A stretch of 64,000 nt of DNA from Brachybacterium squillarum M-6-3. Its GTDB lineage: Bacteria; Actinomycetota; Actinomycetes; Actinomycetales; Dermabacteraceae. Of the stretch, positions 1-64,000 are shown in pieces (position 1 is the first letter of the stretch; each line of letters starts with the position of its first letter). A program made the translations under genes and the position numbers. The notes beneath the pieces are model-generated. The model did no database searches. It had not been told where the DNA came from and saw only the letters and a list, made by a program, of their open reading frames with translations. The DNA is taken from the NCBI RefSeq assembly GCF_000225825.1, contig NZ_AGBX01000001.1:620001-684000 (forward strand). Direction: 5' to 3'.

Positions 1-434
1 GCGTCGACCGCCTCGAAGGGGGTCCGCATGCGCTGCACCTGCAGGTCCTCGGCCGGCGCATAGGTGCCGGAGCCCAGGTAGGAGACGCGCAGCTGCACGA
101 CCAGACGCTGATCGCAGCGCCCGCCGTGGACGGTCGGCTCGTGGAGCTGCTTGGCCCCCCGCGGGGCCAGGTCGGCCCGCAGCACCGCGACGGTGACGGT
201 GCCGAGCGCCGTCGGCCAACTCATCGAGTCGTAGCCGATCCGTGCCGGCTGCATGCGGCTCCCGACCAGCAGCCCCTCCCGCGAGAGCGTCGCCGGGGTG
301 CGCGTGTCCCCGATCGCCGGGTCCGCCAGCATCGCCTGCACCCCGATGACCACGCACGCCAGCAGGACGAGGGCGAGGGCCGCGCCGAGCGCCCTGACCA
401 TCCCCCGACGCCGCGGCGCCATCGTCCCTGCCAT
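1..434 (-). CDS. Membrane-anchored protein of unknown function (N-terminal part; runs off left edge)
   Basis: The reading frame is open on the minus strand from the ATG at 434 to the window edge, about 144 codons, so the C-terminus is missing. The N-terminus is basic (MAGTMAPRRRG) and is followed by a hydrophobic helix at about residues 14-33 (ALGAALALVLLACVVIGVQA), consistent with a signal anchor or uncleaved export signal. The rest looks like an extracytoplasmic beta-rich domain. A GGGAG ribosome-binding sequence sits about 6 nt before this ATG; an in-frame ATG at 446 is an alternative. I do not recognise the family and assign no function. That it is a real gene rests on the clean frame, the export-like N-terminus and the ribosome-binding site. 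Confidence 0.6.
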   Translation of the reverse strand, partial: MAGTMAPRRRGMVRALGAALALVLLACVVIGVQAMLADPAIGDTRTPATLSREGLLVGSRMQPARIGYDSMSWPTALGTVTVAVLRADLAPRGAKQLHEPTVHGGRCDQRLVVQLRVSYLGSGTYAPAEDLQVQRMRTPFEAVD

Positions 435-689
435 GCCCGCTCCCATGTGCGAGGTTCCGTGCCTGCACGATAGCCGTGGCCGCCCCCCACGGGTAGGTGC
501 CGTCCACGGCCCGCCCCTGACCCTCCCGTCAGCCTCGAATGCGTGGCTGACCTGGGGCGACAGTGCTGCCCGGGGAGTGCTCCCCATCGTCGTCGCCGGT
601 GGATCGTTGCAGACTCGACGCCGAGCGAGCACCCATCGCTCCCGACCCGGCAGCCGGACCCGCCGGCCCGCAACCTCCAGGGGGAGATC

Positions 690-1402
690 ATGAAGCGCAC
701 GACCACACGAGGACAGATGACCCGCCGAGCCGCCGTGGGCGGGATCGGCCTGATGGCCCTCTCGGGCTGCGGCCTCCTGAGCACCGGGTCCGACGAGGAC
801 GAGCGCGAGGACCAGGACACCCCGAGGAGGACACCCAGGACGAGAGCGAGGAGGACACCTCGGACGAGAGCTCCGAGGAGGACACCTCCGACACCGAGAC
901 CGAGGAGGACACCGAGTCCGAGGATGAGACGGAGGACGACACCGCCACCTCAGGCGGGTCTTCCGCCGAGGTCGGCATCGAGGAGACCTTCACCGACGAG
1001 GAGCTCGACGACGAGTTCCGCATCATCTCCGCGATGCGCGACATGCCCTCCGAGTCCTTCTCCTACGACGTCGAGGACGGGAAGGAGGTCATCTACCTGC
1101 AGTTCGAGATGTCCCCCTCCGGTCAGTGGGGCGGCTCGATCTCCCCCTCGGACTTCTCGATCGAGAACGGCAACACCGCCTGGTCGAGCCTCAGCACCGA
1201 GATCTCCGAGGCCGGCTACACCGCGATGGAGCTGCACTCCCGCCGCGACGGCGACCTCGCCCCGGCCTGGATCGGCTTCGTCACGGAGGGTCCCCGGCAG
1301 GACACCTACGAGGTCACCTACACCCGGCCCGAGTCGGAGGTGATCGGGGAGGACACGACGATCCCCGAGTTCACCCACACCGTGACCATCCCGGCCTCCT
1401 GA
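690..1402 (+). pseudogene. Secreted lipoprotein with acidic linker, frameshifted
   Basis: The product starts at ATG 690 (MKRTTTRGQMTRRAAVGG) and has a Tat-like signal and a lipobox (ALSGC), so it should be a lipid-anchored surface protein. After about 44 codons the frame shifts. The continuation in the next frame, from about 824 to the TGA at 1402, is an acidic Glu/Asp/Ser/Thr linker followed by a folded domain of about 140 residues (from EVGIEETF to HTVTIPAS) that I do not recognise. One missing C in the C4 run at 820-823 restores a continuous protein of about 237 residues. The linker is built of GAGGAC-like repeats, which are prone to slippage. It may be a true pseudogene, a phase-variable gene or a base-call error; three other breaks in this window have the same form. 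Confidence 0.7.
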
Positions 1403-1419
1403 GCCGTGCCCGGCCGCCT

Positions 1420-1449
1420 CGGCCCGTCCTCCGTGCGGAGGACGGGCCG
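1420..1449 (+). terminator. Rho-independent-type hairpin after the lipoprotein gene
   Basis: A perfect 13-bp inverted repeat (CGGCCCGTCCTCC and its complement) closes a GTGC loop 18 nt after the stop at 1402. A short T pair follows. It separates the lipoprotein from pdxH. Confidence 0.65.
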
Positions 1450-1480
1450 TTCCGGTGTCCGCGGTCGGGCACGGCGGCCC

Positions 1481-1486
1481 TAGGAT
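1481..1486 (+). promoter_or_regulatory. -10 element of pdxH (leaderless)
   Basis: TAGGAT lies 7 nt before the pdxH ATG, so transcription would begin at or next to the start codon. It also supports choosing 1494 over the in-frame upstream ATG at 1455. Confidence 0.5.
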
Positions 1487-1493
1487 CGCGGGC

Positions 1494-2198
1494 ATGACGT
1501 CGCCCGCCGATCCGATCCGCCCCTCCTCGGTGCCCGACCCGCTGGCCGGGGAGCGCGTCGACTACCGCGCCGGCCACCTGGACGATTCCGCGCCGTCCGA
1601 GCCCTTCCCCCTGTTCGCCGCGTGGATGCAGGAGGCCCTGGACCGTCGCGACACCCGGGACGACCTGGTCGAGCCCTCCGCCGTGGTGCTGTCCACCGTG
1701 CACCTGGCCGAGGACGGCACCCCGCGCCCCCGCTCGCGCACCGTGCTGCTGAAGGGGAGCGGCCCGGAGGGCCTCCTCGTCTATACGAATCGCGGCTCGG
1801 CGAAGGGGCAGGAGCTGGCGGCGACGCCGTGGGCCTCGCTGCTGCTGCCCTGGTACGCGCTGCAGCGACAGGTGCGCATCGAGGGCCGGGCGGAGCTGCT
1901 GGACGATGCCAGCTCCGACGCCTACTTCGCTTCGCGGCCCCGCGGCTCGCAGCTCGGGGCCTGGGCCTCGCAGCAGTCCGCCCCGGTCGCCTCCCGGGAG
2001 GAGCTGGAGCGGGCCTTCACCGTGGTCGAGGAGCGCTTCGAGGACGGCGAGGTGCCGCGGCCGCCGTTCTGGGGCGGCTACCGGATCGTGCCGGAACGGT
2101 TCGAGTTCTGGCAGGGCCGCGGCGACCGGCTGCACGACCGCCTGGTCTACACGCGCACCGCCGAGGGCGCCTGGCGGCGGGAGCGCCTGCAGCCCTGA
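1494..2198 (+). CDS. pdxH: Pyridoxamine 5'-phosphate oxidase
   Basis: This FMN enzyme oxidises pyridoxamine or pyridoxine 5'-phosphate to pyridoxal 5'-phosphate, the last step of vitamin B6 salvage, in the cytoplasm. The 234-residue product has the usual family length and landmarks in order: SRTVLLKG, NRGSAKGQEL, the FMN/substrate segment WYALQRQVRIEG, SRPRGSQLGAWASQQS, and the C-terminal domain PPFWGGYRIVPERFEFWQG ending in YTR..WRRERLQP. Start 1494 is preferred because a -10 hexamer sits 7 nt upstream, which predicts a leaderless mRNA. It stands alone between a terminator and a degraded minus-strand ATPase, so it is probably monocistronic. Confidence 0.93.
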   Translation: MTSPADPIRPSSVPDPLAGERVDYRAGHLDDSAPSEPFPLFAAWMQEALDRRDTRDDLVEPSAVVLSTVHLAEDGTPRPRSRTVLLKGSGPEGLLVYTNRGSAKGQELAATPWASLLLPWYALQRQVRIEGRAELLDDASSDAYFASRPRGSQLGAWASQQSAPVASREELERAFTVVEERFEDGEVPRPPFWGGYRIVPERFEFWQGRGDRLHDRLVYTRTAEGAWRRERLQP

Positions 2199-2211
2199 CC
2201 CGTCCCGGCCT

Positions 2212-2661
2212 TCAGGGCAGGTGCCGCAGGAAGCGCTGCGGGGCATCGAGGAAGGCGCGCCGGGACCGGACCAGGTCGAGCTCCTCGTAGCTGCTCTCGC
2301 GCATCCCCCAGTCCCCCAGCTCCAGCAGCCGCGCCCCCGGGAAGGCCGCGAGCACCGGGGAATGGGTGGAGATGACCACCTGGATGCCGGCGTCGACCGT
2401 GATCTCCTCCTGGTGGGTGAACAGCGAGTGCATGGTCTCGGCGCGCAGGAAGAATCCCTCGCGCGAGGCGCCGCCCTCGCGGACCAGCTGCAGGTGCTCC
2501 GCCAGCGGCGACTCGCCGGCCCGGGTGCGGTGCAAAGCGGAGGTCGAGCCGCCCTGTGGGTTCAGGCCGTACACGCCGGCGACGGTCGCGGGCCACTCCC
2601 CCGGGGCGGGCGGGTGGTCGGGGTCCGCGCGCACGCGACGCGCGGGCAGCAGCGGGGACAT
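2212..2661 (-). pseudogene. AAA/ABC-type ATPase remnant lacking Walker A and Walker B
   Basis: The 149-residue frame matches the two ends and part of the middle of the small predicted-ATPase family (COG3910-like). It has PGEWPATV near the N-terminus, then GLNPQGGS, then a piece with GFFLRAETMHSLF, then QVVISTHSPVLAAFPGA (H-loop) and the C-terminal FLDAPQRFLRHL. Family members carry a GENGSGKST loop between WPATV and GLNPQGGS, and a DEPE Walker B between the FFLRAE segment and the H-loop. Both stretches are missing here, yet the frame is kept. Family knowledge says such a protein cannot hydrolyse ATP. I read it as a pseudogene with two in-frame internal deletions, or as an assembly collapse at both sites. 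Confidence 0.7.
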
Positions 2662-2708
2662 GGCCCCAGCATGCCCGGCGGGAGCGAAGAACGAGCGGTG
2701 CCCCGGGC

Positions 2709-3218
2709 TCAGACCCCGAAGGCGCTCGCATAGGCGACGGTGCCGCGTGGGGTGGGGGCGTCGGGGTCCAGCGCGAGCGTCAGGAAGGCGTCGTCCGGCA
2801 CCTCGAAGGGTGCGGAGACGCCGATGCGGGAGGCGGGGGTGAAGCCGAAGCGCGGGTAGTAGCCGGGGTGGCCGAGCACGACGACGAGGTTCTCCCCCTG
2901 CGCTCAGGCCGCGGCGAGCACCGCCTCGATCGCCGCGCTTCCGGCGCCACGACCCTGCAGCGCGGGCACGGTGGTGCAGGGGGCGAGGGCGAGTGCCGGC
3001 GCGCCGTCGACGAAGCACCGCGTGAGCAGAGCCTGGGCGATGATGCGCCCGTCCTCATCGACCGCCACCTGGGACAGGCCGTCGATCCAGGCTGCCTCGT
3101 CGCCGCGCAGGGCATCGACCAGCTCGGCCTCCTCGGCGGTCGGGAAGGCCGCCTCGAGGACGCGGCGGATCTCGGGGGCGTCGCCGGGCTGCTCGGGGCG
3201 GTTGGTCCAGGGATTCAT
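2709..3218 (-). pseudogene. GNAT N-acetyltransferase interrupted by an in-frame TGA
   Basis: Start ATG 3218 has a good GAGGAG site. The frame gives a typical COG3153-like N-acetyltransferase of 169 residues: RRVLEAAFPTAEEAELVDAL at the N-terminus, the acetyl-CoA loop LQGRGAGSAAIEAVL, then GHPGYYPRFGFTPASRIGV and the end AYASAFGV. Codon 105 (2904-2906) is TGA, directly after the acetyl-CoA helix, where relatives usually have Arg; a CGA to TGA transition would explain it. The downstream half stays in frame and conserved, so the mutation is recent, or it is a sequencing error. A truncated 104-residue product would lack the second half of the fold. It diverges from the SRPBCC gene at 3347. Confidence 0.8.
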
Positions 3219-3334
3219 CGGGCTCCTCGGGACGGAATGGACGGTGCGCGTCGAGCATACGGATCCCGGCGGAACACTCGGTGACGAGCCGCCGACCGCC
3301 GTCGACCCGCCTTGTGACCCGGGCCACGGATCCC

Positions 3335-3340
3335 TACCGT
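3335..3340 (+). promoter_or_regulatory. -10 element of the SRPBCC gene (leaderless)
   Basis: TACCGT is followed by 6 nt and then ATG 3347. The divergent GNAT gene starts at 3218, so the 128 bp between them holds both promoters. Confidence 0.45.
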
Positions 3341-3346
3341 GGAAGC

Positions 3347-3796
3347 ATGACGATCGATCAGGCATCCCTGGGCGTCACCCCGTTGCGCGGCCGCGAGCTG
3401 GACCTCGGGGTCCGCCGCGTCGTCCCCGGTGACCAGGAGGAACTCTGGTTTCCCCTGCTTGCCGAGTGGCTGCCGAGATGGCTCGACGTGGACGCGGTGC
3501 CGCAGATGGTGGGCGCGCCGTTGCGCCGGGGCGACCAGGTGCGGGGCCACGTGATCGGCTGCCATCTCGGGGAGCGGGTGCGGCTGCGCTGGCGCCCGCG
3601 GGAGCTGGAGCACGACACCGAGCTGATGGTCAGCCTGGATCCCGCCGAGCACGGCACGGAGCTCGTGGTCCACCTCGAGCGCCTGGAGGGGCCGGCCGAG
3701 CAGCAGGCCCAGCGCGAGCACTGGGAGCAGGCGCTGGAGGATCTGGCCCGGGAGGTCGAGGCCGAGCGCGGCGCCGAGGACGACATGCCGACCTGA
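3347..3796 (+). CDS. SRPBCC/AHSA1-like protein
   Basis: The 149-residue protein resembles the START/AHSA1-like fold by layout: a first strand with VRRVVPGDQEELWFPLL, a helix, a central beta meander (GDQVRGHVIGCHLGERVRLRWRP) and a long C-terminal helix (AQREHWEQALEDLAREVEAE). Such proteins bind hydrophobic ligands or act as small accessory proteins; the ligand cannot be told from sequence. Start 3347 is chosen for the -10 hexamer 6 nt upstream. An upstream in-frame ATG at 3281 would overlap the promoter region. It is cytoplasmic, with no signal or membrane segment, and lies between two minus-strand genes, so it is a single transcription unit. Assignment rests on fold-level similarity only. Confidence 0.55.
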   Translation: MTIDQASLGVTPLRGRELDLGVRRVVPGDQEELWFPLLAEWLPRWLDVDAVPQMVGAPLRRGDQVRGHVIGCHLGERVRLRWRPRELEHDTELMVSLDPAEHGTELVVHLERLEGPAEQQAQREHWEQALEDLAREVEAERGAEDDMPT

Positions 3797-3818
3797 GCGG
3801 GGCGCCTCGGCTGCGTGA

Positions 3819-4679
3819 TCACTCCTCCGGGGCGTGGGTGAGCTCTTCCTCGCCCGACGGGATCTCGGCGTGGTCGCGCAGCACCTCGATGCGGGCCACA
3901 TCGATGTCGACCTCCCCCTCGATGCCGGAGACCTCGCCGTCGAAGCGGAGCTGCCACACCGCCCAGTCGTCCTGGCCGGGGCGGCCCGCGCCGGCGTAGA
4001 GCCAGTCGGGGCGGGAGTCGGTGGCGGGCAGGCCGTAGTGCTCGCGCCACTGACTGGAGGAGTAGATGACCATGCGCCGCCCCCAGGCCTCCTCGACGGC
4101 GGCGGTGAAGGCGTCGATCTCCGCCTGGGCGTCGTCCGCCTCGGGGCGCTCGTCGCAGGCGCCGTCGAACTCGAGGTCCAGGGCGGGCGGCAGGGCGGTG
4201 TCGTCCGGCGGCACCGCGGCCAGGAAGTCCTCGGCCTGCTCGGCGCCCGGGGAGCACAGGGTGAAGTAGTGGTAGGCGCCGGGGGTGATGCCGGCGGCCT
4301 GCGCGCCCTCCCAGTTCTCGCGGATGCGCGCGTCCGTGTACCCGGCGCCCTCGGTGGCCTTGATGTAGGCGAAGCCGTAGCCGTCGCCGGCCACCTGCTC
4401 CCAGTCGATCTCCTGCTGGTAGCTGGAGACGTCGATGCCCATCACCTCGTCGGCCTCGAGCACGATGTTCTCGGGGAGCTGCTCGTGGGCAGCGGCGTCG
4501 GCGGGAGTCTCCGGCACGCTCATCGCCTCGTCATCGGCCTCGAAGGGGCTGCGACCGTCGCCGAACACGCCGATCAGCAGCCGCGTGCAGCCGCCGATCA
4601 GCAGCAGGAGGATCACCGCGGCGACGGCGAGGACGAGGCGCTGACGGCGTCGGACCTGCGCACGGCTGTAGGAGGGCAC
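3819..4679 (-). CDS. GH25 lysozyme (N-acetylmuramidase), membrane-anchored
   Basis: Glycoside hydrolase family 25 enzymes cut the beta-1,4 bond after N-acetylmuramic acid in peptidoglycan. The 286-residue product has a basic N-terminus and one hydrophobic helix (residues about 15-32, LVLAVAAVILLLLIGG), so it is exported and may stay membrane-anchored; the C in IGGC could act as a lipobox. The catalytic domain runs from about residue 80: GIDVSSYQQEIDW, YIKATEGAGYTD, GAYHYFT, the acidic DLEFDGAC, and VWQL near the end. DVSSYQ and DLEFD supply the acidic active-site residues expected of GH25. The GTG start at 4679 is supported by a -10 element 6 nt upstream. Likely a cell-wall remodelling enzyme. 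Confidence 0.88.
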   Translation of the reverse strand: MPSYSRAQVRRRQRLVLAVAAVILLLLIGGCTRLLIGVFGDGRSPFEADDEAMSVPETPADAAAHEQLPENIVLEADEVMGIDVSSYQQEIDWEQVAGDGYGFAYIKATEGAGYTDARIRENWEGAQAAGITPGAYHYFTLCSPGAEQAEDFLAAVPPDDTALPPALDLEFDGACDERPEADDAQAEIDAFTAAVEEAWGRRMVIYSSSQWREHYGLPATDSRPDWLYAGAGRPGQDDWAVWQLRFDGEVSGIEGEVDIDVARIEVLRDHAEIPSGEEELTHAPEE

Positions 4680-4685
4680 GGCTGG

Positions 4686-4691
4686 ACGCTA
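4686..4691 (-). promoter_or_regulatory. -10 element of the GH25 lysozyme gene (leaderless)
   Basis: On the minus strand TAGCGT is followed by 6 nt and the GTG start at 4679. Confidence 0.45.
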
Positions 4692-4762
4692 CCGGACAGT
4701 CGCCGGGGCATCACGCAGGACGCACGGCCGGGGACCGTCCGGCCGGCTCGCGCCTGCCCGGT

Positions 4763-5500
4763 TCAGCGCGCGAAGTGCTCGGCGAAGGCGCGCAGCAGCC
4801 GCGGCGGCTCGTCGGCGCTCTTCTGTCCCAGCTCGGCGAAGATCTCCTCCATCTGCTCCGGGTCGAAGTAGCCGTGCTCGCGGTAGTGGCGGGCGCGCTC
4901 GATGATCAGCGGCACGTCGAGCTCCGGGTGGAACTGGGTGGCGTACTGGCGGGGGCCGGCGCGGAACATCTGCGCGGGGCACGCCTCCCCGGCCACCAGC
5001 GCCTCGGCATGCGGGGGCAGGGTGTGCACGGCTTCCTTGTGGCCGACGAGGGCGGTGAAGGTGTCCGGCAGGCCGGAGGCGCGGATCAGGGGGTCTTCGC
5101 GGCCGGCGTCGGTGAGGTGCACGGGGATCGCGCCGATGGGTTCGCCGAAGGTGCGGTCGATGCGGGCGCCCTGGTGGGTGCCGAGGGTGCCGACGCCGTA
5201 GCAGGCGCCGAGGAAGGGGATGTCCTCGGCGAAGACCTGGTCGAGGACGCGGAAGATCTCGGCCTCGGCCCGCGCCTGGGCGGCGCTCTTGGACTCGGCG
5301 GGGTCCGAGTAGGTGAAGGGGCTGCCGGCGACGAGGATGCCGGAGAGGTCCTCACCGGTGAGGGCGGGGAAGGGGTCGCGGTCCAGCCGCGCCCATATCA
5401 GGTCCCGCTCGGCCAGGCCCGTGAACCGGAGCACGGACTCGTACTCGCGCTCGGCGACGTCGTCCTCGGGGCGGGTGGCGATCAGCACGAACGGTTTCAC
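4763..5500 (-). CDS. Class I glutamine amidotransferase-like protein
   Basis: The 245-residue protein is a stand-alone class I glutamine amidotransferase domain. The nucleophile elbow is GACYG (FLGACYGVGTL), and the His-Glu pair is in ATQFHPELD, completing the triad. The N-terminus MKPFVLIATRPEDD and the segment SGILVAGSPFTYSD correspond to the Rossmann-like core and oxyanion loop. Relatives are often annotated as GMP-synthase-like amidotransferases without a synthetase partner; none is adjacent here, so the ammonia acceptor is unknown. It could instead hydrolyse a gamma-glutamyl compound. The GTG start at 5500 has a -10 element 6 nt upstream. Confidence 0.85.
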   Translation of the reverse strand: MKPFVLIATRPEDDVAEREYESVLRFTGLAERDLIWARLDRDPFPALTGEDLSGILVAGSPFTYSDPAESKSAAQARAEAEIFRVLDQVFAEDIPFLGACYGVGTLGTHQGARIDRTFGEPIGAIPVHLTDAGREDPLIRASGLPDTFTALVGHKEAVHTLPPHAEALVAGEACPAQMFRAGPRQYATQFHPELDVPLIIERARHYREHGYFDPEQMEEIFAELGQKSADEPPRLLRAFAEHFAR

Positions 5501-5506
5501 CCCAGC

Positions 5507-5512
5507 ATGCTA
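5507..5512 (-). promoter_or_regulatory. -10 element of the amidotransferase gene (leaderless)
   Basis: TAGCAT on the minus strand lies 6 nt before the GTG at 5500. Confidence 0.45.
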
Positions 5513-5555
5513 ATCCCGTCGCGGACCTGCCCCGGCCACCGCTCGGGCGGACCGC

Positions 5556-5669
5556 TCAGGCGCCCAGCAGCTCCCGCAGGGCGGGCGTGAGGCCGTGGAC
5601 CTCGACGGGCCGCTCGGGGCGGTCCAGGTCCGCCGGGTCCAGGACGAAGCGCTGCTGGACGACGCGGCA
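5556..5669 (-). pseudogene. C-terminal remnant of an unrecognised protein
   Basis: A short minus-strand frame (CRVVQQRFVLDPADLDRPER, then VEVHGLTPALRELLGA and a stop) looks like the last 37 residues of a real protein: balanced composition, alternating strand and helix, clean stop. A TAA lies directly upstream in frame and there is no start codon. I take it as the 3' end of a deleted gene; the family is not recognised. It fills the 197-bp gap between the amidotransferase and pcp. Confidence 0.3.
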
Positions 5670-5685
5670 TTACGTTCCGGGGTCC

Positions 5686-5691
5686 TAGGCT
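5686..5691 (+). promoter_or_regulatory. -10 element of pcp (leaderless)
   Basis: TAGGCT is followed by 6 nt and ATG 5698. Confidence 0.5.
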
Positions 5692-5697
5692 CCTGAC

Positions 5698-6339
5698 ATG
5701 CCTTCCACCGATGCCCCGCGCGTCCTGCTGACCGGTTTCGAGCCCTTCGACGGGGCCACCTCGAATCCCTCCGCCACCGCGGTCGGGGCGGCGGCGACGC
5801 TGCTGCGCGAGCAGGGCGTGCCGACCAGGGCGCTGGTGCTGCCGGTGGAGTTCGGACGGGCCGGGGACCTGCTGGCCGAAGCCGTCCGCGCGGAGCGCCC
5901 CGGGGTGGTGCTGGCGACGGGCCTGGCCTCCGGTCGCCGCGGGATCACCCCGGAGCGGGTGGCGATCAACGTGCGCGATGCCCGCATCCCCGATGGCACC
6001 GGGGCGCATCCGGTGGACGAGCCCGTGGTGTCGGGCGGACCCGCCGCGTACTTCTCCTCGCTGCCGATCAAGGCGCTGGTCGCCGCGGGCACGGAGCGGG
6101 GCGTGCCCGCCTCCGTCTCGCAGACGGCGGGCACCTTCGTCTGCAACGACGTCTTCTACCGCCTGATGCACCTGTTGACGACGGACCCGGCGCTGGACGG
6201 GGTGCGCGGCGGCTTCGTCCATGTGCCCGAGGAGGACGTGGTCGGGCCCGCCGAGCAGGCGCGCGCGGTGGCAGCGATGGCGCGCGCCGCGCTGGGGACG
6301 AGCGAGGATCTGCGGCGCCCCGGCGGGACGATCTCCTGA
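5698..6339 (+). CDS. pcp: Pyroglutamyl-peptidase I
   Basis: This cytoplasmic cysteine peptidase (family C15) removes N-terminal pyroglutamate from peptides. The 213-residue length is normal. Landmarks: LLTGFEPFDG at residues about 10-19, NPSA, the GLASGRRGITPERVAINVRD segment around the catalytic Glu position, the catalytic Cys in AGTFVCNDVFYRL and the catalytic His in GGFVHVPEE. All three active-site positions look present. The start has a -10 element 6 nt upstream and no ribosome-binding site, as expected for a leaderless message. A 510-bp non-coding interval with DnaA-box-like motifs follows. Confidence 0.93.
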   Translation: MPSTDAPRVLLTGFEPFDGATSNPSATAVGAAATLLREQGVPTRALVLPVEFGRAGDLLAEAVRAERPGVVLATGLASGRRGITPERVAINVRDARIPDGTGAHPVDEPVVSGGPAAYFSSLPIKALVAAGTERGVPASVSQTAGTFVCNDVFYRLMHLLTTDPALDGVRGGFVHVPEEDVVGPAEQARAVAAMARAALGTSEDLRRPGGTIS

Positions 6340-6362
6340 CCGTGCGGAGCCTCGGAACGGGT

Positions 6363-6771
6363 CTGTCCACATCGCTGTCCACATCGGTGGATGAATGACA
6401 GACATGTAGTTCCCCAGGTTCCACGGAACACCGGTCCACCGGCCGCGGGCACGTTGCTGCTGGGCCGACCCTGGGTCGTCCACACCCACCCGATCCGGGC
6501 CCTCCGGGTCGCGTCGCCCGCATCACACCAGGCAGGGCGCACCTTTTCGCGCCGTTCTGTCCGATTCGTGCTCCCGGGATCCGTACCTCCCGGGAGTGCC
6601 GACAGGGGCGCCGCGAGGGCCGAGGAGAGCGAGCCGGCGGTGGCGCATGCCTGGTCAGCACCGGGATGCTGCCGCCGTCATCCACCGCAGTCCGCGAGGT
6701 GTCCACAACATGGGGCGTCTCGTCCACCGACGACCGCGGTCATCCACATTCCTGTCCACAACTGGGGATAA
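6363..6771. other. Non-coding interval with seven DnaA-box-like 9-mers
   Basis: The gene-free stretch 6340-6849 holds six plus-strand matches to NNNTCCACA: 6363-6371 and 6375-6383 (both CTGTCCACA), 6476-6484 (TCGTCCACA), 6699-6707 (GTGTCCACA), 6740-6748 (TCATCCACA) and 6752-6760 (CTGTCCACA). On the other strand TTATCCCCA lies at 6763-6771. The actinobacterial DnaA box is close to TTGTCCACA, so several copies differ at one or two positions. Three lie at the left end and four at the right. No dnaA, dnaN or rpmH is present, so this is not shown to be oriC; a DnaA-titrating or regulatory cluster is possible. The neighbouring rhomboid and ppiA genes are often near the origin in actinobacteria. Confidence 0.4.
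6571..6596. repeat. Perfect hairpin inside the DnaA-box-like interval
   Basis: CTCCCGGGA and TCCCGGGAG form a 9-bp stem around an 8-nt loop. No T-tract follows on either strand, so a terminator role is doubtful. Confidence 0.4.
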
Positions 6772-6849
6772 TCACAGTGGTGTCATTCGGTGGGGCGGCT
6801 GGTCCGGTGGCGTGTCGACCGGCGGGCCGACCCGACGGAGCGAAGGACA

Positions 6850-7782
6850 TCAGCCGCCCGTGACCATGAGGACGCGCATCGCCACCAGGGCCACGCACAC
6901 CAGCACCCCGGCCGCGATCACCGCAGCATGGGCGATGGCGGAGCGCCGGGCGAGGGCCTGCCGGTCCGCGCCGGGGCTGACCTTGGGCCGCAGTGCGAAC
7001 ATGCCGGCCGTCAGCGCCGCCCCCATCACCAGGCCGCCCAGGTGGCCCTGCCAGGAGATGTTGGGGAACAGGAAGGTGATGACGAGGTTCAGCCCGATCA
7101 GGACCGCGACCTGCGCGGTCTGCCCGCCGAGTCGCCGGTTCACGATGAACAGCGCGGCGAACAGGCCGAAGATGCCGCCGCTGGCCCCGAGGGTGCCCGA
7201 GTACCAGGCCTGGCTGGTGGCATCCGTGAACAGCATGACCGCGGTGTGACCGGCGAGGATCGAGGTCAGGTATATCGCCGCGAAACGCACGTGCCCGAGG
7301 GTCTTCTCGAGGTACTGCCCGATGATCCACAGGGCGTACATGTTCAGCAGCAGGTGCATCACCCCTCCGTGCAGGAAGCCCGCAGTGAGAAAGGTCCACG
7401 GGTAGGCCAGCGCCCGGAAGGGGGCGAAGATCAGCAGCTGCTCGACGATGCCGCCGCTGATCGCCTGCCCCGCGAACAGGGCCACGCACAGGCCGATCAC
7501 CGTGTAGGTGACCAGGGGCCGCCGGTCACCCGCCGAGGCGCCCATCGCGTTGCGGGGCCGGGTCGAGGCCTGCTGGCGGGAGAGCTCGCGGTCGCAGTCC
7601 ACGCAGAGCACGCCCACGGAGGTGGGGCGCTGGCAATCGGGGCAGGCGGGCCGGTCGCAGCGCTTGCAGCGCACGTAGCTGACGCGGTCGGGGTGGCGGG
7701 GGCACACCGGCTGGCCCTGCGGCTGAGCGGCGTCACCGCCGGTGGGGTCCTCGGCGCTGTAGCCGTAGCTGGGGCGATCCAT
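6850..7782 (-). CDS. Rhomboid family intramembrane serine protease with N-terminal zinc finger
   Basis: Rhomboids cleave substrate proteins inside the membrane with a Ser-His dyad. The 310-residue protein starts at ATG 7782 (MDRPSYGYSAEDP) and has an N-terminal B-box-like zinc-binding module (CPRHPDRVSYVRCKRC, then CPDCQ and CVDC) at about residues 27-67. A multi-helix membrane domain follows. The catalytic Ser is in GTLGASGGIFGLFAAL and the His in SWQGHLGGLVMGAAL; the HGGVMHLLLNMYALW helix is also typical. This layout is common in actinobacteria, where the gene lies next to a peptidyl-prolyl isomerase gene close to the origin, as it nearly does here. Confidence 0.9.
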   Translation of the reverse strand: MDRPSYGYSAEDPTGGDAAQPQGQPVCPRHPDRVSYVRCKRCDRPACPDCQRPTSVGVLCVDCDRELSRQQASTRPRNAMGASAGDRRPLVTYTVIGLCVALFAGQAISGGIVEQLLIFAPFRALAYPWTFLTAGFLHGGVMHLLLNMYALWIIGQYLEKTLGHVRFAAIYLTSILAGHTAVMLFTDATSQAWYSGTLGASGGIFGLFAALFIVNRRLGGQTAQVAVLIGLNLVITFLFPNISWQGHLGGLVMGAALTAGMFALRPKVSPGADRQALARRSAIAHAAVIAAGVLVCVALVAMRVLMVTGG

Positions 7783-7863
7783 GCCTCTATTCCTACACGA
7801 CGGCGCTGGGCGGGACCGGGGGCGCACCGACCACGGCCGGAGCCGTCCCGATGACCCGGCCGC

Positions 7864-9045
7864 TCAGGGCACGGGGGTCGGGAAGGTGCGGAACAGCCGC
7901 TCGAAGCGGCCGCGCTGGGTGGGGCTGATCGTGGTGAGCTCCTCGAGCACCAGCTTCCGCTTCCCGGCGGTGCCGGTGCGGCTCCAGAAGCCGACCACCT
8001 CCCCGCGGCGCAGGGCGGCGCGCTTGAAGACCCCGTTGTTGCCGGGCACGAGGCGGTCGTGGCGGTCCTCGTCCATCAGGAACAGGCGGTCGCGGTAGCC
8101 CAGCACCAGCTCGTCGAAGCCGGGCAGCAGCAGCTCCCGCATCGACTCCTTCTCCCGGGCGGCGTACTCCTCGGCCAGGCCCGGGCGCCACCACAGGCGC
8201 TCCCCGCCGCCCCTGCGGGCCGCGGCGGCGTCGGCGTGGAGGTGACCCTGGGTGTCGGCCCAGCCGCTCTCCAGCTCGGCCTCGACCTGTGGGAGGGCCG
8301 CACGGATCTCCCCCAGCGGGAGCTTGGACCACCAGGCCAGGTCCCGCTCCGAGGCGGGCCCATGGGTGAGGAGGTAGCGCCGGGTCAGCTCGGCGACGGC
8401 CGCGATGCGGTCCCCGCCGAAGGCCCCGGCCAGGTCGCTGCCCGGGGGCAGCCAGGAGGAGGCGAGCACGACGGCCGTCTCCCCCTCCCGCCAGGGACCG
8501 TAGGCCACCAGCCCCGTGGAGAGGTGATGGGTGAGCAGGTGGTAGCCACGGCCGCCGGTGGTGGCGATGCCGGCGTCCTCCCAGGCCTGCATCACCTCGG
8601 CCCGCAGCGCGCCGCGGCCCGCACCGCGGTCCGAGACGGGGGCGACGAGCTCGGCCAGCACCTCCCCCGCCCGGGCCACCTGGGCCTCGTCCAGGCCCAG
8701 CGTGGGGCGACGGGTGATCGCGGCGCGCACGGGGCCGGCGGCGCAGAGCTCGGTGAGCCAGGCCAGGGTGTCCGCGGCCAGGGCGAAGACGGTGCCGCGC
8801 ATCGGGTACCCGCGCACGACCTCCCCGCGGTCGAAGGCCTCCAGCACCGGCTCCACCCGCCCGCCGCTGCGCAGCGCGAGGGAGGAGACCACGCCCGCGA
8901 GGTCCTGCCCCTGGTGCGCCCCGAAGGAGCGGGCCACCCGCGCCGGGGTCGGTGTCGGGGCCCCGTCGGCGGGGACGATCAGACCCTGGGCGAGCAGGCG
9001 GGCGCCGGCGAGGTGGCGGGGAGGGCGCGGGGCGGAAGCGGGCAT
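7864..9045 (-). CDS. AlkZ-family winged-helix DNA glycosylase-like protein
   Basis: The 393-residue protein belongs to the HTH_42 (YcaQ/AlkZ) family, whose best-known members unhook interstrand crosslinks or remove alkylated bases. It has the expected plan: three winged-helix units (RRYLLTHGPASERDLAWW in the middle) and a C-terminal beta domain with LLPGFDELVLGYRDR and RLVPGNNGVFKRAALRRGEV. A QxQ motif at residues 45-47 (GAHQGQDLAG) matches the catalytic motif of the AlkZ-like subgroup. Substrate preference cannot be told; a repair role is inferred. It is monocistronic, and the start has a -10 element 6 nt upstream. Confidence 0.82.
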   Translation of the reverse strand: MPASAPRPPRHLAGARLLAQGLIVPADGAPTPTPARVARSFGAHQGQDLAGVVSSLALRSGGRVEPVLEAFDRGEVVRGYPMRGTVFALAADTLAWLTELCAAGPVRAAITRRPTLGLDEAQVARAGEVLAELVAPVSDRGAGRGALRAEVMQAWEDAGIATTGGRGYHLLTHHLSTGLVAYGPWREGETAVVLASSWLPPGSDLAGAFGGDRIAAVAELTRRYLLTHGPASERDLAWWSKLPLGEIRAALPQVEAELESGWADTQGHLHADAAAARRGGGERLWWRPGLAEEYAAREKESMRELLLPGFDELVLGYRDRLFLMDEDRHDRLVPGNNGVFKRAALRRGEVVGFWSRTGTAGKRKLVLEELTTISPTQRGRFERLFRTFPTPVP

Positions 9046-9051
9046 GGCCCG

Positions 9052-9057
9052 AGCGTA
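9052..9057 (-). promoter_or_regulatory. -10 element of the AlkZ-like gene (leaderless)
   Basis: TACGCT on the minus strand is followed by 6 nt and ATG at 9045. Confidence 0.5.
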
Positions 9058-9137
9058 GCCATCGGCCCCGACCCTCGAGCCCCGGGGGCGCGTCCGTGCG
9101 GGACCGCCCCCGACGACCTGAGACGCCCGGACACGAC

Positions 9138-9168
9138 AGCGCCCCGGAGCCGAGGGCTCCGGGGCGCT
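9138..9168 (-). terminator. Terminator hairpin downstream of ppiA
   Basis: A perfect 14-bp inverted repeat (AGCGCCCCGGAGCC and complement) with a GAG loop lies 34 nt beyond the ppiA stop, between it and the next minus-strand gene. There is no strong T-tract, as is common at high GC. Confidence 0.65.
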
Positions 9169-9202
9169 GAGCGGATCGGGCGGGCCGGGGCCCGCCGCAG
9201 GA

Positions 9203-9739
9203 TCACTTCTCGATGCTGACGCTCTCGATGACGACGTCCTCGAGGGGGCGGTCGCGCATGTCGGTCTTCGCCGCGGCGATCTCGTCGACGACCTTCTTCG
9301 AGTCGGCGTCGGCGACCTCGCCGAAGACGGTGTGCTTGCCCTGCAGGTGCGGGGTCGGGCCCACGGTGATGAAGAACTGCGAGCCGTTGGTGCCGGAGGG
9401 CTTGCCGGTGATGGCGTTGGCGCGCTTGCCGGCGTTGGCCATGGCCAGCACGTAGGGCTCGTTGAAGTTCTTCTCCGAGATCTCGTCGTCGAAGGTGTAG
9501 CCGGGGCCGCCGGTGCCGGTGCCCAGCGGGTCGCCTCCCTGGATCATGAAGCCGGAGATGATGCGGTGGAAGACCACGCCGTCGTAGAACGGGCGGGAGA
9601 CCTTCTGGCCGCTCTCGGGGTCGGTGAACTCGCGGGAGCCCTCGGCGAGGCCCACGAAGTTGTCGACGGTCTTCGGGGCGTGGTTCGGGAACAGCTCGAT
9701 GCGGATGTCCCCGTGGTTGGTGTGCAGAGTTGCGAACAT
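9203..9739 (-). CDS. ppiA: Cyclophilin-type peptidyl-prolyl cis-trans isomerase
   Basis: Cyclophilins speed proline cis-trans isomerisation during folding. The 178-residue protein is a single cytoplasmic domain: [20 protein letters not shown], then [17 protein letters not shown] with the catalytic Arg in FHRI, then [19 protein letters not shown] and GKHTVFGEV. The Trp of many eukaryotic drug-binding cyclophilins is replaced by His in TPHLQGKH, usual in bacteria. Start ATG 9739 gives the standard N-terminus. A long antisense-compatible frame extends upstream but is only high-GC openness. In many actinobacteria this gene sits near oriC close to rhomboid. Confidence 0.95.
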
Positions 9740-9964
9740 GCGGTCATCTTCGCACACGGGGATGCGCCCGCCCGGGGCTCCCGGCCTGCGCCGGGAGCGA
9801 ACGGGAATCCCGCGGACCGTTCGCCTGGGAGGCCTGTCGGGGGCTCGCGTTAGAGTTGCCCCACACGGACCGCGAGTCGGTCGTCTCCTGCGCAGAGGCA
9901 CCGTTCGTGGCCCAGGGACCACCGCCGGCCCGACCCGGCGGACTCGACCGAAAGGGGAACGAGC

Positions 9965-10744
9965 ATGGCGCTGAGCAAGAAGAAGCGCGAGGCCAAGAAG
10001 GCCCAGAAGCACGCGGAGGCCGTGGCCGTCACCGCGGGCGGCACCGTGAAGAAGGCCGAGAAGGCCGTCGAGGAGCTGCAGAAGCTGGCGGGCCAGGTCG
10101 GCCCCGTCGTCTCCGAGGGCGCCCGCGAGGCCCGCAGCCGCGCGACCGACCTGGTGGACCAGTACGGCCCCGTGGTCGAGGGGCGCCTGCGCGAGCAGGG
10201 CGAGAAGATCTCGAGCACCGTCTCGCAGAACCTCGGCCCGCGCGCCGACAAGATCGTGCACGACGTGCAGGACGACTACCTCCCCCGCGCCCGCAAGACC
10301 GCGGAGACCACGGGCACCGTGCTGAGGTCCGCCGTGGACGCCGCGCGCAAGGAGATCGACAAGGGCCAGGGCGACATCAAGTCGGCCGCTCTCACCCCCA
10401 CCGTGCAGAAGAAGAGCCGCGCCGGGAAGGTGCTGCTGGTCCTCGGCCTGGCCGCCGTCGGCGCCGCCGCGGGCTACGTGGCCTGGAAGAAGACCCGTCC
10501 GGTGGAGGACCCCTGGGCCCCGCCGGCCGACTTCGCCCGCGCCCACTACCCGGCCTCCGCCGCGGACGACTCCGCCTCCTCCGAGGTCTCCGACACCGTC
10601 GGCTCCGCCGACGCGGGCGACGTGGCCTCCTCGCTCAAGGGCGAGGACCGCAGCTCGGACACCGAGCCCAAGGAGGTCAAGGTGGACTCGGATCCCGAGG
10701 CCTCCGAGGGCGAGAAGCGCGGCACCCACCGCGGCGACGCCTGA
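9965..10744 (+). CDS. Membrane-anchored helical protein of unknown function
   Basis: The 259-residue protein starts at ATG 9965 after a GGGGAA ribosome-binding sequence. It opens with a Lys-rich stretch (MALSKKKREAKKAQKHAEAV) followed by about 120 residues of amphipathic, probably coiled-coil helix (VKKAEKAVEELQKLAGQVGP and VDQYGPVVEGRLREQGEKIS). One membrane helix lies at about residues 157-173 (VLLVLGLAAVGAAAGYVAWK), and the tail is acidic and disordered. I do not recognise a named family; similar helix-TM-acidic-tail proteins are found beside ppiA in related actinobacteria. A membrane-associated scaffold or cell-envelope role is possible but unproven. A strong hairpin follows the stop. Confidence 0.75.
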   Translation: MALSKKKREAKKAQKHAEAVAVTAGGTVKKAEKAVEELQKLAGQVGPVVSEGAREARSRATDLVDQYGPVVEGRLREQGEKISSTVSQNLGPRADKIVHDVQDDYLPRARKTAETTGTVLRSAVDAARKEIDKGQGDIKSAALTPTVQKKSRAGKVLLVLGLAAVGAAAGYVAWKKTRPVEDPWAPPADFARAHYPASAADDSASSEVSDTVGSADAGDVASSLKGEDRSSDTEPKEVKVDSDPEASEGEKRGTHRGDA

Positions 10745-10800
10745 GCCTGACCGCACACGCCTGATCCCGACCGGACGCCCCTGCCTCCGGTCCGGACCAT

Positions 10801-10847
10801 GAACGGCGCGACGACCCCCTCCCCCGAGGGCGGACGTCGCGCCGTTC
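10801..10847 (+). terminator. Hairpin after the membrane-anchored helical protein gene
   Basis: A perfect 13-bp inverted repeat, GAACGGCGCGACG with its complement, closes a 21-nt loop. It lies 57 nt after the stop at 10744. It overlaps the start of the longest frame of the next gene, which argues for a later start there. Confidence 0.55.
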
Positions 10848-10861
10848 CCGCATCCGAGGCG

Positions 10862-11569
10862 GTGAGGTGCACCAGGGGTCGCGTCCCCGGGACGACCCCG
10901 GGCCCGGAGCACTTCCCCGTCCTTCCCGCGGGCGCCGCAGCGGCCGTCCTCCGCACGCCCCGCCTGCTGCTCGCCCCCGTCACCAGCGCCGATCTCGAGC
11001 CGCTGTTCCGTCTGCACGCCGACCCCGCGCCCTACGCCCTGGACTCCACCGAGCCGCTGACCACCCGTGCCCAGATGCGCTGGGTGCTCGGGCAGTGGAC
11101 CGCGCACTGGCAGCGGTACGGCGAGGGGTACCGGACGGTCCGCCCGAACCCCGCGCACACCGGGAGCACCCCGCGGGGTCGCCGCCTGTTCGGCGTGGTG
11201 GGCCTGTCCGTCCTGGAGGGCGAGGACCGCGGCTCCCTCAGCGCCTACTGGCGGCTGGACCCCGCCCGGCAGGGACAGGGGATCGCCACCGAGGCGATGC
11301 GCGCCGTGCTGGCCGCCGCCCGCCTCCGCGCCCGCGAGGCCCGCACCGCCGGACCCGACCGATCCGCGCAGGAGGCACTGCCCGAGGAGATCGTGGTGGT
11401 GACCGCCGCCCGCAACGCACCCTCCCGCGCCCTGGCCGCGCGGCTGGGCTTCACCCCGGCGCCGACGAAGCGCCGGGTCCCCGGGGGCCGTGCCGGGGAC
11501 GTGCTGCTGACCCTTCCCGGCCCCGGAGCCGACGCGGGCCCCCACGACCCGGGCGTGCCGGATTCCTAG
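10862..11569 (+). CDS. GNAT N-acetyltransferase, RimJ/RimL-like
   Basis: The protein is a GCN5-related acetyltransferase of the RimJ/RimL (acetyltransf_3) type, which uses acetyl-CoA to acetylate a protein N-terminus or a small amine. Landmarks: LRTPRLLLAPVTSADLEPLF (first strand and helix), LFGVVGLSVLEGEDRG, the strand YWRLDPARQGQGIATEAM with the acetyl-CoA loop (Q-G-Q-G-I-A), and ARNAPSRALAARLGFTPAP. A GTG at 10862 is chosen, giving 235 residues; the ATG at 10799 would put the preceding hairpin inside the coding region and adds a poorly structured leader. The substrate is unknown. The gene ends 9 nt before gluQRS, but gluQRS has its own -10 element. Confidence 0.75.
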   Translation: MRCTRGRVPGTTPGPEHFPVLPAGAAAAVLRTPRLLLAPVTSADLEPLFRLHADPAPYALDSTEPLTTRAQMRWVLGQWTAHWQRYGEGYRTVRPNPAHTGSTPRGRRLFGVVGLSVLEGEDRGSLSAYWRLDPARQGQGIATEAMRAVLAAARLRAREARTAGPDRSAQEALPEEIVVVTAARNAPSRALAARLGFTPAPTKRRVPGGRAGDVLLTLPGPGADAGPHDPGVPDS

Positions 11570-11572
11570 ACT
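11567..11572 (+). promoter_or_regulatory. -10 element of gluQRS (leaderless)
   Basis: TAGACT is followed by 6 nt and ATG 11579, which favours that ATG over the GTG one codon earlier. It overlaps the stop codon of the GNAT gene. Confidence 0.5.
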
Positions 11573-11578
11573 GGCGTG

Positions 11579-12502
11579 ATGACCTCCCAGTCCTCTGGCA
11601 CCCGCGGCGCCGGCCGCTACGCCCCCTCCCCCAGCGGCGACCTGCACCTGGGGAACCTGCGCACCGCGATCCTGGCCTGGGCGCTCGCGCGCGGCACCGG
11701 CCGCGCCTTCCACCTGCGCGTCGAGGACCTCGACCGGGTGCGCAAGGGCGCCGAGGACCGGCAGCTGGAGGACCTGGCCGCCCTCGGCCTGGACTGGGAC
11801 CCGCCCGTGGTGCGGCAGTCGGAGCGCGGGGACGCCCACCGTGCGGCGATCGCCCGGCTGGCGGAGGCGGGCCTGGTGTACGAGTGCTACTGCACGCGAC
11901 GCGAGATCCTGGAGGCGCCGAGCGCCCCGCACGCTCCGCCCGGCGCCTACCCCGGCACCTGCCGCGACCTGGACGAGCCGGCCCGGGAGGCGGGCCGTGC
12001 CCGGATGCGCGAGCTGCGGCGCGAGCCGGCTCTGCGGCTGCGGGCGGAGGTCGCGGAGTGGTCGGTGCGGGACCGCTGGGCGGGGGAGGTCACCGGGCCC
12101 GTGGACGACCTGGTGCTGCGGCGCGGCGACGGCGTGGTGGCGTACAACCTGGCCGTGGTCATCGACGACGCGGACGCGGAGGTGGACCAGGTGGTGCGCG
12201 CCGACGACCTGCTGAGCTCCGCGCCCCGCCAGGCGCACCTCGCGCAGCTGCTGGGTCTGCCCGAACCCGTCTACGCCCACGTGCCGCTGGCCGTGAACGG
12301 CGAGGGCGCGCGGCTGGCCAAGCGCGACGGCGCCGTCACCCTGCGCGACCGCCTCGCGCGCGGCGAGAGCGCGGGGGACGTGGTCGAGCGGATCGGCGAC
12401 TCCCTCGGCGTCCCCGGCTGCCGGACGGCCCGGGACGTGCTCGAGCGATGGGACCCGGACTCGCTGCCACGGGGGCCCTGGGTGGTGGACCTGCCCTCCT
12501 GA
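11579..12502 (+). CDS. gluQRS: Glutamyl-Q tRNA(Asp) synthetase
   Basis: GluQ-RS is a truncated glutamyl-tRNA synthetase paralogue that attaches glutamate to queuosine at position 34 of tRNA(Asp). The 307-residue protein has the class I signature GRYAPSPSGDLHLGNLRTA (HIGH equivalent HLGN), the zinc site YECYCTRREI...YPGTC, DDLVLRRGDGVVAYNLAVV and the KMSKS equivalent ARLAKRDGAVTL. It lacks the anticodon-binding domain, which separates it from GltX. The QRxxE-type middle and C-terminal tail are short, as expected. Confidence 0.93.
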   Translation: MTSQSSGTRGAGRYAPSPSGDLHLGNLRTAILAWALARGTGRAFHLRVEDLDRVRKGAEDRQLEDLAALGLDWDPPVVRQSERGDAHRAAIARLAEAGLVYECYCTRREILEAPSAPHAPPGAYPGTCRDLDEPAREAGRARMRELRREPALRLRAEVAEWSVRDRWAGEVTGPVDDLVLRRGDGVVAYNLAVVIDDADAEVDQVVRADDLLSSAPRQAHLAQLLGLPEPVYAHVPLAVNGEGARLAKRDGAVTLRDRLARGESAGDVVERIGDSLGVPGCRTARDVLERWDPDSLPRGPWVVDLPS

Positions 12503-12573
12503 CCAGCGGCAGTGCGGCCAGCGGGGCAGGAACGTCTCTCATCCCACATCCGGCTCCATACGTGGCCGTATCG

Positions 12574-12589
12574 GATACACGAGTGTATC
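12574..12589. promoter_or_regulatory. Palindromic operator upstream of the YhgE/Pip gene
   Basis: GATACAC-GA-GTGTATC is a perfect 7-bp inverted repeat with a 2-nt spacer, 8 nt before the GTG at 12598. It has the size and position expected for a TetR-type repressor site. No regulator gene is adjacent, so the repressor is unknown. Confidence 0.6.
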
Positions 12590-12597
12590 GTGGCGGC

Positions 12598-15500
12598 GTG
12601 CCACAGACATCCTCCGCAATCCGCGCCTTCGCACGCCTCCTCCCGGCCGAGTGGAAGAAGCCCATCGCCGCCCTGTTCATCACCGGGCTGGCGCTGGTCC
12701 CGATCATCTACTCCGGCAACATGACCTGGTCCTTCCTCGACCCCACGGGGAACCTGCACCAGGCCACCGCCGCCGTCGTGAACGAGGACGCCGGGGCCAT
12801 CGCCACCGGTGCCGACGGCGAGGAGACCCGGATCGACGTCGGCGAGGAGTTCACCGACACCCTGCTCGACACGGACGAGGACGACGTCTACACGTTCGTC
12901 GAGGTCAGCGCCGAGGAGGCCGAGGCCGGGCTCGAGGACGGCACCTATGCGGCCACCGTCGTCGTCCCCGAGGACTTCTCCCAGAACGTGGCCTCCCTCG
13001 GCGGCGACGCGGAGGACGCCGCCGTCGCCATGCTCACCGTCACCACGAACGACTCGATCAACTACGTGGGCGGCAACTTCACCAAGTCCATCGGCACCGC
13101 CCTCACGCAGTCCCTCGAGGGCAGCGTGCTCGAGGAGTACCTGGACAACATCTACGTCGGCTTCACGACCATCCACGACGGGGTGGTCGATGCGACCGAC
13201 GGCGCCGGACAGCTGGCCGACGGCGCCACCGAGCTCTCCGACGGCCTGGACGAGCTGGAGAGCGGCTCCCTGGAGCTGAAGGACGGCACAGAGGAGCTGT
13301 CCGACGGTGCCGATCAGCTCGCCGCCGGCACCGGCGAGCTGGCCGACGGGGCGGACACCCTGGTGGTGGGCCTGGAGGAGCTGGAGTCCGGCGCGGTGCA
13401 GCTGCGCGACGGCACGGCCACCCTCGACACCGGCGCCCGCCAGCTCGCCTCGGGCCTGGGCACCCTCTCGGCCAACAGCGAGGAGCTGCGCAGCGGCGCC
13501 GACGAGCTGGCCGACGGGCTCGGGTCCCTCTCCACCGGTGCGGACTCCCTGTCCTCGGGCGCCTCCCAGGTGGCCGACGGCACCGCACAGCTCGACGCGA
13601 CCGTCTCCGAGGCCGCCCAGGAGGCGGAGGACCTCGGCATCACCTCCGAGAGCGTGCAGACCACCAGCGACGACCTGATCGCCGCGATCGACTCGCTGGA
13701 GGACGCCGCCGGCGCCGCCGAGGACGTCGCCGCGGACCTCGAGGACCCGGTCGACCGCGCCTCGCAGCTCGCGGAGGACGTGACCGCCCTGCAGGACCAG
13801 GCGGACACCGTGAACGGCCTGGCCTCCAGCGCCGAGGACGCGGCCGCCGCGATCTCCACGATCCAGGACGCCGACGGCGCCATCGCGGCGGCCGCCGAGC
13901 AGGTCTCGCAGGCGAACGACGACCTGCAGGCCGCCGCCGAGGCAGCGAGCACCGCGAGTGACGACGCCCGGAGCGCCGCCGACGCGGCGGCGACCGCGGC
14001 GACGGACGCGCAGACCGCCGAGGACAGCGCCGCGGCCTCCGCCGAAACCGTGGACACCTACACGAGCGCCGCCGACGAGCTCGCCGCGCAGTGCGCCGAC
14101 TCCGGGGCCGAGGAATCCTTCTGCACGGACCTCCAGGAGCTCGCCGACACCTCGGAGAGCACCGTCGCCGCCGCGGACACCGCGGCATCCGACGCCACCA
14201 CCGCCAGCGATTCCGCGGACGCGGCGAGCGAGGCCGCGGAAACCGCCGCCACCTCGGCGAGCACCGCCCAGGAGTCCCTGACCACGGCCACCACCGCGCT
14301 GGACGGTCTGTCCGCGGCGGCCGAGGACCTGAGCGCCGCCGTCGCCGACGTCCAGGAGCTGCCCGCCGACCTCGGCACCGACCTCTCCACCCTCGCGGAC
14401 TCGACCTCGACCATGTCCTCGGACCTGGACACCCTGGTGACCGACGCGGGTGAGCTGTCGGATGCCGTCTCCACCGCCCGCGAGGACGTGCGGACCGTCG
14501 CGGAGGACGTCTCCCCCGACTCCGGCGACCAGAGCGCCTCCGAGCTGGCCGAGACCCTCGCCTCGCAGGCGCGCACCGCCGCCGAGGCCGCCCCGCAGGC
14601 CTACGAGACCCTGCAGCAGGGCGCGGACGACATCGCCACCCTGAACGCGGGCGCCCAGCAGGTCGCCGCCGGGGCGGAGCAGCTCGCCACCGCCGCCGGC
14701 ACCGCCGAGTCCGGCGCCACCGAGCTTGCCTCGGGCGTGACGACCTACACCGAGGGCGTGGACAGCGCCGCGGACGGTGCGGACGAGCTCGCCGCCGGCA
14801 CCGGTGAACTGTACGAGGGGGCCGATTCCCTGGCCTCCGGCGCCACCGAGGCCCGGGAGGGTGCCGAGTCGCTCGCCTCCGGGGCGACCGAGCTGGACGA
14901 GGGCGCGACCGAGCTGGCCTCCGGCGCCTCCGAGCTGGACGAGGGCGCCCAGTCCCTCGTGGACGGTCTGGTCGAGGCGGCCGAGGGCGCCCAGCAGCTC
15001 GAGGACGGCTCCACGGAGCTGCACGACTCGCTGGCGGAGTCCGAGGGGGACATCCCTTCCTACACCGACTCCGAGCGGGAGTCGCTGGAGGCGGTCTCCT
15101 CCGACCCGGTGCAGATGGACTTCGTGCGCGCCAACGAGCTGGACGCCTTCGGCGAGGGCCTGGCCCCGCTGTTCCTGTCCATCGGCCTGTGGGTGGGCGG
15201 CATGGCCATCTTCCTGATGATGCCGGCCTTCTCCCGGGAGGCGGCCCTGCGCGGCTCCGGCGCCTGGGCGCTGCTGGCGGGTGGCCTGCTGCCCGCGCTG
15301 GCGCTGGGCCTGGTGCAGTCCGCGATCGCCGTCGCGATCCTGCACTTCCGGGTGGGCGTGACCACCGAGAACCTGGGTCTGCTGTTCGGCCTGGCGGCGA
15401 TCGCGAGCGTGGTGTTCACGGCGTTGAACCACGGCTTCGGCGCCATCTTCGGGCCGGTCGGGAAATTCGTGGCCCTGGTGCTGGTGGCCCTGCAGGTCTC

Positions 15501-15744
15501 CGGCGCCGGCGGCACCTACCCGACGGCCACGCTGCCCGAGTTCTTCCAGGTCATCCACCCGTACCTGCCGATGACGCACACCGTGGACGCCTTCCGCGGA
15601 GCCATCGGCGGCGGCTGGGTCGACCCCGCGGGCGACCTGGCCTGGATGGCCGGCTGGCTGGTGCTGGGCGTGACGCTGGGCCTCGCGGGCGCGATCAAGG
15701 AGCGCCGCTCCGCATGGAAGGAGCTGGCGGGAGAGATCGACTGA
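12598..15744 (+). CDS. YhgE/Pip-family membrane protein with long heptad-repeat ectodomain
   Basis: YhgE/Pip proteins (named from the phage infection protein of Lactococcus) are ABC-2-like membrane proteins with a large extracytoplasmic loop; some are linked to type VII secretion or antimicrobial export. The 1,048-residue product has one N-terminal membrane helix (about residues 19-38, KPIAALFITGLALVPIIYSG), a region of about 800 residues rich in L-x-x-G-A-x-x-L repeats (for example LADGATELSDGLDELESGS) and a central Ala/Asp/Ser-rich coiled coil. The C-terminal membrane domain has five or so helices starting near LFLSIGLWVGGMAIFLMMPA. The GTG at 12598 is the first start after the operator and gives the family N-terminus. 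It is about 200-300 residues longer than many relatives, owing to the coiled coil. Confidence 0.88.
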   Translation: MPQTSSAIRAFARLLPAEWKKPIAALFITGLALVPIIYSGNMTWSFLDPTGNLHQATAAVVNEDAGAIATGADGEETRIDVGEEFTDTLLDTDEDDVYTFVEVSAEEAEAGLEDGTYAATVVVPEDFSQNVASLGGDAEDAAVAMLTVTTNDSINYVGGNFTKSIGTALTQSLEGSVLEEYLDNIYVGFTTIHDGVVDATDGAGQLADGATELSDGLDELESGSLELKDGTEELSDGADQLAAGTGELADGADTLVVGLEELESGAVQLRDGTATLDTGARQLASGLGTLSANSEELRSGADELADGLGSLSTGADSLSSGASQVADGTAQLDATVSEAAQEAEDLGITSESVQTTSDDLIAAIDSLEDAAGAAEDVAADLEDPVDRASQLAEDVTALQDQADTVNGLASSAEDAAAAISTIQDADGAIAAAAEQVSQANDDLQAAAEAASTASDDARSAADAAATAATDAQTAEDSAAASAETVDTYTSAADELAAQCADSGAEESFCTDLQELADTSESTVAAADTAASDATTASDSADAASEAAETAATSASTAQESLTTATTALDGLSAAAEDLSAAVADVQELPADLGTDLSTLADSTSTMSSDLDTLVTDAGELSDAVSTAREDVRTVAEDVSPDSGDQSASELAETLASQARTAAEAAPQAYETLQQGADDIATLNAGAQQVAAGAEQLATAAGTAESGATELASGVTTYTEGVDSAADGADELAAGTGELYEGADSLASGATEAREGAESLASGATELDEGATELASGASELDEGAQSLVDGLVEAAEGAQQLEDGSTELHDSLAESEGDIPSYTDSERESLEAVSSDPVQMDFVRANELDAFGEGLAPLFLSIGLWVGGMAIFLMMPAFSREAALRGSGAWALLAGGLLPALALGLVQSAIAVAILHFRVGVTTENLGLLFGLAAIASVVFTALNHGFGAIFGPVGKFVALVLVALQVSGAGGTYPTATLPEFFQVIHPYLPMTHTVDAFRGAIGGGWVDPAGDLAWMAGWLVLGVTLGLAGAIKERRSAWKELAGEID

Positions 15745-15796
15745 TCCCCTCGGCCGACGGCCGCCCGGCGCGGGCCGACCGGGCCCGGACATGACG

Positions 15797-15824
15797 GAGG
15801 GCGGCAGGTTTCCCCACCGCCCTC
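15797..15824. terminator. Hairpin between convergent genes
   Basis: GAGGGCGG and CCGCCCTC form an 8-bp stem with a 12-nt loop, 53 nt after the YhgE/Pip stop. It may serve the plus-strand gene. Confidence 0.45.
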
Positions 15825-16083
15825 AGTCACCGGACCCGCTCTCCCCTGCCGGCCCGGAGTCACCGCCGGGCGGGGAACTCCATCGCAAGCCCCTTCCACG
15901 GCGATGGAATCCACCGTAGACACGGCGACCCGGGACGGTGGGGACCTTTTTCCTGGCGCGGAGCCGATGGGCCTGCTCACACCGGATAAACGGACTGTCT
16001 CGGCACACCGGCCATCAGGTCACATGTCCCACATCGGGGGAATCTCGTGCCTCCCGTCCGGCCATCGACGGCGTCCCCCCTGG
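15825..16083. other. Convergent intergenic stretch
   Basis: The rest of the 339-bp gap between the YhgE/Pip gene and the M20 gene contains an inverted repeat TCCATCGC (15879-15886) / GCGATGGA (15901-15908). There is no credible gene, so it is mainly a 3' spacer shared by two converging transcripts. Confidence 0.4.
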
Positions 16084-17298
16084 TCACCGCGCCATGGGCA
16101 GGTCTGCGGAGCGGACGGCCAGTCCCTCGCGCACCGTGGGGTCCGTCGCCGCCCGACGGATGATCCAGGCCATCGCCACCGCCGCGTCGTCCAGCAGGGC
16201 GAGGCCCTCCTCCCCCATCGCGGCCGCGGCGAAGTCCCGCGTGTGCAGGGCCGCGTCGACACCGCGGATCCCCACGAAGGGGTGCAGGGACGGCACCCGG
16301 CGGGAGACGTTGCCCATGTCGGTGGAGGCCGCCATCACCCCGGTGGAGCCGGCCAGCGGACGCCCCTGCTGCGCCATCGCCTCGTTCCAGAGCGCCCCGA
16401 GCCCGGGGTCCTGGGTGAGCGGTTCGTAGGCGGGCTCGGAGGCCTCGATCTCCAGCGTGCATCCGCTGGCCAGGGCACCCGCTTCGAGGCAGGCGCGGAG
16501 CATACCCTGCAGCTCCTCGAACTGCTCCATCGTGCGGGCCCGGCACTCGAAGTCCACGACCGCGGTCTCCGGGATGATGTTGGTGACGCCGCTCTGCTGC
16601 GGCACCAGGGCGAGTCGCTGCCCGTCGTATATGCGCTGACGCAGCAGCCCGGCGGCGACCTGCGCGATCACGGCGGCGTCGTTGGCGTTGACGCCCTCGG
16701 TCGGGTTCGCGGCGGCATGCGCCCCGCGACCGGTGAAGGTGGCGCGCCAGCGGCCGACGGCCTGGCTGGTGGAGCCGATCGGGTCGTACGTGCCGGTCTG
16801 CGGGGTCGGGTGGGTCATCAGCGCCATGTCCGCCCCGTCGAAGACGCCCGCGTCGATCAGCAGCTGCTTGCCGCCGCCGTGCTCCTCGGCCGGCGTCCCG
16901 ATGACCTGCAGCTCCACGCCCGGGAGGTCCCCGGCGGCGATGTCCGCCGCGAGCGCGAGGGCGGCCCCGACGGAGGAGCCCGCGATGAGGGGGTGGCCGC
17001 AGCCGTGGCCGATCTCCGGCAGCGCGTCGTACTCGACGCACAGCGCCGCCACCAGCGGCCCCTCACCCAGTCGTGCCCGGAAGGCCGTGTCGAGCCCGCC
17101 GACGCCCTGCTCGATGGCGAAGCCGGCCTGCTCGAGCAGCCTGGTGACGCGCTCGACGGCGCGATGCTCGGCGAAGGCGAGCTCGGGGTCGGCGTGGATC
17201 GCGCGGGCCAGCGCGTGGACGTCCTGGCGGTGGCCGCGGTAGGCGGACGCGACGCGGGCGAAGGCCTCGGCGTCGACGGGAGCGGCGGTGCTGGTCAC
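16084..17298 (-). CDS. M20-family amidohydrolase / peptidase (PM20D2-like)
   Basis: The 404-residue enzyme belongs to the M20 metallopeptidase superfamily, amidohydrolase branch, which splits N-acyl amino acids or dipeptides. Metal-binding and catalytic landmarks: EYDALPEIGHGCGHPLIAGS near residue 90, GTPAEEHGGGKQLLIDAG with the catalytic Glu pair, MTHPTPQTG, then the dimerisation domain with FTGRGAHAAANPTEGVNAND and the late metal ligand in LHPFVGI. No signal peptide, so it is cytoplasmic. The PM20D2-like pattern (GCGH rather than GHACGHD) suggests dipeptide or beta-alanyl substrates, which is inference. It runs alone; the upstream NrtR-like gene ends 44 nt before its start and may be co-transcribed. 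Confidence 0.85.
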   Translation of the reverse strand: MTSTAAPVDAEAFARVASAYRGHRQDVHALARAIHADPELAFAEHRAVERVTRLLEQAGFAIEQGVGGLDTAFRARLGEGPLVAALCVEYDALPEIGHGCGHPLIAGSSVGAALALAADIAAGDLPGVELQVIGTPAEEHGGGKQLLIDAGVFDGADMALMTHPTPQTGTYDPIGSTSQAVGRWRATFTGRGAHAAANPTEGVNANDAAVIAQVAAGLLRQRIYDGQRLALVPQQSGVTNIIPETAVVDFECRARTMEQFEELQGMLRACLEAGALASGCTLEIEASEPAYEPLTQDPGLGALWNEAMAQQGRPLAGSTGVMAASTDMGNVSRRVPSLHPFVGIRGVDAALHTRDFAAAAMGEEGLALLDDAAVAMAWIIRRAATDPTVREGLAVRSADLPMAR

Positions 17299-17342
17299 GG
17301 GCCGATCCTCTCACGTGGCCTGCCGGCCCGGCGGGGCGGGGA

Positions 17343-18041
17343 TCAGTCGCCGGCGCGCAGCAGCGGGGGGTTCAGCCGGGTGCCGTCCCCGGCCCGGTAC
17401 AGCCGGGCAGGCCGGCCGCCGGTGGGGGCGGCATGGGTCTCCAGGTCCACCACGAAGCCCTCCGTGCGGGTGGCCTTGCGGTGGAAGTTCCCGGCGTCCA
17501 GCGGCCGACCCCACACGCTCTCGTAGACCCCGCGGAGCTGGGAGATCGTGAACTCCTCGGGCAGGAAGGTCACGGCGAGCGTCGTGTACTCGAGCTTGGC
17601 CCGGGCCCGCTCGACGGCATCGGCCAGCAGCACGGGGTGGTCGAAGGCGAGCGTCACCTCGGTGAGGTCCTCGACGGCCCACCAGCGGGCGTCGGCCACG
17701 CCCTCGCCGCGCCGCGGCTCGGGGAGGTCGGCGCCGAGCGCCATGAAGGCCACCGAGACCACGCGTCCGCGGGGGTCGCGGTCGGTGGCGCCGTAGGTGC
17801 GGACCTGCTCGACGTGCACGGCGCGGTCGCCGAGGGAGGCCTCGTCGGCCAGCACCCGGTCGGCGGCCTCGGTGAGGTCCTCCCGCTTGCTCATGAAGCC
17901 GCCGGGCAGCGCCCAGGCACCGGAGTAGGGCTCGTCGTCGCGCTGGATCAGCAGCACGGAGAGCTTGTGCTCGCGCAGCGTGAGGATGACGAGGTCGACG
18001 GCGACCCCGGCGCGGGGGAACGGCGAACCCGAGGTGCTCAT
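17343..18041 (-). CDS. NrtR-like Nudix-domain transcriptional regulator
   Basis: The 232-residue protein has an N-terminal Nudix fold (VAVDLVILTLREHKLSVLLI, then WALPGGFM) and a C-terminal winged helix (FTISQLRGVYESVWGRPLD, then NFHRKATRTEGFVVD), the layout of NrtR, a repressor of NAD metabolism genes that senses ADP-ribose. The Nudix box reads REDLTEAADRVLADEAS where an active enzyme has RExxEExG, so key catalytic positions are altered. That fits a ligand sensor rather than a hydrolase. No NAD biosynthesis gene is next to it, so the target is unknown; family members can regulate other pathways. Start 18041 has a -10 hexamer 6 nt upstream. Confidence 0.8.
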   Translation of the reverse strand: MSTSGSPFPRAGVAVDLVILTLREHKLSVLLIQRDDEPYSGAWALPGGFMSKREDLTEAADRVLADEASLGDRAVHVEQVRTYGATDRDPRGRVVSVAFMALGADLPEPRRGEGVADARWWAVEDLTEVTLAFDHPVLLADAVERARAKLEYTTLAVTFLPEEFTISQLRGVYESVWGRPLDAGNFHRKATRTEGFVVDLETHAAPTGGRPARLYRAGDGTRLNPPLLRAGD

Positions 18042-18047
18042 CCGGCC

Positions 18048-18053
18048 ACCGTA
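18048..18053 (-). promoter_or_regulatory. -10 element of the NrtR-like gene (leaderless)
   Basis: TACGGT on the minus strand is followed by 6 nt and ATG at 18041. Confidence 0.45.
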
Positions 18054-18079
18054 GGGCCCGCGGCCCGATCGGCGCGAAA

Positions 18080-18122
18080 GGCGCTCACCGGACACCCCGA
18101 GGGGGTCGCTCCGGTGAGCGCC
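18080..18122 (-). terminator. Terminator hairpin downstream of glpX
   Basis: A perfect 13-bp inverted repeat (GGCGCTCACCGGA and complement) with a 17-nt loop lies 24 nt beyond the glpX stop and before the NrtR-like promoter. Confidence 0.65.
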
Positions 18123-18146
18123 GCTCGGCGCCCCGCCCCGCGGTGA

Positions 18147-19169
18147 TCAGTCCTCGAGCCAGCGGCTCCACTTCTCCACCTTGTGCTCGGCCTGGACGAT
18201 GCGCACCGTGCCGGAGCTGGCGCGCATCACGATCGACTCGGTGACCACGCGACGATCCTGGTAGCGCACGCCGCGCAGCAGGTCGCCGTCGGTGATGCCC
18301 GTGGCCGCGAAGTAGCAGTTGTCGGTGGTGACCAGGTCGTCGGTGGTCAGGACCTCGTCCAGGTCGAGGCCCGCGTCGATCGCCTTCTGCCGCTCGGCGT
18401 CGTCCAGCGGCGCGAGGCGACCCTGGATCATGCCGCCGGTGGCCTTGATGGCGCAGGCGGCGACGATGCCCTCGGGGGTGCCGCCGGTGCCCAGCAGCAT
18501 GTCCACCCCGGTGCCGCGGGCGGCGGCGATCGCCCCGGCCACGTCGCCGTCCATGATGAACTTGATGCGGGCGCCGGCCTCACGGATCTCGCGCACCAGG
18601 CCTTCGTGCCGAGCGCGCTCCAGCACGCACACGGTCACCTGGTTGACGGGCTTGTCCAGCGCCTTGGCGACCAGCCGGATGTTCTGGCCGACGGGAAGGC
18701 GGAGGTCGACGAACTCGGCGGCCTCGGGGCCCACCACCATCTTCTCCATGTAGAACACGGCCGAGGGGTCGTACATGCAGCCGCGCTCGGCGACGGCGAA
18801 CACCGCCAGGGCGTTGTTGTAGCCGAGGGCCGTGAGGCGGGTGCCGTCGATGGGGTCGACGGCGACGTCCACCGAGGGGCCGCTGCCGTCGCCCACCCGC
18901 TCGCCGTTGAACAGCATCGGCGCCTCGTCCTTCTCGCCCTCCCCGATGACGACGGTGCCGTCCATCCGCACGGTGTCCATGAAGGAGCGCATCGCGTCGA
19001 CGGCGGCGCCGTCGGCCTGGTTCTTGTCGCCCGCGCCGACCCAGCGGCCGCCGGCGATGGCGGCGGCCTCCGTGACGCGCACCAGCTCGAGGGCGAGGTT
19101 GCGGTCGGGGGCCGCGCTATGGAGCTGGTCGGGCTGTCCGGTCTTTTCGGGGGTGTCGCTGCTGGTCAT
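18147..19169 (-). CDS. glpX: Class II fructose-1,6-bisphosphatase
   Basis: GlpX dephosphorylates fructose 1,6-bisphosphate to fructose 6-phosphate in gluconeogenesis, and is the essential FBPase of most actinobacteria. The 340-residue protein has [17 protein letters not shown], the metal site [15 protein letters not shown] and VDPIDGT, then [16 protein letters not shown] and [21 protein letters not shown], all diagnostic of the class II (Li+-sensitive) family. Start ATG 19169 follows a GGAGC site. It is a single-gene unit ending in a clear hairpin. Its position in a sugar-utilising genome fits growth on pentoses and other gluconeogenic carbon sources. Confidence 0.95.
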
Positions 19170-19395
19170 CGGGGCTCCATCGTCGTCGGTGGCGGGTGCC
19201 GCGGGCTCTGTTCCTCGGGGCCGTTCGCGGGTCCTGCCAGCCTATAGGGGCCGCGCCGGGGCGGCGCGGGCCCTGTGCGGACCGTTCACCAGCCCGTCAC
19301 CGTGCCTGCTCCGGTCGGCGCATCTCGCCCTTGCCCGCCGCTGCGCCTCGCCCGCGCCCTCGCCCCGCACCTGCACCTCCCCCTCGCGTGCCGGC

Positions 19396-20397
19396 TCAAG
19401 GGCCGACGGTGCGGTGCTCAGCGATGTAGCGGTCGAAGTCCCAGGGGCGGCGGGAGTCGTCGCCGTCGAGGAAGCGGATCGCGGCGCGGCGGCCCTCGGT
19501 GTAGAGCTGCTCGCGCTGGGTGGTGCTCAGGGAGAACTCGGTGGCGCGGACCGCGGAGGTGTCGATGAAGATGGTGCGGGCGAGCGCGTGGGGATCGTCG
19601 ATGTGCATCCGGTCGTAGAAGCCGGTGGCGGTGTCCAGCAGGGCCCTCGCGTAGCCGATCGGTCCGGAGATGCGGTGCAGGGGCTGCGGGTCCTCGGGTG
19701 GTCGGGCGGACAGGCGGATGCCGAAGGTGGGCCAGCGCGGCGTCTGCCCGGTGGGACGGTCGAAGACGTCGACGGGGAAGTTGGAGAGCAGGCCGCCGTC
19801 CACCAGCGTCGCGGTGCCGTGGCCGGTGCGCCAGCGGGCGGGGCGGAACAGAAGCGGGATCGCCATCGAGGCGCGCACCGCCTCGACCACCGACAGGGAC
19901 TCGGGGTCGCGGCCCAGCAGGGCGGCGTCGCGGGGCAGGTGACGCAGGCGTCCGCCGCTGAGGTCGGTGGTGGTCACGACGAGCCGGGTGGGCGGGCCGG
20001 AGACCGCGAGCCCGTCGGGGTCGGTGTAGGAGAGCTCGCCGAAGGTGCCCTGGTCGTGCTCCGGGGCGTGGGCGGCGAGCTGCTCGGTGAGCCATTGCTC
20101 CAGGTAGGTGGCGGGGTGGATGCCGAGGTGCCGGATCAGACCCAGCAGGGCGCCGGGCGGGGTGCGGCGCCACCACGAGCCGTCCAGGAAGCGGCGGTAG
20201 TCGGTGGCGCGCAGGATCTCGACCAGCGAGGTGGCGGGGGTGCCGAAGGCGGTCAGCGAGCCGACGATGGCGCCCGCGGAGGACCCGGCGATGCGCTGGG
20301 GGCGGTAGCCGCGTTCCTCCAGCACCTCCAGGGCGCCGGCGAGCGCGATGCCCTTGACCCCGCCGCCCTCGAGGACCAGGTCGACGGGCCCGCTCAC
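19396..20397 (-). CDS. Patatin-like phospholipase
   Basis: Patatin-like lipases use a Ser-Asp dyad to hydrolyse acyl esters of lipids. The 333-residue protein has the oxyanion-hole loop LEGGGVKGIALAGAL at the N-terminus, the nucleophile motif GSSAGAIVGSL (G-x-S-x-G) and the Asp in TLVDGGLLSNFPVD. There is no signal peptide, so it acts in the cytoplasm or at the inner membrane face. It starts with GTG at 20397 inside the stop of the upstream exporter gene (GTGA overlap), so the two are translationally coupled in one operon. A link between lipid turnover and export is inferred only from that coupling. Confidence 0.9.
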   Translation of the reverse strand: MSGPVDLVLEGGGVKGIALAGALEVLEERGYRPQRIAGSSAGAIVGSLTAFGTPATSLVEILRATDYRRFLDGSWWRRTPPGALLGLIRHLGIHPATYLEQWLTEQLAAHAPEHDQGTFGELSYTDPDGLAVSGPPTRLVVTTTDLSGGRLRHLPRDAALLGRDPESLSVVEAVRASMAIPLLFRPARWRTGHGTATLVDGGLLSNFPVDVFDRPTGQTPRWPTFGIRLSARPPEDPQPLHRISGPIGYARALLDTATGFYDRMHIDDPHALARTIFIDTSAVRATEFSLSTTQREQLYTEGRRAAIRFLDGDDSRRPWDFDRYIAEHRTVGP

Positions 20398-21653
20398 ACC
20401 GCCTCCCGGCGACGAGAGGAGGCCAGGTGCCACATCCACATGCCGGTGCCCAGCAGGGCGAAGCCCGCCGAGGTGAGGCCGACAGTGACCAGGGAGGCGC
20501 TGACCAGCGGGGTGACGATCCCGGCCAGTAGCGCGTTCAGCACCAGGGAGAAGAAGGTGCCGAGCGACGCGGCGGCGCCGCGCTCGGTCGGGAACAGGTC
20601 CAGCACCTCCAGCTGGATGGGGGCGAAGACCAGGGAGACGGTGAAGGCGATGAGCATCGGGCCGATCAGCACCGGCAGCAGCCGCGGCGAGAGGGTGCCG
20701 TCGGGCGTCGGTCCGAGGGCGACCAGCGCCAGGTTGATCGCCGTGGTGACGATGGTGAGCAGGAAGCCGAGGGTGATCAGCCGGGGCCGCGGGATCGTCT
20801 CGGCGACCTTCCCCACCACCCAGGCGCCGGACATCATGCCGATGATCAGCGGCACGAACAGCACCCAGAAGTCCTGCTCCCCCAGGCCGTAGAGCCGCAC
20901 CACCACGATCGGCGCGCCCGCGATGAACAGGAACTGGGCGGCGAAGCCGAAGGCGGAGGCGGCGGCCACCCGCAGCATCACCGGGGAGCGGCCCACCCGC
21001 ACCAGCGAGCCGAGCAGGGCGCCCACCCGCAGCGGGGTGCGCTGCTCGGGCGGCAGCGTCTCGGGCAGCACCGCGGTGAGGACCAGGGCGAACACCCCGT
21101 ACAGGCCGACGCCGGCGAACACCCAGCGCCAGTCGCCGAGCAGCAGCAGCCAGCCGCCGAGGATCGGGGCGAGCGCCGGGGCGACGGAGAAGATCATCAT
21201 CACGCGGGCCATCAGCCGCTGCGCCTCGGCGCCGGAGAACATGTCGCGGATGACCACGCGGGAGACGATGGTGGCGGCGCCCGCGCTCATCCCCTGCAGC
21301 ACGCGCAGCGCGATCAGCCCGCCGAGGCTCGGCGCCAGGATCGAGCCGAACATGCCGATCAGGTAGATGACCAGGCCGCCGATCATGACCTTCTTGCGGC
21401 CCAGCGCGTCCGAGAGCGGCCCGTGGAAGATCGACATCACCGCGAAGGCCCCGAGGTAGGCGGAGACCAGCTGCTGCAGCGCCACCTCGTCGCCGCCGAA
21501 CTCCGCGCCGATCCGGGTGAAGGCCGGGAACACCGTGTCGATCGTGAAGGGCCCGATCATCGCCAGCGTGGCGAGGGTGAGGGTGATCCGCGCGCCCGCG
21601 CGGGAGGGGCCGGGGGCGGGCTGCGGCAGGGAGGAGGGGGAGGCGGCGGTCAC
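20394..21653 (-). CDS. Bcr/CflA-type multidrug efflux MFS transporter
   Basis: This is a 12-helix major facilitator of the Bcr/CflA (DHA1) group, which exports drugs such as bicyclomycin or other small molecules by proton antiport. Helix 1 begins ITLTLATLAMIGPFTIDTVF; the loop-2 signature GPLSDALGRKKVMIGG (motif A) and the helix-4/5 region SRVVIRDMFSG are typical. I choose the GTG at 21653, which lies 7 nt after a -10 hexamer, giving 419 residues; a GTG two codons earlier is possible. It is the first gene of an operon with the patatin. Confidence 0.88.
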   Translation of the reverse strand: MTAASPSSLPQPAPGPSRAGARITLTLATLAMIGPFTIDTVFPAFTRIGAEFGGDEVALQQLVSAYLGAFAVMSIFHGPLSDALGRKKVMIGGLVIYLIGMFGSILAPSLGGLIALRVLQGMSAGAATIVSRVVIRDMFSGAEAQRLMARVMMIFSVAPALAPILGGWLLLLGDWRWVFAGVGLYGVFALVLTAVLPETLPPEQRTPLRVGALLGSLVRVGRSPVMLRVAAASAFGFAAQFLFIAGAPIVVVRLYGLGEQDFWVLFVPLIIGMMSGAWVVGKVAETIPRPRLITLGFLLTIVTTAINLALVALGPTPDGTLSPRLLPVLIGPMLIAFTVSLVFAPIQLEVLDLFPTERGAAASLGTFFSLVLNALLAGIVTPLVSASLVTVGLTSAGFALLGTGMWMWHLASSRRREAV

Positions 21654-21660
21654 CGGCACC

Positions 21661-21666
21661 AGCGTA
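21661..21666 (-). promoter_or_regulatory. -10 element of the MFS/patatin operon (leaderless)
   Basis: TACGCT on the minus strand is followed by 7 nt and GTG at 21653. Confidence 0.45.
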
Positions 21667-21949
21667 GACCCGGGGCGCGGGGCCCTTCGCGAGGGACCGC
21701 GCGGGCACTCCCTGCGCGACCCCGCTCGACAACCTGGTCCGGGGTCCGGCGCGCCAGGGCACGGCTATCGTCGTCCGTGCCAGGCCCGACAAACGGCGGA
21801 GCATCGTCTCCCGCTCCCGGGAGCGACGAGATGAGAACCATCCAGTACCTGCTCACGGCGGCGGCGCCGACCTGCACGTCGTCGGTGACGCCTAAGCTGT
21901 GACGGTGCCGCGGAGCCGCGCTCCGCACCCCGACGACGGAGGAACCGCG

Positions 21950-22885
21950 ATGAAGCGCTTCACGCTGCCCCACACCGAGATCGAGGCCCCGGCGGTCGTG
22001 CTGGGCCTGATGCGGATCGCCGACAAGAGCGACGAGGAGATCCGCACCCTGGTGCGCACCGCCCGCGACGCCGGCATCGACTTCCTCGACCACGCCGACG
22101 TGTACGGCTCCGAGCTGCACCAGTGCGAGCGCCGCTTCGCCGAGGCGATGGCGCTGAGCCCCACCGAGCGCGAGCAGGTCACCATCCAGACCAAGGCCGG
22201 GATCGTGCCCGAGGGTCCCTACTTCGACTTCTCCGCCGAGCACATCGTCTCCTCCGCCGAGGCCTCGCTGCGGGCGCTCGGCACCGACTACCTCGACATC
22301 CTGCTGTTGCACCGCCCGGACGCCCTGGTGGAGCCCGAGGAGGTCGCCTCCGCCTTCGACCAGCTGGTGGGCTCCGGGAAGGTGCGCCACGTCGGCGTCT
22401 CCAACCACACCCCGCGGCAGATCGACCTGCTGAAGCGCTACGTCACCCAGCCGATCGTCGCCAACCAGCTGCAGCTCTCGATCACCCACTCCACCGTGAT
22501 CGCGCAGGGCGTGGCCGCGAACATGCAGGCCGAGCAGCAGTCCGCGACCCTCGACGGCGGCGGCATCGTGGACTACTGCCGTCTGCACGACATCACCGTC
22601 CAGGCGTGGTCGCCTTTCCAGGCCGGCTTCTTCAACGGCGTGTTCCTGGGCAGCGAGGACTACCCGGAGCTGAACGCCGTCATCGACCGCTTGGCCGCGA
22701 AGTACGACGTGGCCCCCGAGGGCATCGCCACCGCGTGGATCACCCGCCACCCCGCGCAGATGCAGGTGGTGCTCGGCACCACCACCCCGCAGCGGGTCAC
22801 CGACTCCGCGGCCGGGGCCGACGTGGTCCTCACCCGCGCCGAGTGGTACGAGCTGTTCCGCGCCGCCGGCTGGCTGGTCCCCTGA
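21950..22885 (+). CDS. Aldo/keto reductase
   Basis: NADPH-dependent aldo/keto reductases reduce carbonyls through a TIM barrel with an Asp-Tyr-Lys-His tetrad. The 311-residue protein is close to the YdhF subgroup: VVLGLMRIADKSDEEIRTLV, the DHADVYG segment (Asp and Tyr of the tetrad), IQTKAGI (Lys), LLLHRPDALVEPEEVASAF (His) and VGVSNHTPRQIDLL, with WSPFQAGFF and TTTPQRV for cofactor binding. Start ATG 21950 follows CGGAGGAA, a strong ribosome-binding site. It is probably co-expressed with the Gfo/Idh gene 141 nt downstream, suggesting a shared sugar or polyol substrate; this is inference. Confidence 0.9.
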   Translation: MKRFTLPHTEIEAPAVVLGLMRIADKSDEEIRTLVRTARDAGIDFLDHADVYGSELHQCERRFAEAMALSPTEREQVTIQTKAGIVPEGPYFDFSAEHIVSSAEASLRALGTDYLDILLLHRPDALVEPEEVASAFDQLVGSGKVRHVGVSNHTPRQIDLLKRYVTQPIVANQLQLSITHSTVIAQGVAANMQAEQQSATLDGGGIVDYCRLHDITVQAWSPFQAGFFNGVFLGSEDYPELNAVIDRLAAKYDVAPEGIATAWITRHPAQMQVVLGTTTPQRVTDSAAGADVVLTRAEWYELFRAAGWLVP

Positions 22886-23026
22886 CCCCTGCGCACTGAC
22901 TGATCCGGCGGCAAGCCGCGGCACCGGGTACCGCCCGGTGCCGCCGCCCGCCAGCATGGCTCCACGGCCCGCCCGACGTCGGGCATCGGGCCGTCCGCAC
23001 CGCCGCGACCCCGAGGAGAGCACCCC

Positions 23027-24073
23027 GTGAGCACCCGACGCATCGGCCTGGTGGGTTACGGCGACGTGGCGGGGGTGCACCTGGAGGCGATCGAGGCCCT
23101 GGACGGGGTGGAACTGGTGGGCATCGCCGACCTCGACCCTTCCGCCCGGGAGCGCGCGGCGCGCGACCACGGGGTGCCCGTCGTCGCCGACACCGAGGCC
23201 CTGCTGCGCGAGCTCTCCCCCGACGCGATCCACGTGACCACCCCGCACCACCAGCACGTCGAGGCGAGCCTCGCGGCGCTCGCGGCCGGGGTGCACGTGC
23301 TGCAGGAGAAGCCGCTGGCCCACACGGTGGCCGAGGCGGAGAGGCTGGTCGCCGCCGTCGAAGGCCCGCCGTCGGTCCGGGCGGACGGCGGGGCGGGCGC
23401 CCCGACCCTCGCCGTCTGCTTCCAGAACCGCTACAACCGCGCCAGCCAGGTGCTGCTGGACCTGCTCGCCGCCGGGGAGGTCGGGGCCGTGCGCGGTGCC
23501 TGGGCCTCCGTGGTGTGGACGCGCACCGCCGCCTACTACGAGGCCAAGCCGTGGCGCGGCCGCTGGGAGAGCGCCGGCGGCGGCCTGCTGATCAACCAGG
23601 CCATCCACACCCTGGACCTGGTGCAGTGGCTGCTGGGGACCGTGGTGCGCACCGACGGGCAGGTCTCCACCCGCCGCTTCGGCGAGTTCATCGAGGTGGA
23701 AGACACGGCGGACCTGCTGCTGCACCACGCCTCCGGCATCACCACCACCTTCTACGCGACGCTCACCGCGCCCCGGGCCCGGCCGGTGGAGATCGAGGTG
23801 GAGTGCGAGAACGCCTCCCTCGATCTGCGCAGCGGCCTGGGCGGCGGCCTGACGGTGCGTTGGCACGACGGTCGCGTGGACACCTATTCCGACCGGGTGG
23901 CGAGCGCCGGCGGGCGCTCCTACTGGGGCGTCTCCCACGCCGAGCTGATCGCCGACATGTACGCGACCCTCGACGATCCGGAGCCGTTCTGGATCGGCCC
24001 GCGGGAGGCCCTGGATTCCCAGCGCATCCTCGAGGCGGCGTATGCGAACAGCGGGGTCGGGCCCGGAGCCTGA
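23027..24073 (+). CDS. Gfo/Idh/MocA family oxidoreductase (1)
   Basis: The 348-residue NAD(P)-dependent dehydrogenase has the Rossmann motif IGLVGYGDVAGVHLEAIEAL, the conserved EKPLAHTVAEAE segment (E-K-P, Lys catalytic), and the C-terminal alpha/beta domain with FQNRYNRASQVLLDLLAAGE and GGGLLINQAIHTLDLVQWLL, including the His-x-x-D-type active-site segment. The family oxidises sugars, inositols or their derivatives; the exact substrate is not readable. GTG start with GAGGAG 9 nt upstream. It follows the aldo/keto reductase on the same strand, and its 3' end converges on the broken TetR gene. Confidence 0.9.
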   Translation: MSTRRIGLVGYGDVAGVHLEAIEALDGVELVGIADLDPSARERAARDHGVPVVADTEALLRELSPDAIHVTTPHHQHVEASLAALAAGVHVLQEKPLAHTVAEAERLVAAVEGPPSVRADGGAGAPTLAVCFQNRYNRASQVLLDLLAAGEVGAVRGAWASVVWTRTAAYYEAKPWRGRWESAGGGLLINQAIHTLDLVQWLLGTVVRTDGQVSTRRFGEFIEVEDTADLLLHHASGITTTFYATLTAPRARPVEIEVECENASLDLRSGLGGGLTVRWHDGRVDTYSDRVASAGGRSYWGVSHAELIADMYATLDDPEPFWIGPREALDSQRILEAAYANSGVGPGA

Positions 24074-24666
24074 GCGCTCCCCGCCGGCCGCCGCCTCCGC
24101 GGCGTCGCGGCAGCGCCGGGCGGCCTCCGGGATCGGCGTGGTCGCGCGCAGCACGGTCGCACCCTCGTGCAGGGCCAGCAGCTGCACGGCCAGGACCTCG
24201 GGGTCGGCGCATCCCAGCTCGGCGACCAGCCCCGAGAAGCGCGCGCGGACCCATTCCTTCTCGGCCTCGATCACCGCGTGGGCGGGATGCTCGGGCTCGG
24301 TGAGCAGTTCGGCGTGGGCGTGGACGAAGGCGCAGCCGCGGGGCTGTGGGTGCGGGTCCAGCTCTCCAGGGCGTCGAAGATCGCCAGCGGCCGGTCGATG
24401 CCCTCCTCCGGGGCGATGCGCGTGTCCACCCAGGCGCGGAAGCGTTCGTCGCGCTCACTCAGGTAGAGCGCCACGAGCTGCGCCTTCGAGCCGAAGCGGT
24501 CGTAGATCGTCTTCGTGGTGACCCCGGCCTCGGCGGCGATGGTGTCGACGCCGACGGCGTTCAGGCCGCGTTCGGCGAACAGCGTGCTCGCGGCGTCGAG
24601 CACGGAGCGGGCGCCGGGGGTCATGCGGGGCGCGGATTCCGGGGCAGCTTGACGGGTGGGGACCAT
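24074..24666 (-). pseudogene. TetR-family regulator, frameshifted
   Basis: From ATG 24666 the first about 100 residues are a normal TetR repressor: SVLDAASTLFAERGLNAVGV, then the helix-turn-helix AAEAGVTTKTIYDRFGSKAQ and LSERDERFRAWVDTRI. After ALESWTRTHSP the frame is lost. The continuation is in the next frame: GCAFVHAHAELLTEPEHPAH, VIEAEKEWVRARFSGLVAEL, then AARRCRDAAEAAAGG, the usual ligand domain. One missing C in the C4 run (G4 at 24340-24343 on the plus strand) repairs it. Beyond that the C-terminus has no clear stop before running antisense into the Gfo/Idh gene, so the 3' end is uncertain. It diverges from the EamA remnant and probably controlled it. Confidence 0.7.
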
Positions 24667-24723
24667 ACCGGTCAGTGCACTCGTAACTACACCGGTCTGT
24701 TCGTTCCCGCACAGGAGCCGCCG

Positions 24724-25097
24724 ATGCCCTCCCCCACCCGGCACGGCCGCACCTGGAGCAGCCAGCCTTCTGGACGGCCATCGCCTGGTTCATCGTGTTC
24801 TCGAACCTCGGCGGCTACGGCTGCTACTGGGCGAGCACCAGGCGTCTCGCCGCGACCTCCATCTCCACCTTGATCTACCTGACCCCGCCGGTCACGGCCC
24901 TGTGGGCCTGGGCGATGTTCGGCGACCCGCTCACCGCGGGCGGGATGCTGGGCCTGGTGGTCTGCGCCGTGGGCGTCGCCGTCGTGCTGCGGCCCGGCCC
25001 GAACGGCGAGGGGCCGCATCAGGGAGCGGGCGCCTCGAAGGTCTCGGGGTCGATGGGCCGGGAGGCGCGCGGCATCCCCGCCACCACCAGCCGGTAG
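24724..25097 (+). pseudogene. EamA/DMT-family transporter remnant (both ends kept, middle lost)
   Basis: An ATG at 24724 with an AGGAG site 6 nt upstream looks like a real gene start (MPSPTRHGRT). About 50 nt later, in another frame, the sequence becomes the C-terminal part of an EamA drug/metabolite transporter: FWTAIAWFIVFSNLGGYGCY, then STLIYLTPPVTALWAWAMFG, GMLGLVVCAVGVAVVLRP. About 200 residues of the ten-helix protein are missing. The tail overlaps the end of the minus-strand MmcQ gene. It is divergent from the TetR gene, an arrangement typical of a regulator with its efflux target, so both partners of this pair are broken. Confidence 0.65.
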
Positions 25098-25405
25098 GAG
25101 TCGGTGACCAGCTCGTCCAGCTGGGTGCGGTCGACGCTCGGACCGGGCTCGACGGTGATCCAGTGCCGCTTGTTCATGTGGTACCCGGGCGTGATGGCCT
25201 CGACGTTCTCCCGCAGCAGCTGCGCATCGCGCGGATCGGCCTTGAGGATCACGATGGGCTTCTCCCCCAGGAAGCTGGCGATCAGGAAGACCTTCCCGAT
25301 CACCTTCATCACGTCGTACTCCGGACCGAAGGGGTGCTCGAGCACCGCCGCGGGCAGCTGCGCGGCGCGATCCAGCGCGGCCTGGTGCAGGTCCTCGGCC
25401 TCCAT
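25019..25405 (-). CDS. MmcQ/YjbR family DNA-binding-like protein
   Basis: The 128-residue product matches the MmcQ/YjbR (CyaY-like fold) family: AAQLPAAVLEHPFGPEYDVM, then KVIGKVFLIASFLGEKPIVI, LKADPRDAQLLRENVEAITP, YHMNKRHWITV and the C-terminal LDELVTDSYRLVVAGMP. The family fold is known but its cellular role is not; names referring to DNA binding or MmcQ are historical. ATG 25405 is the first start giving the family N-terminus. It is cytoplasmic and single, and converges on the EamA remnant. Confidence 0.85.
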   Translation of the reverse strand: MEAEDLHQAALDRAAQLPAAVLEHPFGPEYDVMKVIGKVFLIASFLGEKPIVILKADPRDAQLLRENVEAITPGYHMNKRHWITVEPGPSVDRTQLDELVTDSYRLVVAGMPRASRPIDPETFEAPAP

Positions 25406-25499
25406 GCGGCCTCCTCCCGGGGACGGTCGCGGACCATCCTCCCCCACGGCCACGACGGACGACGGCGGACGCCCGCAACGGGTCCTCCGGTCCCGCCCC

Positions 25500-25505
25500 T
25501 ACGCT
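25500..25505 (+). promoter_or_regulatory. -10 element of the ATP-grasp gene (leaderless)
   Basis: TACGCT is followed by 6 nt and ATG 25512. Confidence 0.5.
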
Positions 25506-25511
25506 CGTCCC

Positions 25512-26402
25512 ATGGCTCGAATCGGCATCGTCACCACGCATCCCTCCCACTTCACCGCCGCGGACCCGGATCGCGACTCGGCGCCGCTGGTGGCGGCCCT
25601 GCGCGAGCGCGGCGCAGAGGCGGACTCGCTGGTGTGGCGGGACGAGGACGTCGACTGGGCGGGGTACGACCTGCTGGTGCTGCGCAGCCCCTGGGACTGG
25701 GTGGAGCAGCCGGCCGCCTTCGCCGCCTGGCTGGACCGGGTCGGGGCGCTGACCACGGTGCTGAACCCGCCCGCTCTGGTGCGCTGGAACATGGACAAGC
25801 GCTACCTCGAGGAGCTCGGGGCGGCGGGCGTGGCCGTCGTGCCGACCGTCTTCGCCGAGGGCGAGGACGCCCTGACCGCAGCGCTGGACGCGGCGGACAC
25901 CGAGCACGTGGTGCTGAAGCCCGTCATCGGCGCCGGCTCCGCGCAGACCGGCCTGTTCCGCCGCGACGACCCGGCCGCGCTCGCCCTCGGGCGGGAGATC
26001 CTCGCCGGCGGCGGCACCGTGATGGTGCAGCCCGAGGTGCCGGAACTCTCCGAGGGCCGCGAGAAGGCGCTGTACACGATCGACGGGGCCTTCACCCATG
26101 CGGTCGCCAAGGGGGCGCTGCTGGCCCGCGGCGGCGGCCTGCGCGGCGGCGTCTACCAGGAGAACCCGCAGCTCGTGCCCGTCAGCGAGCACGAGCGCCG
26201 CTTCGCCGAGCACACCTTGGCCACGATCGCCCAGGTCAGCGGCGAGGAGCGGCCACCGTTGTACGCCCGCATCGACACCGTCGACTCGGCCGCGCACGGC
26301 CTGGTGCTGCTGGAGGCGGAGCTGTTCGAGCCCACCTACAACCTGCACCTGGTGCCCGAGGTGGTCGAGGAGTTCGCCGCCGCGATCCTCGCGCGGGCCT
26401 GA
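25512..26402 (+). CDS. ATP-grasp domain protein
   Basis: The 296-residue protein has a pre-ATP-grasp Rossmann-like half (RIGIVTTHPSHFTAAD, DYDLLVLRSPWDW-like segment) and an ATP-grasp half with NMDKRYLEELGAAGVAVVPT, VVLKPVIGAGSAQTGLF, VMVQPEVPELSEGREKALY and the metal-binding end YARIDTVDS...LLEAELFEP. It resembles the small stand-alone ligases related to glutathione-synthetase-like enzymes (RimK-type ATP-grasp). Such enzymes join a carboxylate to an amine at the cost of ATP. The substrate cannot be told and no biosynthetic partners are nearby. The start is supported by the -10 hexamer. Confidence 0.85.
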   Translation: MARIGIVTTHPSHFTAADPDRDSAPLVAALRERGAEADSLVWRDEDVDWAGYDLLVLRSPWDWVEQPAAFAAWLDRVGALTTVLNPPALVRWNMDKRYLEELGAAGVAVVPTVFAEGEDALTAALDAADTEHVVLKPVIGAGSAQTGLFRRDDPAALALGREILAGGGTVMVQPEVPELSEGREKALYTIDGAFTHAVAKGALLARGGGLRGGVYQENPQLVPVSEHERRFAEHTLATIAQVSGEERPPLYARIDTVDSAAHGLVLLEAELFEPTYNLHLVPEVVEEFAAAILARA

Positions 26403-26411
26403 GGCGGGCGG

Positions 26412-27797
26412 TCAGCCCCAGCTCTCGGTGCGGTCCTTGAGCTCCCGGTAGGCCTCCAGCACCTCGGGCGTCGCCTCGGCCTCGACCACCTGGGCCCCGG
26501 CGATCTCCCAGGCCGGGGGCTCGGCGGTGCCGGCGAGTGCCCAGGCGGCCTGGCGGGCGGCGCCGAGGGCGACGTACTCGCCGTCGGCGGCGATGGTGAC
26601 CTCGCGGCCGATCACGGCGGGGGCCAGGCTGCGCACCGCCTCGTTGCGGGCGGCGCCGCCGATCAGGGTGATGCGGGCGGCCGGCACCCCGGTGACCTCC
26701 TCCAGCGCGGCGATGCCGTCGGCCAGGGAGCACAGCAGCGCCTCGACGTGGGCGCGGGCCAGGTCCTCGCGGGTGGTGGCGGTGGTCAGCCCGGTCATGG
26801 TGGCGGTGGCGTCGGGACGGTTGGGGGTGCGCTCCCCGTCGAAGTAGGGCAGCAGGGTGAGGCCGTGCGCGCCGGGCACGCCGGCCAGGGCCAGGCGGGC
26901 CATCTCCTCGTGGTCGACGCCGAGCAGGGCGCGGCCGGTCTCGAGGATGCGGGCGGCGTTGATGGTGGTGGTCATCGGCAGGAAGCGGCCGGTGGCGTCG
27001 GCGAAGCCGGTGACGGTGCCGGAGGCGTCACCGGGTCGGGTGTCACTGACCATCGCGCAGACGCCGGAGGTGCCGATGGAGACGGAGACGTCGCCGGGGC
27101 CGAGGGACAGGCCGAGAGCCGCGCCCATGTTGTCGCCGGTGCCCGCGGCGATCGCGGCGCCTCCGGGGGTGCGGGCCATGACCTGCTGCGGGGTCTCGGG
27201 CAGGCGCGGCAGCTCCAGCCCGTGCCCGAGGGCCAGCTCCACCAGGTCCGGCCGCCAGGCCTCCTCGCGGGTGGAGTAGTAGGCGGTGCCGGAGGCGTCG
27301 CCGCGGTCGGTGAAGGCCTCTCCCCCGCCGGCCAGGTGGCGGGAGACGTAGTCGTGGGGCAGCAGCACCTGGCGGGCACGCCGTGCGTTCTCGGGCTCCT
27401 CGTCCCGCACCCAGCGCAGCTTGGAGGCGGTGAAGGAGGCGACCATCAGGCTGCCGATCTCGGCGACGCTCGCCTCGGCGCCGCCCATCTCCTCGATGAG
27501 GTCGCGGGCCTGCGGGGCGGAACGGGTGTCGTTCCACAGCAGCGCGGGGCGCACCACCTCGCCGGCCTCGTCCAGCAGCACCATGCCGTGCTGCTGGCCG
27601 CCGACGGCCACGGCCTCGGCGCGCTCCCGCAGCGGGCCGGCGGCCTCATCGACCGCGTCCAGCCACGCGCGGGGGTCGACCTCGGTGCCGTCCGGGTGGG
27701 CGGCGCGACGCTCCTCGAGCACGGTGCCGGTCTCGGCGTCGACCAGCAGCGCCTTGGTGGACTGGGTGGAGGAGTCGATGCCGAGCACGAGGGTCAT
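26412..27797 (-). CDS. xylB: Xylulokinase
   Basis: XylB phosphorylates D-xylulose to xylulose 5-phosphate, feeding the pentose phosphate pathway. The 461-residue FGGY kinase has VLGIDSSTQSTKALLVDAET at the N-terminus (phosphate 1 motif), VGGQQHGMVLLDEAGEVVRP, ALLWNDTRS, SVSIGTSGVCAMVS and the C-terminal adenosine motif ITLIGGAARNEAVRSLAPAV with YVALGAARQAAWAL. These fit the xylulokinase branch. It lies downstream of xylA on the same strand, 192 bp apart, with a long palindrome and a hairpin between them, so read-through from xylA may be limited. A GGAC-rich leader precedes ATG 27797. Confidence 0.95.
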   Translation of the reverse strand: MTLVLGIDSSTQSTKALLVDAETGTVLEERRAAHPDGTEVDPRAWLDAVDEAAGPLRERAEAVAVGGQQHGMVLLDEAGEVVRPALLWNDTRSAPQARDLIEEMGGAEASVAEIGSLMVASFTASKLRWVRDEEPENARRARQVLLPHDYVSRHLAGGGEAFTDRGDASGTAYYSTREEAWRPDLVELALGHGLELPRLPETPQQVMARTPGGAAIAAGTGDNMGAALGLSLGPGDVSVSIGTSGVCAMVSDTRPGDASGTVTGFADATGRFLPMTTTINAARILETGRALLGVDHEEMARLALAGVPGAHGLTLLPYFDGERTPNRPDATATMTGLTTATTREDLARAHVEALLCSLADGIAALEEVTGVPAARITLIGGAARNEAVRSLAPAVIGREVTIAADGEYVALGAARQAAWALAGTAEPPAWEIAGAQVVEAEATPEVLEAYRELKDRTESWG

Positions 27798-27854
27798 GGC
27801 GGGGTCCTTCCGGAGAGGGGCGCTCAGGGTGATGGGGGTTGGCGGGAGGGTGGC

Positions 27855-27931
27855 TGTCCATCAGATGCACTCCAGCAGCATGTCGCGTGCATAGTGCACG
27901 CCGCATGTCACTGGAGTGCATCCGATGGACA
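27855..27931. repeat. 77-nt palindromic element between xylA and xylB (family 2, copy a)
   Basis: Two 37-nt arms flank a 3-nt TAG loop. The ends are TGTCCA / TGGACA. The arms pair over nearly their whole length with about six mismatches, including the shared block GATGCACTCCAG. The copy at 30498-30574 has the same length, ends and symmetry. Confidence 0.7.
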
Positions 27932-27945
27932 AGGCCCGCCGGGTC

Positions 27946-27974
27946 CGGGCGCGCCGGAGGCCCCGGCGCGCCCG
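27946..27974 (-). terminator. Hairpin downstream of xylA
   Basis: A perfect 12-bp inverted repeat (CGGGCGCGCCGG and complement) with a 5-nt loop lies 15 nt beyond the xylA stop. Confidence 0.6.
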
Positions 27975-27989
27975 CGGGTCAGGCTCAGG

Positions 27990-29183
27990 TCAGGCGCGGA
28001 AGCCGAGCAGGTGCTGCAGGGCCAGCTGCTGCAGACGCACGAAGCCGTAGTTGCGCTCGCCCGCGGCGTCGGCGTCGAAGTCCTCGAAGGCCGAGCGGTC
28101 GGCCAGCAGGTCCGCGACGGACTCGCCCTCGGCCAGGGTGGGCTGGGCCAGCTCCTCGATCCCGGAGTAGGCCAGGGCCTCCTGCACCTCGGCGTCCTGG
28201 CGGAAGGCCAGCGCCCGCTCCTTGAGCATCAGGTACATCTCCATGTTCGCGGCGGCCGCGTCGTACTGCCCCTGCTCGTGCTCGGTGCGGGAGGGCTTGT
28301 AGTCGAAGTGGCGGGCCCCCTGGTAGGCGCCGGGGCGAGAGGGGAAGCCGTTCTCCAGCAGGTCCACGGTGAAGAAGGCGCTGATCAGGTCGCCGTGGCC
28401 GAAGACGAGGTCCTGGTCGTACATCGGGCCGTGCTGGCCGTTGAGGTCGATGTGGAACAGCTTGTCGGCCCACAGCGCCTGGGCCAGCCCGTGGGTGTAG
28501 TTCAGGGTGGCCATCTGCTCGTGGCCGGTCTCGGGGTTGATGCCGACGATGTCGCCGTGCTCGAGCTGCTCGATGAAGGCGAGGGCGTGGCCGACGGTGG
28601 GCAGGAAGATGTTGCCGCGCGGCTCGTTGGGCTTGGGCTCGAGGCCGATGCGCAGGTCGTAGCCCTTGTCCTTGATGTAGCCGGCGACGGTGTCGATGCC
28701 CTCGGCGTAGCGCTGGTGGGCGGCCAGCAGATCCTTGGAGCCGTCGTACTCGGTGCCCTCGCGACCGCCCCACATCACGAAGGTGGTGGCGCCGAGCTCG
28801 GCGGCGAGGTCCACGTTGGCCAGCACCTTGCGCAGGCCGAAGCGGCGCACGGAGCGGTCGTTGGAGGTGAAGGCGCCGTCCTTGAAGACGGGGTGGGCGA
28901 AGGTGTCGGTGGTGACCATCTCGATCACCAGGCCGGTCTCCTCGGTGACCGCCTTGAGCTCTCCGAGGATGCGCTCGCGCTCGGCGGGGGTGGCGTCGAA
29001 GGGGACGACGTCGTTGTCGTGGAAGGTGAATCCCCAGGCGCCGAGCTCGGCGAGCCGGCGGATGTGGGCGGTGAGGTCGAGGGCGGGGCGGGAGGCGAGG
29101 CCGAACTGGTCGCGCGCCTCCCAGCCGGTGGTCCACAGGCCGAAGGAGAAGTGGTCCTCGCGGGTGGGGGTGGGTGCTGGCAT
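27990..29183 (-). CDS. xylA: Xylose isomerase
   Basis: XylA interconverts D-xylose and D-xylulose using two divalent metals in a TIM barrel. The 397-residue length is that of the actinobacterial (class I) enzyme. Landmarks: [29 protein letters not shown] with the catalytic His, [36 protein letters not shown] with the metal Glu and Lys, [18 protein letters not shown], and [18 protein letters not shown] with metal ligands. ATG 29183 has AAGGAGG 7 nt upstream. It diverges from the ROK repressor gene, and a XylR-like operator lies between them, so xylose-dependent derepression is expected. Confidence 0.97.
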
Positions 29184-29221
29184 GGGGTGCCTCCTTGCAC
29201 GGCGCCCGTTCCCGGACGCTC

Positions 29222-29242
29222 TTAGTAAGTTTCCGTAACTAA
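29222..29242. promoter_or_regulatory. XylR-like operator in the xylA/xylR divergent region
   Basis: An imperfect 21-bp inverted repeat with half-sites TTAGTAA and AACTAA. The same half-site spacing recurs at 30614-30634. TTAGTTT-type half-sites are known for ROK/XylR repressors. It lies 39 nt before the xylA start on the minus strand, where it could block transcription in both directions. Confidence 0.65.
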
Positions 29243-29327
29243 TCTATACATGGGAGACTCACCGGCACAAGCCCCGCCCCTGACCGACCTGTCGGCGCCC
29301 GCCGACACCCGCCGACAAGGAGACCCC

Positions 29328-30491
29328 GTGCAGTCCACGCACCTGCGCGAGCACAACCTCTCCGCGATCCTGCGCGCCCTCGCCGCCGCCGGCGGCCCGA
29401 TCTCCCGCGCCGGCCTGGCCGCCGCCACCGGGCTCACCAAGCCGACCGTCTCCAAGCAGGTCGAGGAGCTGATCGACGGCGGGCTGATCGCCGAGGGCAC
29501 GCCCGTCTCGATGGGGGCCGGACGCCCGATGGTGCCGCTGCGGCTCGCCGAGGGGACCCTCGCCGCGATCGGCCTCGAGGTCACCGCCGACCACCTCTCC
29601 TGCCTGGCGCTCGACCTGGGAGGGCGCGTACTGGTGCGCCGCGACAGCGAGGCCCCGCTCGCGCAGGAGGAGCCCTCCCGGGCCGTCGAGCAGGGCGCCG
29701 CCCTGGTCCGCGAGGTGCTCGCCGAGCTCGGGGCGCTGCCCGTGGCGGGCCTGGTCGTCGCCGTGCCCGGCCGCATCGCCCCCGACGACGGCCGGGTGCT
29801 CTCCGCCCCGAACCTGACTTGGGAAAACGTGCCCTACGTGCGCGAGCTGGTGGCGGTCCTCGAGGAGCCGTCGTTCCCGGTCTCCGCACAGAACGACAAC
29901 CGCCTCTCCGTGCTCACCGAGCTCGACGCCCGCCCCGGCGGGTCCTTCCTCTACGTGCGCGGCTCCACCGGCGTCGGCGGGGCCGTGGTGCTCGGCGGCG
30001 AGGTGCTCGACGGAGCCCACGGCTGGGCCGGGGAGTTCGGCCACACCGTGGTGGTGCCCGACGGCGAGCTGTGCCGCTGCGGCCGCCGCGGCTGCCTCGA
30101 GGCGTACATCTCCCGTCACTCGTTGGCCCAGCGCGCCGGCCTCGACCCGGACGTGCGGCTCGAGGACCTCGTGGACCGCCTCGCCGCCAGCCGCGACCGC
30201 GCCGAGGTGATCGGCGTGATCGGCCGCTCCCTCGGCCTGGCCGTCGCCAACGCCCTGAACGTACTGGACCTGGAGACCGTGGTGCTCTCCGGCTATCTCG
30301 CGCCCATCGCGGAGGAGATCACCCCCGTGGTGCGCGAGACCGTCCAGCGCCACGCCCTGGCCGCCGAGGCCGGCCCCATCGCGATCGACCGCGCCGACTC
30401 CCTGGCCGACCCGGCCCTGCACGGCGCCGCCCGCGCGGCGCTCGCCCCGGTGTTTGCGGACCCGGGGGCGTGGATGGCGCGGGGTCGCTGA
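29328..30491 (+). CDS. xylR: ROK-family transcriptional repressor of xylose genes
   Basis: The 387-residue protein has an N-terminal winged helix (HLREHNLSAILRALAAAGGP, then SRAGLAAATGLTKPTVSKQV) and a ROK sugar-kinase-like domain: IGLEVTADHLSCLALDLGG, VAVPGRIAPDDGRV, VSAQNDNRLSVLTEL, GSTGVGGAVVLGGEVLDGAH with GWAGEFGH, and the zinc motif CRCGRRGCLEAY. ROK repressors release DNA when sugar binds. GTG 29328 is preferred over the in-frame ATG at 29250 because AAGGAG lies 5 nt before it and the upstream residues are unstructured and overlap the promoter region. The divergent xylA and paired operators identify its likely regulon. Confidence 0.85.
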   Translation: MQSTHLREHNLSAILRALAAAGGPISRAGLAAATGLTKPTVSKQVEELIDGGLIAEGTPVSMGAGRPMVPLRLAEGTLAAIGLEVTADHLSCLALDLGGRVLVRRDSEAPLAQEEPSRAVEQGAALVREVLAELGALPVAGLVVAVPGRIAPDDGRVLSAPNLTWENVPYVRELVAVLEEPSFPVSAQNDNRLSVLTELDARPGGSFLYVRGSTGVGGAVVLGGEVLDGAHGWAGEFGHTVVVPDGELCRCGRRGCLEAYISRHSLAQRAGLDPDVRLEDLVDRLAASRDRAEVIGVIGRSLGLAVANALNVLDLETVVLSGYLAPIAEEITPVVRETVQRHALAAEAGPIAIDRADSLADPALHGAARAALAPVFADPGAWMARGR

Positions 30492-30497
30492 GACTCC

Positions 30498-30574
30498 TGT
30501 CCACGGGATGAAGCACAGGAGGCAGTGCCCCGCCCTATGCAGGGCAGCGCCTCCCACGCTCCATCTCATGGACA
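30498..30574. repeat. 77-nt palindromic element after xylR (family 2, copy b)
   Basis: It has two 37-nt arms and a 3-nt loop, ending TGTCCA / TGGACA, with blocks GATG, AGC, GGAGGC and TGCCC pairing between arms and several mismatches. It begins 7 nt after the xylR stop. Confidence 0.65.
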
Positions 30575-30613
30575 GCCCCCGCCCGCACCTGCCGCGCCGC
30601 GCCACCCTGCGCT

Positions 30614-30634
30614 AAAGTAAACCTGCGCAACTAA
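30614..30634. promoter_or_regulatory. Second XylR-like operator, upstream of the Gfo/Idh-ThuA operon
   Basis: AGTAA and AACTAA half-sites occur at the same spacing as at 29222-29242; 14 of 21 positions agree. Its place 56-76 nt before the next gene puts this operon under the same repressor. Confidence 0.6.
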
Positions 30635-30700
30635 TGGGTCGGCGCGGCCGTCGGCCGCCCGCGAGCCCGCCACCCCTCGAGGAAGAGACGTGAGCACCCC

Positions 30701-31777
30701 GTGACCCCATCGCACACCCCTGCCCCGGACCCCGCCGCCCCGCCGCTGCGGGTGGGCATGATCGGCTACGGCTTCATGGGTGCCGCCCACTCCCACGCCT
30801 GGCGCAGCGCCCACCGCTTCTTCGACCTGCCTCGCACGCCCCAGCTCGCCCTGCTGGCCGGGCGCAGCGCCGAGGGCGTCGCCGCGGCGGCCGCCCGCTA
30901 CGGCGCCGAGGCCACCACCACCCGCTGGCAGGACGTGATCGAGGACCCCTCGATCGACGTGGTCGACATCTGCTCCCCCGGCGGCACCCACCACGAGATC
31001 GCCCTCGCGGCGCTGGCCGCCGGGAAGCACGTGCTGTGCGAGAAACCGCTGGCCAACTCCGTCGAGGAGTCCGAGGAGATGGCCGCGGCCGCCGCCCCGA
31101 TGACCTGGCGGCTACGCAAGGAGACCGCCGGCTCCGGGGCGCTCGGCGACATCGGCGCCCACGTCATCGACCTCGCCCAGTGGCTCACCGACAGCGACAT
31201 CGAGGCCGTCTCCGGCACCCTCGCCACGGTCGTGCCGACCCGCCCCGCCGCGGGCGATGCCCAGGGCCTCGGCGGCAAGGGCGACACCTCCGGCGAGCGC
31301 GAGCAGGTCACGGTGGACGACGTCGCCCTGTTCAGCGCCCGCTTCGACACCGGGGTGCTCGGCTCCTTCGAGGCCACCCGCATGGCGCAGGGCCGCAAGA
31401 ACGCGATGCGCATCGAGATCAGCGGCTCCGCCGGCGCGATCGCCTTCGACTTCGAGCGGCTGAACGAGCTGGAGGTCTACGACGCCACCGCCCCCGCGGG
31501 CCGCCAGGGCTTCACCCGCGTGCTGGCCACGGAGCCGGAGCACCCCTACGCGGCGGCCTGGTGGCCCACCGGCCACGGCCTGGGCTACGAGCACACCTTC
31601 ACCCACCAGGTCGCGGACCTGGTGCGCGCCATCGGCGAGGGCTCCGACCCCTCGCCGTCCTTCGAGGAGGCGCTGCACGTGCAGCGGGTCCTCGCCGCCG
31701 TCGAGGCCTCCGACGCCGACGGCTCCCGCTGGACGCCCGTCGCTACCGACGCACCCGCCGGGGAGGTCAACCGATGA
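30701..31777 (+). CDS. Gfo/Idh/MocA family oxidoreductase (2), with an internal deletion
   Basis: The 358-residue protein has the Rossmann start LRVGMIGYGFMGAAHSHAWR, DVVDICSPGGTHHEIALAAL and the catalytic CEKPLANSVEESEEM. It then passes directly from AAAAAPM to TWRLRKETAGSGALGDIGAH. Family members normally have about 55 more residues here (a strand, the F-x-Y-R-R-x-P-A segment and a helix), so the domain junction is missing in frame. Activity is doubtful. The start is also odd: GTG 30690 with GAGGAAG just upstream would be ideal but is out of frame by one base at a C4 run (30697-30700), so GTG 30701 is used. It overlaps thuA by ATGA. Confidence 0.75.
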   Translation: MTPSHTPAPDPAAPPLRVGMIGYGFMGAAHSHAWRSAHRFFDLPRTPQLALLAGRSAEGVAAAAARYGAEATTTRWQDVIEDPSIDVVDICSPGGTHHEIALAALAAGKHVLCEKPLANSVEESEEMAAAAAPMTWRLRKETAGSGALGDIGAHVIDLAQWLTDSDIEAVSGTLATVVPTRPAAGDAQGLGGKGDTSGEREQVTVDDVALFSARFDTGVLGSFEATRMAQGRKNAMRIEISGSAGAIAFDFERLNELEVYDATAPAGRQGFTRVLATEPEHPYAAAWWPTGHGLGYEHTFTHQVADLVRAIGEGSDPSPSFEEALHVQRVLAAVEASDADGSRWTPVATDAPAGEVNR

Positions 31778-32493
31778 GCACCCCCACCCGCCGGGCCCTC
31801 GTCGTCCGCGGCGGCTGGGACGGCCACCAGCCCATCGAGGCCACCGACATGTTCCTACCGTTCCTGCGCGAGCACGGCTTCGAGATCCGCGTCGAGGGCT
31901 CCCCCGCCGTCTACGCCGACGCGGACTACATGGCCGGTGTGGACCTGGTCGTGCAGTGCATGACCATGTCCACCATCGAGCGGGAGCAGTTCGAGGGCCT
32001 GCGCGCCGCCGTCGAGAACGGCACCGGCCTGACCGGCTGGCACGGCGGCATCGCCGACTCCTACCGCGCCGAGTCCGACTACCTGACCCTCATCGGCGGC
32101 CAGTTCGGCTGCCATCCCGGCAAGCACCCCGACGAGCGCACCGGGGAGCAGTCCGACAACTACGTGCCCTACACGGTGAACCTGCTCCCCGAGGCGTCGG
32201 AGCACCCCATCACCCGCGGCATCGAGGACTTCGACCTGGTCACCGAGCAGTACTGGGTGCTGGCCGACTCCTACATCGACGTGCTCGCCACCACCACCCA
32301 GAAGGTCCGCGAGTGGGACCCGTGGCACCGCGAGGTGACCTCCCCGGCCATCTGGACCCGGCGCTGGGGGAAGGGCCGCATCGTGGTGACCACCCCCGGG
32401 CACCACGTGGACGTGCTCGAGCACCCGAGCGTCCGCACCATCATCGAGCGCGGCATGCTGTGGGCCGCCCGCGGCAGCGAGGAGCAGGCATGA
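31774..32493 (+). CDS. ThuA domain protein
   Basis: ThuA-like proteins have a class I glutamine-amidotransferase-like fold and occur in operons for trehalose, maltose and polyol breakdown. The 239-residue protein shows RRALVVRGGWDGHQPIEATD, VDLVVQCMTMSTIEREQFEG, NGTGLTGWHGGIADSYRAES, LIGGQFGCHPG and WTRRWGKGRIVVTTPGHHVD, all typical. It lacks the amidotransferase Cys, so it is probably a sugar-processing enzyme or accessory to its dehydrogenase neighbours. It overlaps both neighbours by ATGA, so three genes (30701-33593) are translationally coupled. Confidence 0.88.
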   Translation: MSTPTRRALVVRGGWDGHQPIEATDMFLPFLREHGFEIRVEGSPAVYADADYMAGVDLVVQCMTMSTIEREQFEGLRAAVENGTGLTGWHGGIADSYRAESDYLTLIGGQFGCHPGKHPDERTGEQSDNYVPYTVNLLPEASEHPITRGIEDFDLVTEQYWVLADSYIDVLATTTQKVREWDPWHREVTSPAIWTRRWGKGRIVVTTPGHHVDVLEHPSVRTIIERGMLWAARGSEEQA

Positions 32494-33593
32494 GCACGCG
32501 CGCAGGAGGCCCGATGCGGGTCGGGATGATCGGCTGCGGCCACATCTCCACCCAGTACCTCGCCACCTTCCCGCAGCTGCCCGACGTGGAACTGGTGGCC
32601 GTGGCGGACCTGGATCCCGTGCGCGCCGAGGCCGTCGCCGCCGACCGCCCGGGCGTGCGGGCCCTCGGCGCCGAGGAGCTGATCGCGGACCCCGCGGTGG
32701 ACACGGTGCTGAACCTGACCCTCCCCGCCGCCCACGCCGCCGTGGACCTGCAGGCCATCGCCGCCGGCAAGAACGTCCACGCGGAGAAGCCCTTCGCCGT
32801 GGAGACCGCCGACGGGGCCCGTGTGCTGGAGGCCGCCGCGGCCGCCGGCGTGGTCGTCGGCTCCGCCCCGGACACGGTGCTCGGCACCGGCACCCAGACC
32901 GCGCGGGCCGCGATCGACGAAGGCCTGATCGGCACCCCTATCGCGGCGACCGCCACCATGGTCACCCCCGGCCACGAACGCTGGCACCCCAGCCCCGACT
33001 TCTACTACCTGCCCGGCGGCGGCCCCCTGCTGGACATGGGCCCCTACTACCTGCACGCACTGGTCACCCTGCTGGGCCCGGTCGCGTCCGTGATCGGCGC
33101 GGGCAGCCGCGGCCGCGGCCAGCGCACCATCGGCTCCGGCCCCCGCGCCGGTGAGGACGTGCCCGTGGAGGTCGACACCCACGTCACCGGGGTGCTGGTG
33201 CACGAGTCAGGAGCGCTGTCCACCCTGGTGATGAGCTTCGACGCGGTCGCCACCCACGCCCGCCCGATCGAGGTGCACGGCACCGCGGGCAGCCTCGCCG
33301 TGCCCGACCCGAACCACTTCGAAGGGGACGTGCAGCTGCACCGCCTGGACGGCGAGGGCTGGGAGACGCTGCCCGTCGGCGGCGGCTACCTCGGGGCCTC
33401 CCGCGGCATCGCCCTGCAGGACATGGCCCTGCGGGGCCCGGAGCTGCGAGCCAGCGGGGCGCTCGGCCAGCACGTGCTCGAGGTGATGAACGCGGTGCTC
33501 GACTCCTCCGCGCGAGGTTCACGCATCGACATCGCCTCCACGGTGGAGCGGCCCGCGGGGGTGCCGCGCACGGAGCAGCCCCGGGCCACCTGA
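32490..33593 (+). CDS. Gfo/Idh/MocA family oxidoreductase (3)
   Basis: The 367-residue dehydrogenase has MRVGMIGCGHISTQYLATFP, VELVAVADLDPVRAEAVAAD, DTVLNLTLPAAHAAVDLQAI, the catalytic AEKPFAVETADGARVLEAAA and the C-terminal FYYLPGGGPLLDMGPYYLHA, LVTLLG segment with the HxxL active-site region. It is intact, unlike oxidoreductase 2. Co-translation with thuA suggests that the two act on the same sugar or on successive intermediates. The second in-frame ATG (MRVGM) is an alternative start, but the ATGA overlap at 32490 is favoured. Confidence 0.9.
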   Translation: MSTRAGGPMRVGMIGCGHISTQYLATFPQLPDVELVAVADLDPVRAEAVAADRPGVRALGAEELIADPAVDTVLNLTLPAAHAAVDLQAIAAGKNVHAEKPFAVETADGARVLEAAAAAGVVVGSAPDTVLGTGTQTARAAIDEGLIGTPIAATATMVTPGHERWHPSPDFYYLPGGGPLLDMGPYYLHALVTLLGPVASVIGAGSRGRGQRTIGSGPRAGEDVPVEVDTHVTGVLVHESGALSTLVMSFDAVATHARPIEVHGTAGSLAVPDPNHFEGDVQLHRLDGEGWETLPVGGGYLGASRGIALQDMALRGPELRASGALGQHVLEVMNAVLDSSARGSRIDIASTVERPAGVPRTEQPRAT

Positions 33594-33944
<351 letters not shown>

Positions 33945-34114
33945 GCCGCACCGGGGCGGGTGACCGGCCTGGCAACTGCCTGCACCCGCCGGTGGCCCGC
34001 GGCCTCCTCGGCCAGACTCGAGCCATCCGCGGAGCGCGGCGACCGACGACGGTCGCACCCACGCGGCCTCTCGCGGCCGACCCCGGCCCGCCCCCTCGAC
34101 CGGAAGGACACCCG

Positions 34115-35194
34115 ATGCCCGCCTCCGACGGCGCCACCTACGCCCCCGCCGAGATGCCACGCCCCGTGGTGGAGCCGGGCGAGTTCGTCATCTCCGCGAT
34201 GCACCTGGATCACGGGCACGTCGTCGGCATGGTCCAGGGTCTGCTGGGGGCGGGGGCGACGCTGAAGAGCGTCTACGACCCGCAGCCGGAGCGAGCTGCC
34301 GCCTTCGCCGAGCAGTTCCCGCAGGTCACGATCGCCGCCAGCGAGGAGGAGGTGCTCGCCGACCCCGAGGTGCAGCTCGTCGCGGCCGCTGCGGTCCCCT
34401 CCGAGCGCGCGCCGCTGGGCATCCGGGCGATGGAGGCCGGCAAGGACTACTTCACCGACAAGACCCCGCTGATCAGCCTCGAGCAGCTCGCCCAGGCGAA
34501 GTCGGCCGTCGAGCGCACCGGCCGCAAGTACGCCGTGTACTACTCCGAGCGGGTCCATGTGGAGGCCGCCGTGCTGGCCGGGCAGCTCATCGAGCAGGGC
34601 GCCATCGGCCGCGTCATCCAGGTGATGGGCATGGGCCCGCACCGCCTCGGCGATCCCGCGTCCCGCCCCGACTGGTTCTACCAGCGCGCCCGCTACGGCG
34701 GCATCCTCACCGACATCGGCTCCCACAACTTCGAGCAGATGCTCACCTTCACCGGCAGCGACGACGCCGAGATCCTCTCCAGTGCCATCGCCAACCACGA
34801 CCATCCGGACCACCCCGAGCTCGACGACTTCGGTGAGGCCTCGATCGCGCTGTCCAGCGGCGCCTCCGGCTACGTGCGGGTGGACTGGTTCACCCCCGAC
34901 GGCCTGCGCACCTGGGGCGACGGCCGCAGCTTCATCCTGGGCACCGAGGGCTACCTGGAGCTGCGCAAGTACATCGACGTCACCACCGACAACGGCGGCG
35001 GCCAGGTCATCCTCGTCAACGGCGAGGGCGAGCAGCGCATCGAGGCCACCGGCAAGGTCGGCTACCCCTTCTTCGGGGAGCTGATCCTGGACTGCCTGCA
35101 CCGCACCGAGAACGCCATGACCCAGGCCCACGCCTTCAAGGCCGTCGAGCTGGCCGTCCGCGCCCAGGAGCAGGCCCGCGTCCTGGCGCCCTGA
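34115..35194 (+). CDS. Gfo/Idh/MocA family oxidoreductase (4)
   Basis: The 359-residue protein is a divergent family member: FVISAMHLDHGHVVGMVQGL replaces the usual glycine-rich start, then LKSVYDPQPERAAAFAEQFP, LVAAAAVPSERAPLGIRAME, AGKDYFTDKTPLISLEQLAQ (TDKTP in the EKP position), YAVYYSERVHVEAAVLAGQL, and GGILTDIGSHNFEQMLTFTG. The DKTP variant occurs in a subgroup of sugar dehydrogenases. CGGAAGGA lies 8 nt before ATG 34115. The gene ends inside a 9-bp tandem repeat. It is probably part of the same catabolic set but has its own leader. Confidence 0.88.
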   Translation: MPASDGATYAPAEMPRPVVEPGEFVISAMHLDHGHVVGMVQGLLGAGATLKSVYDPQPERAAAFAEQFPQVTIAASEEEVLADPEVQLVAAAAVPSERAPLGIRAMEAGKDYFTDKTPLISLEQLAQAKSAVERTGRKYAVYYSERVHVEAAVLAGQLIEQGAIGRVIQVMGMGPHRLGDPASRPDWFYQRARYGGILTDIGSHNFEQMLTFTGSDDAEILSSAIANHDHPDHPELDDFGEASIALSSGASGYVRVDWFTPDGLRTWGDGRSFILGTEGYLELRKYIDVTTDNGGGQVILVNGEGEQRIEATGKVGYPFFGELILDCLHRTENAMTQAHAFKAVELAVRAQEQARVLAP

Positions 35195-35248
35195 GCGCCC
35201 TGAGCGCCCTGAGCGCCCTGAGCGCCCTGAGCGCCCTGAGCGCCCTGA
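35186..35248 (+). repeat. Seven tandem copies of GCGCCCTGA over the stop codon
   Basis: The 9-bp unit GCGCCCTGA is repeated seven times without change. In the gene frame each copy reads Ala-Pro-stop, so the real stop (35192-35194) is backed by six more in-frame stops. Confidence 0.95.
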
Positions 35249-35283
35249 CCCAGCCTCTCGAACCGACCCCGACGCGGACGCGC

Positions 35284-35327
35284 TTTTCAGCGGCTCCCTT
35301 CCACCGGTGGAAGAGAGCCGTCGAGAA
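35284..35327. repeat. Palindromic hairpin, TTCC-N6-GGAA family (copy 1)
   Basis: A stem with GGCTCCCTTCC at 35292-35302 and GGAAGAGAGCC at 35309-35319 closes an ACCGGT loop; outer TTTT / AGAA continue the stem with small mismatches. It lies between convergent genes. Related copies are at 41809 and 44929. Confidence 0.65.
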
Positions 35328-35351
35328 CCATGCGGCAACGCCGACCGCGCG

Positions 35352-36407
35352 TCACCTCACCGGGGTGGGGGGCGGGGCCGTGGACTCGCGCTGCACGAGG
35401 TGCGTCTCGAGCTGGAACGGCAGGGCGAAGCGGGAGGGGTCCTGGGCGAGCGCCAGGGCCCTCTCCACGGCCACCTGACCCATCGCGAACAACGGCTGCT
35501 TGATGACGGTGAGCTGCGGGTTCGTCCACGAGGCGAGCAGAGTGTCGTCGAAGCCGATGATGCTGAGCTGCTCCGGCACCCGCAGGCCTCGCTCGTGCGC
35601 CACCCGCAGCAGGCCGAGGGCGATGGTGTCTGAGGTGGCGAAGATGGCCGTGGGCGGCTCGACCCCCGCGGGCAGCTCCTCCAGCAGCGCGCGGCCGGCC
35701 CGCAGGCCCTCCTCGAAGGAGTAGCGGCTGCCGGCGACGAGGTCCGGGTCGAAGGGGATCCCGGCCTGCTCGAGCGCGCTGCGGTAGCCGTCGAAGCGCT
35801 CGCGGACGGGCGCCGAGTCCTCCGTGCCCATCGCGATCGCGATCCGCCGGTGCCCGAGGTCGATGAGGTGCTGGGTGGCGGCGCGGCCGCCGGCCCAGTT
35901 GGTGGCCGAGATCCGCACCAGCCCGTCGAGCGCCGCATCGCCGGCGTCGACCGTGATCGGGTCGATGACCAGCAGCGGCAGGGAGCAGTCGCGACTCCAG
36001 CGGAGCTGTTCGCGCCCCACGGGGGCGGTGACCGAGATGACGGCGGCGTGCCCGCGCTCGGCCATCTCGCGGAACCAGCGCTGGCCGAGGATCGGGGGTC
36101 CGTCGTCCCCGGCGGGATCCTCCATGGTGGTGACGGCGAGGTCGAGGCCCGCGCGACGGGCGGCGAGGGTGGCGCCGTGCAGGATCTCGATGGAGTACGG
36201 GTTGTTCAGGGCGTCGAAGGCGATGACCACGGAGCCGATCGGATCGGGGTCACGGCGCCGGGGGGTGTAACCGAGCCGTCTCGCCGCCTCCTGCACACCG
36301 AGGCGGGTGGAGTCCTTCACGTCGGCGCGGCCGTTCATCACCTTGGAGGCGGTCGCGAGGGAGACCCCGGCCCGCTCTGCGACCGCGCTCAGCGTCACCT
36401 TCGCCAT
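35352..36407 (-). CDS. LacI-family transcriptional regulator of the sugar ABC operon
   Basis: The 351-residue repressor has the LacI helix-turn-helix at its very N-terminus (TLSAVAERAGVSLATASKVM) and hinge NGRADVKDSTRLGVQEAARR, LGYTPRR, then a periplasmic-binding-protein-like sensor: GSVVIAFDALNNPYSIEILH, SATNWAGGRAATQHLIDLGH, RIAIAMGTEDSAPVRERF and PTAIFATSDTIALGLLRVAH, ELSIIGFDDT. It is transcribed away from the ABC importer genes. Two matching palindromes flank the importer promoter, so it most likely represses them until a xylo-oligosaccharide or related inducer binds. Confidence 0.93.
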   Translation of the reverse strand: MAKVTLSAVAERAGVSLATASKVMNGRADVKDSTRLGVQEAARRLGYTPRRRDPDPIGSVVIAFDALNNPYSIEILHGATLAARRAGLDLAVTTMEDPAGDDGPPILGQRWFREMAERGHAAVISVTAPVGREQLRWSRDCSLPLLVIDPITVDAGDAALDGLVRISATNWAGGRAATQHLIDLGHRRIAIAMGTEDSAPVRERFDGYRSALEQAGIPFDPDLVAGSRYSFEEGLRAGRALLEELPAGVEPPTAIFATSDTIALGLLRVAHERGLRVPEQLSIIGFDDTLLASWTNPQLTVIKQPLFAMGQVAVERALALAQDPSRFALPFQLETHLVQRESTAPPPTPVR

Positions 36408-36509
36408 GCCCCCGCCCCTCCGTCGTGCCGATTCGTCCGATCCGGCTCAGGCTAACGACTCGATCACGGGACGGACCGGCCTGCGGTCCTGAGCAGGGAA
36501 GCCATCCTA

Positions 36510-36523
36510 CGAAACTTTTCGGG
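36510..36523. promoter_or_regulatory. LacI-type operator O2
   Basis: CGAAACTTTTCGGG repeats the core of the operator at 36596 (GAAACTTTTCGG), 86 bp away. It lies upstream of the importer promoter and 103 bp from the divergent lacI start. Confidence 0.7.
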
Positions 36524-36546
36524 CCAGAGAAGTCGCCCCAGCAGGC

Positions 36547-36574
36547 TTGACCAGCCGAGGTGAGCAGTTTTAGT
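36547..36574 (+). promoter_or_regulatory. Likely sigma-70 promoter of the sugar ABC operon
   Basis: TTGACC (36547-36552) and TTTAGT (36569-36574) are spaced by 16 nt and lie between the two operators. Confidence 0.5.
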
Positions 36575-36595
36575 GCTCGACTCGAACTAACCGTT

Positions 36596-36609
36596 CCGAA
36601 ACTTTTCGG
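36596..36609. promoter_or_regulatory. LacI-type operator O1
   Basis: CCGAAA-CT-TTTCGG is a perfect palindrome just downstream of the predicted start site and 34 nt before the lipoprotein gene. Confidence 0.75.
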
Positions 36610-36642
36610 CATTGTTGCCGATCGGCGAACTGGAGACCAGCA

Positions 36643-37965
36643 ATGACGCGCATCACCCGCCGCACCACCCTCCTCGGCCTCATGGGCCTCGGCGTCGCCG
36701 CCCCCGCGGCCGTCACCCTCAGCGCCTGCGGAGGCGGCGCGCAGCCTACGGGCGGCGCCGGCTCCCCCTCGAGCCTGTCCGTCTGGGCGCTCACCGGTGC
36801 CAAGCAGGACACCTACCAGCTCACCTTCGACTCCTGGAACGAGGACAACCCCGACGATCAGTTCGCCGTCGAGTACTTCGCCAACGACTCCTACAAGGAG
36901 AAGATCCGCACCGCGATCGGCGCGGGAAACGCCCCCACCCTCATCTTCAACTGGGCCGGCGGAACCCTCGCCGACTACGCCGCCAACGGCTCGATCGTGG
37001 ACCTCTCCGGGCAGGTGGACGACGTCCTCTCCCGCACCATCGAGTCGATCGGCCAGGTCGGCCAGGTGGACGGCGCCCAGTACGCGGTGCCCAACAACGA
37101 CACCCAGCCGGTGATCCTGTACTACAACACCGCGCTGTTCGAGGAGCACGGCGTCACCCCGCCCACCACCTGGGACGAGCTGATGAGCGCGGTGGAGACC
37201 TTCTCCGGTGCCGGCGTCACCCCCATCGCGCTGGCCGGGCAGAGCGTCTGGCCCGAGCTGATGTACATCCAGTACCTCACCGACCGGATCGGCGGCGAGG
37301 GCGTGTTCCAGAAGGTGCTCGACGGGGAGGCCGAGGCCTGGTCCGACCCGGCCGTCACCAGCGCCCTGGACCACATCCAGCAGCTGGTGGACGCGGGCGC
37401 CTTCGGCTCCGGCTTCGGCTCGGTCGCCGCGGACTCCGGCGCCGACGCGGCCCTCGTCCACACCGGCCAGGCCGCCATGCTGCTGCAGGGCTCCTGGGTC
37501 TACGGCACCTTCAAGCAGGACGCCCCCGACTTCGTCGCCGACGGCAGTCTCGGCTTCATGAACTTCCCCGCGGTGGAGGACGGCGCCGGCGACCCCGCGA
37601 ACATCGTCGGCAACCCCGCCAACTTCTGGGCGGTCTCCGCCGACGCCGCCGAGGAGGTGCAGCAGCTCGCCATCCAGTACCTCAACGAGTACAACCTCAA
37701 CGAGGAGATGGTCGAGAGCTTCCTCGGCATGGGCGCCATCCCCGCCGTGCAGGGTCTCGAGGAGGAGCTCGGCGAGCTGGAGGACGGCGACTTCCTCTCC
37801 TTCGCCTACGACATGGTGCTCTCGGCCCCGCACTTCCAGCTCTCCTGGGACCAGGCCCTCCCGGCCGCCCCGGCGCAGCAGCTGCTCACCAGCCTCTCCC
37901 AGATCTTCCTCGGGGAGATCGAGCCGGCCGACTTCGTGGCCACCATGAACGGGACCCTGGGCTGA
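36643..37965 (+). CDS. ABC sugar importer, substrate-binding lipoprotein
   Basis: This is the extracytoplasmic family 1 solute-binding protein of a CUT1 importer, 440 residues. The N-terminus MTRITRRTTLLGLMGLGVAA has twin arginines and ends in the lipobox LSAC (Cys about residue 29), so Tat export and lipid anchoring are likely. The mature part has VWALTGAKQDTYQLTFDSWN, IGAGNAPTLIFNWAGGTLAD, VPNNDTQPVILYYNTALFEE, TPPTTWDELMSAVETF and GQAAMLLQGSWVYGTF, all usual. No ATPase gene is present, as is common for CUT1 systems that share an MsiK-type ATPase. Ligand inferred from context: xylo-oligosaccharide. Confidence 0.92.
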   Translation: MTRITRRTTLLGLMGLGVAAPAAVTLSACGGGAQPTGGAGSPSSLSVWALTGAKQDTYQLTFDSWNEDNPDDQFAVEYFANDSYKEKIRTAIGAGNAPTLIFNWAGGTLADYAANGSIVDLSGQVDDVLSRTIESIGQVGQVDGAQYAVPNNDTQPVILYYNTALFEEHGVTPPTTWDELMSAVETFSGAGVTPIALAGQSVWPELMYIQYLTDRIGGEGVFQKVLDGEAEAWSDPAVTSALDHIQQLVDAGAFGSGFGSVAADSGADAALVHTGQAAMLLQGSWVYGTFKQDAPDFVADGSLGFMNFPAVEDGAGDPANIVGNPANFWAVSADAAEEVQQLAIQYLNEYNLNEEMVESFLGMGAIPAVQGLEEELGELEDGDFLSFAYDMVLSAPHFQLSWDQALPAAPAQQLLTSLSQIFLGEIEPADFVATMNGTLG

Positions 37966-38900
37966 TGACGGCCGCGCCCACCGCCACCCCTGACTCCGGG
38001 CGGCGTGCCCGGCGTCGGGGCGGGGGCCCCGGCGCGACCGGGCCCAGCAACTGGCTGCTGGTGCCCGCCCTCGCCTTCTTCGGGGTGTTCGCCGTGCTGC
38101 CGCTGCTGGGGGTCGTCGCCCTGTCGTTCTTCGCCTGGGACGGCCTGGGCACTCCGCAGTTCGCCGGCCTCGACGCCTGGCGCACCGTGTTCGCGAGCCC
38201 GGTCACCCGGCACGCGATGGTGCTGACCCTGCTGATGACCCTGCTGAGCTTCGTGGTGCAGTTCCCGCTGAGCATCCTGCTGGGCACCTTCATGGCCGGC
38301 CGCCAGAAGTACCGCGAGCTGTTCTCGGTGCTGTACTTCCTGCCGCTGCTGTTCTCCGCCGCCGCTGTCGGCATCGCCTTCAAGGCGCTGCTGGACCCGA
38401 ACTTCGGCCTCTCCCGGGCCTTCGGCGCCGACTTCCTCAAGCAGGACTGGCTGGGCTCCCCGGACCTCGCCTTCTACACGATCATCATGGTCATCTCGTG
38501 GTCGTTCGTGCCCTTCCATTCCCTGCTCTACCAGGCGGGGGTGCGGCAGATCCCCACCTCGATGTACGAGGCGGCGACCCTCGACGGCGCCGGCCGGGTG
38601 CGGCAGTTCTTCACCGTCACCCTCCCCCAGATCAAGTACACGATGGTCACCAGCTCGACGCTGATGCTGGTGGGATCCCTGACCTACTTCGACCTCGTGT
38701 TCATCCTGACCGGGGGCGGGCCCGGCAACGCCACCCGCATCCTGCCGCTGGACATGTACCTGACCGGATTCCGCTCCTACCAGATGGGGCCGGCCAGCGC
38801 GATCGCCGTGATCCTCATCGTGGTGGGCCTGCTGCTGTCCCTGGCCCTGAACAAGTTCTCGGGCTCGGACCAGATGGACAGCCAGATGGAGGGCGCCTGA
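37965..38900 (+). CDS. ABC sugar importer, permease 1 (MalF-type)
   Basis: The 311-residue inner-membrane permease overlaps the stop of the binding-protein gene (TGATG), so it is translationally coupled. After a hydrophilic, Arg-rich N-terminus come six membrane helices, the first at NWLLVPALAFFGVFAVLPLL. The EAA loop that contacts the ATPase reads YEAATLDGAGRVRQFFTVTL-P near residue 205, matching the EAAxxDGA consensus of CUT1 permeases. The C-terminus MGPASAIAVILIVVGLLLSL is the last helix. It pairs with permease 2. Confidence 0.93.
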   Translation: MTAAPTATPDSGRRARRRGGGPGATGPSNWLLVPALAFFGVFAVLPLLGVVALSFFAWDGLGTPQFAGLDAWRTVFASPVTRHAMVLTLLMTLLSFVVQFPLSILLGTFMAGRQKYRELFSVLYFLPLLFSAAAVGIAFKALLDPNFGLSRAFGADFLKQDWLGSPDLAFYTIIMVISWSFVPFHSLLYQAGVRQIPTSMYEAATLDGAGRVRQFFTVTLPQIKYTMVTSSTLMLVGSLTYFDLVFILTGGGPGNATRILPLDMYLTGFRSYQMGPASAIAVILIVVGLLLSLALNKFSGSDQMDSQMEGA

Positions 38901-38901
38901 G

Positions 38902-39726
38902 ATGCGACACCACCGCTCCCCGAACGTCGTCGGCGGGATCCTCGGATTCCTGTGGCTGCTGGTCATCCTGGTGCCGATCTACTACATCGTCATCACCAGC
39001 GTGCGCCCCCGCGAGGACTACTACTCCTCGAACCCGCTGTCCCTGCCCTCGCGGTTCACCCTCGAGCCCTTCGCCTATGTGCTGCAGAACGACTTCCTGC
39101 GGTACTTCGGCAACAGCGTCTTCGTCACCGTGATCACCGTGGTGGCCGTGGTGCTGTCCTCGCTGCTGGCCAGCTATGTGATCGTGCGCAGCCGCTCCCG
39201 CCTGGCCCGCTTCAGCCAGAAGCTGTTCCTGATGGGCATCGCGATCCCGCTGCAGGCCACGATCATCCCGATCTACTACCTGATCGTGCAGCTGGGCCTC
39301 TACGACACCCTCTGGGCGCTGATCCTGCCCTCGGTGGCCTTCGCCATCCCGATCACCGTGCTGATCCTGACGAACTTCCTGCGGGACGTTCCCAAGGAGC
39401 TGTACGAGTCGATGACGGTGGACGGCGCCTCCGACTGGCAGATGTTCCGCTCCCTGGTGCTGCCGCTGACCAAGCCTGCGATCGTCACCGTCGGCATCTA
39501 CGACGCCCTGCAGGTGTGGAACGGCTTCCTGTTCCCCCTGGTGCTCACGCAGAGCTCCGAGGTGCGGGTGCTGCCGCTGTCCCTGTGGACCTACCAGGGC
39601 GAGTTCACGGTGAACATCCCCGCCGTGCTCGCCGCGGTGATGCTCTCCGCCCTGCCGATCCTGTTCCTGTACATCATCGGTCGTCGCCAGCTGATCAGCG
39701 GCCTGACCGCCGGCTTCTCCAAGTGA
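38902..39726 (+). CDS. ABC sugar importer, permease 2 (MalG-type)
   Basis: The 274-residue permease begins one base after the stop of permease 1. It has six helices, starting at VVGGILGFLWLLVILVPIYY, the periplasmic loop RPREDYYSSNPLSLPSRFTL, and the EAA loop LYESMTVDGASDWQMFRSLV with LPLTKPAIVTVGIY, in the conserved place about 90 residues from the C-terminus (here ESMTVDGA). Two hairpins follow before the glycosidase gene, which may lower its expression relative to the importer. Confidence 0.93.
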   Translation: MRHHRSPNVVGGILGFLWLLVILVPIYYIVITSVRPREDYYSSNPLSLPSRFTLEPFAYVLQNDFLRYFGNSVFVTVITVVAVVLSSLLASYVIVRSRSRLARFSQKLFLMGIAIPLQATIIPIYYLIVQLGLYDTLWALILPSVAFAIPITVLILTNFLRDVPKELYESMTVDGASDWQMFRSLVLPLTKPAIVTVGIYDALQVWNGFLFPLVLTQSSEVRVLPLSLWTYQGEFTVNIPAVLAAVMLSALPILFLYIIGRRQLISGLTAGFSK

Positions 39727-39730
39727 GCGG

Positions 39731-39780
39731 GTGGGGCGCCGCCGACGGCGCCCCACCTCCCCGGAGGACGGCGTCCTCCG
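39731..39780 (+). terminator. Two consecutive hairpins between permease 2 and the beta-helix enzyme
   Basis: GTGGGGCGCCG and its complement form an 11-bp perfect stem with a CCGA loop (39731-39756). CGGAGGAC and complement form a second stem with a GGC loop (39762-39780). Neither has a T-tract; attenuation or mRNA 3'-end protection are possible. Confidence 0.5.
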
Positions 39781-39821
39781 TCCTCCGTCCTCCCCCGCCC
39801 CACCCACCGAAGGGTCCTGCC

Positions 39822-41789
39822 ATGACCACCGTCCTGCACGTCGCGACCACCGGCTGCGATGCCGCCGACGGCGCCGAGGCCGCCCCGCTGCGCACCATCT
39901 CCCGCGCCGCCGCGCTCGCCGAGCCCGGTGACACCGTCCGTGTCCACGAGGGCACCTACCGCGAGTGGGTCCGCCCCGCGCGGGGAGGCCGCTCCGCGTC
40001 CCGCCGCATCACCTTCGAGGCCGCCCCCGGGGAGCACGTCACCATCTCCGGCGCCGAGCCCGTCACCGCCTGGGACCGGGTCGACGGCGACCTTTGGCGC
40101 GCCGTCGTCCCGAACAGCGTGTTCGGCGAGTGGAACCCCTTCGCCGAGCCCGTCGTCGGGGACTGGCTGGTGCGGCCGACCGACCCCCCGGTGAACTGCG
40201 GAGCCCTCTACGTGGGCGAGGTGCCGGGTGTGGAGGTCCCGACCCTCGACGCCGTGACCTCGTATGTCGCCCCGACGGAGCTGCTGGACGACTGGACGGG
40301 CACGATGGCGCCCGTGGACCGGCCCGAGTCCCACCGCTTCCCCTGGCACGCCGAGGTCGACGAGAAGACCACCACGATCACCGCGCTGCTGCCGGGCGTG
40401 GACCCGAGCACCGAGCGCATGGAGATCAGCGTGCGCCGCTCCGCCTTCCTGCCCACCGAGCATCACGTGGACTACGTGACCGTGCGCGGCTTTGAGATGT
40501 GCCGCACCGCGAGCCCCTGGGCACCGCCCACCGCGGACCAGCCCGGGATGCTCGGCCCGAACTGGGCGAAGGGCTGGATCATCGAGGACAACCACCTCCA
40601 CGACGTCTCCTGCTCCGCGATCAGCCTCGGCAAGGAGCGCTCCACCGGCCACAACTTCTCCACCGAGCGCGGCGACAAGCCCGGCTACCAGTACCAGCTC
40701 GAGAGCGTCTTCGCGGCCCGACAGATCGGCTGGGACCGCGAGCACATCGGCTCCCACGTGGTCCGCCGCAACCGCATCCACGACTGCGGGCAGAACGCGA
40801 TCGTCGGCCACCTGGGCTGCGTGTTCTCCGAGATCTCCGACAACCACATCTTCCGCGTCGGCACCCGTCGGGCGTACTTCGGCCACGAGATCGCCGGCAT
40901 CAAGCTGCACGCCGCGATCGACACCCGCATCGAGCACAACCACATCCACGACTGCTCGCTGGGGCTGTGGCTGGACTGGCAGACCCAGGGCACCCGCATC
41001 ACCCGCAACGTCTTCCACGCCAACTCCCGGGACCTGTTCATCGAGGTCAGCCACGGTCCCTACGTGGTGGACCACAACGTGCTGGCCTCCCCCGCGGCCA
41101 TCGAGAACCGAGCCCAGGGCGGTGCCTACGTCGGCAACCTCATCGGCGGCACCGTGCAGGTGGAGCCCGTCATCGACCGCGCCACCCCGTACCACCTGCC
41201 CCACAGCACGCAGGTCTCCGGCTACGCCGTGGTCATGGCCGGCGACGACCGCTACCTGGGGAACCTGTTCCTCGGCGACGTCGACCGGCCCTCCTTCGAC
41301 GCGGAGGGCTACTTCGGACACGTCCCCCCGCGCTACGGCCTCGCCGTGTTCGACGGCCACCCGGCCTCCCCCGAGGCCTACCTCGCCTCGATCCCGCAGA
41401 ACCCGGCCCACGACCACCAGCGCTTCGTCGACCCGCCGCAGATGGTGATGGTCGCCGGGAACGTGTACGCCCCGGGCAACGACCCCGCCGCGCACGAGGA
41501 GTCCCCGGTGCGGCTGGACGCACTGCCGGGCGTGGCCGTCCGCGTCGAGGGCGAGGAGGTGTTCCTGGACCTGAGCGACGTGCCCTCGACACTGGTCGAG
41601 GCCCGTTTCGGCGTGCTCACCGGGGAGGAGCTGCCGCCGGTGCGCTTCGCCGGGGTGGACTTCGAGGAGGACGACGGGAGCCCGATCCGCATCGACCGCG
41701 ACCTGCTCGGCGAGGTCCGGACGGAGGATTCCGTCACCGGGCCGCTCGGGGCGATGACGCCCGGGGACGTGTCGATCCGGATCTGGTGA
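39822..41789 (+). CDS. Right-handed beta-helix glycosidase, probable GH120 beta-xylosidase
   Basis: The 655-residue protein has no signal peptide and is a right-handed parallel beta-helix with repeated turns such as IIEDNHLHDVSCSAISLGKE, VVRRNRIHDCGQNAIVGHLG and RIEHNHIHDCSLGLWLDWQT. The length and layout fit GH120 beta-xylosidases. Residues I can place: His355-Glu356 (GHEIAGIK), Asp385 (LWLDWQ) and Glu408 (DLFIEVSHG). From memory, the GH120 enzyme XylC of Thermoanaerobacterium uses Asp382 as nucleophile, Glu405 as acid/base, with His352 and Glu353 nearby; all four are offset by exactly three here. Together with the importer, XylA and XylB this points to intracellular cleavage of xylo-oligosaccharides. 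A different beta-helix glycosidase or lyase is the alternative. Confidence 0.75.
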   Translation: MTTVLHVATTGCDAADGAEAAPLRTISRAAALAEPGDTVRVHEGTYREWVRPARGGRSASRRITFEAAPGEHVTISGAEPVTAWDRVDGDLWRAVVPNSVFGEWNPFAEPVVGDWLVRPTDPPVNCGALYVGEVPGVEVPTLDAVTSYVAPTELLDDWTGTMAPVDRPESHRFPWHAEVDEKTTTITALLPGVDPSTERMEISVRRSAFLPTEHHVDYVTVRGFEMCRTASPWAPPTADQPGMLGPNWAKGWIIEDNHLHDVSCSAISLGKERSTGHNFSTERGDKPGYQYQLESVFAARQIGWDREHIGSHVVRRNRIHDCGQNAIVGHLGCVFSEISDNHIFRVGTRRAYFGHEIAGIKLHAAIDTRIEHNHIHDCSLGLWLDWQTQGTRITRNVFHANSRDLFIEVSHGPYVVDHNVLASPAAIENRAQGGAYVGNLIGGTVQVEPVIDRATPYHLPHSTQVSGYAVVMAGDDRYLGNLFLGDVDRPSFDAEGYFGHVPPRYGLAVFDGHPASPEAYLASIPQNPAHDHQRFVDPPQMVMVAGNVYAPGNDPAAHEESPVRLDALPGVAVRVEGEEVFLDLSDVPSTLVEARFGVLTGEELPPVRFAGVDFEEDDGSPIRIDRDLLGEVRTEDSVTGPLGAMTPGDVSIRIW

Positions 41790-41808
41790 CCCCCGATCCT
41801 GGACCTCT

Positions 41809-41858
41809 CACTTTTGCGCGCTGTGCTTCCCGTGGTGGAAGCACAGTGCGCAAAAGTG
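41809..41858. repeat. Palindromic hairpin, TTCC-N6-GGAA family (copy 2)
   Basis: A 22-bp stem with one G-T pair closes a CGTGGT loop. The outer part is CACTTTTGCGC and the inner part CTGTGCTTCC. It lies 20 nt after the glycosidase stop. TTTT is on the 5' arm and AAAA on the 3' arm, so it is not a standard terminator on either strand. Confidence 0.8.
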
Positions 41859-41920
41859 CACGCCACCCCCGTTGCCTGCCGGAAGCACCTCACGGCTCCG
41901 CTCCGATGACCCGGTTGCAG

Positions 41921-41939
41921 TAGTACGGATTCCTTACTA
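41921..41939. promoter_or_regulatory. Likely MarR operator
   Basis: An inverted repeat with TAGTA and TTACTA half-sites overlaps the -10 element of marR, as in autoregulated MarR genes. Confidence 0.5.
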
Positions 41940-41940
41940 G
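41935..41940 (+). promoter_or_regulatory. -10-like element of the MarR gene (leaderless)
   Basis: TACTAG is followed by 6 nt and GTG 41947; TTGCAG at 41915-41920 could be a -35 with a short spacer. Confidence 0.4.
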
Positions 41941-41946
41941 TCTGCG

Positions 41947-42444
41947 GTGGTGACCCCGAGCCCCGACCCCGCGCCGCACGACGCCGCCTCACCCGGCGCC
42001 GCCACGCCCGCCGACGCCCCGGACCCCGCCCGCCTGGCCCAGCGCCTCACGCTCGGCGCCAGCCAGTTCTCGCGGATGGCGGCGCGACTCGCGGAGGTCG
42101 GCGTCTCCTCGGTGTCCTGGCGGGTCGCCTCGACCCTCGAGCACCACGGCCCGCTGCGCCTCAGCGAGATCGCCGCCCGCGAGCGGGTCACGCGCCCCAC
42201 CGCGACCGACGTCGTCCGCCGCCTGGAACAGGAGGGTTTGGTGGCCCGCACCCCGGACCCCCGCGACTCCCGCTCCGCCCTGGTGGACCTCACCGCGTCC
42301 GGCCGCGCGCAGCTCGGCGCCTGGCGCGCCCAGCTCGCCACCGGCGTCGGCCCCGTCCTGGCGGACCTGCCCGCCGCGGACCTCGCCATCCTGGACCGGG
42401 CCGCGGGCATCCTCGCCGAGCTCGTGGAGACCCACGACGGCTGA
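41947..42444 (+). CDS. MarR-family transcriptional regulator
   Basis: The 165-residue protein has an unstructured Pro/Ala-rich N-terminus and then the MarR winged helix: SSVSWRVASTLEHHGPLRLS, EIAARERVTRPTATDVVRRL, EQEGLVARTPDPRDSRSALV (wing with DxRxxR) and dimerisation helices. MarR proteins sense small aromatic or oxidative signals and often repress a neighbouring exporter. The MFS gene 93 nt downstream on the same strand is the obvious target. A GTG one codon later is an equally good start. Confidence 0.88.
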   Translation: MVTPSPDPAPHDAASPGAATPADAPDPARLAQRLTLGASQFSRMAARLAEVGVSSVSWRVASTLEHHGPLRLSEIAARERVTRPTATDVVRRLEQEGLVARTPDPRDSRSALVDLTASGRAQLGAWRAQLATGVGPVLADLPAADLAILDRAAGILAELVETHDG

Positions 42445-42537
42445 GTCGCACGACCCCGCCGCACCACCCTCGCCGCTCCGCCCACCCGGACGCCGCGACG
42501 AGGGGATCACCCATCCCCTCTCCCCGGAGGACCCCGC

Positions 42538-43802
42538 ATGACCAGCCCCCACGCCGCCCCGACCCTGCGCGACGCCTTCCACCAGCCCCGCGCCGTCTGG
42601 GCCATCGCCTTCGCCGCCACCGTGTCCTTCATGGGCATCGGCCTGGTCGACCCGATCCTCCCGGCGATCAGCGCCGAGCTGCACGCCACCGAGGCGCAGT
42701 CGATGCTGCTGTTCACCAGCTACCTGCTGATCACCGCGATCGCCATGTTCTTCACCAGCTGGTTCGCCTCCCGCGTCGGCGTCAAGCGCACCCTGCTGAT
42801 CGGCCTGGCCCTGGTGGTGGTCTTCGCGGCGCTCGCGGCGACGGCCGGCTCGGTCGGCACGATCATCGGCCTGCGCGGCGGCTGGGGCCTGGGCAACGCC
42901 CTGTTCATCTCCACGGCGCTGGCCGCGATCGTGGGGGCGACCACGGGACCCTCCGGCGGCGCGATCATCCTGTACGAGTCGGCACTCGGGATCGGCATGG
43001 CGATCGGCCCGCTGCTCGGCGGGCTGCTGGGCAGCATCTCCTGGCGGGCGCCCTTCGCGGGCACCGCGGTGCTGATGGCCGTCGGGGCGATCGCGATCCT
43101 GGCGCTGCTGCGCCGGGAGGAGCGTCCCGCCCCGGTGAGCCCGCTCGCCGCCCTGCGGGCACTGCGCCATCCGGCGCTGCGCACCCTCGCGCTGACGGCG
43201 ATCTTCTACAACGTCGCCTTCTTCACCCTGCTGGCCTACTCGCCGTTCCCGCTCGAGGCCGCGGCGGCCGCTGCCGGGGCGAGCTGGGCGCGATGGGCAT
43301 CGGCGGGGTGTTCTTCGGCTGGGGCCTGGCCCTCGCGATCACCTCGGTGTTCGTGGCGCCCGCGCTCACCCGCCGGGTGGGCCTGGTGCCGACGCTGCTG
43401 GGCGTGCTCGCCCTGCTCACGGTGCTGATGGTGGCGATGGACCTCGCCGTCGACTCGCTGCCGCTGATGGTCGCACTGATCGTCATGGGCGGCCTGCTGC
43501 TGGGCATCATGAACACCGCGCTCACGGAGACGGTCATGGAGGCCACGGACCTGCCGCGCGGTGTGGCCAGCTCCGCCTACTCGGGCGTGCGCTTCCTGGG
43601 CGGGGCGATCGCCCCGGCCGTGGCGGGGCCGCTCGCGGCGGCGACGACGGCGGGCGCCCCGTACCTGCTGGCCGCGGCCGCCCTGGTGGCGGCGATCGGG
43701 ATGCTGCTGCTCGGGCGGCGCCACCTCGCCCAGGTGGGCACTGCCGAGGACCTCGACGAGGCGGCCGAGGCCGAGGCCCTGACCGCCGCCGACGCGGGCT
43801 GA
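42538..43802 (+). pseudogene. MFS efflux transporter, frameshifted
   Basis: From ATG 42538 (after GGAGGAC) the first about 245 residues are a drug-exporter MFS protein: AVWAIAFAATVSFMGIGLVD, SWFASRVGVKRTLLIGLALV, WGLGNALFISTALAAIVGAT and TLLAYSPFPLEAAAAAAG. The rest is in another frame: AMGIGGVFFGWGLALAITSV, FVAPALTRRVGLVPTLLGVL, and YSGVRFLGGAIAPAVAGPLA to the stop at 43802. One missing G in the G4 run at 43276-43279 joins the halves into a 12-helix protein of about 421 residues. It is the presumed target of the MarR gene. Confidence 0.85.
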
Positions 43803-43872
43803 GCCCGCGGGCGACACCGGCTGTGTCCCGGAGCACGCGTATCGGTCGCTTGCCATCCTGTCGTTAGCGATA

Positions 43873-43893
43873 TATCGTGATGCTGTCACGATA
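43873..43893. promoter_or_regulatory. PadR operator
   Basis: TATCGTGA and TCACGATA form a perfect 8-bp inverted repeat with a 5-nt spacer, 22 nt before the PadR start codon. PadR repressors bind such ATATCG-type dyads over their own promoters. Confidence 0.7.
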
Positions 43894-43915
43894 CGTACAA
43901 CGAAAGGGCCCATCC

Positions 43916-44872
43916 ATGCGACGCCATCACCATCACGATCAGTTCCCCCATCTCCACCAGGGCTTCGGCCCCGGGTCCCGCTTCCGCCGCGACGAGACCG
44001 ACGATCCCTTCGAGAACTCCGGCCGCGGACCCCGCGGCGGCCGCGGCAGTGGCCGAGGTGGCCGCGGCTCCGGCCGGGGCCGCGAGAGCGCTGGCCCCCG
44101 TGGCCGCGAGGACTCCCGCGAGCACGGCCCGCGCGGCCCCCGCTCCTGGGACGACGGCGAGGAGCCCTCATTCCGCGAACGCGACGGACGAGGGCCCCGA
44201 CGCGGCGAAGGCCGCGGTCCCCGCGGGGGCTTCGGACCCGGCGGACGCGACGGCGAGGGCTTCGGCCCCGGTCGCGGGCCCCGCGGCGGCTTCGGCCCGG
44301 GCGGCGGCTTCGGCCCCGAGGGCGGCCCCCGCAGCCGTGGGGGCCGGGGCGGACGCGGTCGTCGTCCCCGCGGCGACGTCCGCATCGCCGTCCTGCTGCT
44401 GCTGGACGAGGAGCCGATGCACGGCTACCAGCTGATGCAGACCATCACCGACCGCACCGGCGGCCGCTGGGCGCCGAGCCCCGGTGCCATCTACCCGACG
44501 CTCTCCCAGCTCGAGGACGAGGGCCTGGTGCTCACCGCGAAGGAGGGCGGGCGCAAGCTCGCCGAGCTCACCGAGCAGGGCCGCACCCATGTGGCCGAGC
44601 ATCGTGAGGGCTGGAGCGACCCCTTCGCGGCGGCCGACGGGCAGGACGGCGCCGAGCTGCCCGACCTGCGTGCGGCGATGCACGACCTCGGCGGCAGCGT
44701 CCGCGAGGCCGGCCGCGGCGGCGACGCGGCCCAGATGACGGCCGTGGCCGAGGTGCTCGCCGAGGCCCGCCGCTCCGTCTACCGCATCCTCGCCGGCGAC
44801 GCCCCGGTCGCGGCCGAGCAGGCGCCGACCACCCCGGAGACCGACGAGGAGGAGCAGACCCCCGAGCCCTGA
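43916..44872 (+). CDS. PadR-family regulator with a long Gly/Arg-rich N-terminal extension
   Basis: The 318-residue protein starts at ATG 43916 after GAAAGGG. Residues 1-150 are low-complexity: His at the start (MRRHHHHDQFPHLHQGFGPG), then RG/RGG-type repeats (GRGPRGGRGSGRGGRGSGRG) and FGPGG repeats (GPRGGFGPGGGFGPEGG). The PadR winged helix follows at about residues 153-245: DVRIAVLLLLDEEPMHGYQL, MQTITDRTGGRWAPSPGAIY, PTLSQLEDEGLV. A short helical tail ends acidic. Gly-rich N-termini are known in actinobacterial PadR proteins; their job is not established. The perfect dyad upstream indicates autoregulation. No exporter is directly downstream in this window. Confidence 0.88.
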   Translation: MRRHHHHDQFPHLHQGFGPGSRFRRDETDDPFENSGRGPRGGRGSGRGGRGSGRGRESAGPRGREDSREHGPRGPRSWDDGEEPSFRERDGRGPRRGEGRGPRGGFGPGGRDGEGFGPGRGPRGGFGPGGGFGPEGGPRSRGGRGGRGRRPRGDVRIAVLLLLDEEPMHGYQLMQTITDRTGGRWAPSPGAIYPTLSQLEDEGLVLTAKEGGRKLAELTEQGRTHVAEHREGWSDPFAAADGQDGAELPDLRAAMHDLGGSVREAGRGGDAAQMTAVAEVLAEARRSVYRILAGDAPVAAEQAPTTPETDEEEQTPEP

Positions 44873-44889
44873 CCTCCCCGACGACCCGA

Positions 44890-44932
44890 GCTCGGGCCCG
44901 GACGACACCCCGTCGTGCGGGCCCGAGCTTTT
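44890..44932 (+). terminator. Canonical rho-independent terminator of the PadR gene
   Basis: GCTCGGGCCCG and complement (11 bp), extended inside by ACGAC / GTCGT, are followed by TTTT. It starts 18 nt after the stop. Confidence 0.9.
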
Positions 44933-44972
44933 CCGCGTCCTGCTTCCGCCCATGGAAGCAGACCGCCGAAAA
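44929..44972. repeat. Palindromic hairpin, TTCC-N6-GGAA family (copy 3)
   Basis: CTGCTTCC and GGAAGCAG close a GCCCAT loop; the stem continues outward with three mismatches to TTTT / AAAA. It abuts the PadR terminator and shares its T run. Confidence 0.65.
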
Positions 44973-45027
44973 CCTCGCGCAGCCCGGACGGGCGTGGCCG
45001 GTCCCCTCCTGGGCGGATGGTGCTCGC

Positions 45028-46032
45028 TCAGAGGGCGAGGAGCACCTTGGCGGAGGCGGTGGCGTCGCGGGCCGTCGCAAATGCCTGCTCGGCCTCGGCC
45101 ACGTCGATCACCTGCGTGACCACCGCATCCAGCGCAGGCTCGGCGGCCAGCAGCGCGACGGCGTCGTCGATCTCGGTGTGGAAGCGCCAGGAGCCGAGCA
45201 GCGTGGCCTCCTTGGCCAGCATCGGGGCGAGGTTCACGGGGATCTCGCGGTTCGGGAGGATGCCGACCTGCACGACCAGGCCTGCGGGGGCGACAGCGCG
45301 CACCGCGGAGGTGAGCGAGGCCGGGACGCTCGAGCACTCGAAGACCACGTCGAAGGCGGCGGTCTCCGGCGGCATCTCCCCCACCAGCAGGATCTCGCTC
45401 GCACCGAGGGCCTCCGCGCGCTGCAGCGGCTCGGGGCGCACGTCCCCCACCACGATCCGCTCCACCCCGCGGGCGCGCAGCGCGGCCACGGCGAGCAGGC
45501 CGATGGGTCCGGCACCGAGCACCAGCACCCGGGCGCCGGTGAGGTCCCCGGCGAGCGCGACCGCGTGCATCGACACCGCCAGCGGCTCGGCCAGGGCGGC
45601 CCGCTCCAGCGGCAGGTCCTCGGGGATCACGCGCAGCATCGGCCGCTCCACCAGCAGGTACTCGCTCGCGGCGCCCTGCCGGTGGGGCATCACGGCGGCG
45701 CTGCCCAGGTAGTCGCCGCCGGGAGCGAGGTGGGGCCGGTCCCGAAGGCCCGACTGCGCGGGTCCGTAACGGGCGGGGTGCACGACCACCGGGGTGCCGG
45801 GGGCCAACTCCCCACGGGGGTCGAGGTCCACGACGGCGGAGAGCTCGTGGCCGGGCACGAAGGGCTCGCGCACCGCGAACTCCCCGTTGGCGCCCTCGAA
45901 GTAGTAGTGCAGGTCGGAGCCGCAGATGCCGACGTAGCGGACGCGCAGGCGGACCTCGTCCGGTCCGGGCTCGGGGATGGGGTGCTCCTCGAGCCGGATT
46001 TGCTCGGCTCCGTGGATGACCAGGGCCCGCAT
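45028..46032 (-). CDS. Zinc-type alcohol dehydrogenase, L-idonate 5-dehydrogenase-like
   Basis: The 334-residue medium-chain dehydrogenase has the catalytic zinc ligands in VGICGSDLHYYFEGANG (Cys) and VPGHELSAVV (His-Glu), the PARYGP...RPHLAPGGDYLGSAA loop usual for L-idonate 5-dehydrogenases, and the Rossmann segment VLVLGAGPIGLLAVAALRAR. It lacks the four-Cys structural zinc lobe, also usual for this subgroup. The reaction would be L-idonate to 5-keto-D-gluconate with NAD(P); other polyols are possible. ATG 46032 is chosen because AGGAGA lies 5 nt upstream; a GTG at 46047 is in frame. No other idonate genes are near. Confidence 0.85.
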   Translation of the reverse strand: MRALVIHGAEQIRLEEHPIPEPGPDEVRLRVRYVGICGSDLHYYFEGANGEFAVREPFVPGHELSAVVDLDPRGELAPGTPVVVHPARYGPAQSGLRDRPHLAPGGDYLGSAAVMPHRQGAASEYLLVERPMLRVIPEDLPLERAALAEPLAVSMHAVALAGDLTGARVLVLGAGPIGLLAVAALRARGVERIVVGDVRPEPLQRAEALGASEILLVGEMPPETAAFDVVFECSSVPASLTSAVRAVAPAGLVVQVGILPNREIPVNLAPMLAKEATLLGSWRFHTEIDDAVALLAAEPALDAVVTQVIDVAEAEQAFATARDATASAKVLLAL

Positions 46033-46090
46033 CGCATCTCTCCTCACGCCGGTGTGCTCGTGACCTCCACTCTAGGGCCGGGCCGGGGCC

Positions 46091-46660
46091 TCACCACTCC
46101 TCGGGCGGCCAGGGCTCCCCGTCGTAGCGGGCGTTCAGCTCGTAGGCGCCGGCGCCGTCGAGGGCCTCGCGGATGATGTCGGCGTGTCCGGTGTGGCGGG
46201 CGGCCTCCTCGACGGCGTGCAGCGCCAGCCAGCGCACGGTCCAGCGCTCCTGCCCGGTGTACCACTCGGCCTCGGGCGTCGGCACGGGGGCGGAGAGGTC
46301 CGCGCCCCGGATCGCCGTCGCGAGGGCATCGGCAACCGCCTCCAGCTCGGCCGTCAGGGAGTCGGCGGTGTCACCCGCGGCGAGGGCGAAGGGGTCCTCC
46401 CCGCGCAGGGCGGCGGTCTCGGGGGCGTCCTGCGGCAGGGGCTCCCCGCCGGTGGCCGTGATCAGCGCGGTGAAGGCGCGGGCCCCGGCGATGACGTGCT
46501 TGGCCAGCACCCCCACGCTGAGCTCGGAGGCGGTGGGGGTGGCGGCGATCTGCTCCTCGTCGAGGCCGTGCAGGGTGGTGGCCGTCTGCTGCAACTGGTG
46601 CTGGGCGAAGGTGGCCAGGGTGTCGTGCTCATCGGTGGTGTCGGGGGTCAGGAATCCCAT
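46091..46660 (-). CDS. DinB/mycothiol-transferase-like protein
   Basis: The 189-residue four-helix protein belongs to the DinB / maleylpyruvate isomerase N-terminal superfamily (DUF664-like), metal-dependent enzymes that in actinobacteria often use mycothiol or bacillithiol. His residues expected for metal binding are in VLAKHVIAG, RWLALHAVEEAARHTGHADI (H...HxxxH pattern). ATG 46660 has AGGAGG 6 nt upstream. It diverges from the WYL regulator, whose start is 130 bp away, so it is a likely target of that protein. The substrate is unknown. Confidence 0.82.
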   Translation of the reverse strand: MGFLTPDTTDEHDTLATFAQHQLQQTATTLHGLDEEQIAATPTASELSVGVLAKHVIAGARAFTALITATGGEPLPQDAPETAALRGEDPFALAAGDTADSLTAELEAVADALATAIRGADLSAPVPTPEAEWYTGQERWTVRWLALHAVEEAARHTGHADIIREALDGAGAYELNARYDGEPWPPEEW

Positions 46661-46790
46661 GATGTCCTCCTGGTCGGGGCCGGACGCCGGTCCGCTGCGG
46701 GCCGTACTGCCGGGGCTCTCGGTGGTCGATTTCCACTGTTCCGGCGATGGCGGACAGGTCCTGTCCGCGAAGCCCGGCAGACTGCCTGCC

Positions 46791-47750
46791 ATGAGCGACG
46801 TGACGACCCGGACCCTCCGCCTGCTGGCACTGCTGCAGGCCCGCACCGTCTGGACGGGCCCCGAGCTGGCCGCCGAGCTGGAGGTGACCGACCGGACCGT
46901 GCGGCGCGACGTCGACCGGCTGCGCGGCATGGGCTACCCGGTGCTGACCTCCGCCGGGCACGGCGGGGGCTACCAGCTCGGGGCGGGCCGGGCGCTGCCG
47001 CCGCTGCTGCTGGGCCCGCGGGAGGCGGCGGCCGTCGCCATCGGGCTGCGGCTCACCGCGGCCTCGGGCATCGACGGCCTGGACGAAGAAGCGCTGCGGG
47101 CGCTCGCCGCGCTGGACCGGGTGCTGCCCCCGTCCGTCCGCTCCGAGGTGATGGCCCTGGCCGAGTCGCTGCAGGTGGTGCCCGGCACGAGCCCCGTCAC
47201 CCGGCCAGAGCTGCTGATCACCCTGGCCGGGGCGGTGCGCGACCGGGTACAGCTGCGGGTCGACCACGAGCGCGCCGACGGCTACCGCGCCGAGCGCCGC
47301 CTGGAGCCCTACCGGATCCTCTCCGTCGAAGGACGCTGGTACCTCTTCGCCTGGGACCTGGACCGGGAGGACTGGCGCAGCTTCCGACTGGACCGGATGC
47401 ACGACGCGCACGCCACCACCTTCGGCTTCACCCCGCGCCCCACCCCGGACATCGAAGCGGCCGTGCGCGAGGCGATCACCCTGGGCGGCGCGGACCGGGG
47501 CATCACCGTCCGGATCCGTCGCCCCGCCGCGGAGGTCGCGGCGCGGGCGGGCCTGCGCAGCGCCACCGTCGACCCCGAGGGCGCGGACACCTGCCTGCTG
47601 CGGGCGCGCGGCGACGAGCTGCGCTGGGTGGCGGTGTGGCTGGCCTGGCTCGGGGACCCCGTCGAGGTGATCGAGCCGCCCGAGCTGACGGAGATGATCG
47701 CGGGCATCGGCGCCTGGGCGGAGGCCTCGGGTCCCGCCGTCGACGGCTGA
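46791..47750 (+). CDS. WYL-domain transcriptional regulator
   Basis: The 319-residue protein has an N-terminal DeoR-type winged helix (TTRTLRLLALLQARTVWTGP, ELAAELEVTDRTVRRDVDRL), a linker, and a WYL domain (residues about 135-230, with YRAERRLEPYRILSVEGRWY, LFAWDLDREDWRSFRLDRM) and a WCX-like C-terminus. WYL proteins are ligand-responsive regulators, some binding nucleic acids in defence loci; here the divergent DinB gene suggests a metabolic target. A weak -10 (CAGACT) lies 7 nt before the ATG. It ends with a strong hairpin. Confidence 0.88.
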   Translation: MSDVTTRTLRLLALLQARTVWTGPELAAELEVTDRTVRRDVDRLRGMGYPVLTSAGHGGGYQLGAGRALPPLLLGPREAAAVAIGLRLTAASGIDGLDEEALRALAALDRVLPPSVRSEVMALAESLQVVPGTSPVTRPELLITLAGAVRDRVQLRVDHERADGYRAERRLEPYRILSVEGRWYLFAWDLDREDWRSFRLDRMHDAHATTFGFTPRPTPDIEAAVREAITLGGADRGITVRIRRPAAEVAARAGLRSATVDPEGADTCLLRARGDELRWVAVWLAWLGDPVEVIEPPELTEMIAGIGAWAEASGPAVDG

Positions 47751-47763
47751 GCTCTCCGCGCCC

Positions 47764-47801
47764 GGAGGCGGGGCCCGGTTCCCCACCGGGCACCCGCCTC
47801 C
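47764..47801 (+). terminator. Terminator hairpin of the WYL gene
   Basis: GGAGGCGGG pairs with CCCGCCTCC and GCCCGGT with ACCGGGC, with one bulged A and a 5-nt loop, starting 13 nt after the stop. Confidence 0.7.
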
Positions 47802-48095
47802 TCCTGGGTGCGGGGCGTGGTGACCGATCCGCCCCCGCGGTGGCCACCGGTCCCCGGCGGGACGACGACGGCCGGGACGGTCCCGCGCGCCGCTCTCGAC
47901 ACCGCCGGCCGACGACCCCCATCGTCGACCGGGGCTCCTGCGGCGGCGGGTGCTCCGCCCCGGCCGTCGTGCCCCTCGCGAGGCCCGCACCCAGTGGCTC
48001 CATCCTGGGTCCGGTGCAGGTCAGCGCGCGATGGGGCCGCCTGCCCGGGGAGGAGTCCCCATTCCCCCGGATGGCATTCCCCCACGTGGCGCGGC
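47802..48095. other. Intergenic spacer
   Basis: The stretch between the WYL terminator and the end of the minus-strand PfkB gene has no credible gene, promoter or strong hairpin in my reading. Confidence 0.4.
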
Positions 48096-49223
48096 TCAGT
48101 GCTCGCCGGCGTCGGAGCGCAGTGCGAAGGTGCCCTGGGCGCGGCGGCGGCCCTGCACCGGGTGGGTCGGCACCACGCCGTCGAGGAAGCGGTAGCGGTC
48201 GCGGGTGTAGGCGGCGCGCAGGTCCCCGCCGTCGGCGGCCCGGCTGAGGTGGCGCCACCAGTCGGCCAGGTCGCCCCAGCCGGGCGCGGCGAGGGAGCCG
48301 CCGAACTGCTGGACGGCCAGGGCGGAGCAGAGCGCGGCGAACTGCAGCCGCTCCTCCAGCGGCCATTCGGCGAGGGTGCCCAGCACCATCGCGGCGGTGA
48401 ACACGTCGCCCGCGCCGGTGGTGTCCGTCGCCTCGACCGGCACCGCGGGGCAGTAGGCCTCCTCGCCGGTGGCATGGTCGATCGCGTAGGCGCCGGCGGC
48501 CCCGTCGGTGACCACGGCCAGCGGCACGCGTTCGGCGAGCGCCCGCACGGCCGCGCCGGCGCTGTCGGTGCGGGTGTAGGCCATGGCTTCCAGAGCGTTG
48601 GGGGTGAAGCCGTGGCAGTGCGCAAGGGGGTCGAGGTCGGCGGGGTCCCAGCGGCCGGTGGCGTCGAAGCCGATGTCGGCGAAGACGCGGGTGCCGCGGG
48701 CGGCGAGGCGCCCCCACCAGTCGGTCTGCCCCCCGAGGTCGACGACGGCGGCGCGGGCCTCGGGCGCCCCACTGGCCAGCGCGGCGAGCGGCTCGGGCGG
48801 GTGGTGGCCGTGGGTGACCATCGCCCGGTCCCCGTGGGCGGCCATCGAGGCGGTCAGGGCGGTGTGGAAGTCGGGGTACCGGCGGGAGGCACTGAGGTCG
48901 ATGCCCTCCTCGTGCGCCATCGTGTGCCACATCCAGTCGGCGTAGGCGTCGTCCCCGAAGCCGGCGACCAGGCCGGTGCGCAGGCCCAGCCGGGCGGCGG
49001 CGATGGCGAGGTTGGCGATGCCGCCGGGGCTGGATCCCATGCCCTTGGCCCACATCTCCTGGCCGGGCTCGGGCAGCCGGTCGAGGCCGGTGAAGACGAT
49101 GTCGAAGAAGACGGTGCCGCTGAGCAGCACGTCCAGCGGCGGATCGGCGGCGGTGCGGCGGTCGGCCAGGGGGTCCCAGCCGGCGCCGGCCGCGGCGGGA
49201 TCGGCCGGGTCGGGGAGGGTCAT
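48096..49223 (-). CDS. PfkB-family carbohydrate kinase
   Basis: The 375-residue ribokinase-like enzyme transfers phosphate from ATP to a sugar or nucleoside. Landmarks: DVLLSGTVFFDIVFTGLDRL, the first PfkB signature GSSPGGIANLAIAAARLGLR, FTPNALEAMAYT, VVTDGAAGAYAI, and the second signature DTTGAGDVFTAAMVLGTLAE with the catalytic Asp and anion hole (TGAGD). The substrate is not readable. ATG 49223 is 10 nt after GGAGCC. It diverges from the GH4 glycosidase gene, and a shared role in phospho-sugar metabolism is possible. Confidence 0.88.
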   Translation of the reverse strand: MTLPDPADPAAAGAGWDPLADRRTAADPPLDVLLSGTVFFDIVFTGLDRLPEPGQEMWAKGMGSSPGGIANLAIAAARLGLRTGLVAGFGDDAYADWMWHTMAHEEGIDLSASRRYPDFHTALTASMAAHGDRAMVTHGHHPPEPLAALASGAPEARAAVVDLGGQTDWWGRLAARGTRVFADIGFDATGRWDPADLDPLAHCHGFTPNALEAMAYTRTDSAGAAVRALAERVPLAVVTDGAAGAYAIDHATGEEAYCPAVPVEATDTTGAGDVFTAAMVLGTLAEWPLEERLQFAALCSALAVQQFGGSLAAPGWGDLADWWRHLSRAADGGDLRAAYTRDRYRFLDGVVPTHPVQGRRRAQGTFALRSDAGEH

Positions 49224-49425
49224 CGGGGCTCCTTCGCGGGACCGGGGAGAACGCGGACGGGGCGAGCTCCCGCCACGCTCCCTACCGTACGCACCCGCAC
49301 CCTCCCGGCCCCGGTGATCGCCCGGATCGGGCACGGCGCATCAGCCGGTGGCCTGCGGGGACGGCGGTGCTAGCGTGATCGGCGTCCGGGCCCGCCACGG
49401 GCCGCCCGCACGGGGAGGCGCATCC

Positions 49426-50841
49426 ATGAGGCTCACGATCCTGGGCGGCGGCGGCTTCCGCGTGCCGCTGGTGTACGAGGCGGTGGCGACGGCCGCGACC
49501 GGCCTCGCCGTCGACGAGCTGGTGCTGCAGGACGTCGACCCGGACCGTCTGCGCGGCATCGCCCGCGTCATCGAGGGCCTGGGCGCCGAGCTGCTCGCCG
49601 CGGGACGGGCCGCCGCGCTCCCCCGGCTGCGGGTCACCACCGATCTGCGGGAGGCCGTGCGGGGCGCCGACTTCGTGTTCAGCGCGATCCGGGTGGGCGG
49701 GGCCGAGGCGCGCATCCGCGACGAGCGGGTGGCGCTGGACCTGGGGCTGCTCGGCCAGGAGACCGTCGGCCCCGGGGGTCTGGCCTACGCGCTGCGCACC
49801 CTGCCGGTCGCGATCGACATCGCCCGCGTCATCGCCGAGGAGGCGCCGCGGGCCTGGGTCATCTCCTTCACCAACCCCGCCGGGATCGTCACCGAGGCGA
49901 TGCGCGCCGAGCTGGGCGACCGGGTGGTGGGCATCTGCGACACCCCCATCGGCCTGGTGCGCCGGGTGGGGCGGCTGCTGGGCGCCGACCCGCTCTCCGG
50001 CGCTACCGGCAGCGGCGCCGACTACGTGGGCCTGAACCATCTGGGCTGGCTGCGGTCGGTGCACCTCGACAGGACGGATCGCCTGCCCGGGCTGCTCGCC
50101 GACGATGCCGCGCTGGAGCAGATCGAGGAGGCGCGGCTGATGGGGCTCGACTGGGTGCGGGCCGAGGGCGCCCTGCCCAATGAGTACCTCTTCTACTACC
50201 GGCACACGGAGGAGGCGATCGCCCGGATCGCCGCGGCGGCCACCACCCGCGGCGAGTTCCTGGCCTCCCAGCAGGGCGCCTTCTACGACGGCCTGTCCGC
50301 GGCGGGCCCGGACGGGGCACGCTGCTGCCCCTCCCCGCTGGAGGCCTGGCGGGGCGTGCTCGCGGAGCGGGAGGCGACCTACATGGCCGAGTCCCGCGAC
50401 GAGGAGCGCCGGGAGGAGGACCTGGCCGGCGGCGGCTACCAGGAGGTGGCGCTGCGGCTGATGACGGCGATCGCCACCGGGCGCCGGGAGCGGATGATCC
50501 TGGACGTCGGCAACCTCCCCTCCGGCCGGCCGGACGCCCCGGCGAGCGCGCGGATCGTGCCGGAGCTGCCCGCCGACCTGGTGCTCGAGGTGGTCTGCGA
50601 GGTCGACGGCGAGGGGGTCCGCCCCCTGCCCGTCGCGCCCGTGGAGCTGGACCGGCTGGGCCTGATGGCGAGCCTGCGCGGCGCCGAGCGGGCGATCCTC
50701 ACCGCAGCCCGCACCGGCGACCGCGACGCCGCCTGGCAGGGCTTCTCCACCCACCCGCTGGTCTCCTCCCCCGCGCTCGGGGCGCGCCTGCTGCAGGGGT
50801 ACACGGCGGCGCACCCGCAGATCGCCGCGCTCTGGCGCTGA
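49426..50841 (+). CDS. GH4 6-phospho-beta-glucosidase-like enzyme
   Basis: Family 4 glycosidases use NAD and a divalent metal to cleave glycosidic bonds by an oxidation-elimination route. The 471-residue protein has MRLTILGGGGFRVPLVYEAV (NAD loop), DEVVLQDVDPDRL-like acidic end, FVFSAIRVGGAEARIRDERV, LGQETVGPGGLAYALRTLPV, VISFTNPAGIVTEAM (metal and substrate site), GICDTPIGL (Cys metal ligand) and GLNHLGWL (His). The set fits the 6-phospho-beta-glucosidase branch (CelF/LicH-like). ATG 49426 follows GGGGAGG. No PTS genes are in the window, so the phosphorylated substrate may come from a kinase; the divergent PfkB enzyme is a candidate. Confidence 0.88.
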   Translation: MRLTILGGGGFRVPLVYEAVATAATGLAVDELVLQDVDPDRLRGIARVIEGLGAELLAAGRAAALPRLRVTTDLREAVRGADFVFSAIRVGGAEARIRDERVALDLGLLGQETVGPGGLAYALRTLPVAIDIARVIAEEAPRAWVISFTNPAGIVTEAMRAELGDRVVGICDTPIGLVRRVGRLLGADPLSGATGSGADYVGLNHLGWLRSVHLDRTDRLPGLLADDAALEQIEEARLMGLDWVRAEGALPNEYLFYYRHTEEAIARIAAAATTRGEFLASQQGAFYDGLSAAGPDGARCCPSPLEAWRGVLAEREATYMAESRDEERREEDLAGGGYQEVALRLMTAIATGRRERMILDVGNLPSGRPDAPASARIVPELPADLVLEVVCEVDGEGVRPLPVAPVELDRLGLMASLRGAERAILTAARTGDRDAAWQGFSTHPLVSSPALGARLLQGYTAAHPQIAALWR

Positions 50842-50871
50842 CGCCGGAGGGACACCGGGCTGGGCCCGAGG

Positions 50872-51546
50872 TCAGCGCACCCCGGCGATGATGTCGTCCA
50901 CCACCCGCACCGACAGGGCGTCCACCACCTCGGCGGGGGCGTCCCGCAGGGGCCCGTGGATGACCAGTTCGGCGAAGCCGTGCACGGCGGACCAGCAGAC
51001 GAACTCGGCGCCCTCGCGCCGTTCGGCGGTGAGCACTCCGGTGTCCCTGCACTCGTCCAGCGCCGCGAGCAGGGCGAGGAACGGCGGGGCGACCTCGTGG
51101 TCGCGCTCCTCCCCCGCGCCCTCCCCCGCTCCGGTCTCGGCCCCGACGCCCGGGGCGCCGAAGAACACCGTCTCGAACCAGCCGGGCTCGGCGCGGGCGA
51201 AGCCGATGTACCCGAGACCCACGCCGCGCAGCCGGTCCAGCGCCCGGGCCGCCGCATCCTCGGCCACGGAGACCTCCCCGGCCGGCCGCGGCGGGACCGC
51301 CGTGCGCATCCGAGCGGTCATCTGCTCCTGGATGGCGCGGGAGGCGGCCGCGAGAAGGTCGTCGCGACCGCGGAAGTGCCGGTAGGCCGCCCCCGGGGTG
51401 ACGCCCGCTCGGCGGGTGGCCTCGCGCAGCGAGAGCGCCGCGGTGCCGCCCTCGCGGATCATCTCCAGCGCCTCCGTCACCAGGGCGGAGCGCAGGTCAC
51501 CGTGGTGGTAGGGCCTGGTCGGCGCGGGATCCCTTGACGTGCTCAC
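50872..51546 (-). CDS. TetR/AcrR-family transcriptional regulator
   Basis: The 224-residue repressor has the TetR helix-turn-helix near the N-terminus (DLRSALVTEALEMIREGGTA, then SLREATRRAGVTPGAAYRHF, RGRDDLLAAASRAIQEQM) and a WHG-type ligand domain (FARAEPGWFETVFFGAPG; VCWSAVHGFAELVIHGPLRD). GTG 51546 is supported by a -10 hexamer 6 nt upstream. A palindrome at 51554-51579 overlaps that promoter and faces the divergent three-gene operon at 51664-53461, so it should control itself and that operon. Confidence 0.9.
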   Translation of the reverse strand: MSTSRDPAPTRPYHHGDLRSALVTEALEMIREGGTAALSLREATRRAGVTPGAAYRHFRGRDDLLAAASRAIQEQMTARMRTAVPPRPAGEVSVAEDAAARALDRLRGVGLGYIGFARAEPGWFETVFFGAPGVGAETGAGEGAGEERDHEVAPPFLALLAALDECRDTGVLTAERREGAEFVCWSAVHGFAELVIHGPLRDAPAEVVDALSVRVVDDIIAGVR

Positions 51547-51552
51547 GGGGTA

Positions 51553-51558
51553 AGTCTA
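51553..51558 (-). promoter_or_regulatory. -10 element of the TetR gene (leaderless)
   Basis: TAGACT on the minus strand is followed by 6 nt and GTG at 51546; it lies within the left operator arm. Confidence 0.5.
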
Positions 51559-51579
51559 CGGTGTTCACACCAAGTAGAC
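51554..51579. promoter_or_regulatory. TetR-type operator
   Basis: Outer arms GTCTAC / GTAGAC and inner arms GGTG / CACC around TTCA form an imperfect palindrome between the divergent transcription units. Confidence 0.65.
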
Positions 51580-51663
51580 GCCGTTCACATCGGCCGTGTC
51601 GGAGCCCGTTGAAACGCCACGGAGCTCGGCAGTCCTCGAAAAGTCCTCGATGCGGAGGCCCTC

Positions 51664-52218
51664 ATGAGACCCCTGATCCTCACCCAGAACATCACCCTGG
51701 ACGGCTCCGTGGAGATGCTCGACGACTGGTTCGACCCGATGGCCGCCGACGACGAGATGGGCGAGGTCACCGCCCGGGACAGCGCGGACTGCGACACGAT
51801 CCTGCTGGGACGCCGCACCTTCGAGGACTTCCGCGGATTCTGGCCCGAGCAGGACGACGACACCACCGGCATCTCCGCCGAGCTCGACGCCCTGCGCAAG
51901 GTCGTCGTCAGCCGCACTCTCGGCGATCCCGGCTGGGTGAACTCCACGGTGATCTCCACCGATCCAGTCGCCGCCGTGCGGGAGCTGAAGGCCGCGGACG
52001 GCGGGGAGATCTCCCTGACCGGCAGCATCGAGCTCAGCCACCTGCTGCTCGGCGTCGGACTCGTCGACGAGATCCGGCTGTGGACCTTCCCCGTCACGCA
52101 GGGCCGCGGCCGTCGCCTGGTCCCCGAGGGTCACCGGCAGCGCTTCACCCTGCGCGAGCACCTGGCTTTCCCCAGCTCCGTCACCTACACCCGCTGGACC
52201 CTCGGAGGCACCCCATGA
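51664..52218 (+). CDS. Dihydrofolate-reductase-family (RibD C-terminal-like) reductase
   Basis: The 184-residue protein is of the RibD C-terminal / YyaP type, NADPH-binding DHFR-fold reductases of mostly unknown substrate. Motifs: LILTQNITLDGSVEMLDDWF, DTILLGRRTFEDFRGFWPEQ, KVVVSRTLGDPGWVNSTVIS, EISLTGSIELSHLLLGVGLV, DEIRLWTFPVTQGRGRRLVP. These match the COG0262 stand-alone proteins rather than folate DHFR. First gene of a tight operon (ATGA overlap with the next) divergent from TetR, so probably induced by the TetR ligand. Confidence 0.88.
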   Translation: MRPLILTQNITLDGSVEMLDDWFDPMAADDEMGEVTARDSADCDTILLGRRTFEDFRGFWPEQDDDTTGISAELDALRKVVVSRTLGDPGWVNSTVISTDPVAAVRELKAADGGEISLTGSIELSHLLLGVGLVDEIRLWTFPVTQGRGRRLVPEGHRQRFTLREHLAFPSSVTYTRWTLGGTP

Positions 52219-52937
52219 CCAGCACGCCCGACCCCGACCCCGACAACGACTCCGCCCCGGCGCTGCCCCCGGTGGTCGACGCCGAGTCCTGGCGGGCCGA
52301 GCTCGGCGCGCTGCGGGCCCGCGAGAAGGCAGCCACCCGCGAGCTCGACGCCATCGCCGCCCAGCGCCGCCGACTGCCGATGGTCGAGCTGCCCGAGTAC
52401 ACGCTGACCGGCCCCGACGGCCCGGTGCGGCTGGTCGACCTCTTCGACGGGGCGCGCCAGTTGGTCGTCTACCACCACATGTGGTCCCCCGGGGCCGAGT
52501 GGCAGTGCGCCGGCTGCACGGGCTACACCTCGCAGTTCCGCGACGGGGAGTTCCTGCGCCCCTTCGACGCCCGCTTCGTCGTCGTCACCCAGGGCGAGAT
52601 CGGCGAGGCCCTCGCTTACCGTGAGAAGGTCGGGAATCAGCTGCCCTGGTTCTCCACGGCCGACAGCCCCTTCGGCGCGGACATGGACGCTCCTGCGGGC
52701 GGCGGCTTCGGCCTCAACGTGTTCCTGCGCGACGGCGACCGCGTCTACCGCACCTGGCACACCGGAGCGCGGGGCTCCGAGCAGCTCAGCCACACCTTCG
52801 CCTTCACGGACCTGCTGCCCTACGGCCGACAGGAGGAGTGGCAGGACGTCCCCGACGGCTGGCCGCAGCAGCCGACCTACACGCGCTGGCCGAGCTCCGC
52901 GGACATCGCCGCGCACTACGGGAGGACCCCCGCATGA
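52215..52937 (+). CDS. DUF899-family thioredoxin-like protein
   Basis: The 240-residue protein matches DUF899 (AAL-like), a thioredoxin-fold family: AELGALRAREKAATRELDAI, AAQRRRLPMVELPEYTL, RLVDLFDGARQLVVYHHMWS, the CAGC site in WQCAGCTGYTSQF, FVVVTQGEIGEALAYREKVG, and SHTFAFTDLLPYGRQEEWQD with PTYTRWPS. The CxxC in WQCAGC sits where a redox thioredoxin site would be. Function is not established. It overlaps both neighbours by ATGA. Confidence 0.88.
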   Translation: MTSTPDPDPDNDSAPALPPVVDAESWRAELGALRAREKAATRELDAIAAQRRRLPMVELPEYTLTGPDGPVRLVDLFDGARQLVVYHHMWSPGAEWQCAGCTGYTSQFRDGEFLRPFDARFVVVTQGEIGEALAYREKVGNQLPWFSTADSPFGADMDAPAGGGFGLNVFLRDGDRVYRTWHTGARGSEQLSHTFAFTDLLPYGRQEEWQDVPDGWPQQPTYTRWPSSADIAAHYGRTPA

Positions 52938-53461
52938 GCCCCGAAGATCAGGCTCCAGACGATCAGGCCCCCGCCGATCAGAGCCTCGACGGCGACCGGA
53001 TGGTCGCCGAGCGCACCGTCGATGCCCCACCGGCCGCGGTGTTCGCCCTGCTCAGCGACCCGCGACGGCACGCCGAGACCGAGCCGGGCGACTGGGTGCG
53101 CGGTGCCCTGGACCCCGTCGTCCAGATCACCGAGGTGGGCCAGGTGTTCGGCATCGAGATGTTCCACGAGAACGCGGGCGGCCGCTACGACATGCACAAC
53201 CGCGTCATCGCCCTCGAGCCCGAGCGGGTGATCGCCTGGGAGCCCGCGCAGCACCTCCCCGACGGCACTCTGGCCGGCGGCGGCTGGACCTGGCGCTACG
53301 AGCTGGAGCCGGAGGGCGAGGGCACCCGGGTGCGGCTGATCTACGACTGGTCCGCCACCCCGCAGGTGGTGCGGGACGAGGTCGGCGGCCTGCCGCCCTT
53401 CCCGCCGGAGTTCCTCGACGCCTCCCTGGCCTCGCTCGCGCGAGCGGTCGAGGAGGGGTGA
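52934..53461 (+). CDS. SRPBCC-family (polyketide cyclase/AHSA1-like) protein
   Basis: The 175-residue protein has a Gln/Asp-rich N-terminus and then a START-like domain: VAERTVDAPPAAVFALLSDP, RRHAETEPGDWVRGALDPVV, MHNRVIALEPERVIAWEPAQ, WRYELEPEGEGTRVRLIYDW and a C-terminal helix LASLARAVEEG. It is the last gene of the TetR-controlled operon; such trios of DHFR-like reductase, DUF899 and SRPBCC proteins suggest handling of one small lipophilic compound, which is inference. Confidence 0.88.
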   Translation: MSPEDQAPDDQAPADQSLDGDRMVAERTVDAPPAAVFALLSDPRRHAETEPGDWVRGALDPVVQITEVGQVFGIEMFHENAGGRYDMHNRVIALEPERVIAWEPAQHLPDGTLAGGGWTWRYELEPEGEGTRVRLIYDWSATPQVVRDEVGGLPPFPPEFLDASLASLARAVEEG

Positions 53462-53553
53462 GGCTCGGGTGGATGCTGCTGGGTCCGCGGGCGCCGGGCC
53501 GACCCTCACCCACGACGAGTCCCGCGACCATCTGTCCGGTCGATGGCGTCCAC

Positions 53554-53588
53554 CGGCAGGCGACGTGGAGCATCCACGTCGCCCGCCG
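53554..53588 (+). terminator. Hairpin after the SRPBCC gene
   Basis: GGCGACGTGGA and complement form an 11-bp stem with a GCA loop, extended by CGGC / GCCG after one mismatch. Confidence 0.6.
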
Positions 53589-53765
53589 CGGGGCTCCCTC
53601 ATAGGGGCACGCGAACGGCACCCTCTGAAGGGAACCTGCTGTCTTCCTCACCACCCACCGCAAGAACTCTTGGAATGACAGCCGTGGCCCCCCCGACGTC
53701 CGAGTGCATCGTCCTTGCGGCCGATCTACGCATGAGTCGGGGCGTCGGCTTATCGGGAAGGTCGA

Positions 53766-53771
53766 TAGGCT
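53766..53771 (+). promoter_or_regulatory. -10 element of the DUF262 operon (leaderless)
   Basis: TAGGCT is followed by 6 nt and ATG 53778. Confidence 0.5.
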
Positions 53772-53777
53772 CTCGCC

Positions 53778-55097
53778 ATGACCATCCGCGCCGGAGACGT
53801 CTCCACCGAGTCCGTGGAGGCGCTGCTCGCGCAGGATCTCCGTATCCCCCCGTACCAGCGGCCGTACCGGTGGACCCCGGACCTTGCGGTCCGCCTGCTC
53901 CAGGATTTGTCCGATGCGGCACAAGCGACGGACGGGTCCGCATCCGTCACGTATGTCCTCGGGACGGTGATCCTGCATCGTCAGGGCGACGGCACACTGG
54001 ACGTCGTGGACGGTCAGCAGCGTGTCCTCACCCTCCGTCTGATCCTCCTGGCCCTCCGGACACGACTCGGCAACGACCACGGCGACCTCGCCACCGCACT
54101 TTCCGGCGCACCCGACAGCCCCATCGGTGCCGCGTGGACGGAGTTGGCCTCCACCGTCGGGACGCACGGGGTGGAGTCCGAACAACTGGCCGTCTTCATC
54201 CGCGAGCAGTGTCGCGTGTTCCAGGTGGTCACGGACGACCTCGACGAGGCGTTCCGCATTTTCGACTCCCAGAACCACCGCGGTCGTCCGCTCCTCCCCC
54301 ACGATCTCCTGAAGGCGCACCACCTGCGGGAGATGAGCGGGGAGACCGAGGCGAAGCGCGTCGCGGTGGTGGAGGCCTGGGAACGACGGGACCAGGTCGA
54401 CCTGGATCGCCTCTTCTCCCTCTACCTGTTCCGGATCCGCCGGTGGAGCCGCGGCCGACGGGCCGACACCTTCGAGGCGGACGACATCGGCGAGTTCACC
54501 GGCGTCTCCGGCGACCTGACGTCCTCCCCGCGGATCCTCGCTCGCCGGCTCGTCCACGCCTCGGCCCCTGTCCTGGGGATCGGGATGGACGAGGCCGGCC
54601 TCGCCGATCTCCGGAGGGCGCGCTTCCCGATCGACGAGCCGGTCCTCCCGGGGTCCGCCTTCTTCGAAGCCGTCGACGCATGGACGACGGATCTGGAGGC
54701 CGTCCGTTCCCACGCCTTCGACGGCCTGCCCGGCGCCGAGGCCTTCGACGGACTCGCCGCCGGGGGACTGGGACCGCGCCCGTCCCGCCGCCGGTACCGC
54801 TACATCACCGAGCTCTACCTGGCCGCACTGCTGTACGCCGTCTCGACCGTGGGCGAGGTCGACTGGTCACGGACCCGTGACCGGCTGTTCCGATGGGCGT
54901 ACGGGATCCGCCTGGACTACGAGCGCGTCGGGGACCCGACCATCCAGAGGCACGCGATCGCCGAGGACGCCCCGTTCCCGGCCCTGCGGGACGCCGTGTC
55001 GCAACGCGCTCTGGCCCACATCGGGCGCACCGGGCAGGTCCCGGGCCGGACGCACGACACGGAACTCCGCACCCTCCTGGAAGAGGTCTCCTCGTGA
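53778..55097 (+). CDS. DUF262-only protein (GmrS-like subunit)
   Basis: DUF262 is a ParB/Srx-like NTPase domain found in GmrSD-type IV restriction enzymes, BrxU and SspE. The 439-residue protein has IPPYQRPYRW at residues 23-32, the signature DGQQR at 78-82 (VVDGQQRVLTLRLILLALR), and FRIFDSQNHRGRPLLPHDLL with KAHHLREM, the usual conserved block. The C-terminal half is helical (YITELYLAALLYAVSTVGEV) and I find no His-Asn-Asn signature of DUF1524 there, so it lacks a visible nuclease. It overlaps the next gene by GTGA, so the two are made together. I infer an NTP-dependent sensor or regulatory partner in an anti-phage system. Confidence 0.85.
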   Translation: MTIRAGDVSTESVEALLAQDLRIPPYQRPYRWTPDLAVRLLQDLSDAAQATDGSASVTYVLGTVILHRQGDGTLDVVDGQQRVLTLRLILLALRTRLGNDHGDLATALSGAPDSPIGAAWTELASTVGTHGVESEQLAVFIREQCRVFQVVTDDLDEAFRIFDSQNHRGRPLLPHDLLKAHHLREMSGETEAKRVAVVEAWERRDQVDLDRLFSLYLFRIRRWSRGRRADTFEADDIGEFTGVSGDLTSSPRILARRLVHASAPVLGIGMDEAGLADLRRARFPIDEPVLPGSAFFEAVDAWTTDLEAVRSHAFDGLPGAEAFDGLAAGGLGPRPSRRRYRYITELYLAALLYAVSTVGEVDWSRTRDRLFRWAYGIRLDYERVGDPTIQRHAIAEDAPFPALRDAVSQRALAHIGRTGQVPGRTHDTELRTLLEEVSS

Positions 55098-57019
55098 CCA
55101 CCGACCCACGATCCATGCACGCCCGGACCCTCTCGATCCGCGAACTGTTCTCCACGGCGGCGGGACCGCTGAGGGTCCCGATCTACCAGCGCAACTACTC
55201 GTGGACCCCGACGGAGGTCCACCAGCTCCTCGTGGACGTCGTCGACGGGATGGAGCGGGAGCCCTCAGCCCAGGGGAGCTACTTCCTCGGCAATCTCGTG
55301 GTGACCCGCAGGGACGGGGACTGGGAGCTCGTGGACGGGCAGCAACGGGTGACCACGCTCTTCCTCCTGCTGGCGGTCCTCGGACGGCGTCACGAGACGG
55401 TCCCGGTCCTCCGGGGACGTCTCCGGTACGACGCCAGACCCCGGGCGGAACGCACCCTCGGCCGGCTGGTGGGGGGTCCGCCGAATCCCCTGGACGCGGA
55501 CGAGCACGACCCCGCGATGCTGGACGCCGTCCAGGCGATCGAGGTCGAGCTCTCGACCTGGGACCCGATCGACATCACCCGTTTCACGGAGCGACTGCTC
55601 GACCGTGTCCACGTGGTCCGGGCCGAACTCCCCGACGTGGACCTGAACCGCTACTTCGAGGTGATGAACACGCGCAGCGTGCAGCTCGAACCGTCCGACA
55701 TCGTCAAGGCGCGCCTCATGTCCCGGCTGGGCGGTGACCCGGTCGCGCTCCACGCATTCCATCGGATCTGGATGGCCTGCGCCGACATGGACGGCTACGT
55801 GCAGCAGACCCTGACGCGCGAGGACCCCACGTTGCGCTCCGAGATCTTCGGGGAGGCCTGGGACTGGCTCGAGCTGGACGACTTCGCAGGGCTGTCCGAG
55901 AGGCTCACCGGCTCGGCGCGGGTCGTCGACGACCCGGCCCCCGGAGCCGCCTCGATGTGCCTCGACGACGCGATCCTGTCCGCCACCCGGACCGGCGCGG
56001 ACACGCCCGCCGCCGATCGGTCGGACCGTTTCCGCTCAATCATCGACTTCCCGAGCTTCCTGCTGCATGCCCTCGCGACCTTCACGACGGACGGGTCCGT
56101 CGAGGAGCCACGACTGCTCGAGGCCGTTCTCGACGACAACCGCCTCATCGAACTCTTCGAGGGGACGGCCACCCTCGGGAGCCGGACCCAGGTCGAGCAG
56201 TTCGCCGTGCACCTCCTCCGTCTCCGGTTGCTCTTCGATGCCTATGTGGTGAAGCGGCACGCGTCGTCCGCCCACGTCGACGACGACGACTGGTCACTGC
56301 AGCGCGTCGTCAAACGGGAGCGTGGTCGGGGCCGTAGGACGGAGTACTTCATGGACTACGTGGGCACGTTCGGGACCGAGGATCGCGGGGTCCTGCTGCT
56401 GGAGTCGATGTTCCGGATCACGTACACCTCGCCCCGGACCATGCGTTGGCTCACCGAGGTCCTGGCGTACCTCCTGCACCCGGGCCCGGGAGGCATCCGG
56501 GAACACGGTCTGGAGGGCGTGCTGCGGCAGGCCGCGCGACGGGCGGTCCGCGACGCGATCCCGGATTGGGAGGACCCCCCGTCGGGCTTCGCCATCCCCC
56601 GCATCGTCTTCACCTACCTGGACCTGCTGGTGCTCGACCACCGTCGGCCACGGGACCGGGACTTCTCCTTCATGTTCCGGACCTCCATCGAGCACTTCTC
56701 CCCGCGGCACCCGCGCGCCGAACAGGGGATCGACCAGGTCAGCGAGGAGAACCGCGAGAGCCTCGGCAACCTCGCGTTGGTCAGCGTGGGGACGAACTCG
56801 GCCTTCGGGAACCTCTCACCGCGCGCCAAGGCCGACACGTATCAGGACACGATCGTGCAGCAGAGCCCCAAGCTGCAGGTCATGGCCGGGATCGTGCGAT
56901 CGGCGGGCACCGCGACCGCCGTGTGGGGGGACGACGCGATCGTCGCGCACCACCGCGAGATGATGGACCTGCTCCGGCAGGACGTCGACCCCACTGCCGG
57001 GTACCTCGCGCGCGGGTGA
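55094..57019 (+). CDS. DUF262-DUF1524 protein (GmrSD-like HNH nuclease)
   Basis: The 641-residue protein has VPIYQRNYSW at residues 28-37 and DGQQR at 81-85 (LVDGQQRVTTLFLLLAVLG), followed by YFEVMNTRSVQLEPSDIVKA, the DUF262 block. The C-terminus carries a DUF1524-type HNH signature: His534 in SIEHFSPRHP, Asn559 in LGNLALVSVG and Asn568-Ser569 in GTNSAFGNLSPRAKADTY. GmrSD and relatives cut modified phage DNA in an NTP-dependent way; SspE-like members sense phosphorothioate. The target here is unknown. GTG start inside the stop of the preceding gene. The 3' end faces the large helicase gene with 2 bp between stops. Confidence 0.88.
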   Translation: MTTDPRSMHARTLSIRELFSTAAGPLRVPIYQRNYSWTPTEVHQLLVDVVDGMEREPSAQGSYFLGNLVVTRRDGDWELVDGQQRVTTLFLLLAVLGRRHETVPVLRGRLRYDARPRAERTLGRLVGGPPNPLDADEHDPAMLDAVQAIEVELSTWDPIDITRFTERLLDRVHVVRAELPDVDLNRYFEVMNTRSVQLEPSDIVKARLMSRLGGDPVALHAFHRIWMACADMDGYVQQTLTREDPTLRSEIFGEAWDWLELDDFAGLSERLTGSARVVDDPAPGAASMCLDDAILSATRTGADTPAADRSDRFRSIIDFPSFLLHALATFTTDGSVEEPRLLEAVLDDNRLIELFEGTATLGSRTQVEQFAVHLLRLRLLFDAYVVKRHASSAHVDDDDWSLQRVVKRERGRGRRTEYFMDYVGTFGTEDRGVLLLESMFRITYTSPRTMRWLTEVLAYLLHPGPGGIREHGLEGVLRQAARRAVRDAIPDWEDPPSGFAIPRIVFTYLDLLVLDHRRPRDRDFSFMFRTSIEHFSPRHPRAEQGIDQVSEENRESLGNLALVSVGTNSAFGNLSPRAKADTYQDTIVQQSPKLQVMAGIVRSAGTATAVWGDDAIVAHHREMMDLLRQDVDPTAGYLARG

Positions 57020-57021
57020 GG

Positions 57022-60000
57022 TCAGGACCCCGCGTCCTGGTCCGCCCGGAGCAGGGCGCTCCGGATGCCGTCCGTCAGCCGGATCCCCCCGAGGAGACGG
57101 AGTCCACTGCGTAGTCGCTCGTCCTGGCCCCCCGACGCGGCGGCCCGGCGGACGTCCACCATCACGTTCCTGAGCTCCGAGGGGTGGAGCTGGTCGATCG
57201 AGTAGGCGCGGAGCACCCGCGGGCGGTAGCCGGTGAACTGCTCGGGAGCGACGGTGAGGGGCCAGACGAAACCGGACTCATCGAGGTGGAATGCGCTGCG
57301 GTCGACCGCCTGCCACAGCTCGTCGCGGCGTGATGCCCTGACCTTCTTGATGCCGAGGGCGGTGACCACCTGTCGCGCGGCCTCGTCCCGATGGATCGGG
57401 TACTCGGCATCGACCAGGGAGACGAGGAGCTGCTGCATACGATGGGCTTGGTCCGGCTCGGTCGGTGCCGCCTCGAGGTCGGCGACCGTCGCGTGGAACG
57501 GCGGGGACCACGGACGATGCGGCGCGGTCGAGCTCGGGTCGCGGGGCCCCGACGGACCGGTGCAGCCGGACCCGTTCCCGGCTCCACCCCGGGGGCCCTC
57601 GGGACCCTGCGACACCGCACGACCCCGGACCGCGTGCACGTCTCCGACGGCGTGGGGCTCACCGGGAACGATGGCCGGTGCCGCCGTTGCCGTCGACCCG
57701 GAGGGACCCTCGCCGTCCGACGATCCGCCCCGGTCGTCCTCGTCGACAGGGGCAGCCGTGGATGCATCGGCGGCCTCCGCGTCGTCGACCAGTGGGGTGA
57801 CCACCTTTGCCCCGGGATCCATGTCCTCCGCGGCGGTGGCCTCGATCTCGGCGTGGACCGCCTCCACCCGTGCCGCGATGCGGTCGAGGACCGCCTCGCG
57901 CCGCTCCATCCAGTCCAGGAGCCAGACACGTTCGACGGCGGGCCAGCCCGCGACCCCGGTGAGCACGCTGCGCGGGAGGAGGTCACGGTCCACGGCCGTC
58001 CCCCGGTGGGCCCAGGCCACCCCGTCGAGCATGACGGCGACCAGATGAGGTCCGTCGGGCCGTCCGACCCCGAGGTCGACCCGGAAGCTGGACAGCCCCA
58101 GGGAGGTGCTGACGCCGAGACCCCGCTCACGCAGGGCCTGCGCGATGTCCTCCCGGTGGCGGTCGACGGTCCCGGGCCGGCCCTGGCCGTCCGCGAGGGT
58201 GGACACGCCCCGCTGGGCGAGGTCGAGGTAGTCCCGCAGGTCCCGCAACCCTTGGGAGGTGGACCTCTCGGCGTGGAGCTGTGAGGGCTCGAAGGAGGCG
58301 AACACGAGCACCTCCTCGCGGGCGCGGGTCACGGCGACGTTGAGCCGTCGCTCCCCGCCCTCGCGGTTCAAGGGCCCGAAGTTCAGCGGGACCTCCCCCT
58401 TGTCGTTCGCCGAGAAGCCGATCGAGAACAGGATCGTGTCCCGCTCGTCACCCTGGACGTTCTCGAGGTTCTTGACGAACAGCCCTTCCGGATCGTCGAG
58501 CGACTCGAGGACGGACTCGTCCCCGGCCTCGCGCAGCCGTGCCTCGATGAGGTCCCGCTGCGGCATGTTGAAGGTGACGATTCCGAGGGACGGCTCGGTC
58601 GAGGCGCCCGCGAACCGTGCGAGCACGTCCTCCACGACCGCCTCCGCCTCGACCGGATTCGTCCGGAGCGCCTTCCGCGGCGCCCCGGAGCGGAGGAATG
58701 TCCCCTCCACCCGTCGCAGGCGGATGCCGGCCTGACGCCGACCCGGGGTGTCGGCCGTCCCGTCGACGGACGGGGCGACGCCCGGTCCAGGGAACGTCGC
58801 GAGCCGCCCCTCGTAGTACCGGCGGTTCGAGAAGGCGATGAGTTCCTCGGTCCGGGACCGGTAGTGATGACTCAGCCAGTGACGCGGGACGCGTGCGCTG
58901 ACGCATTCCCCGAGGATGGACTCCTCGTCGGGCACGACGGTCTCGTCCTCCTCCTCGTCCGTGTTCCCCCCGGTGAGTTGCGCGAATCGCGTGGGAGGCA
59001 TCTGGCGGGAGTCCCCGACAACCACGACGGAGGTCCCGCGACCCATCGCCCCGATCGCGCCCGCGACGGTGATCTGGGAGGCCTCGTCGAAGACCACCAG
59101 GTCGAACAAGGGCTCGCCGAGCGGGACGAACCGGGCGACGGATTCCGGGCTGACCAGGACACAGGGCATCGACCGGCTGATGACCGATCCGAAGCGGGTG
59201 AAGAGCGAGCGCACCTTCGGGGCCCGTCGACGCCCGGACACCTCACGTCGCAGGTCGCTCGCGAGGCGGCGGCTCTCCGCCGTCTCCCCCGTGGTCCGAT
59301 GCGCGAGGATGCGGGCGCGGACGGCGGCGCCCGCTCCGTCGCGGACGCGTCGGCCGAGGGCATCGAAGCCGTCGATCAGATGGTCGTGCCGCTCACCGTC
59401 GAAGCTGCGCAACGACCCGTGACCACGACGCTCCTCGACCGCGCCCTGCGCCAGGCCCTTGTCGAAGGCCTGGGACAGTTCGCTCGGTTCCACCCGACCG
59501 TCGAGCACGAGCTCGGCCAGGTCCCCGAGGCCGACGTCCCGAAGGGGATCGACGGCTCTCCCGAGGTCGGACCACAGGGCGAGCCCGCGGGGTGTCAGTT
59601 CGTCGGCCCGTGCCCCGCCCAGGGTCGTCACGAGGTGGTCGAGCGGCGATGTGCCCTCGGGGGTCGACCACGTGCCGCCCGCGTGTCCCGTCGCCGTCCG
59701 CCAGAGGTCCGCGACCGCGCGGAGATGGAGCGACATGTTCCCGCGTTCGGCATGGGGGACCCGCTCGACGGCTGCAGCCGTGTCGGTCCCGGCCATACCG
59801 CTCCGGGCGTCACGGGCAGCCCGGAGGCCGGCGAGCTGCTGTGCGACGTGAGCCCGGGCGCGAGGATCGAGGAGCGCAGGTGCCGCGAGGGGGGCCAGGC
59901 CGGGCTGCACGGAGATCCGATGTGCGGCCCGCACCGAGGTGTCGCGCACGGTGAGGAGCGCGTTGACCGCTTGCTCGATCAGCTCGTCGGGGACGGGCGC

Positions 60001-63000
60001 ACCGGGCCGCTCCCACCGCGCCAGAGGGGCGAGCGCGCGCCGCATCCTCCCGCGCTTCCCGAATCGGGCGGATCGGGCTTCGGTGAGTGCGGCCCTGACC
60101 TGGTCGATCGGGCCCCCGATGACATCGGGGCCGTAGTGGTGGAACACCTGTGCCTGGGCGCTGAGCGCAGCGAGTTCGTGCTCGATCCCCCGGGCGCCGG
60201 TCTCCCAGTCGGGGTGGGCGATCGCCTCGATCAGCTCCCAGGGGAGTCCGCGTCCGTCCAGGAGGTCGGCGAGGGTCGCGGCCTCTCCGGCCGACCGGAG
60301 GCCAGTGACGACGGGTCGGAGGGCCTCGGGCGTCCCGCTCACCCGGTCACGGAGCGCCAGGAGGGCATCGACGAGGCCCCCCTCGGTACCGGCCGGGACG
60401 GGACGCGCGAACAGCCGCCATGGGTGCCCGGGCCTGGGCGTGACTGCCCGACTCGCCGCGGTCACCTCGGCCAGCCCCTGCGCGACGCGGTCGATCGCGG
60501 CGCGGTCGAGCCGGGCCACGACGTCCGCGGGGACAGCGAGGGGATCCACGTCGTCCCCGGCGGCGAGATCCCGCGTGTGCGCGGTGTACAGCGACATCCC
60601 CGCTGTGTTCCGCGCGTGCAGGGCGTCCCGGTAGTGGACGAGCTCCCCGCGCCGCGCCTCGAGGGCCCGCCGGTCCGCCGCGAGCCCTTCCTCGTCGACC
60701 TCCGCCTCGAGGTCGAGGGCGGAGAGTATCTTCCGCTTCACCGCCGCGGGCCGCAGGCTCACGTCGTGGAGGTCGAGCACGAGGTCCGAGACCCCGGCCG
60801 CGGCCAGACGCCGGCTGACCACCTCGAGCGCCGCCTGCTTCTCGGCGACGAACAGCACCCGCCGCCCCTCGACCATCGCCTGCACGATCAGGTTGGTGAT
60901 GGTCTGGGACTTGCCCGTCCCCGGCGGCCCCTCGACCACGACGGTCCTGCCGGCGACGGCCTCGGACACCACGAGTGCCTGGGAGGCGTCGGCGGTGGTG
61001 GGGAGCTCGGCGACGAGGCCGTCCAGGTCCCGGCTCCCGGATTCGGGGACGGGATCGACGAACGGCTCGGACGGGCTCTCGACGAGATGTCGGACCAGCG
61101 GGTTCGCCATCACGGCGCGCCAGTCGTCCTCGAGGTCCTTCCAGAGTCGGAACCCTCCGAAGTTGAAGAGCCCGAGATGGACCCGGGTCTCGACCCGGAA
61201 GGGGAGCCCGTACTCGGTCAGGGCATTACGGACGGACTGGAAGGCCTGGTCGAGGTCGATCCCCGCCTCGTCGGTCTCGGGGTCCTCGAGCCCCGGGATG
61301 GAGAGGGACAGGTCGTGGGCGAGACGCTGCAGGAGGGAGTGGTTCGGGGTCGAGGCACCGGTCTCGTCGAGCGCGATCTCGTACCGGGCGCCCCGGGCGC
61401 GGGCCCGGATCGTGACGGGGACGAGGACCAGAGGGGAGACGAGGTCTTTGCCGTCACTGGTCCAGTGGAGGGTGCCGAGGGTGAGGTAGAGGTTGTTGGA
61501 CCCGGTCTCCTCGACGACCGTACGGGCCGTGTTCGCGAGCTTCTGCAGGGCCCGGGCGTAGGATTCTTCGGCCACGTCGAGGATGACCCGATGGTCCTCG
61601 ACCACGCGCTCGGCCAGTACGGTGTCCGTCCGCTCGATCCCGTCGAATGCCTCGAGCGCGAAGGAGGTCCCGGCGTGGAGCATGTCCTCGAAGGCGCCCT
61701 GCACCTCCGTGGGGACGGACAGGGTGTACGCGGCGCGAGGGGTCAGGTTGATGAGTCGGTTGTGGAGGGAGAGGTCCAGGAGCTCCCGCTTCCAGGCCTC
61801 GATGCGCGGCGGGACGTCGGTGTCCCGGGTGATCCGCCGGGCGGTGCCGGGCAGGCTCTCCCGGACAAGACGGGACAGATCACGGGTGGGAGGGGCGTAC
61901 TCGACCACGTCGACGTCCCCGTCGTTCCCGACGACCCGGACGGGCAGCGGGTGGAGCCCCGCGCGGCGAGCGCCACGGATGTCGATCACCTGCTGGATCC
62001 TGTCGACGGCCAGGCCTCCGGCAGCACGCTGGGCGTGCTCGTGGAGGGCCGCCTGCCCCGGGTACTCGGGCGCGGTGAGCATCGTGGTCTCGACCAGACG
62101 GAGGGCACCCCGTTCGATCTGGTTCGCGAGCAACAGTGGTGCCGGGTGCGGGTCGGGATCCTGCCGACGCTCCTCCGTCCGCCAGTAGCCGACGAAGATG
62201 TGGCCGTTCAGCAGCCACAGCTGACCGTCGATGCCCGCCTGCTCCAGCAGGCTCGCGAGGAGGACCGTCGAGTCGAGGCAGGTGGCGAGTCGCTCCTCAA
62301 GGACCTCCGGTGCGGATCGGATGCGTTGGGTGTCCTCGGCCCACGCGGCCGGGGGGTTCGCATAGGTGAGGCCCCGGGCATGCACGGCGCGGCAGATCGC
62401 GTCGACGATGGCGTCGTTGCGTTCCTCGTCCCCCTGGTAGGCGTCGAGTCCCCCGCGCCCGGTCCTCGCCGCGAGGATCGTGTCGGCCTCCCGCAGCAGT
62501 CCGGACAGGGCCGGTTCCTGCGGCTGGACGAAGCCGGCCAGGGTGTGCTCGACTCCGTCGTCGGGCGCGAGCCGCCAGTTGCGAGGTCCGTGGACGGTGA
62601 TGGCGCCGCCCTCGGGGAGCACGGTCCGCTCCACGCCACCGGCCGAGAGGGTGACCCGGACCCGGGCCTCCGTCACCTGGTCGAGGACCAGGAGTGCCGC
62701 GCGGTCGAGGACCAGCTCGACCTCGGGTTCCTGGCGGTCCCCGGCCGCGAGGGTGACCACTTGGTCGCTGGCCAGGGAGATCGAGGACGCATCGACCACG
62801 AGCGCGACCGACACCCGGAGGATCGGGAGGTCGGAGACCCCGCCCGTGAGGGCGATGCCGAGCCGGACCACGGGCCGCCGGAGGACCGACGAGGCGTGGA
62901 CGGGGCGGGGATCGTGCGAGAAGCCGACGCCGACGGAATCGAGTGCAGCGGCGGCGTCGCCGGCGGGACGCGGAGACGGTGCCCCGGCCGGGTCGGCCCC

Positions 63001-63552
63001 TGCATCCTCATCGGTGGACGGCCCCGTGCCGGCGCCGGAAGAGGTCGCGCCATCGACAGGAGGTGCCGCGTCCGCCTGCAGGTCCCGGACCGCCTGCAGG
63101 AGGTCTTCGATCTCGGCGAGGGCGTCGTCCAGCTCGAGGAGCAGGAAGAGACCGCCCACCTCCATGAGGACCCGGGTCGCCTCCGCGGTGTCGACGGCCA
63201 CCGTGGCGTGGGCGAAGCGGTTCCGGGTCCCCAGGACGGCCCGCGAGGCCTGGGCGACCTCGTCGTCCACCGGGATCAACGGACGGCCCGACACCCGGAA
63301 GTGCAGGAGTTTCAGTTGGACGGCCGGGTCGGTGATCTCGTGGACCATCCCCCGCCGGCCACGTTCGCGGTCCCTGGCGGTGAAAGCGCGCTGCCAGCTC
63401 TCCTCGATGCCCTGTTCACGGAGCCGTACCTCCACGTAGGGCTGGAGGTGCTGCGGGAGGACCTGGAGCAGCGCTCGGGTCACGTAGTCGATGGCCTGGG
63501 GCTGCACGGCGGCTCCGGTTCGTGTCTCGTGGGGGCGAGAGGGTGTGCCCAT
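57022..63552 (-). CDS. HEPN-DUF4011-SF1 helicase-Vsr-DUF3320 defence protein (Hhe-like)
   Basis: The 2,176-residue protein has, in order: an N-terminal Swt1-like HEPN segment with RNRFAH (Arg110...His115, the RNase R-x4-H motif); beta domains; a transglutaminase-like stretch with Cys425 (LATCLDSTVLLASLLEQAGI); DUF4011 from about 583 (RIEAWKRELLDLSLHNRLIN); an SF1 helicase with Walker A GPPGTGKSQT (Lys881), Walker B VVFDEAS (Asp1489-Glu1490) and motif VI VAVTRARE (Arg1743); a Vsr-like (MTES_1575) endonuclease with VAVMLDGVAWAHRGTAVDRD (Asp1843, Asp1855, Asp1857); and DUF3320 from about 2030. From memory, DUF4011-helicase-Vsr-DUF3320 proteins were shown to protect against phage under the name Hhe. 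It acts in the cytoplasm. Start 63552 is the first ATG; no strong ribosome-binding site is seen, so coupling to the upstream gene is possible. Confidence 0.88.
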   Translation of the reverse strand: MGTPSRPHETRTGAAVQPQAIDYVTRALLQVLPQHLQPYVEVRLREQGIEESWQRAFTARDRERGRRGMVHEITDPAVQLKLLHFRVSGRPLIPVDDEVAQASRAVLGTRNRFAHATVAVDTAEATRVLMEVGGLFLLLELDDALAEIEDLLQAVRDLQADAAPPVDGATSSGAGTGPSTDEDAGADPAGAPSPRPAGDAAAALDSVGVGFSHDPRPVHASSVLRRPVVRLGIALTGGVSDLPILRVSVALVVDASSISLASDQVVTLAAGDRQEPEVELVLDRAALLVLDQVTEARVRVTLSAGGVERTVLPEGGAITVHGPRNWRLAPDDGVEHTLAGFVQPQEPALSGLLREADTILAARTGRGGLDAYQGDEERNDAIVDAICRAVHARGLTYANPPAAWAEDTQRIRSAPEVLEERLATCLDSTVLLASLLEQAGIDGQLWLLNGHIFVGYWRTEERRQDPDPHPAPLLLANQIERGALRLVETTMLTAPEYPGQAALHEHAQRAAGGLAVDRIQQVIDIRGARRAGLHPLPVRVVGNDGDVDVVEYAPPTRDLSRLVRESLPGTARRITRDTDVPPRIEAWKRELLDLSLHNRLINLTPRAAYTLSVPTEVQGAFEDMLHAGTSFALEAFDGIERTDTVLAERVVEDHRVILDVAEESYARALQKLANTARTVVEETGSNNLYLTLGTLHWTSDGKDLVSPLVLVPVTIRARARGARYEIALDETGASTPNHSLLQRLAHDLSLSIPGLEDPETDEAGIDLDQAFQSVRNALTEYGLPFRVETRVHLGLFNFGGFRLWKDLEDDWRAVMANPLVRHLVESPSEPFVDPVPESGSRDLDGLVAELPTTADASQALVVSEAVAGRTVVVEGPPGTGKSQTITNLIVQAMVEGRRVLFVAEKQAALEVVSRRLAAAGVSDLVLDLHDVSLRPAAVKRKILSALDLEAEVDEEGLAADRRALEARRGELVHYRDALHARNTAGMSLYTAHTRDLAAGDDVDPLAVPADVVARLDRAAIDRVAQGLAEVTAASRAVTPRPGHPWRLFARPVPAGTEGGLVDALLALRDRVSGTPEALRPVVTGLRSAGEAATLADLLDGRGLPWELIEAIAHPDWETGARGIEHELAALSAQAQVFHHYGPDVIGGPIDQVRAALTEARSARFGKRGRMRRALAPLARWERPGAPVPDELIEQAVNALLTVRDTSVRAAHRISVQPGLAPLAAPALLDPRARAHVAQQLAGLRAARDARSGMAGTDTAAAVERVPHAERGNMSLHLRAVADLWRTATGHAGGTWSTPEGTSPLDHLVTTLGGARADELTPRGLALWSDLGRAVDPLRDVGLGDLAELVLDGRVEPSELSQAFDKGLAQGAVEERRGHGSLRSFDGERHDHLIDGFDALGRRVRDGAGAAVRARILAHRTTGETAESRRLASDLRREVSGRRRAPKVRSLFTRFGSVISRSMPCVLVSPESVARFVPLGEPLFDLVVFDEASQITVAGAIGAMGRGTSVVVVGDSRQMPPTRFAQLTGGNTDEEEDETVVPDEESILGECVSARVPRHWLSHHYRSRTEELIAFSNRRYYEGRLATFPGPGVAPSVDGTADTPGRRQAGIRLRRVEGTFLRSGAPRKALRTNPVEAEAVVEDVLARFAGASTEPSLGIVTFNMPQRDLIEARLREAGDESVLESLDDPEGLFVKNLENVQGDERDTILFSIGFSANDKGEVPLNFGPLNREGGERRLNVAVTRAREEVLVFASFEPSQLHAERSTSQGLRDLRDYLDLAQRGVSTLADGQGRPGTVDRHREDIAQALRERGLGVSTSLGLSSFRVDLGVGRPDGPHLVAVMLDGVAWAHRGTAVDRDLLPRSVLTGVAGWPAVERVWLLDWMERREAVLDRIAARVEAVHAEIEATAAEDMDPGAKVVTPLVDDAEAADASTAAPVDEDDRGGSSDGEGPSGSTATAAPAIVPGEPHAVGDVHAVRGRAVSQGPEGPRGGAGNGSGCTGPSGPRDPSSTAPHRPWSPPFHATVADLEAAPTEPDQAHRMQQLLVSLVDAEYPIHRDEAARQVVTALGIKKVRASRRDELWQAVDRSAFHLDESGFVWPLTVAPEQFTGYRPRVLRAYSIDQLHPSELRNVMVDVRRAAASGGQDERLRSGLRLLGGIRLTDGIRSALLRADQDAGS

Positions 63553-63609
63553 GATGTCATCGGGCTCCGACAGGCGGCGATGCTCGCCGCGGGTCGGGAA
63601 AGAGAGTCG

Positions 63610-64000
63610 TCATCCTCCCGACGTGCCGAGGTGACGCCCGATGTACCCGACGTAGACCTTGCCGGTGCCGCCGACGTCGTCGTGGAAGTGCAGTCGAGGG
63701 CTGATCCGTCCGACCTGGGTAAGTTTCAGGTGGGCCCACATGTGCACGTGACCCGCGGGATCCACCGCTGCGGGCACGGGGAGCAATCGTTGATCGGCGA
63801 GGTCCCGTCGAGCGGTGGTCGTCTCGGACTCCCGTGCCGCGTAGTGCGAGACCCCGAACCCGGCGTACCCGCTCGGGGTGGTCCGCAGGTAGCCGTACAG
63901 GCCCTCGTCATGGACGCCTTCGGCCCGCGCCCGGGCGTAGTCGTAGAGGGCGAGCAGGCCCTCCCAGCACCGCTTGGCGCCCACCGTGTTGGTGTCGTAC
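63610..64000 (-). CDS. Unrecognised protein upstream of the Hhe-like gene (C-terminal part; runs off right edge)
   Basis: The frame is open from the right edge (YDTNTVGAKRCWEGLLALYD) to the stop at 63610, about 129 codons. A helix (CWEGLLALYDYARARAEG) is followed by an alpha/beta tail with ARESETTTARRDLADQRLLP, VHMWAHLKLTQVGRISPRLH, FHDDVGGTGKVYVGYIGRHL. The tail looks like a compact conserved C-terminal module, but I cannot name the family. The gene ends 57 nt before the Hhe-like start on the same strand, so the two are likely one transcript. The start lies outside the window; a GTG at 63984 is unlikely to be it because the frame continues upstream. Confidence 0.65.
   Translation of the reverse strand, partial: YDTNTVGAKRCWEGLLALYDYARARAEGVHDEGLYGYLRTTPSGYAGFGVSHYAARESETTTARRDLADQRLLPVPAAVDPAGHVHMWAHLKLTQVGRISPRLHFHDDVGGTGKVYVGYIGRHLGTSGG

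Follow-up and report, generated by a model that had tools for sequence, protein, structure and literature searches.

The described systems closest to the genes studied here are of four kinds. TgvAB of Vibrio cholerae VPI-2 is a two-protein GmrSD-like type IV restriction system (PMC11411939). Giant proteins of the MTES_1575 type, as outlined in PMC3710099, join HEPN, transglutaminase, SF1 helicase, Vsr and wHTH domains in one chain. ARMADA functions in E. coli with four genes, and ARMADA type II lies there co-directional with Druantia type III (PMC12458937).

Relatives of all of these are found at, or just beyond, one end of a stretch of Brachybacterium squillarum M-6-3 DNA (64,000 nt, hereafter the window). 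We consider it likely that this locus marks the end of a defence island on the chromosome, built up from systems of separate origin. The features are listed below in window numbering, with the parts of the giant protein under the giant itself.

53778..55097, plus strand: TgvA-like DUF262 protein, 439 aa; DGQQR at 78; C-terminal half DUF7834
55094..57019, plus strand: TgvB-like DUF262 + DUF1524 (HNH) protein, 641 aa; DGQQR at 81; HFSP at 534
57022..63552, minus strand: giant HEPN-transglutaminase-DUF4011/SF1 helicase-Vsr-DUF3320 protein, 2176 aa; PADLOC PDC-S37 850 bits, Hhe 350 bits
57340..57447, minus strand: DUF3320 wHTH-like segment, residues 2036-2071; Pfam 20.3 bits, under the cut-off of 25
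57868..58152, minus strand: MTES_1575 Vsr-type REase, residues 1801-1895; Met replaces Glu in the E-C-D-G motif
58297..58920, minus strand: SF1 helicase second half (AAA_12), residues 1545-1752; Pfam
60799..60990, minus strand: SF1 helicase first half (best AAA_11 stretch, residues 855-918); Walker A GPPGTGKS at 875
61321..61785, minus strand: DUF4011, residues 590-744; Pfam
61942..62541, minus strand: transglutaminase-like region, residues 338-537, Cys425/His451/Glu488; from an alignment, the fold name following PMC3710099
63148..63468, minus strand: HEPN_Swt1, residues 29-135, RNRFAH (R-x4-H) at 110; Pfam 28.1 bits, cut-off 27.5
63610..64000, minus strand: 3' part of orphan gene X (696 or 743 aa), which runs on to 65700 or 65841
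beyond X, to 91853, minus strand: ArmD, ArmC, ArmB, ArmA, DruE and DruF, outside the window

Genes in the window and beyond its edge

A preliminary description had proposed the two DUF262 genes, the giant and the gene preceding it as a candidate four-gene locus whose units were inherited together. Its account of the parts held up well: GmrSD-type and Hhe-type were the right families, and all pieces are defence-type genes. The two DUF262 frames are open throughout and overlap by 4 nt (GTGA), as described. Pfam places GmrSD_N and DUF7834 in the first product and GmrSD_N and GmrSD_C (DUF1524; 39.8 bits against a cut-off of 23) in the second; DGQQR occurs in both, and the HNH/His-Me motif HFSP in the second only. 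On the Klebsiella plasmid NZ_KY271407 an overlapping TgvAB-like pair stands free in a 17-kb stretch, and its first and second genes match the two products with 40.5% (over most of the length) and 41.7% identity. With the domain set, the motifs and this Klebsiella pair as a proxy for V. cholerae TgvA/TgvB, the DUF262 pair is a predicted self-contained two-protein type IV restriction architecture of the TgvAB type.

The giant, convergent with the second DUF262 gene at a distance of 2 nt, is likewise the open frame of 2,176 Hhe-like residues first reported. Its DUF4011, AAA_11/AAA_12, MTES_1575 Vsr-type REase and HEPN_Swt1 domains score above the Pfam cut-offs, and DUF3320 below. The earlier reading of HEPN, helicase and Vsr domains stands, with one correction, a transglutaminase-like region between HEPN and helicase; all five elements, including the sub-threshold DUF3320/wHTH, are carried by a single protein. 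It keeps the HEPN R-x4-H, Walker A/B and the transglutaminase Cys-His; a PD-(D/E)xK test found the Vsr motif not intact.

The gene preceding the giant is also real, but the window edge had cut it, and with two alternative starts its full extent is 63610-65700 or 63610-65841. Only 57 nt lie between X and the giant, which are spaced like operon genes. X has no match in Pfam or PDB and shows weak C-terminal similarity to HEC-07 and NsnC; a literature search on HEC-07 gave nothing useful. Its C-terminal part is matched in 7 plasmid records, one of which, a Kitasatospora protein, matches the N-terminal part too.

In transcription order the minus-strand series runs DruF-DruE, ArmA-B-C-D, X, giant, so the same-strand neighbours of the giant are X and an operon outside the window, contrary to the proposed unit. 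This operon contains BrxHII-like, PglX-like, YprA-like and UvrD helicase genes in strict ARMADA II order (ArmA-ArmB-ArmC-ArmD; gaps of 11, 3 and -8 nt). Each Arm protein aligns over most of its length, with 28-34% identity, to the matching protein encoded on an E. coli plasmid. The gene order there is identical, and the plasmid record does not itself carry the name ARMADA. The N-terminal region of ArmD aligns to the E. coli ArmD N-terminus (E 2e-11) and gives no RelE match in Pfam; the predicted structure of this region in a Kocuria homologue (pLDDT 55.7) was too poor to use. Judged by gene order and alignments, the operon is a putative complete ARMADA type II.

The Druantia-like pair reaches 1396 bits with the DruE2 model and 549 bits with the DruF2 model of PADLOC. 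Druantia type II consists of DruM, DruF, DruG and DruE. Neither DruM nor DruG was found among the five PADLOC-scanned frames, and Pfam marks the next four genes, lying farther upstream, as metabolic; DruF-DruE is Druantia-like only and falls short of the full type II set. A 188-aa ORF between DruE and ArmA, with no Pfam or PADLOC match, is probably no gene. Around the island, the search for bounding repeats returned one direct and one inverted 13-mer only, taken for chance, and the stretches scanned for tRNA held none.

The Vsr domain and the branch of the giant

The ECDG..YH motif of the Vsr domain was present in 5/5 plasmid rows. Its Glu, replaced by Met in the giant, was missing in all 15 covered actinobacterial rows and in 29 of the 48 covered rows of the same-order set (frames >1000 aa only, window counted; 2 of the 29 are duplicates). 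In a 20-row tree, which did not include G047, the giant paired with a Schaalia protein (support 100/100), the flanks of which gave no ARMADA, X or TgvAB-like match, and the ARMADA-adjacent Kocuria giant sat on a different branch. The loss of the acid is common to all 13 other rows of the giant's transglutaminase-bearing actinobacterial branch and therefore does not represent recent decay. Whether an intact Vsr site is a defining trait of the family is uncertain. Because the site is degenerate, we propose that the giant may act via its HEPN RNase, and the motif loss along this branch makes a testable prediction on which domain is the effector.

Neighbourhoods of relatives and readings of the locus

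With these four genes a ~38-kb island comes to its end, in which distinct anti-phage systems, most of them known, lie side by side. Its minus strand carries the Druantia-like pair, the ARMADA type II genes, the orphan X and a giant of the MTES_1575/Hhe/PDC-S37 kind; the plus strand would add a self-contained TgvAB-type restriction system convergent with the giant. By analogy with their relatives, ARMADA and Druantia would act directly on invading DNA, and TgvAB, with a DUF262 NTPase/recognition domain in each protein and a single HNH nuclease, would cut phage DNA with modified cytosines. Such DNA might escape the other systems. In the giant, the SF1 helicase may sense DNA or replication structures, with the HEPN RNase as presumed effector. 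Ten island genes have a lower GC3 than a background set of 33 genes (Mann-Whitney p 8e-5), a comparison that is biased because the background genes were hand-picked from calls favouring high GC3; values are 0.92-0.95 for the ARMADA genes, 0.87-0.89 for X and the giant and 0.88-0.91 for TgvA/B, and the differences give weak support to the island reading.

Relatives of the giant were surveyed in two samples. A single giant sequence as genome query gave no matches; an alignment query of genome contigs found relatives, and the best 80 of a sample of these were examined together with flanks of 10 kb or less. The second sample, 297 same-order genomes, yielded 51 other places of the giant's family with ~6.6 kb on each side (~20 kb), several cut by contig ends. 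Within the genus, the giant's family occurs in 1/19 genomes (its own) and ArmD in 2/19; G244, of the same genus, has ArmA-D, but the 12.6 kb that follow its ArmD contain neither X nor a giant nor a TgvAB-like pair.

The strongest rival to the island reading holds that the slot after ArmD repeatedly takes a DUF4011-helicase giant as an add-on effector, with or without a middle gene, TgvAB being a separate neighbour. ArmD is present in 34 of the 297 same-order genomes and the giant's family in 48, with both in 13, a co-occurrence with a one-sided Fisher p of 7.6e-4 (1.8e-3 without the own genome), uncorrected for relatedness; some co-occurrence is also to be expected from defence-rich genomes. 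In 5 of the 13 (own, G047, G024, G201 and G263) a single contig carries both within ~25 kb, but the ArmD match is weak in G201 and G263, and no ArmC was seen in G263. Order and strand agree in three genera: beside our own ArmD-X-giant, G047 has a co-directional giant 84 nt after ArmD, with ArmA, ArmB and ArmC upstream (~2.5 kb between ArmB and ArmC), and Kocuria varians has a co-directional ArmC-ArmD-Mrr nuclease-giant series on a contig that starts inside ArmC. Against this, a giant follows ArmD in only 1/26 other ArmC+ArmD loci (stretches as fetched, 6 of which end within ~6 kb of ArmD), the tree puts the window's giant and that of Kocuria on separate branches, the gene between ArmD and the giant is either a different one or missing, and four genes suffice in E. 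coli (PMC12458937). We regard this add-on as possible yet rather unlikely. If true, it would tie a HEPN protein to a defence that is direct and non-abortive, and would account for the co-occurrence of ArmD and giants.

A bolder version, which we hold with still less confidence, is that the slot after armD has repeatedly and independently recruited such giants (with X, Mrr or no middle gene), and that in the giant's transglutaminase-bearing actinobacterial branch the Vsr domain would be a DNA-recognising pseudonuclease and HEPN the effector of a second, RNA-cleaving layer for ARMADA. The giant may be more than a bystander, given its family's co-occurrence with ArmD and the co-directional giants of G047 and Kocuria varians; the recurring arrangement fits repeated recruitment as well as ordinary island clustering.

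The four-gene composite of DUF262 pair, giant and X, in which near-zero spacing was read as a sign of co-inheritance, is very improbable. The 2-nt gap alone says little on this point because the window has other small convergent gaps (9, 13, 22 and 30 nt, by crude gene calls). The preliminary description had asked how often pair and giant are neighbours within 15 kb elsewhere; in flanks of ~6.6-10 kb, less at contig ends, they mostly are not. Similarity to TgvA/TgvB (E 1e-6 or better) was found beside none of the 80 best listed relatives, and a TgvAB-like pair beside 1 of the 51 other places; TgvA/B was near none of 33 ArmD loci, and on these counts the composite was rejected. X adjoined no other giant in the 80 best listed (flanks of 10 kb or less) or in the 51, and the Klebsiella pair stands free. 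The single case, G089, has a giant relative ~45 nt before the pair on one strand, with orientation and giant subtype different from the window; because of it some link between giant and pair is possible. In G050 a DUF262 gene, cut by a contig end, lies 2.7 kb from a giant. The locus illustrates how closely spaced genes at the edge of a window may suggest a novel system at what is a junction of several known ones.

The least credible reading treats the genes that follow ARMADA as functionless passengers in decay: the giant lacks the Vsr acid, but the frames are open with lengths like those of relatives, the HEPN, Walker A/B and transglutaminase motifs and both DGQQR are kept, and the Vsr change is shared along the branch.

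Comparison with described systems

Like TgvAB as described in PMC11411939, the window's pair consists of two adjacent genes, each with an N-terminal DUF262 and DGQQR, and has DUF1524/HNH in the second only; it differs in not being embedded in a type I R-M operon. The domain order of the giant, HEPN and transglutaminase included, is that of the MTES_1575-type giants (PMC3710099), PADLOC PDC-S37 and Hhe, an architecture already published in 2013. It differs in terminating an ARMADA operon and, judged by the ECDG motif of the plasmid rows, in its replaced Vsr acid, as in its 13 branch relatives.

The Druantia likeness rests in a DruE2-like YprA helicase and a full-length DruF, whose genes precede the ARMADA operon on its own strand; here both match PADLOC type II/IV models, whereas the published ARMADA pairing is with Druantia III (PMC12458937). 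A term search of the main text of PMC12458937 found no mention of DUF4011, DUF3320, Hhe or DUF262, and a literature search, its scope excluding subscription papers, recognised no description of ARMADA with DUF4011 proteins. The operon agrees with ARMADA type II in the strict ArmA-ArmB-ArmC-ArmD order and matching domains (PMC12458937) and differs in being followed by X and the giant on the same strand. What is mildly new is that a giant follows ArmD on the same strand, in this genome as well as in G047 and Kocuria varians.

Gene layout of the island

The preliminary description placed three genes in the window, and all three were recovered in the arrangement given there, with frames uninterrupted over their full length; its unknown gene (here X, an orphan) is truncated by the window edge. 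In further stretches of the same contig, the giant, a 2176-residue helicase-Vsr protein, is seen to close one co-directional minus-strand series that runs from DruF (window numbering, continued past 64000):

53778-55097, +, first DUF262 gene (TgvA-like), open reading frame
55094-57019, +, second DUF262 gene (TgvB-like), open frame, GTGA overlap with the first
57022-63552, -, giant, open frame, 2 nt from the second DUF262 gene
63610-65700/65841, -, X, continuing beyond the window edge
65777-68155, -, ArmD
68148-74627, -, ArmC
74631-79580, -, ArmB
79592-82501, -, ArmA
83206-88701, -, DruE
88698-91853, -, DruF

The Arm names derive from Pfam and PADLOC scans and from aligning the proteins with an E. 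coli plasmid whose four genes are in identical order, the Dru names from the scans. ArmA and DruE are ~700 nt apart, and metabolic genes lie past DruF. GC3 varies between island blocks, as judged against background genes hand-picked from GC3-favouring gene calls.

The domains first assigned were also found (DUF262 and DGQQR in both pair genes, DUF1524 in the second only), and the giant additionally has a transglutaminase-like region. This protein, whose architecture was already described in 2013 (PMC3710099, in excerpt), scores 850 bits with PADLOC PDC-S37 and 350 bits with Hhe; its HEPN domain passes narrowly (28.1 bits versus a Pfam cut-off of 27.5), with R-x4-H retained.

Recurrence of the giant's neighbours

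Joint inheritance of the DUF262 pair and the giant, as originally proposed, was not borne out. Around the best 80 giant relatives among the matches listed in genome contigs, many of these loci ending at contig ends, neither TgvA/TgvB (0/80) nor X (0/80) was matched, and a home-made DUF262 profile added one weak match (L028; L-numbers are fetched loci). At 51 other same-order places of the giant family (47 other genomes, ~6.6 kb each side, less at contig ends), X was found at none and a TgvAB-like pair at one (genome G089, L225 3631-12593), where a DUF4011-helicase gene, by alignment without HEPN and transglutaminase, is followed after ~45 nt by the co-directional pair overlapping by 4 nt; one further place (G050, L217) has a DUF262 gene truncated by the contig end. 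By tblastn, the first DUF262 protein matched 887 plasmid records, of which 852 are from Klebsiella. In the one Klebsiella record inspected, the second gene follows with a 4-nt overlap (40.5% and 41.7% identity to the window's first and second proteins), and no giant or ARMADA genes are listed in the 17 kb shown of a gene table self-described as incomplete.

Separate systems stacked in one island explain all of these observations. It is rather unlikely that the giant is instead an ARMADA add-on taken up after ArmD. ArmD lies near three of the 80 best relatives (Kocuria, Nocardia and Prescottella, the last at ~6.5 kb on the opposite strand). Among 297 same-order genomes, with the giant family detected by a 649-residue piece, 34 have the ArmD family, 48 the giant family and 13 both (one-sided Fisher test, p 7.6e-4, rising to 1.8e-3 once the window genome is dropped; relatedness and genome size are ignored). 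Five of the 13 carry both within ~25 kb on one contig: the window genome, G047, G024 (giant ~17 kb downstream of ArmD, same strand), and G201 and G263, whose ArmD matches are weak. ArmC is also present at 26 of 33 other ArmD loci, and one of these 26 stretches, six of which stop within ~6 kb of ArmD, has a giant (G047, L145, 84 nt after ArmD). TgvA/B matches were found at none of the 33; the home-made profile gave one match convergent with ArmD (L139, itself a profile seed) and a weak one in a non-ARMADA locus (L165).

Within the genus (n=19), two genomes have the ArmD family and one the giant family. One of them, G244, carries ArmA-D (58-74% identical by piece); giant, X and TgvAB-like gene are all absent from the 12.6 kb downstream of ArmD, as is DruF from the 5.5 kb upstream of ArmA. 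A tree of 20 rows joins the window giant to a Schaalia protein (support 100/100) and not to Kocuria's ARMADA-adjacent giant; the Schaalia flanks gave no ARMADA, X or TgvAB matches. ArmD-giant adjacency in three genera would, in our judgement, exceed what random genes give, but defence islands behave in this way too.

Several neighbours were recorded besides. In Kocuria varians a Mrr-type nuclease (PADLOC PDC-S02; L056 7698-8834) occupies X's place between ArmD and giant. SMC-type ATPases, both 826 aa with mad3 as best PADLOC match, adjoin giants in Nocardia (L023 2022-4502) and Mycobacterium sp. (L030 7315-9795). Three small Microbacterium chocolatum 'plasmids' (L008, L009, L016) carry DUF4011 gene fragments, two of them UvrD fragments too; one also holds genes for homoserine dehydrogenase and threonine synthase, so all three may be artefacts of assembly.

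The Vsr domain of the giant

The giant's Vsr motif (residues 1838-1850, window ~58003-58041, minus strand) reads M-L-D-G..W, against E-C-D-G..Y-H in 5/5 aligned plasmid rows. Counting frames >1000 aa, with three rows uncovered, the Glu is absent from all 15 covered actinobacterial rows among the best 80 relatives (16 loci, L068 left out by frame length) and from 29 of 48 covered same-order rows (window included, two of the 29 duplicates). It is present in the other 19, mostly without transglutaminase columns; among non-actinobacterial rows, 28 of the 62 covered have it. These counts indicate that the loss is common to the giant's branch, not peculiar to this gene, with further cases beyond that branch. 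In the comparison that took in the window giant and L019, L020, L021, L022, L056, L145 and L225, actinobacterial HEPN/transglutaminase giants miss the Glu, and many, not all, proteobacterial ones retain it. Recruitment after ArmD combined with a Vsr pseudonuclease and a HEPN effector would be a still less probable reading than recruitment by itself.

Comparison with known systems

TgvAB, a two-protein type IV restriction system in the portion of PMC11411939 consulted, has the same layout as the window's DUF262 pair. A lone DUF262 gene lies convergent downstream of ARMADA in G103 (L139 6924-8681, minus strand); a Tsukamurella plasmid has one in the same arrangement, there behind an IS21 element (L013 33370-35232, minus strand). 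Convergent DruE/DruF genes downstream of ArmD occur at two of 33 other ArmD loci (G077, L142; G173, L143), downstream sides being counted throughout and upstream sides in a few; both pair ARMADA with Druantia of the DruF type instead of type III. Gene order and domains of ArmA-ArmB-ArmC-ArmD agree with ARMADA type II in the partial text of PMC12458937. According to that text E. coli ARMADA adjoins Druantia III, whereas the operon here adjoins a DruF-DruE pair that matches the models of type II/IV.
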